From: a virus
IMG/VR virus record: IMGVR_UViG_3300027881_000074
Span: 1 to 24,217 of that record
Strand: one strand, 5' to 3'
DNA length: 24,217 bases
The notes below the pieces were generated by a model. That model saw only the letters and a program-made list of their open reading frames with translations, was not told the origin of the DNA and did no database searches. Position 1 is the stretch's first letter. Every line of letters starts with the position of its first letter. This document shows, in pieces, positions 1 to 24,217 of this stretch. Made by a program: the position numbers and the translations under genes.

Positions 1-2
1 CC

Positions 3-122
3 ATCGAAACCAAGGCACCCGGTTGGACTTATAAAGGTACACCCCGGGAGAAAGCACAAAATAAATTTCATGAGCTTGTGGTATCACGAGGTGGAATAGG
101 ACTGTTCCAATATGAAGTTTGA
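3..122 (+). CDS. C-terminal end of an unidentified protein (5' truncated)
   Basis: An open frame enters from the window edge and ends at a TGA at 120-122. It encodes about 39 residues (IETKAPGWTYKGT... to ...GLFQYEV). The other two frames stop within 110 bases. The sequence looks like ordinary coding sequence with no low complexity, and it lies upstream of the replication-type genes in the same direction. Too little is visible to name a family. The roughly 50 bp after its stop hold no gene, only the leader of the next one. Confidence 0.55.
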   Translation: METKAPGWTYKGTPREKAQNKFHELVVSRGGIGLFQYEV

Positions 123-174
123 CCAGTCCGTCATCAACGAGTAATATCGCTCGAACTATTTTTAGGTAGAGTCA

Positions 175-462
175 ATGTCCAAATCTAAAAAACCACAATT
201 ATTATTTGCAGCCATTGATTTAGCTGAAGCATATGGGTATAAAAATATCACCCGGGAAATGATTGCAAAAAAAACTGGTGTTGCCACAGGTACGGTTAAT
301 CTGTATTTCGGCACCATGCATAAACTTAAAAAAACTATCATCAGACATGCATTAAGAACGGGTAATAATAGAATCATCGCACAGGCAATTTTGAATGACG
401 ATGACCTAGTTTGTAACCTAACTGTTGATGAGAGAAAGACTGCACTACTGGCAGTGGCATGA
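175..462 (+). CDS. TetR-type helix-turn-helix DNA-binding protein, small
   Basis: A 95-residue protein whose first 60 residues match the N-terminal DNA-binding domain of TetR regulators. A first helix (about 8-20) is followed by ITREMIAKKTGVATGT and VNLYFGTMHKL, the usual helix-turn-helix (about 26-45) and Y-F-G recognition region. A normal TetR protein has a 120-150 residue ligand-binding and dimerisation domain after this; here only about 35 residues follow, so no inducer pocket is expected. AGGTAGAG precedes the ATG. Its stop overlaps the primase-helicase start by 4 bp, so the two are probably translationally coupled and may be co-regulated. Inferred role: phage transcriptional regulator, target unknown. 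It is also more A+T rich than its neighbours. Confidence 0.85.
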   Translation: MSKSKKPQLLFAAIDLAEAYGYKNITREMIAKKTGVATGTVNLYFGTMHKLKKTIIRHALRTGNNRIIAQAILNDDDLVCNLTVDERKTALLAVA

Positions 463-2762
463 AGGAACTGCCACCAAGTTTAGCGGGTTGGTCTGACTAC
501 CCGCAATTCATATTGTGCCAAGAAAAAATCCCAGTCAACCCGGCTGGTGAGACCATCAACCCACACGACTCAGCCAACTGGATGGGGCACGAGGAAGCAT
601 GTAGCTATTCCGAACTGTTGAGTCTAGGTGTTGGCTTTGTTTTCACCGCGGCTGATCCGTTCTGGTTCCTTGATCTTGATCACTGCATGGAAGATGGCAG
701 GTTCGTTTATAACCCAATCGCACAACAGATGACCGAGGTGTTTGATGGTGCTGCCTTCGAAGTCAGTACTAGTAAAACCGGGGTTCATTTCTTCGGGTGC
801 GGTACGGTGCCACCGCATAGCAGCAAGAATAAAGAGTACGGCATCGAGTTCTACACCGAAGGCAGATTTGTACTACTGACCGGGGATGGTGCCCACGGTG
901 ATGTGTGGCTTGACTGGTCAGAAAAACTACCTTGGTTGGTTGACTCATACTTCCCACCTAAAGCCATACAAATTTCTGAGGAATGGAGAGACACCCCGGT
1001 ACCTGAATGGAATGGCATCACTGATGATGAAGTCTTGATTGCCAAGCTGATGCAGCAAAAGAAGTTCGGTGGTCGAGCGAGTGTGGCTGATCTGATGGCT
1101 GGTAATGAGCAGATATTAGGAGTTAACTACCCATCATTGAATGAACGTGATCCGTATGACCGGTCGAGTGCCGATGCTGCACTGGCAAATCATCTGGCAT
1201 TCTGGACCGGGAAGAACCATACCCGAATCTGGACCATCATGTGCCGGTCGGCACTACTCAGGGAGAAATGGAACAAGCATAAAAACTATCTAGCAATAAC
1301 CATCAGTAATGCCGTGAATGGGTGCCAAAATGTTTATGGTACACAAACCCCGGGTGACTCCAGTCAACCAATAAACGATGCCACCATAACAACCGGCACC
1401 CGATTCATGAGTCCACACCAACAGCAGGATTATTTTGATGGGTGCTACTACATTACCCAGTTACATGGGATATTAATACCCAATGGTCTTGCCCTCAAAC
1501 CCGACCAGTTTAAGGCAGTGTATGGTGGCTATACTTTTGCCATGGATGCACGTAATGAACGTACCACTAAAAATCCATGGGAAGCATTTATTGATAATCA
1601 GGCTGTACATTTCCCCCGGGTAGATGGCACGACATTTGACCCTAAGTTAGAACCCCGCAAAATTATCATCGAAGACGGTCTCAAATTAATCAATACCTAT
1701 GTTCCCCTTTCCATCAAAAGAATCAAAGGTGACCCCTCCCGATTCCTTGCCCACCTGCATACTCTATTCCCTGACCGCGGTGACCGGGATATATTCATGG
1801 CATACATGGCAGCAATGGTGCAGCATCAAGGTACCAAATTTCAATGGTGCCCCATCATTCAGGGAGTGGAAGGCAATGGTAAAACTTTATTCGGTCGTTG
1901 CGTAGAGGCTGCTATAGGAAGTCGCTACTGCCACTCACCGAAAGCATCCGATCTGTCCAGCGGTGGATTGAAGTTCAACGGTTGGATCGTAGGCAAGTGC
2001 GGCATCTTTATAGAAGAATTATTTAGCAGTGACCGGTTCAATCTACATGATGGTATCAAGCCCATGATGACTAATGATCGCATCGAGGTCCAATTCAAAG
2101 GTAGGGATCAATACACAGCTTACGTCATTGCTAATTTCATGATGTTTAGCAACCATAAAGACCCGATTAAGATCACTTATGATCAGCGTCGATACTGGAT
2201 GCACTACTGTCCACAACAGACCGAGGCTGACATCCGAAGGGATGGAATGGGTGGTAGATATTTTGTCGAGATTTATGATTGGTTGAAAAATCATGATGGG
2301 TACGCAATCGTTGCTGAATACCTGTGGACCTACCAGATACCTGCTGCCCTCAACCCGGCAACAGAATTACAACGTGCCCCACGGTCCACCAGCACTGATG
2401 AAGCAGTACTTGCCACCATGGGTCCAGTCGAGCAGCACATACTTGAAGCTGTCGAGGAAGAACGGCAGGGATTCCGCGGAGGATACATCAGCAGCTACTG
2501 TCTAGATGAGTTGCTAAAAGAAATAAGGTCCGAACGGTTAAGCCCATACAGGCGACTGCTGATACTTCAAGGTCTAGGGTATACGCGGCACCCATACCTG
2601 AGAAACGGACGTGTGGACAATCCTGTGATGTCTGAGGGTGGTAAACCGATCCTATATTATAAAGGAGTGCTTGATACGGCACTAATGAATCAGAGTTCAT
2701 TGGTGAAGCAGGACTACGAACATAAGCAGGGTTACTCTGAACCCGGTGTGAGGGCAGTATGA
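459..2762 (+). CDS. Phage replication primase-helicase (AEP-like primase + SF3/D5-type helicase)
   Basis: A 767-residue two-part replication enzyme. The N-terminal part resembles archaeo-eukaryotic-type (prim-pol) primases: D72-L-D74-H (metal-binding DxD), S103-T-S-K-T-G-V-H110 (the sxH-like motif) and a following IEFYTEGRFVLLTG block. The C-terminal part is an ATPase of the D5/poxvirus and phage primase-helicase type (DUF5906-like), with Walker A GVEGNGKT at 469-476, Walker B-like GIFIEE at 515-520 and a TYDQRRYW block that probably holds the arginine finger. Family knowledge says such proteins unwind phage DNA as a hexamer and make primers. It starts inside the stop of the HTH gene (ATGA) and overlaps the next gene in the same way. 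No DNA polymerase gene is in this window. Function is secure at family level; priming activity is inferred. Confidence 0.9.
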   Translation: MKELPPSLAGWSDYPQFILCQEKIPVNPAGETINPHDSANWMGHEEACSYSELLSLGVGFVFTAADPFWFLDLDHCMEDGRFVYNPIAQQMTEVFDGAAFEVSTSKTGVHFFGCGTVPPHSSKNKEYGIEFYTEGRFVLLTGDGAHGDVWLDWSEKLPWLVDSYFPPKAIQISEEWRDTPVPEWNGITDDEVLIAKLMQQKKFGGRASVADLMAGNEQILGVNYPSLNERDPYDRSSADAALANHLAFWTGKNHTRIWTIMCRSALLREKWNKHKNYLAITISNAVNGCQNVYGTQTPGDSSQPINDATITTGTRFMSPHQQQDYFDGCYYITQLHGILIPNGLALKPDQFKAVYGGYTFAMDARNERTTKNPWEAFIDNQAVHFPRVDGTTFDPKLEPRKIIIEDGLKLINTYVPLSIKRIKGDPSRFLAHLHTLFPDRGDRDIFMAYMAAMVQHQGTKFQWCPIIQGVEGNGKTLFGRCVEAAIGSRYCHSPKASDLSSGGLKFNGWIVGKCGIFIEELFSSDRFNLHDGIKPMMTNDRIEVQFKGRDQYTAYVIANFMMFSNHKDPIKITYDQRRYWMHYCPQQTEADIRRDGMGGRYFVEIYDWLKNHDGYAIVAEYLWTYQIPAALNPATELQRAPRSTSTDEAVLATMGPVEQHILEAVEEERQGFRGGYISSYCLDELLKEIRSERLSPYRRLLILQGLGYTRHPYLRNGRVDNPVMSEGGKPILYYKGVLDTALMNQSSLVKQDYEHKQGYSEPGVRAV

Positions 2763-2995
2763 ATGAGCGAAAAAAGATAGCACGTAGAAAACAGCGCAAG
2801 ACTGCATCTAATAAACCAGTTAAAAAGGGCTGGATCGTGATGGATGAATACGAGAAATTTATCACCAAGATGACCAACTGGCAGAACAGCCAGTGGTTAA
2901 GGGCAGGGAAGGTTCGCAGTGAAGCTGACTCTTTCGCAAACATGTTTGCTGCTAAATTGGCATCACCCTATACGATCAAGCGACTGACTCCATGA
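2759..2995 (+). CDS. Small basic hypothetical protein
   Basis: A 78-residue protein with a strongly basic N-terminus (RKKIARRKQRKTASNK) followed by a probably helical second half. The ATG overlaps the primase-helicase stop by 4 bp, and its own stop overlaps the next start by 4 bp, so it is part of the replication operon. The basic tail suggests nucleic-acid or protein binding, but I recognise no family. An in-frame ATG at residue 28 (MDEYEKF) is a possible alternative start; the 4 bp coupling favours the longer form. Confidence 0.7.
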   Translation: MNERKKIARRKQRKTASNKPVKKGWIVMDEYEKFITKMTNWQNSQWLRAGKVRSEADSFANMFAAKLASPYTIKRLTP

Positions 2996-3207
2996 CCTGT
3001 GGTCATAAACTAAACAGGGTCATAGACTCCCGCAAAAAACCATACGGTACATTCAGAAGAAGGGAGTGTACTAAATGTGGTAATCGGTTCACTACCATCG
3101 AGATCGAGGTGGCTGATCTCAGACATGGTGAATCAGCGTTTCATGCAACAAAAAGAAATTTATTATCGGGTATGTTAATTGAAATGGGGGAAGCTATGAA
3201 AAAATAA
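2992..3207 (+). CDS. NrdR-like zinc-ribbon protein
   Basis: A 71-residue protein whose N-terminal half resembles the zinc ribbon of the ribonucleotide-reductase repressor NrdR: VIDSRKKPYGTFRRRECTKC, then GNRFTTIE. C26 and C29 form one clear CxxC knuckle. The other half is unusual: NrdR has CPxCG at its start, but here only C3-G-H5 is present, so the fourth zinc ligand may be H5 or missing. The ATP-cone domain of real NrdR is absent and only about 30 unrelated residues follow. Probably a small phage nucleic-acid-binding or regulatory protein, last gene of the primase operon. Control of ribonucleotide reductase would be speculation. Confidence 0.8.
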   Translation: MTCGHKLNRVIDSRKKPYGTFRRRECTKCGNRFTTIEIEVADLRHGESAFHATKRNLLSGMLIEMGEAMKK

Positions 3208-3221
3208 TTTACAGTAAGGGG

Positions 3222-3250
3222 TTGACATCTTACTGGTAAGGTGCTATATA
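3222..3250 (+). promoter_or_regulatory. Sigma70-type promoter with possible operator in the spacer
   Basis: TTGACA at 3222-3227, a 17 bp spacer, then TATATA at 3245-3250 (TATAGT at 3247-3252 is an alternative), 39 bp before the DUF932 start. The spacer holds a small palindrome, CTTAC-TG-GTAAG, at 3229-3240, and GTAAGG recurs at 3213-3218. A protein bound there would block polymerase, so this may be an operator. It is the best host-type promoter in the window and probably drives the accessory genes that follow. Confidence 0.75.
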
Positions 3251-3288
3251 GTGTATTCGATTAACTTAAATACTGAGGAAACACACAC

Positions 3289-4065
3289 ATGGCACTATTA
3301 TATTCACAAGCAAATACCAATCGGGCGCAGCTTGCGCTCATCTCTACACCCAAACCCATGGGTCCACGTCATCGTCCATACGCTTTTGATTCTTACGTTA
3401 ATAACGTTGAAGAATCTCTTGATCGTGTGGGATTTGAAGTTGTAAATCAGGAATACGAAGTATCACCTGATCACAACCGATTTTTTGGCGCAATGGAAAT
3501 TGCACCCCGGGTACTTAGCGGTGAGGTTTATACCGAAGCAGAATACAAGCTGCTTGTCGGTCTTCGCGGCTCACATGATCAAACCGTTCCCCGCGGGTTA
3601 GTATTGGGCAGTCAGGTTACCGTCTGTTCCAATCTTCTGTTCTCTGGCAACATTGCCACCTTCACTACCAAACAGACCACATTCATTCATCGCAGACTTC
3701 CTGCTTTGATCAGTGAGTCTATTGGTCACATCCCTGCCCTTGCTCAAGCACAGCATGAAAAATTTGAAGCGTACCAGCAGTACGAGTTCAAAAACGTTCG
3801 TGCCGGTGATGCAGCCTTGGTCGAGATTTTCCGTCAAGGTGGTCTGAGTGCTGCCCAGTTGGGTAAAGCAGTTCGCGAATGGGATCAACCTTCATTCGAA
3901 GAACATGCCCGGTTCGGCAAGTCAGCATGGTTACTGCTTCAATCTGTTACTCAGGCTCTGAAGCCCGGTGGACAGAATGTTAACCATCACATCATTGCTA
4001 ACCGCACTGAGGTCGCTGATCGATTCCTGAGCAATCTGGTAGGTGTCGATAAGTTAGCAGCGTAA
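3289..4065 (+). CDS. DUF932 domain phage/plasmid-like protein
   Basis: A 258-residue protein of the DUF932 family, found in many phages, plasmids and integrated elements. The core is visible: VGLRGSHDQTVPRGLVLGSQ with the R93-G-S-H-D97 motif, then V112-C-S-N-LLFSGN, which matches the conserved 'VCSN' block. A helical region follows. It starts 39 bp after the sigma70-type promoter, with GAGGAA upstream of the ATG, and is first in its transcript, so it is probably highly expressed early. The biochemical role of the family is not established; its frequent place near replication and anti-host genes suggests a role in DNA metabolism or takeover, but that is inference. Confidence 0.85.
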   Translation: MALLYSQANTNRAQLALISTPKPMGPRHRPYAFDSYVNNVEESLDRVGFEVVNQEYEVSPDHNRFFGAMEIAPRVLSGEVYTEAEYKLLVGLRGSHDQTVPRGLVLGSQVTVCSNLLFSGNIATFTTKQTTFIHRRLPALISESIGHIPALAQAQHEKFEAYQQYEFKNVRAGDAALVEIFRQGGLSAAQLGKAVREWDQPSFEEHARFGKSAWLLLQSVTQALKPGGQNVNHHIIANRTEVADRFLSNLVGVDKLAA

Positions 4066-4086
4066 TTTTGGGTAGCCGATGCCCCA

Positions 4087-4175
4087 CCCCTGCAATGTCG
4101 TTAGCTTTGGAGAGCGACCAGAGACAGGCAGGGGCAGTCGGCAGGTTACCACGGGTGCCGGTGCCCACCACCGGC
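4087..4175 (+). other. Structured non-coding stretch with two hairpins, possible 5' leader RNA
   Basis: Between the DUF932 stop and the next ATG are 132 bases without a convincing gene. CCCCTGC (4087-4093) pairs with GCAGGGG (4128-4134), enclosing a smaller possible stem TCGTT/AGCGA (4098-4102, 4113-4117). GCCGGTG (4157-4163) pairs with CACCGGC (4169-4175) over a 5-base loop. No U-run follows either hairpin, so they are not standard intrinsic terminators. Possible roles are a leader protecting or regulating the mRNA of the small genes, or a small RNA. Confidence 0.4.
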
Positions 4176-4197
4176 AAGTACCTAACAGGAGAAAATT

Positions 4198-4461
4198 ATG
4201 AAAATTGCAAACAAATTTATACAAAGACACCTGACCATGCCGGTCAGAAATGGGATTAAAAGATTATCCCCCCAGATCACATGTGCCGATGACACCAAAT
4301 TAAGTGTACAGGCAAGTGATGGTCACTACTGCACCCCGAAATCAAACTTCGGTCCATACTCAAGCGTTGAAATCCTGTATCCCAACACTGATGATGTCAG
4401 TGGTTGGGTACCAGTCTCACAGGTGGTGGAATTTATTAACAATCATGGAGGTGTCAAATGA
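4198..4461 (+). CDS. Small hypothetical protein
   Basis: An 87-residue protein preceded by a good AGGAGA ribosome site. The N-terminus is basic (MKIANKFIQRHL); the rest looks like a small globular fold ending in GWVPVSQVVEFINNHGG. No family recognised. It overlaps the next start by 4 bp (ATGA) and heads a chain of small accessory genes after the structured leader. Confidence 0.75.
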   Translation: MKIANKFIQRHLTMPVRNGIKRLSPQITCADDTKLSVQASDGHYCTPKSNFGPYSSVEILYPNTDDVSGWVPVSQVVEFINNHGGVK

Positions 4462-4691
4462 GTATAAGAATAGCCACAGCAGATTCCAACTGGGGATCAC
4501 GCGACAAGTTTGAAGATGTGGATCAATACCTGCCTTATAAGTACAAGGTCATAGGTGAGACCCCAGAAGGTAAAGTAATTATAGCCGGTGAAGACTATTT
4601 TGGTTGGACACTAGATGCCTACATCATTCCAAGGTTGGGATCAGCCTTAATCACATGTAAAGAATTGGAGATTGGAAATGAAAAACGATAA
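4458..4691 (+). CDS. Small hypothetical protein carrying the shared C-terminal module (copy 1)
   Basis: A 77-residue protein with no recognised family. Residues from about 49 to 73 (GWTLDAYIIPRLGSALIT and the following KELEI) are almost identical to the C-terminus of the next protein, because about 90 bp of DNA are duplicated. Its N-terminal half is unrelated to the next protein. A phenylalanine-rich join (EDYFGW) suggests that the module belongs natively to this protein. Start coupled to the previous stop by ATGA. The C-terminus overlaps the next ATG at 4678 by 14 bp. Confidence 0.7.
   Translation: MSIRIATADSNWGSRDKFEDVDQYLPYKYKVIGETPEGKVIIAGEDYFGWTLDAYIIPRLGSALITCKELEIGNEKR
4582..4672 (+). 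repeat. Direct repeat, copy 1 (C-terminal module)
   Basis: Aligned at a constant offset of 244 bp with 4826-4916. Bases 4602-4672 match the second copy with one difference (T4656 versus C4900). The outer 12 bp (4582-4593) also match, and 8 bp between are diverged. It covers the end of one gene plus the ribosome site of the next. Confidence 0.95.
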
Positions 4692-4929
4692 GGTAAGAGG
4701 CATAAAAGCGGTTAAGGAATTTGAATATAACGAGTTAATCAAACTCGGCAAATTTAAAGACGCGCAAAAAATCGCTGATGCAAATGCCGAGTGGTACCAA
4801 AGCGAATATCAACGCTGGACGGATTTAGCCGGTGAAGCAATGCTAGGTTGGACACTAGATGCCTACATCATTCCAAGGTTGGGATCAGCCTTAATCACAC
4901 GTAAAGAATTGGAGATAAATAATGCCTAG
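4678..4929 (+). CDS. Small hypothetical protein carrying the shared C-terminal module (copy 2)
   Basis: An 83-residue protein. I chose the ATG at 4678, with GGAG at 4667-4670 before it, over the upstream TTG at 4672. The N-terminal 50 residues are charged and helical (KEFEYNELIKLGKFKDAQKI). From about residue 57 the protein switches to the tail shared with the preceding protein (GWTLDAYIIPRLGSALIT). The repeated DNA also carries the GGAG ribosome site used by the following gene at 4922. This looks like a gene that gained a new C-terminus by local duplication, or two paralogues with a replaced N-terminus. Confidence 0.7.
   Translation: MKNDKVRGIKAVKEFEYNELIKLGKFKDAQKIADANAEWYQSEYQRWTDLAGEAMLGWTLDAYIIPRLGSALITRKELEINNA
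4826..4916 (+). repeat. Direct repeat, copy 2 (C-terminal module)
   Basis: Second copy of the repeat at 4582-4672, differing mainly at 4838-4845. It ends 5 bp before the ATG at 4922, so the GGAG it carries serves the next gene just as copy 1 serves the gene at 4678. Confidence 0.95.
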
Positions 4930-5521
4930 AGTTACATATGTTAAAGCAGCACGTAAAGACAATAGAGTTTGCAAAAAAGGTGAACCATATTTCTGGTGGA
5001 AGTTCCGGTTCGGTGGCAAGCATTTCAGCCTGACACGTCCGAGACCTAGCCAGCTAACCCAGTCCAGTTTTTATGGGGCAGTCTACAGTCTGGTCGAGAT
5101 GATCGAAGACTATGAAATTGTGCCCGGTGAAGAAGGTGCCGTTACAACCTTGGTCGATGAAGTTCGAGATGAACTTGAAACTATTCAGTCTGACTGTCAG
5201 GAGTCGCTCGATAACATACCTGAGAGTCTTCAGTATGCTCCCACAGGGGAGTTATTGCAGGAGCGGGTAGGTTGTTGCGAAAGTGCGATAGACGAACTGG
5301 ACAGCATTGAAGACCCTGAGCAGTGGGAAGAAGAACGTGATCGTGTTGCCGCATGGGATAACTGGCAGAACGAACAGCCAGCAGGTGAAGGCGAGAAGGA
5401 TCACAACGCTGATGAATATGCAGAGTGGGAAGGTGACGAACCTGAAGAACCTGAAGGTTTTGAGGAATTTGAAACCGATGAACTTACCGATGTCATCCAT
5501 ACATGCATGGATGGTGGGTAA
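4922..5521 (+). CDS. Conserved phage hypothetical protein with acidic C-terminus
   Basis: A 199-residue protein. The N-terminus (MPRVTYVKAARKDN, then KKGEPYFWWKFRFGGK and SLTRPRPSQLTQS) is basic and aromatic and resembles a conserved phage small-protein family that I know only as hypothetical. A helical middle (about 60-140) with E/D-rich coiled-coil-like sequence follows. The last 55 residues are extremely acidic (EWEGDEPEEPEGFEEFETDE), as in DNA-mimic or histone-like-binding proteins. It starts inside the previous gene's end and runs into the next gene by one base. Function unknown; a host-protein-binding role is only a guess. Confidence 0.8.
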   Translation: MPRVTYVKAARKDNRVCKKGEPYFWWKFRFGGKHFSLTRPRPSQLTQSSFYGAVYSLVEMIEDYEIVPGEEGAVTTLVDEVRDELETIQSDCQESLDNIPESLQYAPTGELLQERVGCCESAIDELDSIEDPEQWEEERDRVAAWDNWQNEQPAGEGEKDHNADEYAEWEGDEPEEPEGFEEFETDELTDVIHTCMDGG

Positions 5522-5823
5522 TGAGAATAGTTAAGGTAGGACCAAATGAATTTTGGACCGTGCCCGAGGCATTCAATGTGATGGATCATGTTAAGCCCGG
5601 GGCACGAATTATGTGGTTGGAAAAGCTGCCACCTAATGCAGTCAAGATCGGTGACGTTGGTGAAATAGGACAGTACGCCATCGACCGGAATGCACGTAAT
5701 GTTGAGTACCAAGCAAAGTATCGCAAGAAGATGAGGGCTGCTGGATATCAGCAAGTCACTGTCTGGGTACTCCCGATTAATATTGATCGCTTAAATGCGT
5801 ATGTACGGAGGTTAAAAAAATGA
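5521..5823 (+). CDS. Small protein with a C-terminal GYxxVTVWV motif
   Basis: A 100-residue protein. I prefer the ATG at 5521, which overlaps the previous stop by one base and has GGTGG upstream, over the in-frame ATG at 5503. The C-terminal part, RKKMRAAGYQQVTVWVLPIN followed by a basic helix, resembles small proteins with a ribbon-helix-helix-like antitoxin/regulator motif ('R..GyrrVtVWV'). No toxin partner is evident beside it. DNA binding is therefore possible but not shown. Confidence 0.7.
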   Translation: MRIVKVGPNEFWTVPEAFNVMDHVKPGARIMWLEKLPPNAVKIGDVGEIGQYAIDRNARNVEYQAKYRKKMRAAGYQQVTVWVLPINIDRLNAYVRRLKK

Positions 5824-6146
5824 GTGAATTTACAGAAACAATACGAAATAACTTCAAGCAGCAGCATGTTAAAAACGGTGCATGGCTTGATGTTGATATA
5901 AGCACCGACCAGTTGGCACATGACCCGTATCATGATTACAAGGTAACCATGGGTGTCAGTGGCAAAACCACTGTCAACGTTCGACCGAACGAAGACCCTC
6001 AGATGATTGAGGACGCACTTCTGGAACGTATCACTAGCGAAGTCTACGGTGATATCAGGGTCAGGCTGGATGAGTTTATCAGGGATCGGCTCATGATGGT
6101 TGAGGCAACCGATGAACTGAAAGCCATCGTGGAGATGATGCGATGA
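5820..6146 (+). CDS. Small hypothetical protein
   Basis: A 108-residue soluble, acidic protein with no family I recognise. It is coupled by ATGA overlaps both to the gene before and to the small membrane gene after it. The central block (KVTMGVSGKTTVNVRP) looks like a beta hairpin and the C-terminal 55 residues are helical. Confidence 0.7.
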   Translation: MSEFTETIRNNFKQQHVKNGAWLDVDISTDQLAHDPYHDYKVTMGVSGKTTVNVRPNEDPQMIEDALLERITSEVYGDIRVRLDEFIRDRLMMVEATDELKAIVEMMR

Positions 6147-6322
6147 GCGATGAACAGTACGCAATCGTTATTTTATTAATGGTTAATGCTGCCATGGCTT
6201 TTTATATCATGTACCAAGATTGGCAGTTAGATCAGTATAAAGGATATATCGAACGAATGGATCGTGAGAGATGGACCGACGAGTATGGACAAGACCAACC
6301 CAATACAGGAGATAGATTATGA
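6143..6322 (+). CDS. 59-residue single-pass membrane protein
   Basis: A short gene in the ATGA-coupled chain: ATG at 6143 overlaps the previous stop and its TGA at 6320-6322 overlaps the next ATG. Residues 7-24 (AIVILLMVNAAMAFYIMY) form a clear hydrophobic helix. The rest is a charged tail (RMDRERWTDEYGQDQ), so it is probably an inner-membrane protein with a cytoplasmic or periplasmic tail. No family recognised. Its size would also fit a holin-like or superinfection-related protein, but no endolysin lies beside it. Confidence 0.65.
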   Translation: MSDEQYAIVILLMVNAAMAFYIMYQDWQLDQYKGYIERMDRERWTDEYGQDQPNTGDRL

Positions 6323-6489
6323 GTATTGAAGAAATTGTGAAGGAAGCAGTGAAGGAAGCAATTAGTGAAGTGGACAAAGGCGAAATTAGCCAGCTAAAAG
6401 AAATTGTCCGTGAAGCTGTAAAGGAAGAACTCTATGCTACAGCCAAGCAGCAAAAAGAAGGGCTGCTACGGTTGCTGAACGTTGCGTAG
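6319..6489 (+). CDS. 56-residue amphipathic helical protein
   Basis: A short open frame from the ATG at 6319, coupled to the previous gene by ATGA, with GGAG at 6308-6311 upstream. The protein is almost all helix and carries a repeated unit: IVKEAVKEAI near residues 6-15 and IVREAVKEEL near 29-38. This is typical of a small coiled-coil or oligomerising protein. Function unknown. It ends just before a hairpin at 6508-6537. Confidence 0.6.
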   Translation: MSIEEIVKEAVKEAISEVDKGEISQLKEIVREAVKEELYATAKQQKEGLLRLLNVA

Positions 6490-6507
6490 TTAATTTTAAC
6501 CCCAGTG

Positions 6508-6537
6508 ACCCCCTTTAAGTAGCTACTTATGGGGGGT
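6508..6537 (+). other. Inverted repeat between small genes
   Basis: ACCCCC (6508-6513) faces GGGGGT (6532-6537), with a 12 bp palindrome AAGTAGCTACTT (6517-6528) between them. This forms a strong hairpin with no U-run after it, so it may be a weak terminator, an RNA-processing site or an mRNA stabiliser. It separates the two small-gene groups; the next gene has its own AGGAGA site. Confidence 0.5.
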
Positions 6538-6557
6538 TGACTTAACAGGAGAAATAG

Positions 6558-6902
6558 ATGCGCAATATTATATTAATGAAGAATCGTGAGCCTACACACG
6601 CTGAGTTGAACAGTCTGACTGAACAGCGTGACCGGCTCGTGATCGAAACAATTTGCCGAGCACTAGGTACTCGTGACTTCGCGTTGGCTGAGGTATACCC
6701 CCGCGGTAAGTGGACCGAGTATGTTGATGGCGAATTGTTATTTGAATTTGACGGTAAAGAAAAATTACTGGTCGGTCCACCAGTGTTGGATCGGTCTACC
6801 AATAAGTACGTGCAGAAAATTGAATACCTGTACGATAAAAATGACTTCATTTATCAACCGGTTGAGGTTCAAGACCCGGATGAGGAACTAGATGATGAGT
6901 AA
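6558..6902 (+). CDS. Small hypothetical protein
   Basis: A 114-residue protein with AGGAGA upstream of its ATG. The N-terminal half looks helical (HAELNSLTEQRDRLVIETI). The second half looks like a small beta sheet (YVDGELLFEFDGKEKLLVG), and the tail is acidic (DPDEELDDE). No family recognised. The end overlaps the next gene's possible starts by 8-11 bp. Confidence 0.7.
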   Translation: MRNIILMKNREPTHAELNSLTEQRDRLVIETICRALGTRDFALAEVYPRGKWTEYVDGELLFEFDGKEKLLVGPPVLDRSTNKYVQKIEYLYDKNDFIYQPVEVQDPDEELDDE

Positions 6903-7149
6903 CGATAGAACAGAAATTCATAAAATTTTTAACGATATGTTTGATGGTGTAGATGAATCAGGAATTTACCCAACATCAACTGCATTTAGTCGATTAGAAC
7001 TGTACGTTATGCAACAGCGATTCGAATGCTTGGGTTGGATGGTTGCATATGCCTGTGTTGCACGAGATGAAGGTAAAGATATACGGCTAATGGAGGTGCC
7101 AGATATTGTTTCTGCCATGGTGCGTGATTTAAAATTGGAGGTAAAATGA
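6892..7149 (+). CDS. Small hypothetical protein
   Basis: An 85-residue protein starting at ATG 6892 or, with better spacing from GAGGAA (6882-6887), at the adjacent ATG 6895. It is helical and neutral to acidic (FSRLELYVMQQRFECLGWMV), with no recognised family. The stop overlaps the following short ORF by ATGA. Confidence 0.7.
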   Translation: MMSNDRTEIHKIFNDMFDGVDESGIYPTSTAFSRLELYVMQQRFECLGWMVAYACVARDEGKDIRLMEVPDIVSAMVRDLKLEVK

Positions 7150-7229
7150 CCCTCACTACCGTATTGCTTGGTATCGGATCGTGGCTTAGGGTGCATCCTG
7201 ATGAGCCAATATTGAGGTATAATAGCTAA
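7146..7229 (+). CDS. Possible 27-residue peptide
   Basis: A very short ORF coupled to the previous gene by ATGA, with GGAGG at 7137-7141. It encodes a partly hydrophobic peptide (LTTVLLGIGSWLRV) and ends 2 bp before the next ATG. Coupling and a strong ribosome site argue that it is translated, perhaps to pass ribosomes to the next gene. Its length keeps confidence low. A TATAAT lies at its end (7218-7223), without a convincing -35. Confidence 0.4.
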   Translation: MTLTTVLLGIGSWLRVHPDEPILRYNS

Positions 7230-7231
7230 AT

Positions 7232-7513
7232 ATGAACAATCGACCTAAATATCACGGTGGACAGATGGTTATGATCTGTGGTGCAGGTGAACGATTCGAC
7301 TGCCCTTGCATCATGGTTGAGAATATTATCTATGCCCAGAAGACCGATACCGATGGTGAACCGATAAGTCTCCCGGGCTGGTGGTACCTGTGGAACCGAT
7401 ACTATCCTTACCCGGTCAGTGAAGAACATGTATTTCCCATCGGTGGCGACTACCGACCAACATGGAATGATTGTGTGTGGAAACCCACCAAGGAGGCAGT
7501 GCCCAGTGAATAA
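7232..7513 (+). CDS. Small hypothetical protein rich in Trp/Tyr/Pro
   Basis: A 93-residue protein with two close cysteines (RFDCPCIM) and an aromatic block (LPGWWYLWNRYYPYP), suggesting a compact SH3-like or zinc-binding fold, though I recognise no family. The ribosome site for ATG 7232 is weak (GAGG 14 bp away). The in-frame ATG at 7265, behind GGTGG, is an alternative. Translation may also be coupled to the short ORF that ends at 7229. Confidence 0.6.
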   Translation: MNNRPKYHGGQMVMICGAGERFDCPCIMVENIIYAQKTDTDGEPISLPGWWYLWNRYYPYPVSEEHVFPIGGDYRPTWNDCVWKPTKEAVPSE

Positions 7514-7637
7514 AATTATAGGCTCTATTGTGGTGCTAATGGTGATCCTGACACTACAGGTAGCAATTAAGTGTGGCTACATCCAATACGGATTTGGTCA
7601 CGTTCGTTTTGAACCCCCGAGGTGTGATCATGATTGA
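7506..7637 (+). CDS. 43-residue small membrane protein (GTG start)
   Basis: GTG at 7506 lies 9 bp after a perfect AGGAGG (7491-7496), so I prefer this start to longer readings that begin inside the previous gene. Residues 4-21 (IIGSIVVLMVILTLQVAI) form one transmembrane helix or signal anchor. A short tail with two cysteines follows. It overlaps the next membrane gene by 8 bp. Two membrane proteins in a row suggest a membrane-associated function, such as superinfection exclusion or lysis timing; no specific family is visible. Confidence 0.65.
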   Translation: MNKIIGSIVVLMVILTLQVAIKCGYIQYGFGHVRFEPPRCDHD

Positions 7638-7959
7638 ATTTGTCGTTGTAAACTTCCTGTTACTGATAATGACTTTTATATGGGTCATGAAGCTACGTGA
7701 TCTGGTGGAAGGAACTTGGCTTGAGAAACCATTGAGAATTATCGTTGGCATTCCTGCCTTTATTTTCGACTGGTATGTGAATACGTTTGCCGCAACCATC
7801 CTGTTTCTTGAACTACCTTATGGATGGGAGGTGGTGACTGGTCGGTTGAAACGGTATAAGAAATACACTGGTCATCTCAGTTGGATTAAGAGATGGCGAT
7901 TGGGATGGGCTGTTCATCTCTGTGCTCTAGCTCATCGATTTGATAAAGGTCATTGTTGA
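7630..7959 (+). CDS. Phage membrane protein, two predicted transmembrane segments
   Basis: A 109-residue protein starting at ATG 7630, behind GAGGTG (7619-7624). An open frame extends upstream, but the ribosome site and hydrophobic start favour this ATG. Residues 2-17 (IEFVVVNFLLLIMTFI) and about 38-58 (IIVGIPAFIFDWYVNTFAAT) are hydrophobic. The remainder is basic and aromatic (HLSWIKRWRLGWAVHLC) and likely cytoplasmic. It resembles phage membrane proteins annotated only as hypothetical. It sits at the end of the accessory cluster. Confidence 0.75.
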   Translation: MIEFVVVNFLLLIMTFIWVMKLRDLVEGTWLEKPLRIIVGIPAFIFDWYVNTFAATILFLELPYGWEVVTGRLKRYKKYTGHLSWIKRWRLGWAVHLCALAHRFDKGHC

Positions 7960-7960
7960 G

Positions 7961-8101
7961 ATGACTGATTTTGAGATGAAGTTGGCTATCGTGTTGAGCG
8001 AATATAAAGAAGGTCTCATCGATGACGTTCATATCATCGCTGACATTCAACGACTCATCGCTGATCAACTCAAAAATACCCTTGAAATACCCTTAACCTG
8101 A
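7961..8101 (+). CDS. Possible 46-residue protein
   Basis: A short ORF starting one base after the previous stop. The peptide looks like an ordinary small helical protein (YKEGLIDDVHIIADIQRLIA). The ribosome site is weak, and its last codons overlap the terminator stem and the first TACCCT repeats. Translational reinitiation from the previous gene is possible. No family recognised. Confidence 0.5.
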   Translation: MTDFEMKLAIVLSEYKEGLIDDVHIIADIQRLIADQLKNTLEIPLT

Positions 8102-8120
8102 ACAAGTCGAGGGTATTTTT
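8072..8120 (+). terminator. Terminator-like hairpin ending the accessory operon
   Basis: AAAAATACCCT (8072-8082) pairs with AGGGTATTTTT (8110-8120). Two or three more pairs extend the stem inward, with a loop of about 21 bases. A second TACCCT at 8088-8093 could pair with the same arm in a shorter hairpin. The T-run is part of the stem, as in bidirectional terminators. It is placed exactly where the small-gene operon ends. Confidence 0.6.
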
Positions 8121-8141
8121 AAGTCCTTGATTTTAAAGGCT

Positions 8142-8349
8142 TACCCCGAGTACCCCGCAATACCCTTGACTTTCTCCCTACCCCCATATCTCACGCGCCA
8201 TCTCGTGCGCTCATCTCATCTCATCTTTAAATATGTATATATATTATATTGAATAATTATATATATTAAAGGGTGTTAAGGGTAAACATTGATTTGTAAG
8301 GGAAAAGTACAGGGTAATGTTGTGGGTATTTATGGGGTATCGTGGGTAA
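8142..8349. other. Candidate replication origin or control region: inverted iterons around an A+T-rich core
   Basis: A non-coding stretch between 8102 and 8358. TACCC occurs at 8142, 8151, 8161 and 8179; the reverse form GGGTA occurs at 8280, 8312, 8324, 8335 and 8344. Spacing is mostly 9-12 bp, close to one helical turn. The two outer trios match each other as TTACCC-TACCC-TACCC and its complement. Their centre (about 8245) coincides with an A+T core at 8226-8270, in which only 2 of 45 bases are G or C. CATCT is tandemly repeated at 8212-8227. Iterons plus an easily melted core is the usual design of a replication origin; binding by a phage regulator is the main alternative. Confidence 0.5.
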
Positions 8350-8358
8350 TTTGCAATT

Positions 8359-8616
8359 ATGGCTGTAAAGGTCTATAAGATCGGAAATATTAATCATCCG
8401 GGAACCATCATGCCACCAGTTGATGAAAATTGTAGTGCTTGTAAATTTGTAGTTAATTTAGATGCTGAAGAATATGAGTGTCGTAGATATCCTCCACAAA
8501 TAATAAATGCTCGACAAATGACAACAAAACTAGTTGATGCTTTCAAACGAACTGGGGCATATCCTTGTACTAAGAGTGATAATTGGTGTGGAGAATGGAA
8601 AAAGGATACGAGCTAA
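8359..8616 (+). CDS. Cysteine-rich small protein, probably metal-binding
   Basis: An 85-residue protein with five cysteines in a pattern shared by a widespread family of small bacterial and phage proteins: C25-S-A-C28, E40-C41-RRYPP, C70 and W76-C77-GEW. The family probably binds zinc or an iron-sulfur cluster; no reaction is established. The gene is A+T-rich compared with the packaging genes and lies between the iteron region and the terminase small subunit, 3 bp from the latter. It may be a recent addition or an early gene. Confidence 0.75.
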   Translation: MAVKVYKIGNINHPGTIMPPVDENCSACKFVVNLDAEEYECRRYPPQIINARQMTTKLVDAFKRTGAYPCTKSDNWCGEWKKDTS

Positions 8617-8619
8617 TTC

Positions 8620-9105
8620 ATGCCAAGATTAAAAAATAAGCGATGGGAACGGTTTGCACGAGAATATGTGCGAAATGGCTTCAATGCGTCTGCTGCTGCC
8701 CGTGCTGTGGGCTATAGCGTCATTTCATGTTCCCAACAAGGTGCGAGAATCATTGCGAATGAACAGGTCATGAACCGTATCGATGAGTTCAATGATGATA
8801 TCAATAATGACGTGATCATGAATGCACAAGAGTTGATGGCTGAAGCGTCATCAATGGCTAAAGCGAACATCAAGGATTGTTATGATGAAGATGGCGCGTT
8901 GATTCATCCATCTCAGCTTGATGAGTCAGTCACGGTCAACATCAACGAGGTTCAAGCACTGGGTGCCAATGTAACCAGCATCAAGTTCGGCAAGGATAAG
9001 AAGTTTGGCATGGATTTGATTGCCAAGAGTCACAACTTGTTTGAAGCTCATCAGAAGTCTGGTGCCACAACCGTCTTCATGGATGAGAAAGATGCACAGT
9101 GCTGA
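8620..9105 (+). CDS. Terminase small subunit
   Basis: A 161-residue protein matching the small terminase family (Terminase_2 type). The start RWERFAREYVRNG, then NASAAARAVGYSVISCSQQG, forms the N-terminal helix-turn-helix with the typical A-A-x-A-x-G-Y pattern. Residues about 60-150 form the helical oligomerisation and large-subunit-binding part. It recognises the phage packaging site (pac or cos) and recruits the large subunit. It overlaps the large subunit's start by 14 bp, and position next to that gene supports the call. Many phages with this type have their packaging site inside or beside this gene; none can be pinpointed here. Confidence 0.85.
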   Translation: MPRLKNKRWERFAREYVRNGFNASAAARAVGYSVISCSQQGARIIANEQVMNRIDEFNDDINNDVIMNAQELMAEASSMAKANIKDCYDEDGALIHPSQLDESVTVNINEVQALGANVTSIKFGKDKKFGMDLIAKSHNLFEAHQKSGATTVFMDEKDAQC

Positions 9106-10486
9106 GGTAGTAGCACCGGTAGCACCACCATTTCAGATTACCAAAGCTCAAGATCGTGCCCGGGACATGCTCATCAGCGATGCCATTCATTGTGCTCTAG
9201 GTGGTGGTGCACGATCAGGTAAAACATTTCTATTGATCCGACAAGTAGTGATGAGGGCAGTCAGGGCACCCGGTTCGCGTCATGCTGTCTTCCGCTTCCG
9301 ATTTAATGCCCTCAAGCAGTCTGTGGTGCTCGATACACTCCCCAAAGTACTGAAGCTATGCTTCCCCCACCTAACCTACAAGCTCAATAAAACAGACTGG
9401 TTTCTGACCATTTACCATGATGATGGTGAGCACAGTGAGATATGGTTTGGTGGGTTGGATGATAAGGAGCGAACAGAGAAGATATTGGGCATGGAGTTTG
9501 CCACGATCTATTTCAACGAATGCAGCCAGATACCATACGCTTCAGTCATACTAGCCTTGACTCGTTTAGCCCAGAAGACCAAGAATTTAAGCCTGAAGGT
9601 GTATTACGACTTTAACCCACCATCCAAGATGCACTGGACCTATCTACTCTTTGTCGAGCGTAAGAATCCAATGGACAAGGTGCAGGTGCCTGAGCCGATG
9701 AAGTACGGGTTGTACATGATCAACCCGGCTGACAACATCGAGAACCTAGACCCCGAGTATATTTCCTTCCTCAAAGCTCTACCCGAAGCAGCCCGGAGAA
9801 GATTCCTGCATGGTCAGTTCGCTGATGATAGTGAGGGTGCGTTGTGGACTGTTGAACTGCTGGCTCAGAACAGGGTGCTTGGTCAAGTTGGTTCCCTACC
9901 TGATTTCCTGAGAATATCTGTTAACGTTGACCCCAGTGGTTGTAGTGGTCCCGAGGATCAGAGATCGGATAAGATCGGCATTACTGTCACTGCTCTGGGC
10001 ACCAATGGTCATGGTTACCTGCTTGAAGATTTAAGTGGACACTACAAGCCCGAAACGTGGGGTAAGATCGCTGTAGATGCATACGAGCGGCACAGTGCTG
10101 ACATGGTTGTTGCCGAGACCAACTACGGTGGCGATATGGTTCGTGCCGTGATTCAAGCTCAAGACCCTAACATACCATTCCAATGTGTCACGGCTACCCG
10201 CGGCAAGGTCATCAGGGCTGAACCGATATCCAGCCTGTACGAACAGAATAAGATACATCACGTTGGTCACTTTCCTGAACTTGAAGATCAGTTATGTGCC
10301 ATGCTACAGTCCGGGTATGTCGGTATCACGTCACCAGATGCTGCTGACAGTGCGATCTGGGGATTCACATTCTTGTATCCGAAGCTAACCAAGAGGGCTG
10401 AGATGGGTCATTTCACACCACCACACACCAACCTGTCATCACGATCAGCCAGTGAGCGTGAGAAGCGTCGAATGCGGAGGATGTAA
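9092..10486 (+). CDS. terL: Terminase large subunit (packaging ATPase and nuclease)
   Basis: A 464-residue DNA-packaging motor. ATPase domain: Walker A GGGARSGKT (37-45), Walker B-like ATIYFNE with E143, and a coupling region ALTRLAQK. The C-terminal RNase H-like nuclease domain shows D280 in SVNVDPSG, E342 in VVAETNYGG and D419 in SPDAADSAIWG, the expected three acidic residues. It cuts concatemers and pumps DNA into the head through the portal. I chose the ATG at 9092 because GGATGAGA precedes it; ATG 9083 is possible. The frame stays open to 9020, but those codons overlap the small subunit and lack family resemblance. Confidence 0.95.
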   Translation: MHSAEVVAPVAPPFQITKAQDRARDMLISDAIHCALGGGARSGKTFLLIRQVVMRAVRAPGSRHAVFRFRFNALKQSVVLDTLPKVLKLCFPHLTYKLNKTDWFLTIYHDDGEHSEIWFGGLDDKERTEKILGMEFATIYFNECSQIPYASVILALTRLAQKTKNLSLKVYYDFNPPSKMHWTYLLFVERKNPMDKVQVPEPMKYGLYMINPADNIENLDPEYISFLKALPEAARRRFLHGQFADDSEGALWTVELLAQNRVLGQVGSLPDFLRISVNVDPSGCSGPEDQRSDKIGITVTALGTNGHGYLLEDLSGHYKPETWGKIAVDAYERHSADMVVAETNYGGDMVRAVIQAQDPNIPFQCVTATRGKVIRAEPISSLYEQNKIHHVGHFPELEDQLCAMLQSGYVGITSPDAADSAIWGFTFLYPKLTKRAEMGHFTPPHTNLSSRSASEREKRRMRRM

Positions 10487-11086
10487 ATGAAGGAAGCAAA
10501 CAGGAGGCAAACCCTTGAATCACTTGAGTATGATATGCGCCTCAACTTCACCCTGTTCAAGATCAACCACACCCTCAAATTGTTGACCGTCCTTCGTGAG
10601 ATCAATCAGAACGATGAGTTCTTCGGTATAAACCGGATCAGGCAGTATGCAGGGTCAGCACATACCGAGGTCGATGATATCCTGTTGCGAGGTCCACCAC
10701 TATCGATGGGGTTGACGATGATGGAACTGATGAACGCTATCGATTGCGAGTGGTACCAGTCAGTCAACATGTTCCCCGAGACCTACGAGATGGTCAGTTG
10801 GATCACCCACTATCTAGGGTGTAAAAAGTTAGGACGTGTGATTATCACCAAGCTGGCACCGGGTGGGGTGATCTATCCTCACATTGATGAGGGTGAAGTT
10901 CCTAAAGTATATGAACGATTCCACTACGTGATTCAAGGCACTTCGGGCAATATATTCACCATCGATGGTCGCCAACAGGAGATGAGGACCGGGCAGCTAT
11001 GGAAAGTGAACGTCAGGAAAGAACATAGTGTTGTCAACCAGAGTGATCGCGACCGAATCCACCTGATCATGGACGTGGTGGCATGA
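10487..11086 (+). CDS. Aspartyl/asparaginyl beta-hydroxylase-like 2-oxoglutarate/Fe(II) oxygenase
   Basis: A 199-residue protein whose C-terminal half is a double-stranded beta-helix oxygenase. H132-I-D134 (in VIYPHIDEG) and H180 (in VRKEHSVVN) form the iron-binding HxD...H triad, and R190 (DRDRIHLIMD) is placed to bind 2-oxoglutarate. The pattern HSVVNQSDRDRIHLIMD is typical of the Asp/Asn beta-hydroxylase family. The animal enzyme lacks the metal-binding Asp, but bacterial and phage members often have it. Substrate unknown: virion protein, host protein or nucleic acid. It starts immediately after the terL stop, behind GGAGG, and overlaps the GNAT gene by 4 bp, so the pair is co-expressed with packaging genes. 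Confidence 0.85.
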   Translation: MKEANRRQTLESLEYDMRLNFTLFKINHTLKLLTVLREINQNDEFFGINRIRQYAGSAHTEVDDILLRGPPLSMGLTMMELMNAIDCEWYQSVNMFPETYEMVSWITHYLGCKKLGRVIITKLAPGGVIYPHIDEGEVPKVYERFHYVIQGTSGNIFTIDGRQQEMRTGQLWKVNVRKEHSVVNQSDRDRIHLIMDVVA

Positions 11087-11532
11087 AATATCAGGTTGAA
11101 ACAGTGCAGGAATGTTTGATCGATATGGCTGATCTTCACGAGATGCACTACGCTGAGATCAGCACACACAAAGAACTAAAAAAACTTAAACCTGATTATG
11201 ATGCCTATTTGGAACTAGAGCTTAATGGCAACTTGCGGGTGATGACCGTCCGTGAAGACAACAACATGATCGGTTACTGTGTTACATTCATCCAACCGCA
11301 CATCCACTACATTGACTGCACGTATGCGCTCAATGACATCCTGTTTATCCACCCAGATCATCGAGGTGGGACCGTGGGGTACCGGCTGATCAAGGAAGCT
11401 ATACGGGATTTGAAGGAGAACACTGATGCGAATATACTTTGCATTCACATGAAGGTGAAGTATCCTTTTCGTAATTTACTGGCAAAATTTGGTTTTCAAT
11501 TAACTGAAGAAAACTGGGAGGTTGAACTGTAA
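11083..11532 (+). CDS. GNAT-family N-acetyltransferase
   Basis: A 149-residue protein with the GNAT fold. The acetyl-CoA-binding motif A is NDILFIHPDHRGGTVG, with the R94-G-G-x-x-G99 pyrophosphate loop, followed by the helix YRLIKEAIRDL. Then come a beta strand (ILCIHMKV) and the usual C-terminal segment LLAKFGFQLTEENW. The substrate is not visible; it could be a virion or host protein amine or a small molecule. ATGA coupling to the oxygenase upstream and TAATG coupling to the following structural-type gene place it firmly in the late operon. Confidence 0.85.
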   Translation: MKYQVETVQECLIDMADLHEMHYAEISTHKELKKLKPDYDAYLELELNGNLRVMTVREDNNMIGYCVTFIQPHIHYIDCTYALNDILFIHPDHRGGTVGYRLIKEAIRDLKENTDANILCIHMKVKYPFRNLLAKFGFQLTEENWEVEL

Positions 11533-11828
11533 TGGGTATCACGGCAGCAATAACATCGATAGCAGGTACCGCATCGGCGGCAAGTGCGGCAAGGAAGGAA
11601 AAGAAACGGGCTGATGCTGAACGCAAGAAGCAAGAAGCTGAGATGAAAAAACAGGAAGAAGAACAGAAACGAAAGGAAGAAATTGAATCAGCTAAACTGG
11701 CGGCATCATCTCCATTCCACGGCACCAGTGCTGCTAGACGAATAGCACTTGAAAGGCGACAACTGTCTAAGAGTTCAGGCAAAGGACGATCAGGCAGTGT
11801 TATCAGATCAACTGGCACATTAGGGTGA
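11532..11828 (+). CDS. Small coiled-coil protein, probable virion or assembly component
   Basis: A 98-residue protein: a short hydrophobic Ala-rich start (GITAAITSIAGTASAASA), a long charged helix of K, E, Q and R (about 20-56) typical of a coiled coil, and a basic Ser/Gly-rich tail. It overlaps the GNAT stop by one base. Similar small proteins lie near the portal in podovirus-type genomes, but the function is not established; it could be a minor head or internal protein. Confidence 0.65.
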   Translation: MGITAAITSIAGTASAASAARKEKKRADAERKKQEAEMKKQEEEQKRKEEIESAKLAASSPFHGTSAARRIALERRQLSKSSGKGRSGSVIRSTGTLG

Positions 11829-11832
11829 TATC

Positions 11833-12183
11833 ATGAGAGAAAGTGTAATTCGAATAGCAACCATAGTAGATTCGACAGCCAGCGGCAATTCTGGCACCGC
11901 GGTAGAAACAACCCGAGGTCAATCATCATACGAGGTCAGTGAGAAGTGTAGGATATCGATGAACATCACAGCCTTGGTGGGAACTGCCCCATTAATCGAC
12001 ATGGATGTAATCGGTATCGTTAATGGAGTTGAGTTTATTGTAGGTAGCTTTACACAGGCTGTAGCAGGTGCGTCGAAACAAAGCATAGTGATCGACCAAT
12101 GCCCTATCCAACTGAAGGCTGCATGGGTTGTTGGTGGTACGGTTACTGACTTCGATGCCACCCTTGATGCCACTAGAATGTGA
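11833..12183 (+). CDS. Small beta-rich structural-type protein
   Basis: A 116-residue Thr/Val/Ile/Ala-rich protein with alternating beta pattern (DMDVIGIVNGVEFIVGSF) and no charged low-complexity segments. It has the composition of a capsid decoration or head-fibre base protein. No family recognised; the call rests on its place between packaging and portal genes. GGGTGAT precedes its ATG. Confidence 0.65.
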   Translation: MRESVIRIATIVDSTASGNSGTAVETTRGQSSYEVSEKCRISMNITALVGTAPLIDMDVIGIVNGVEFIVGSFTQAVAGASKQSIVIDQCPIQLKAAWVVGGTVTDFDATLDATRM

Positions 12184-12192
12184 GGTTACATC

Positions 12193-12489
12193 ATGACCAG
12201 ACCAGCACCTAGTGCGGCGAACGCAACTCCCCGGCTCGGGGCAAAAAAGAAAATCGTTGGTAAGTATACCTTTAAGACATTCATTAACGACAAAATACAA
12301 ACAAAACAACAAAAAGCTAAAGCTGCGGCTGCAAAAGCTGAAGCTCTCAAAAAGAGTAGGGGGTCAATCGCTGGTCAGAAGACAGCCTTTTACTACCGCA
12401 ACAAGCGGGGTGGTGCCAACACACAGACCCGTGCTGCAATGGATCGACAGACAGGATATCGAAGACGCAAAACCGGACTAGGAGGGTGA
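12193..12489 (+). CDS. Small highly basic protein
   Basis: A 98-residue, very basic protein (KKKIVGKYTFKTFINDKIQT, then a KAKAAAAKAEALKK helix and a RRRKTGLGG end). GAGGT precedes the ATG. The basic composition suggests nucleic-acid binding or packing inside the head, but no family is recognised. It lies 3 bp before the portal gene, whose GGAGG ribosome site is formed by this gene's last codons. Confidence 0.65.
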   Translation: MTRPAPSAANATPRLGAKKKIVGKYTFKTFINDKIQTKQQKAKAAAAKAEALKKSRGSIAGQKTAFYYRNKRGGANTQTRAAMDRQTGYRRRKTGLGG

Positions 12490-12492
12490 CCC

Positions 12493-14073
12493 ATGGACAT
12501 TACACAACTGAAACAATTTGCCGATGCGCGATTCCAAGATCAACAGCGGGTCATTCATCTCTGGCAGATACTAGCTGAGAATTTCTACCCGGAACGGTCT
12601 GACTTTACCCTGAGCCACGGTCTGGGGGATGAACTAGCCGATGGTCTCGCTAATTCCCAACCTATCCTAATCAGACGTGAGCTTGGCAACAGCTTCAGTG
12701 CAATGCTGAGGGATGGCAAGTGGTTCGACATTACCACAGAGGAAGACCCTAGCCATCTGGCTAAGAAGTGGTTAGAGTTTGGATCGGATCGGCTGCTGAA
12801 GTTGATGGAGCATCGATCAGCTAACTTCCGTCGAGCAACCAAAGAAGGCGACCATGACTATGCCACGTTCGGGCAGAATGTCTTATCCATTGAACCCAAC
12901 AAAATGCGGAACGGTTTGCTATTCAGAACATGGCACTTGCGTGACTGTGCATGGTGGGATAACGATGAGGGTGCGGTGGCAGGAGTAGTACGCCGATGGA
13001 AACCGAAAGTACATGAGCTATTGACCTATTTCGGCAAGGACAAACTGCATGAGAATGTCGTCAAGGATCATCACAAAAAGATGTTTCAGGATGTTGAAAT
13101 TATTCACTTCGATGTACCCTCAACCATGTTTCACTTCGATGATAAAGAGCTTGAGAAGTTTGAGTTCGTAAGTCTGTTCCTTGATGTCAAAAACAACCAT
13201 ATTATCGACAAGGTGGGCAAACGATTTAGAACATATGTGGTGCCGAGATTCCAGACAATCGCAGGCAGTCCGTATGCATATAGCCCCGCAACGGTGGTCG
13301 GGCTACCCGATGCCAGAACCCTACAGGCGATGACTCATACTTTACTGGAAGCTGGCGAACGTCATGCCCGACCACCTATTATCGCCACAGAGAACGTTAT
13401 CCGCGGTGATGCCAATCTTTACCCTGATGGAATTACCTACGTGTCAGAAGACTATGACGAACGTCTGGGTGCAGCCATGAGACCACTGGCGCAAGATGCC
13501 AAAGGATTCCCGCTTGGTGTGGATATGGCTGCTGGTATTGTCGAGATTCTTCAATCAGCATTCTACGTTAATAAAATCGATCTGCCCGACAAGGGTGCAG
13601 AGATGACAGCGTATGAGTTTTCTGAGCGTATGAAGCAATACAGGCGACAGAATCTGCCACTATTTGCACCACTTGAGCACGAGTACAACGGTCAGATATG
13701 TGAGCAGTCATTCAATATCGCCATGGAATTTAACATGTTCGGATCACCTGCTGATATCCCACAGGAACTGGCAGGGAAAGAGGTCATCTTCAAGTTCCAA
13801 TCACCACTGACTGAAAGCGAGGAAGAACAGAAGGTTCAGTTGTTTGCTCAGGTTTCAGACATGGTAGCTAAGGCTGCTGAGTTTGATCAAGGTGTTGCAT
13901 TGAATGTTGATTTCGGTGAAGCATTACGTGATTCAATCCAAGGTATTGGTGCCCCGGCTAAATGGTTGGATGAGGTCGAGACTGTTAAACGCAAGCAAGA
14001 TGCAATGGAAGAACAGCAAGCAGCGATGGCACAGCAACAGATGGCTGCTGAACAAGCTGGCGCGGCTGCATGA
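12493..14073 (+). CDS. Portal / head-tail connector protein (T7 gp8-like)
   Basis: A 526-residue protein, close to the 536 residues of T7 gp8, matching the head-to-tail connecting family. Recognisable blocks: the start LKQFADARFQDQQRVIHLWQ; LAENFYPERSDFTL; the RRELGNSFSAMLRDGKWFD stem region; DHDYATFGQNVLSIEP; and the late DLPDKGAEMTAYEFSERM block. The last 40 residues are Gln/Ala/Glu-rich. Twelve copies form the ring through which DNA enters and leaves the head and to which tail proteins attach. GGAGG precedes the ATG. The stop overlaps the next start by ATGA. Confidence 0.92.
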   Translation: MDITQLKQFADARFQDQQRVIHLWQILAENFYPERSDFTLSHGLGDELADGLANSQPILIRRELGNSFSAMLRDGKWFDITTEEDPSHLAKKWLEFGSDRLLKLMEHRSANFRRATKEGDHDYATFGQNVLSIEPNKMRNGLLFRTWHLRDCAWWDNDEGAVAGVVRRWKPKVHELLTYFGKDKLHENVVKDHHKKMFQDVEIIHFDVPSTMFHFDDKELEKFEFVSLFLDVKNNHIIDKVGKRFRTYVVPRFQTIAGSPYAYSPATVVGLPDARTLQAMTHTLLEAGERHARPPIIATENVIRGDANLYPDGITYVSEDYDERLGAAMRPLAQDAKGFPLGVDMAAGIVEILQSAFYVNKIDLPDKGAEMTAYEFSERMKQYRRQNLPLFAPLEHEYNGQICEQSFNIAMEFNMFGSPADIPQELAGKEVIFKFQSPLTESEEEQKVQLFAQVSDMVAKAAEFDQGVALNVDFGEALRDSIQGIGAPAKWLDEVETVKRKQDAMEEQQAAMAQQQMAAEQAGAAA

Positions 14074-14324
14074 GCAAAACGGTAAATATATTTGCCATAA
14101 AGGAAATATCTGAACCAGAGCAACACGCATTACAAGCATGTTGGTATGGTGAAGCAACACCCGGGCAGCAGCGACTAGCACTGAACATAGTCATTGATAA
14201 ATTGTCGATGGCTGATTTCCTACCTTATCAGGTGGGATCATTTGACGAAACTGCATTTCTTAACGGTAGAATTTTTGTTGGTAAAGCTATGCGGAGAATT
14301 TTAAAACTAGAAACAGAGGGTTGA
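14070..14324 (+). CDS. Bbp19-like small structural-module protein
   Basis: An 84-residue protein resembling the Bbp19-like family found between portal and scaffold in BPP-1-type phages. Features: the GEATPGQQRLALNIVIDKL block, which in relatives carries a 'W..G...GQ..L..ll' pattern, and FLNGRIFVGKAMRRILKLE near the end. It is coupled to the portal by ATGA and followed 5 bp later by the scaffold gene. Role in head assembly likely but not proven. Confidence 0.7.
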   Translation: MSKTVNIFAIKEISEPEQHALQACWYGEATPGQQRLALNIVIDKLSMADFLPYQVGSFDETAFLNGRIFVGKAMRRILKLETEG

Positions 14325-14328
14325 CCCA

Positions 14329-15357
14329 GTGAATATAATAAAATTATGGAAGTGGTGGATGATTGATCAATTTACTTTTCATGCAGAAGGTGATGGCGAT
14401 GATGGTGGATCAGGTGCTGATGACGGTGCTGGTGGTGACGGTGGTGCTGATGATGGTAGTGGTAACGGTGCTGATGATGGCAATGGGAACGATGGTACCC
14501 CTAACGCTGGTGATGGTGGTGACGGTGGTGACGGTGGTGACGGTGGTCCTGCTGGTCTCTACGCTGGTTTACCAGATGATTGGCGCGTTCAAATTGCAGG
14601 AGAAAACGAAGGACAATTAAACGACCTAGCCCGGTACACCAGCCTTGAAGGATGGATCGAATCAGGGTTCGAAGCTAAAGAACGAATCCGTAAAGGCGAA
14701 TTATCTACCGGGTTACCCGAAGACCCTACCGAAGAACAGGTGGCAACCTACCGTGAAGCCAACGGCATTCCTCCAACAGCCGAGTATGCGTTAACACTAG
14801 AACCCGGTGTGGAGATGACTGAGATGGAAACCGAGATCATGGGTGGTGTCATGGAGGTTGCCCATCAAGCCAATATCTCAACCGCGGCACTGTCAGCTAT
14901 GACCACTGCATGGATACAAAACAAGCAGACGCAAATACAACGGATAGTGGATCAAGACGGTCTCGATAAACAAGAGTCTGAGCGAATCCTACGTGACAAC
15001 TGGAAGGGTGATTATCAACCGAACATGGGTGCTGCTGTCAGTTTACTTAATGCTATTCCTGAAAGTGAACGCGATCTGTTGATGGAAGCACGAGATGGTA
15101 GTGGTCGCTACTTGATGAACTCACCATATTTTGTAAACTTCCTTGCTGATACGGCATTAAAGGCTAACCCGATGGCTACTATCCCGGGTGGTGGGTCTGA
15201 CCCAACTGGTACTGCTGATGCAGTCATTTCCGAGGTCAAGAAGATATTTGCAGAGAATAGGGAGAATGTTGATTACTATAAAAATCAGGATTTGCAGGAT
15301 CGTTATGAACGGGCTTTAGAGTTGAAGGCTCAATTAAATCAAAATACCGGGAGGTAG
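14329..15357 (+). CDS. Scaffold / capsid assembly protein (GTG start)
   Basis: A 342-residue protein starting at GTG 14329 with GAGGG upstream. The N-terminus is a basic, aromatic stretch, followed by a very acidic Gly/Asp tract at residues 21-73. The core (GLYAGLPDDWRVQ, then ARYTSLEGWIESGFEAKERI and LPEDPTEEQV) resembles the capsid assembly proteins of podovirus-like phages. The C-terminal third is helical and ends with a charged helix. It directs coat subunits into a closed procapsid and is then lost or cut. Its place between portal and coat genes supports this. The size of the acidic tract is unusual. Confidence 0.85.
   Translation: MNIIKLWKWWMIDQFTFHAEGDGDDGGSGADDGAGGDGGADDGSGNGADDGNGNDGTPNAGDGGDGGDGGDGGPAGLYAGLPDDWRVQIAGENEGQLNDLARYTSLEGWIESGFEAKERIRKGELSTGLPEDPTEEQVATYREANGIPPTAEYALTLEPGVEMTEMETEIMGGVMEVAHQANISTAALSAMTTAWIQNKQTQIQRIVDQDGLDKQESERILRDNWKGDYQPNMGAAVSLLNAIPESERDLLMEARDGSGRYLMNSPYFVNFLADTALKANPMATIPGGGSDPTGTADAVISEVKKIFAENRENVDYYKNQDLQDRYERALELKAQLNQNTGR
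14389..14547 (+). repeat. Low-complexity tract of GAT/GGT/GAC triplets in the scaffold gene
   Basis: Codes for Gly/Asp-rich residues 21-73 and ends in a tandem GACGGTGGT repeat (three units plus a GATGGTGGT variant). Such tracts can change length by slippage. In another frame it reads as Met/Val and looks falsely like a membrane protein. Confidence 0.85.
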
Positions 15358-15612
15358 ATGATGAAGACTTACAGAAGCAAAGATGAGGTTCAGGCAATGA
15401 AGGTTGGCAGCATCCACGGTGCTGTTGCCAGTGAAGCAGAACAGGGAAAGAAGCGACTGGTGCCCGGGGATAAGGGCTGTGTGGACCTTGGCTATACATT
15501 CGTTGGTCAGAATGTGGTCAGGGTTGGTGATTATGTCTTGTTCAAGAATGATCAACCATGTGGGGTTATGCCACCCGCGGAGTTTAAAGCCGCGTATGCC
15601 GCAAAGAAGTAA
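15358..15612 (+). CDS. Small conserved phage protein after the scaffold
   Basis: An 84-residue protein. The middle and end (VGDYVLFKNDQPCGVMPPAEF) match a pattern common in small phage proteins of the 'GDYVL....Pyp...F...Y' kind, which may be SH3-like. GGGAGG lies close upstream; the second of the two tandem ATGs (15361) has the better spacing. It lies between scaffold and coat and is the last gene before the terminator at 15618. Function unknown; it may be a minor head protein or regulator. Confidence 0.7.
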   Translation: MMKTYRSKDEVQAMKVGSIHGAVASEAEQGKKRLVPGDKGCVDLGYTFVGQNVVRVGDYVLFKNDQPCGVMPPAEFKAAYAAKK

Positions 15613-15617
15613 CAAGG

Positions 15618-15651
15618 AAGCGTAATCATTAAAGTGGTTGCGCTTTTTTTT
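15618..15651 (+). terminator. Strong intrinsic terminator before the coat gene
   Basis: AAGCGTAATCATT (15618-15630) pairs with AGTGGTTGCGCTT (15633-15645) with G-U pairs allowed. It forms a 12-13 bp stem with a tiny loop and is followed by a run of T to 15651. It should end or reduce transcription from the portal-scaffold genes. Confidence 0.85.
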
Positions 15652-15666
15652 ATCTTCAACTATTAT
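15638..15666 (+). promoter_or_regulatory. Possible weak promoter for the coat transcript
   Basis: TTGCGC (15638-15643), 17 bp, TATTAT (15661-15666). The -10 is good and the -35 poor, and it overlaps the terminator stem. The following 130 bp leader has an inverted repeat AGACAG/CTGTCT (15697-15702, 15726-15731) and two GGCTACC copies (15719, 15744) but no gene. Confidence 0.3.
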
Positions 15667-15797
15667 CCAATGAACTGACGTTAGACCCCTGACATCAGAC
15701 AGCAGCCCCGCACACCACGGCTACCCTGTCTAGGCTGAAAGAAGGCTACCTCAAACGATAAGTTATGAAATGAACTTAACTTTGAAGGAGACTTCTA

Positions 15798-16631
15798 ATG
15801 GCTGAAACAGCCTTCCAAGAAAAGTTCCGTCAAGAAGTGATCATGGGATTTGAGAAATCTCACTCGTTGCTGCGTCGAACCGTTACTATCGAAACTGATA
15901 TTAACGGTAACCAAGCTACGTTTCTGGTCGCTGACTCTGGTGGAGCTACCGCGGTGACCCGTGGTGTCAACGGTGACATCCCGACTCGCCCGGACAACCT
16001 GAACCAGTTCACTGCTACTTTGGTCGAGTGGCATGACATTCCTGAGCGTACACGTTTCAACATCTACGCTTCGCAAGGTGATGGACGTAGGATCATGCAG
16101 AAGACCAGCATGAAAGTAATCAATCGCAAGATCGATTCCGACATCTACACCGAACTGGAAACCGCAACCCTGACATGGGGTGCAACCAAAACCGCTGTCG
16201 TACTGAATGACATCCTGCAAACCCGGACTGATCTGGCTGAAAACTTCGCGACTGAAGATATGCCATGGGCAACTATTACGCCTAAGTTTCATGGTTGGCT
16301 CATGAAGCTGAACGAGTTCACCAGCGTTGACTTTATCAATGAAAAACCATTCGAGGGTGTGAACCGTTCGACTGCTTTCAATTGGTATGGTATCAATTGG
16401 CTGGTCGATGCAGGCATCGTCGGTGCCGGTACTGCTGTAGCTCAGTGCTACATGTATGCCACGGCAGCAATAGGTCATGCGTGTGACGTTGAGCGAATCG
16501 CAACCGAAGTTGGTTATGACCGCAAAAACGACAAGAGTTGGGCGCGTTGCACTACGTTCATGGGTTCCAAACGATTGCAGAATGCTGGTATCATAAAGAT
16601 GCCACTGAATGATACTTCTGCGTTCACTTAA
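15798..16631 (+). CDS. Major capsid (coat) protein
   Basis: A 277-residue coat protein of the PF19821-type family (compare BPP-1 and relatives), predicted to have the HK97 fold. Start AETAFQEKFRQEVIMGFEKS, then FLVADSGGATAVTRGVNGDI and a conserved DNLNQFTATLVEWHDIPERT segment; it ends with GSKRLQNAGIIKMPLNDTSA. A strong GAAGGAG ribosome site lies 7 bp before the ATG, as expected for an abundant protein. Transcription is separated from neighbours by terminators on both sides (15618-15651 and 16910-16974), so the coat and the next gene form a two-gene unit. Confidence 0.88.
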   Translation: MAETAFQEKFRQEVIMGFEKSHSLLRRTVTIETDINGNQATFLVADSGGATAVTRGVNGDIPTRPDNLNQFTATLVEWHDIPERTRFNIYASQGDGRRIMQKTSMKVINRKIDSDIYTELETATLTWGATKTAVVLNDILQTRTDLAENFATEDMPWATITPKFHGWLMKLNEFTSVDFINEKPFEGVNRSTAFNWYGINWLVDAGIVGAGTAVAQCYMYATAAIGHACDVERIATEVGYDRKNDKSWARCTTFMGSKRLQNAGIIKMPLNDTSAFT

Positions 16632-16646
16632 TAGGAGACCTATGAC

Positions 16647-16886
16647 ATGGCGTACAATTCAGCAGACCTTAACCTTCTTCAAGCAAATGTTGGGCACAGC
16701 GGGGGTTCCTTGTGGGCTTACGTTGAACCTGCTACGTTGCTTGCCACTATCATTGCCGCTGGCTACATCAATGACGGTCTTGATAAGGGCATGAAGGTCA
16801 ACGACCTTGTTTTAGTCGCTGGTGTAACCAGTAACCTAACGAAAGTTACGGTGGTTACAGCCGCTGGCTTAGTGACATTGGTTTAA
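16647..16886 (+). CDS. Small capsid-associated protein, possible cement/decoration protein
   Basis: A 79-residue protein, MAYNSADLNLLQANVGHSGG followed by LWAYVEPATLL, DKGMKVNDLVLVAGV and a beta-rich end. Proteins of this pattern, often 'GMKVGDLVLV', follow the coat gene in many podovirus-type phages and are likely capsid decoration or cement proteins. GGAG precedes it. Capsid-bound function is inferred from place and composition. Confidence 0.75.
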   Translation: MAYNSADLNLLQANVGHSGGSLWAYVEPATLLATIIAAGYINDGLDKGMKVNDLVLVAGVTSNLTKVTVVTAAGLVTLV

Positions 16887-16909
16887 CTTAACACCCGGAA
16901 CACTGGGGT

Positions 16910-16947
16910 CATCCGGGGTTGGTCCTCCTACCCCGGGTGATATTTTT
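16910..16947 (+). terminator. Intrinsic terminator 1 after the coat unit
   Basis: CATCCGGGGT (16910-16919) pairs with ACCCCGGGTG (16930-16939), 10 pairs including one G-U, followed by ATATTTTT. An upstream CACCCGG (16892-16898) could compete for the same arm. Confidence 0.8.
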
Positions 16948-16974
16948 GGGCAGAATAATTACCTGCCCCTTTTT
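16948..16974 (+). terminator. Intrinsic terminator 2 after the coat unit
   Basis: GGGCAG (16948-16953) pairs with CTGCCC (16963-16968), followed by C and five T. Tandem with the previous hairpin, it insulates the tail genes from coat transcription. Confidence 0.8.
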
Positions 16975-16991
16975 ATTGTGGAGAATCCAGT

Positions 16992-17462
16992 ATGGCTAAA
17001 GATAAAACAAACACAGCCGAATCAGCAGAGTTGATTGAACCGATTCTGGTTAAGCATATGCAGCTATTGCAGTTTGTACACCAGACTCATGTATGTACTA
17101 CCCGAACCAAGCGTACAATTCAGCAACTAGAAGACCCCCGAACATGGGCGTTTGCTTCAGCTAAATTGCAGATGCATGACCGGGTAGAGGTTATGGATGC
17201 TCAGGCATCCCAATTATCCAAAGGAATCGTCACCTATGCCAAAGGTAACGATATCCATGTGCAAATCTACGCACACTATCCGTTAAGTAATGCAACTCAT
17301 GAAGAAATTCCACACCGTGATTATTTAATTCGGTGGGGTGGTGTTCAAGATAAATGGATTATTGTTGGTAAGACAGATGGCAACACACTTAAAGCTGAAT
17401 TTCCAACTGACTTGGCAGCACTCAATTATCTGAGGGATCATTACAAGGCACTAAGTTTATGA
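16992..17462 (+). CDS. Structural-module hypothetical protein
   Basis: A 156-residue protein with helical N-terminus (KHMQLLQFVHQTHVCTTRTK), a linker, then a beta-rich segment (DIHVQIYAHYPLSN) and a short C-terminal helix. GTGGAG precedes its ATG. It lies between the coat unit and the tail gatekeeper, where head-completion or adaptor proteins usually sit; no family is recognised. Confidence 0.65.
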   Translation: MAKDKTNTAESAELIEPILVKHMQLLQFVHQTHVCTTRTKRTIQQLEDPRTWAFASAKLQMHDRVEVMDAQASQLSKGIVTYAKGNDIHVQIYAHYPLSNATHEEIPHRDYLIRWGGVQDKWIIVGKTDGNTLKAEFPTDLAALNYLRDHYKALSL

Positions 17463-17470
17463 GGTAAATC

Positions 17471-18661
17471 ATGGCTCAAACGAAACTGGGGATATACAAC
17501 GGTGCCCTGCTGTTACTAGGGCAACGTGCATTAGCCAGCGATGTCGAAGCAAGGGAACCCCGATTTGATCTTGATAATTTATACGATAACGGGGGTGTAG
17601 ATTACTGTCTTGAAATAGTAAAGCCCCGGTACGGATCAAAGCTGGTGTTTTTAACAGGGTTTGCTCCTACCGCAATCACTCAGTTTACATGGCAGACTGA
17701 TCTGCCTGATGCTGATTTCTTGGCATTGGTGGACCTGTTTGCCGATGGTAAATTAGAGCAACCCATCGAGAAGTTCTATCGCGAGGCAGATTTCATCCTT
17801 AGCGATTTTGAAAATCTGTACTGTCGGTACATACAGGACTTTGCAACATCCGGTCTCACCAACATGACCCCCTCATTTGGTCGAGTGGTGATGGCTTATT
17901 TCGCTCGTGAACTGTCGGTTAAATACGATCCCGATAGTTATGCTGATATCGATACTGAGCTTAATGCACGGATCAATATCATTGCCGATATTGAGAAAGC
18001 GAATGAGCCTCAGACCATGGGGCTGTTGCCAACTGTCCTCACTGATCCGTGGAGAAAAATCTACAATGATGCTTTGATCATTCTGGGTCTCGATCCAATT
18101 GCTTCCAACAGTGACGATTCGATCCGCAAGAACCGGTTAGATATTGCCCGGGATGCTGAGTTGGTCGAGGCTGTACTGGAAGATAATGCATGGGGGTTTG
18201 GATCACAATCAGATCAAATCTTTTTTAATCCAGCCATCGATCCAGCATGGGGGTACAGTTTTGCATTTGACAAACCAGCCGATCTGCACCGGATGGATGG
18301 AATATATTCTGATGAATTTTTCCAGAATCCAATAGTGGATTATATTGATGAAGATAATCGGTTTTTCGTCAACATTCAAACCATTTATATCGAATACACG
18401 TCTTCAACTTTTGTAGCTGATCCAACCTTATGGAAAAGTTATTTCAAACGACTGGTGGCAGCAAGACTGGCAGTGGATGCTGGTGGTTCCATTGAAGGTG
18501 CCAACATGAAAAATGCGGTTGCTCAATATGACAATCGGCGCAAGGAAGCACTGAGTACAGATGCTATTCAGAAACCCCCTAAAACACTCACACAGGGGAA
18601 GTGGGCACGAACCAGACGTGACCTTAACTCAGGTAGACGTGATCGTCCCGGTGGACCATGA
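17471..18661 (+). CDS. Tail tubular protein A / gatekeeper (T7 gp11-like), apparently two domains
   Basis: A 396-residue protein, about twice the length of T7 gp11. Two tandem homologous segments are visible. The first begins KLGIYNGALLLLGQRALAS (residue 5); the second begins WRKIYNDALIILGLDPIAS (about 194), offset about 189 residues. The second has the classic gatekeeper block NAWGFGSQSD...DPAWGYSFAFDKPADL, matching 'W.F......W.yayalP.d' in relatives. The protein would bind beneath the portal and close the DNA channel. The duplication suggests each copy fills two positions in the ring. ATGA coupling with the next gene. Short basic tail (RTRRDLNSGRRDRPGGP). Confidence 0.85.
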   Translation: MAQTKLGIYNGALLLLGQRALASDVEAREPRFDLDNLYDNGGVDYCLEIVKPRYGSKLVFLTGFAPTAITQFTWQTDLPDADFLALVDLFADGKLEQPIEKFYREADFILSDFENLYCRYIQDFATSGLTNMTPSFGRVVMAYFARELSVKYDPDSYADIDTELNARINIIADIEKANEPQTMGLLPTVLTDPWRKIYNDALIILGLDPIASNSDDSIRKNRLDIARDAELVEAVLEDNAWGFGSQSDQIFFNPAIDPAWGYSFAFDKPADLHRMDGIYSDEFFQNPIVDYIDEDNRFFVNIQTIYIEYTSSTFVADPTLWKSYFKRLVAARLAVDAGGSIEGANMKNAVAQYDNRRKEALSTDAIQKPPKTLTQGKWARTRRDLNSGRRDRPGGP

Positions 18662-21414
18662 CCGATATTAAACGCGGGGTAATGAATAAGTTCAACCGCG
18701 GGGAAGTTAGTCCAGCAGGATTCGCCCGGGAAGATGTTGACCGTATCGATAACTCCTGTGAATCTATGGTTAATTTTCTACCCCAACGACTGGGACCGAT
18801 GAGGTATCGTCCGGGCGCGGGACTAATCGATGTGGCAGTTCAAAATGATACGGTCTTGATCCCTTTTGTTACTGAGATTGCTGATCCTGTCCTTATTGTT
18901 TTTGAAGGTGGTGCCAATGCCGGGTTCAAGATATTACGAAATGATGCTTTAGTAGCCCGGGCAGCATCAACTACCGGGTGGCAGAATGGATTATTTGCTA
19001 CAGGGTTTGCTGCTGGTCAGTGGGTAGATGCAGATGAGGGTCTTGCTGTTTCAGTTATTACTGGGGGGGAAGCGATATTAAAAGGTACCGGCACTGATTC
19101 AGCAAAAATTTTCCAGACATCTGACACCACTCAAGCAGCACCTACCGGTATTACAATTAAGGTGACACAAGGAATAGTCAAGTGTCAGATCGGTACTAGC
19201 GGGGTTGATTCTGCCAACCTGTTCGAAGGATTTCTTGAGTTCGGCATACATGAACTTGAGATTGATCCACCATCAGCTTTTACCATCACTCTTTCTAACG
19301 ATAATTTATTTCGGGGTAAGGTCGATACTTGCGATGTGATTACAGCCATTACAACTATTTCATTTGAGATTCTTCAGGCTTTAAATATCACCTTTGCTAC
19401 TGGTGACATACTTGCCAAGCTAAAGGGAGTTAGAGCAGCCCAATCAGCCGATGTCATGTATTTTGCTAGTAAAGATGTTATTCCATTCAAACTGATCAGG
19501 TGGGGTGCCACATCATTTTCAATGGTGCGCTTTGTGAATGTTGATGGACCGTATCAGACTATCAATAACACCAGCATTACCATGAACCCAACAGCCCCGT
19601 TCGATGGAAATATAACAGTGGTTTCCAGTAAACAATTTTTTGATCAGACAGCTACATTTGATTTTGATACGGGCACGTTGTTAAAGATGGCAGTGACTGG
19701 GCAGACCGTATCAGTTCAAGGCTCTGCCGACGATGTTGCTACTGGTGGGGTTTTAGTATTTGGTTCCGGGGATGCCCGACAGTTTAAGTTCTCAATTGTT
19801 CAAGATGTTGCCCCTACTACCCAATGGACTGTGCATTTGGAAAAATCTTTTGATGAGCTTACATGGCAGCTATTAACAGCCTATACCACGGTACAAACTG
19901 ATACGCTCAATAACGATCTTTTAGATGGCACTGAGATTTTTTACAGGCTGAGAATTGAGACTGCCGACAGTGCTACCCTGACATTGGGTATCGTTTATGA
20001 TTATGGCACGGTTGAATCACAAGGTAGATGTACAGCAACATCCACAGCCACCAGTGCAGATTTTGAATTTTTCGTGGCTCTAAATGTGGATCAGACTGTT
20101 CGTGATTGGTATATAGGATCATGGGGTGGAAAGAACGAGTATCCAACTGCTGTGGCATTTTATGAAGGTCGATTATGGTTTGCCGGTAGTAATAAAATAT
20201 GGGCATCAGTAACCGACTTTTTCAATTCGTTTGACCGCAATCTTGCTGGTGCCAGTGCATCTATTCAACGAACAATTGGGTTTGGTGCTGCTGAAGAAAT
20301 ACTCTGGCTTGCGCCTTCATCACGGATGGTTCTTGGTACAGCTATTTCCGAAATCGATGTTAAATCAACCACCTTTGGCGAAGTGTTAACTGATTTAAAT
20401 ACGAATCTGAAGGTTGGCTCTGATCAGGGTGTAGCCAAGACCCCACCATTGGTGCTGGATCAGGAAGTTATATTTGTTCAGCGCGGTGGGAATAAGTTGA
20501 TCGGCATTGATTTCAATATCCAAGCTGAGAAACATCTTGTTGAAGATTTTAACATGGTGAATCCTGAAGTTTTATCAGCCGGGGTTGAAAGAATGGCATT
20601 CACCCGGAACCCTGAAACCAGAATATACCTAGTGATGACCGATGGCACCATGCGGGTATTGCTCAGAGACAATACTGAGGACGTTTTAGGGTGGTCAAGA
20701 ATTACAGTCCAGAAGCACAATGGGACCATTACGGTTCAGAAAAATATAGTCGATGTGGCTGTTATCCCCGGAACCCCGGAAGACCAAGTGTATATAACTA
20801 CTGATGATGGAAATATTTTGAAGTTTGCCAAAACCACTGAGGTTGCCGGGGCATCCATATCCAAACATTTTGACTCATTCCAACAGTTCGTTTCACCCGG
20901 GGCAACCATACAACTATCCACTAATGAGTTTGCCAGCGGTGAGACCGTGGGGGTATGGGTAGATGGTGTTGATGATGGTGATAAAGTGGTTGACGGCAGT
21001 ACCCAGATTACCGGGGTAACTGTTGGTACCAATGTTACTGTTGGTTACCGATACACTGCTGATTACAAAACTAATAAATTAACAAGCTATGACGATCTGA
21101 CAGTACTGGCTTCACGTAAAAGAATATTGAATACAGGACTATTAATGAAGGATTATGTTGTAGGATCGTTAACTATTGGTCCTAGCTTAACCGAACTGGA
21201 TGCGTTGCCTTTATTGGAAAATGGGCAGGCACCCGTATCAGGTGATTATGATTTTTTCCCATTTGAATTTAGTGGGGTAAGTGAAACTGATCCCCGTATC
21301 CATATTCGCGCTATAGGACCGTGTGATATATTAGCGTTGGTTTTTGATGTTAAAAATACAACCCATCGAACTAAGAAAGCAGCAGCGGCAACGGCACAAC
21401 AGGCACAAGCATAA
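18658..21414 (+). CDS. Tail tubular protein B-like / tail nozzle protein
   Basis: A 918-residue beta-rich structural protein. The N-terminus shows the signature of this phage tail family: F12-NRGEVSPAGFAREDVDRI, then N39-FLPQRLGPMRYRPGAGLID (compare '..N....G....RPG'). A following part (about 470-560) contains YPTAVAFYEGRLWFAGS, usual for the beta-propeller of T7 gp12-like nozzles. Predicted role: tube or nozzle under the gatekeeper, with binding to tail fibres. It is longer than T7 gp12 (794). It overlaps the preceding stop by ATGA and ends in an Ala/Gln-rich tail, then TAATG to the next gene. Confidence 0.8.
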   Translation: MTDIKRGVMNKFNRGEVSPAGFAREDVDRIDNSCESMVNFLPQRLGPMRYRPGAGLIDVAVQNDTVLIPFVTEIADPVLIVFEGGANAGFKILRNDALVARAASTTGWQNGLFATGFAAGQWVDADEGLAVSVITGGEAILKGTGTDSAKIFQTSDTTQAAPTGITIKVTQGIVKCQIGTSGVDSANLFEGFLEFGIHELEIDPPSAFTITLSNDNLFRGKVDTCDVITAITTISFEILQALNITFATGDILAKLKGVRAAQSADVMYFASKDVIPFKLIRWGATSFSMVRFVNVDGPYQTINNTSITMNPTAPFDGNITVVSSKQFFDQTATFDFDTGTLLKMAVTGQTVSVQGSADDVATGGVLVFGSGDARQFKFSIVQDVAPTTQWTVHLEKSFDELTWQLLTAYTTVQTDTLNNDLLDGTEIFYRLRIETADSATLTLGIVYDYGTVESQGRCTATSTATSADFEFFVALNVDQTVRDWYIGSWGGKNEYPTAVAFYEGRLWFAGSNKIWASVTDFFNSFDRNLAGASASIQRTIGFGAAEEILWLAPSSRMVLGTAISEIDVKSTTFGEVLTDLNTNLKVGSDQGVAKTPPLVLDQEVIFVQRGGNKLIGIDFNIQAEKHLVEDFNMVNPEVLSAGVERMAFTRNPETRIYLVMTDGTMRVLLRDNTEDVLGWSRITVQKHNGTITVQKNIVDVAVIPGTPEDQVYITTDDGNILKFAKTTEVAGASISKHFDSFQQFVSPGATIQLSTNEFASGETVGVWVDGVDDGDKVVDGSTQITGVTVGTNVTVGYRYTADYKTNKLTSYDDLTVLASRKRILNTGLLMKDYVVGSLTIGPSLTELDALPLLENGQAPVSGDYDFFPFEFSGVSETDPRIHIRAIGPCDILALVFDVKNTTHRTKKAAAATAQQAQA

Positions 21415-21965
21415 TGGCTAACATACCTTTAACTCCCTATGACGCACCCGGTTTTGAAAGACGCAATACGGGCAGCAAACGACAACCATTCACTGGGTTC
21501 AGTGCTGAACAATTAAACATTGGTTCATCAGGAATGAATCTGTTATCTACCTATTATCAGACTCAGACCAATAAAGAAATGGCAGGGTTTGAAAAATTCA
21601 CCAGTGAACAGCAAGCTAGGCTGCTTCTACGCAACGCTAACGCACGATATGCTGCTGGTACACGTCAGGCTGGCGAGATCGCTCATAAGGGTAGGAGGGC
21701 TGAATCTGATGCTGTAGCGGCTATGATTTCACAAGGTGGTACAACTGATCCTGAACTTTTAGCGAAATTAAACCTGCATACAACCCATGCTGCCCTAGCT
21801 GCCGTGTTCCAAGGAACGGTCGAATCTGGGTCTATGAGATTACAGGCACAAGCAATCAAAGGTGCCGGGGCTATGAACTATGCCAATGCCCGGGTTAGTT
21901 CAGCTAATGCCCGGTTGAGTTCGATGATCAATTTTAGCAAAACACTTATGGGGTCTTTTAAATAA
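21414..21965 (+). CDS. Internal virion (ejection) protein, small (T7 gp14-like by position)
   Basis: A 183-residue, Ala/Gln/Ser-rich helical protein; the central helix (SEQQARLLLRNANARYAAGT, then RQAGEIAHKGRRAESDAVAA) and AMISQGGTTDPELLAKL resemble the small internal virion proteins of podovirus-like phages. Such proteins enter the cell envelope during DNA ejection. It is coupled by single-base TAATG overlaps on both sides. Similarity is one of pattern rather than exact motif. Confidence 0.7.
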   Translation: MANIPLTPYDAPGFERRNTGSKRQPFTGFSAEQLNIGSSGMNLLSTYYQTQTNKEMAGFEKFTSEQQARLLLRNANARYAAGTRQAGEIAHKGRRAESDAVAAMISQGGTTDPELLAKLNLHTTHAALAAVFQGTVESGSMRLQAQAIKGAGAMNYANARVSSANARLSSMINFSKTLMGSFK

Positions 21966-23845
21966 TGGCTGCTGTAATCCCAGATGCCAAAGCCCTGAAC
22001 TTACCGCAATACTCAGGACAGGGTACCGTATACAACGCGCCCGGTGTTAAACCCGCGGAAGGACCAAATGCAATGGGTGTTCTTGCTGGTGCGGTTGAAG
22101 AAGAATACAAGAAACAGCAGCTTGAAGAATTGGCTGATGCCAAGCTCCAACTCCAACTCGGTCGCGTACAACAGGACAACGCATATAACCAAGATGAGCA
22201 AGTGGACACCATCGAGGAAAGGTGGCAAGGGAAAATGACTGAACATCTGGGCAATGCTGCTATGAACATCAGCGAAGGTGAACTTCGTGAGGCTTTCGTT
22301 CAGGAAAGTCAGGCATCACTTGCACAAGGGCAGATGGCTATAAAGCAGCTTGCTTTCACCAAAAAATCAGATCAGCAAATGGCGGCACTTGCTACAGCCG
22401 CGGATATTATTATGAAGGGTGCGGTCCTACCCGGTGGTGATGTTGTTAAAGGGTTTGAAGCTATTGAGATGAAGTACGCATCTGCTGCTACACAGGGATA
22501 TACCAGTCAGGAAAATGCCGCAATACAGGTCATGGCTGTGAAGTATGCAATTGCCGAGGGTAAGATTAAAGGCTTGCCACCCCGGGCACAGATTGATGCG
22601 CTGAAGGAACCGTGGGCTATGGAGTTGCCCAACCATATCCGGGTGAAGCTGAGGTTGGAAGCTGAGGAAGAATTGTTACTGGGTGATGCTCAGGCTGCTG
22701 CCTATATGGGAATACAGAAAGAGTGGACCACTCAGCAAATGGATGATTATCTATTTACTACACCAGAGTTTACCAGTGATCCGAAGTTGTTGAATTTTAC
22801 CCAACAACAATTTTCTGCACTTAAAAGAAACAGGCTAAGTTCCAAGATGGAAGTCTCTACAGAATTATTTGACAGTTATGCTGAGAGAATTATTGATGGT
22901 GCCCGGGATGGTAGTTTTAACACCAAAGTTCTGATGTCGGAAAACAGGGACGATTGGAAGCGAATGGATACAGGAATGAAGAAGGCATTGATGGCTCTTG
23001 AGGATGATGTTCAGAATGGTAATCGTCGTTTGCATACTGATCGTGCAGTTCTTAATAACCTGTTTGCTTTATATGGTGATCCCGACAAGCGGCTGGAAAC
23101 GAAAGAATACTTCTATGCTAATTTCGATAAACTGAACGCATCTGACTACGAAGACTGGTTGAAAAAAGTTCATGTGGGCACGGCAAGCTCATTATGGGAT
23201 CACCAAAAACAAGTTGAAAATTCTACCGTTGGTATGGGAGATAGAGAACGCGCTGGTATTTATAATGGGTTGACCAGATGGTATATAAACTTTCAGGAAA
23301 CCCATGCCGATGCTGAACCGAGTGATAAGGATGTAGTAGAAATGATTGACAGCGCGATTAGACAGTTCAGTACAGGTGGGTGGTTTGGTAAAAAATCACC
23401 GTATGATATGACTGACAGTGAGCGGATCAGTGCATATACCGCGGCTGAGACTGATACCGAACGTGCTCAATTGTTAAAGTTTTACACACAGCAAGATAAG
23501 GTCCAAATTGCCTACGGTTATTTCAGGAATCAAGACCGGCAAGTTTTTAATGATGTTGCCCTTGGATTCAAACAACAAGGCAGGGAAATGAACATGCAAA
23601 GTCATTCAGCTTTTGCACGAGAATTTAGGAATCTACTGGAAATTCGAAATAAGAAAAGGATGGAAGAACAAAGTGCATTAGAAGCCGAGCAGCAAAGACT
23701 AGCTGGAACCAATCATGGAATGGCAATTACTCTTGGTATTGATGCCAATGCTGCCAATGCTCCTTTTATCGATAATTCTCATAAGTTCGCTGGTCGAGAA
23801 ACAAACACCCCTAACGACATCCCACCACCGGCACCTAATCTCTAA
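21965..23845 (+). CDS. Internal virion-like helical protein
   Basis: A 626-residue protein, almost all helix, rich in Ala, Gln and Glu, with no signal peptide or transmembrane segment. The start is Pro/Gly-rich (AKALNLPQYSGQGTVYNAPG), then long coiled-coil-like helices (EEEYKKQQLEELADAKLQLQ). A polar tail ends NDIPPPAPNL. It is 626 residues, near the size class of T7 gp15 (747), and lies between the small internal protein and the next large gene, so it fits a DNA-ejection channel component. No enzyme motif seen. Confidence 0.7.
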   Translation: MAAVIPDAKALNLPQYSGQGTVYNAPGVKPAEGPNAMGVLAGAVEEEYKKQQLEELADAKLQLQLGRVQQDNAYNQDEQVDTIEERWQGKMTEHLGNAAMNISEGELREAFVQESQASLAQGQMAIKQLAFTKKSDQQMAALATAADIIMKGAVLPGGDVVKGFEAIEMKYASAATQGYTSQENAAIQVMAVKYAIAEGKIKGLPPRAQIDALKEPWAMELPNHIRVKLRLEAEEELLLGDAQAAAYMGIQKEWTTQQMDDYLFTTPEFTSDPKLLNFTQQQFSALKRNRLSSKMEVSTELFDSYAERIIDGARDGSFNTKVLMSENRDDWKRMDTGMKKALMALEDDVQNGNRRLHTDRAVLNNLFALYGDPDKRLETKEYFYANFDKLNASDYEDWLKKVHVGTASSLWDHQKQVENSTVGMGDRERAGIYNGLTRWYINFQETHADAEPSDKDVVEMIDSAIRQFSTGGWFGKKSPYDMTDSERISAYTAAETDTERAQLLKFYTQQDKVQIAYGYFRNQDRQVFNDVALGFKQQGREMNMQSHSAFAREFRNLLEIRNKKRMEEQSALEAEQQRLAGTNHGMAITLGIDANAANAPFIDNSHKFAGRETNTPNDIPPPAPNL

Positions 23846-24217
23846 TGGCTATTACACCTGAAGAACGGGAAATGCTCGATGCTATGGAGGAAGCAGATGA
23901 TACTGCTGCCCGGACTGTAGATCGAATGTCCAAGCATAACCCTGATCAGGCAGCAGAAACGCTGAACCTGATGGAAGAAACAGGGTTGCCCCAGAATATT
24001 GTGGAGGATGATCTGGCTGAGGCTAGACGTAAAAAACAACTCCAACAAATGGATTTGGGAACACTGAAAGACCGTAGTCCCGGTACAGCAGAATATTTAG
24101 AAACCGATACTAATGCCGCGGTCAGTCATGACGATGTAGCCAACCTTGAGGCTCTTGAAAAGGAGGTTAGGGATTCCACAGTTGATTTTGGTGATGTAGC
24201 GAAAAGCCTTCCTGCCG
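23845..24217 (+). CDS. Large internal virion protein, N-terminal part (3' truncated by window end)
   Basis: Starts with TAATG coupling to the previous gene and remains open to the window end (124 codons). The visible sequence has an acidic helical start (TPEEREMLDAMEEADD), then KHNPDQAAETLNLMEETGLP, a pattern I associate with the N-termini of very large phage internal proteins; next comes AAVSHDDVANLEALEKEVRD. T7 gp16-like ejection proteins, with transglycosylase activity, occupy this position, but the catalytic part would lie outside the window. Confidence 0.6.
   Translation, partial: MAITPEEREMLDAMEEADDTAARTVDRMSKHNPDQAAETLNLMEETGLPQNIVEDDLAEARRKKQLQQMDLGTLKDRSPGTAEYLETDTNAAVSHDDVANLEALEKEVRDSTVDFGDVAKSLPA

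Follow-up and report, generated by a model that had tools for sequence, protein, structure and literature searches.

The stretch of DNA analysed here, hereafter the window, comes from a podovirus-like phage and comprises the 24,217 bases of a virus record. A small HTH gene is followed by a primase gene, a run of small ORFs, terS, terL, and the genes for the head-tail connector, the major head protein and the tail, with the packaging and structural genes from terS onward lying on the plus strand. Between the run of small ORFs and the packaging genes lies a gap bounded on the left by a 128-aa ORF that ends at 7959 and on the right by an 85-aa ORF before the Terminase_2 gene (8620), and a 53-aa ORF (7940-8101) may narrow it. 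The gap is occupied by two mirror-oriented arrays of a short repeat placed around an A+T core, with a hairpin and an IHF-consensus site alongside (Table 1). Elsewhere the window encodes a 71-aa protein (2992-3207) in which Pfam recognises an NrdR-like zinc ribbon (PF22811) and, between terL and the connector gene, carries a 149-aa acetyltransferase-like gene (11083-11532). Rfam gave no match in the window, and PADLOC gave none for six of its small proteins.

Table 1. Features of the candidate origin and its proposed partners, in positions of the window.
Feature	Position	Strand	Basis
TetR_N-like HTH protein, 95 aa, enzyme companion	175..462	+	Pfam TetR_N
NrS-1-type primase-polymerase with DUF5906 helicase domain, 767 aa	459..2762	+	PHROG 1829, Pfam PF22763, PF19263, PDB NrS-1 primase
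Terminator-like hairpin, inverted TACCCT/AGGGTA then T run, carrying iteron-type repeats	8068..8124	+	
IHF-consensus site AATCAAGGACTTA, left flank	8120..8132	-	consensus match
Left iteron 1 (TACCC)	8142..8146	-	repeat count
Left iteron 2 (TACCC)	8151..8155	-	repeat count
Left iteron 3 (TACCC)	8161..8165	-	repeat count
Left iteron 4 (TACCC)	8179..8183	-	repeat count
A+T core, candidate DNA unwinding element	8226..8270	.	43/45 A/T
Degenerate right iteron GGGTG, core edge	8271..8275	+	like the core-edge iteron pair of relatives
Right iteron 1 (GGGTA)	8280..8284	+	repeat count
Right iteron 2 (GGGTA)	8312..8316	+	repeat count
Right iteron 3 (GGGTA)	8324..8328	+	repeat count
Right iteron 4 (GGGTA)	8335..8339	+	repeat count
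Right iteron 5 (GGGTA)	8344..8348	+	repeat count

The repeats follow one another at intervals of 9, 10 and 18 bp in the left arm and of 32, 12, 11 and 9 bp in the right arm. Nine copies of TACCC or GGGTA within 208 bp are beyond chance: when the window was modelled by 500 first-order Markov sequences, the densest 208 bp contained two or three copies in 440 of them and never more than six. At the core, which stands between the mirror-oriented arms, the strand passes from C-rich to G-rich more sharply than anywhere else in the window, with a score of 56 at 8247 against 43 for the next-best switch more than 300 bp away. C outnumbers G by 39 to 9 in the left arm (8140-8226), and G outnumbers C by 30 to 4 in the right arm (8271-8358). 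An earlier note on this DNA had described at least four TACCC on the left and five GGGTA on the right in opposite orientation, spaced mostly 9-12 bp apart, a centre of symmetry at about 8245 and a 45-bp segment with two G/C bases. The counts bear this description out, with four and five copies found, five of the seven intervals in that range, the midpoint of the outermost repeats at 8245 and the segment located as the core of Table 1.

Further, the adjoining terminator hairpin, for which two TACCCT and one AGGGTA had been claimed, is real: it folds at -18.1 kcal/mol (z -4.25), runs into a stretch of T and closes the left genes; a simple terminator scan did not have it among its predictions. 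The hairpin, together with the position before the structural genes, would be in keeping with a transcriptional control region that combines the terminator of the left genes with repressor or activator sites for the late operon. However, sigma-70-like sites are not enriched, repression needs no long A+T core with mirror arrays, and phage JD001 has a second, inverted copy of the element elsewhere in its genome, so that such a role appears improbable. The regulatory hub that the earlier note had offered as its alternative gains no support from the promoter scan and was set aside as an unlikely though conceivable reading, promoter-like sites being fewer than expected (one against 2.6). The IHF consensus WATCAANNNNTTR is matched twice in the window against 1.34 matches expected, once in the left flank of the element.

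Conservation of the layout was followed through a set of 80 TerL loci, in which the loci named here were read by eye, alongside an automatic scan. The same layout is present upstream of terS in L002, L003, L004, L009, L015, L033, L034, L035 and L038. In L002, whose TerL is 86% identical to that of the window, C-rich repeats, CTCATCTCATCTCA, an A+T core and GGGTA repeats are found, with AATCAATGACTTA on both flanks in mirror orientation, while only the right arm is seen in L003, the record of which starts within a ladder of four GGGTA. The repeats of L004, L033, L034, L035 and L038 are GGGGTA, TACGGGC, GGGTA, GGGGTA and GGGAGTAG-like, respectively. In L009 and L015 (41%) the core is flanked by GTCTACTT / AAGTAGAC, and L005 combines an A+T core with weaker, CTCAA-type repeats. 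The element was absent from the stretches read in L007 and L008, from the 351 bp read upstream of TerL in the TerL relative Ssp-JY42, and from the 600-750 bp, ending about 330 bp before TerL, that were read in L036, L037, L039, L040 and L041 (TerL 65-68% identical).

Moreover, the element is found in phages related to the window through the replication enzyme. The primase-polymerases of JD001, Scuro, SppYZU01 and Stenotrophomonas B2 are 43-46% identical to that of the window, whereas BLASTP gave no match better than E 0.2 to the window for the TerL of these four phages or for the TerS of JD001 and B2. All four carry an A+T core with outward TACCC/GGGTA-type repeats, beside terS or upstream of terL; in B2 the repeats are ACTTGGGTACTTGGGG, and the right arm of Scuro holds only one perfect GGGGTA. 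PVN06 has GGGGTATTAAGGGTA at the end of a record whose first gene is terS, and in Vibrio 1.111.B, where the enzyme matches in its helicase part only, ATTCCCT / AGGGAAT arrays surround an A+T core. Overall, six of the eight named phages read have the element; HMSP1-Susan and Milano have the enzyme, and no element was found in the 50,000 of 51,963 b and the 50,000 of 68,531 b read, respectively. The comparison with relatives that had been proposed as a check on the element thus finds its layout recurring both among terminase relatives and among phages with the enzyme in common but no detectable terminase similarity.

Klebsiella phage JD001 (L024) contains two inverted copies of the element, at about 9455-9850 and 22924-23335, some 13.5 kb apart. 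By blastn, 71 phage records match the element at 160 places altogether, so that genomes with several copies seem to be the usual case in that group.

These comparisons also bear on packaging. The position beside terS is one where packaging sites lie as well, which counts against an origin, and repeats with an IHF site upstream of terS resemble the arrangement of lambda cosB. The element could accordingly be the site (pac or cos) at which packaging begins, with the small terminase, whose gene follows immediately downstream, binding to it, as would be suggested by its adjoining terS in the window and in many relatives and by the presence of IHF-consensus sites. However, GGGTA-type iterons are common to phages for which BLASTP detects no similarity in TerL (four compared) or TerS (two compared), the relatives L036, L037, L039, L040 and L041 listed above share TerL at 65-68% and show no element in the stretches read, and the iteron type goes partly with a motif of the primase-polymerase. 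Several contigs, too, continue straight through the element, which a fixed cos end would discourage. Judged by these sequences, the element tracks the replication enzyme better than the terminase, and this forms the main argument against a packaging site, which was set aside as the main explanation and to which we give little probability.

A wider view was sought in 80 enzyme loci drawn from IMG/VR by an alignment query, a single primase-polymerase sequence as the IMG/VR query having found nothing. The element is often out of reach in these loci because they extend only up to 10 kb per side around the enzyme. A TACCC/core/GGGTA score of at least 4 was reached in 16 of the 80 and in none of 160 Markov copies. 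The enzyme loci provided 26 candidate stretches, about 20 of them judged clear by eye, with L131, L181 (at 7136), L184 and L188 judged unclear. A generic detector of inverted k-mers found the window and L015 and ranked many coding repeats equally high, and this poor ranking led to reliance on reading sequences, a fixed motif and a pattern scan. The automatic core finder settled on another place than the eye in L161 and L190 (clearly) and in L170 (shifted), and also in L015 in a later count.

The pattern scan used the right arm, as GGGGTA-N1-5-GGGGTA-N15-45-ATCAANNNNTTA, and matched 68 stretches in 65 contigs, compared with 18 for a control pattern in which GGGGAT replaces GGGGTA. Association with the enzyme was assessed on contigs of at least 13 kb (41 with the pattern, 16 with the control): DUF5906 passed the cut-off in 22 of the 41 and in none of the 16 (Fisher p 1.3e-4). 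The pattern had been composed after reading primase loci, and the primase scan had already turned up 10 of the 22 contigs. Excluding those 10, the proportions are 12/31 and 0/16 (p 0.004). Two sub-threshold DUF5906 matches occur among the control contigs. DUF5906 is found in 12 of the 14 pattern contigs longer than 40 kb, and the NrS-1 HBD in 20 of the 41. No DUF5906 match was obtained in 19 of the 41, two of them above 40 kb, and some of the pattern matches that lack the enzyme have the look of chance occurrences or of a different repeat family.

Some matches of the scan are worth describing for themselves. In L201, L214 and L241 the pattern falls on GGCGCGAAAATTT...GGGGTA...AATCAACAACTTA, a recurrent sequence that lacks a strong A+T core; L241 is a 48-kb contig with no DUF5906 match, so that the recurrent sequence may be another kind of element. 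The 13,618-b contig L222 has an exact 123-bp terminal repeat that contains the right arm (50-96 and 13545-13591), and the same sample yielded a primase-polymerase contig of 34,750 b in which the 62-bp arm is also present (L216, 45-91). Either the assembler may have broken a genome at repeated origins to give L222, or L222 may be a small replicon with the same origin.

Of 33 loci, picked by core and repeats with the site already noticed in some beforehand, 23 have an IHF-consensus site (WATCARNNNNTTR) no more than 200 bp from the core; the corresponding rate is 3.9% for randomly chosen places and 6.4% for other places rich in A+T. The strict consensus is absent near 10 of the 33 cores, including those of JD001, Scuro, SppYZU01 and B2. 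A right iteron pair and the IHF site were matched together 12 times in 23 loci, with the two members 3 bp apart in eight of these matches and the IHF site following 19-21 bp after the pair in ten.

The window enzyme matches the NrS-1 primase in PDB at E 1e-20 and contains the Pfam domains NrS-1 HBD and DUF5906, and the best Foldseek match of its model (pLDDT 87.4, pTM 0.55) is the NrS-1 C-terminal region 6k9c. The modelled C-terminal part has helices at 656-666, 679-688 and 696-705 and strands to 734, and residues from about 656 to 734 are probably a winged helix. The element lies about 5.4 kb downstream of the enzyme gene in the window and less than 1 kb from it only in some relatives (L005, L149 and L181). 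As described in PMC8718748, primase-polymerases of this type can begin DNA chains at specific sequences with no need of a primer, the NrS-1 polymerase doing so at TTTGGTTA or GTGG on the template, and the C-terminal region of NrS-1 is ring-shaped according to PMC7102993. GTGG was counted 63 times in the right flanks of 25 loci against 29 expected, and CCAC 18 times in the left flanks against 20.

The C-terminal part of the enzyme also contains a motif, GRxNN (residues 717-721), that occurs in all 25 loci classed as GGGTA-type by eye and is missing in all six with clearly different repeats. L009 and L015 have GRATR with AAGTAGAC, L149 has GRMTR with GGCCGGTA, L181 has GRATK with CCGGTAT, L126 has ERMNT and Vibrio 1.111.B has GRL. 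Ten loci are intermediate or mixed: L164, L174 and L179 (GAGGTA) retain GRVNN, L169 and L172 (AAGGTA) have GQVNN, L146 (GTGGTA) has GLVNN, and L167, L183, L185 and B2 carry other motifs, B2 being an exception in that it has GRVHS and yet five outward GGGTA. A less subjective count, with cores chosen by A+T, strand switch and IHF site and not by iteron, found at least four outward GGGTA in 14 of 23 loci with GRxNN and in none of eight without (p 0.0035), at least three in 15/23 and 1/8, and at least two in 19/23 and 3/8. That the iteron type partly follows the C-terminal motif of the enzyme is suggested by this co-variation as a hint and not as proof, because the loci are related. L149 additionally contains, at 12946-13405, an origin-like element in which GGCCGGTA arrays are followed by repeated CCGTTTTCGTCCGTTCGG units.

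A second candidate reader is the small TetR_N-like HTH protein, which could bind the iterons of the origin and recruit the enzyme. In 78 of the 80 IMG/VR primase-polymerase loci a homologue is encoded upstream of the enzyme at a distance of no more than 800 bp, the model is confident (pLDDT 95.6, with Foldseek matches to the TetR family at E 0.009 or weaker), and the GGGTA iterons of B2, in an enzyme context without GRxNN, would suit such a reader. On the other hand, the recognition helix has 20 different sequences among 24 loci classed as GGGTA-type, whereas GRxNN is kept in 25 of 25, and L159 and L164 have identical recognition helices with different iterons (GGGGTA/AAGGTA and GAGGTA, respectively). 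The homologue search, moreover, found none in B2, where a TetR/AcrR is annotated, or in L005. Reading of the iterons by the HTH protein thus seems rather unlikely, while deserving serious attention.

Three traits of an iteron origin are found together in the window, namely repeats beyond chance, an A+T element and a candidate initiator on the same replicon. The proposal of the earlier note that this is a candidate replication origin is supported by the repeats, the core and the recurrence in relatives with the same enzyme. From the sequence, we consider it quite likely that 8120-8348 is a bidirectional origin read by the phage's own primase-polymerase-helicase, and other phages with the same kind of enzyme probably also start copying at such an element. 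Cumulative GC skew, which had been put forward as a check, shows no turn at 8.2 kb in the window. Four complete relatives disagree, SppYZU01 (where it is also the record start) and B2 having a skew extreme close to the element and JD001 and Scuro having none there, and for this inconsistency, together with the missing turn, skew was rejected as origin evidence.

The mirror symmetry, the ring of NrS-1 and the fact that SCCmec Cch2 and SaPI Rep bind iterons through their C-terminal part together suggest a scheme of two-ring loading, core melting and self-priming. Each of the mirror iteron arrays would recruit the enzyme, most likely via its C-terminal, probably winged-helix, domain, and IHF would bend the flank. 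Two helicase rings would then assemble head to head, facing opposite ways, the A+T core would melt, and the same protein would prime both leading strands. In this scheme the binding and melting steps, the loading of the rings, the bidirectional course, the involvement of IHF and any role of the small HTH protein are inferred. It is conceivable, albeit doubtful, that one polypeptide does everything, with the winged helix reading the double-stranded iterons, the ring opening the core and the primase-polymerase priming on single-stranded GGGTA/GTGG, and with the code swapping along with the GRxNN wing. Were this true, a handful of residues in a single protein would determine the origin specificity of a whole phage lineage.

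The candidate origin is conserved and its iteron code can be read, which offers a concrete site in culturable phages (among them JD001-like phages and Shewanella phage SppYZU01), and the code would allow origins to be annotated by sequence in uncultured phages. Within the open-access literature, which lacks most subscription journals, none of the papers listed describes the element in its title or the beginning of its abstract.

Among known systems, the iteron plasmid origins that use IHF (pSC101, R6K and P1) combine iterons, an A+T-rich unwinding element and an IHF bend, as in the window. As a rule, however, iteron plasmids have direct iterons on one side and Rep_3-type initiators, whereas the window has mirror arrays and a primase-polymerase. 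By analogy, the element may be likened to the origins of SaPI and SCCmec. In SaPI the iterons form two sets flanking an A+T region, and a fused primase-helicase initiator goes with short iterons, as in the window. The structure 7ola of the SaPI5 primase-helicase, PriRep, is a Foldseek match to the window enzyme (E 9e-10), and the SaPI enzyme has weak sequence similarity to it (phmmer E 7e-12). The SaPI origin is described as lying directly downstream of rep (PMC7581432), whereas that of the window would lie about 5.4 kb downstream, beside terS. According to the same source, it is the C-terminal domain by which initiator helicases recognise short iterons in SaPI and SCCmec, that of SCCmec Cch2 binding 5-nt iterons (AAGTG), and the partner primase of SCCmec prefers start sites vaguely like the iteron region. 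SCCmec differs in its separate helicase and polymerase and its three iterons, and the accessible description mentions neither mirror symmetry nor an IHF site (PMC7581432). NrS-1, of the same enzyme family as the window's, shares a sequence-specific de novo start (PMC8718748, PMC7102993). It differs in that it is reported to have only two copies of its 8-nt site, proposed as its origin (PMC7102993), and the available parts of both papers mention no iteron arrays (PMC8718748, PMC7102993). Overall, the element would belong to the known kind of iteron origins, and within the open-access literature its novelty lies in the mirror-image arrays, in how the IHF site is spaced and in the association with an NrS-1-type enzyme.
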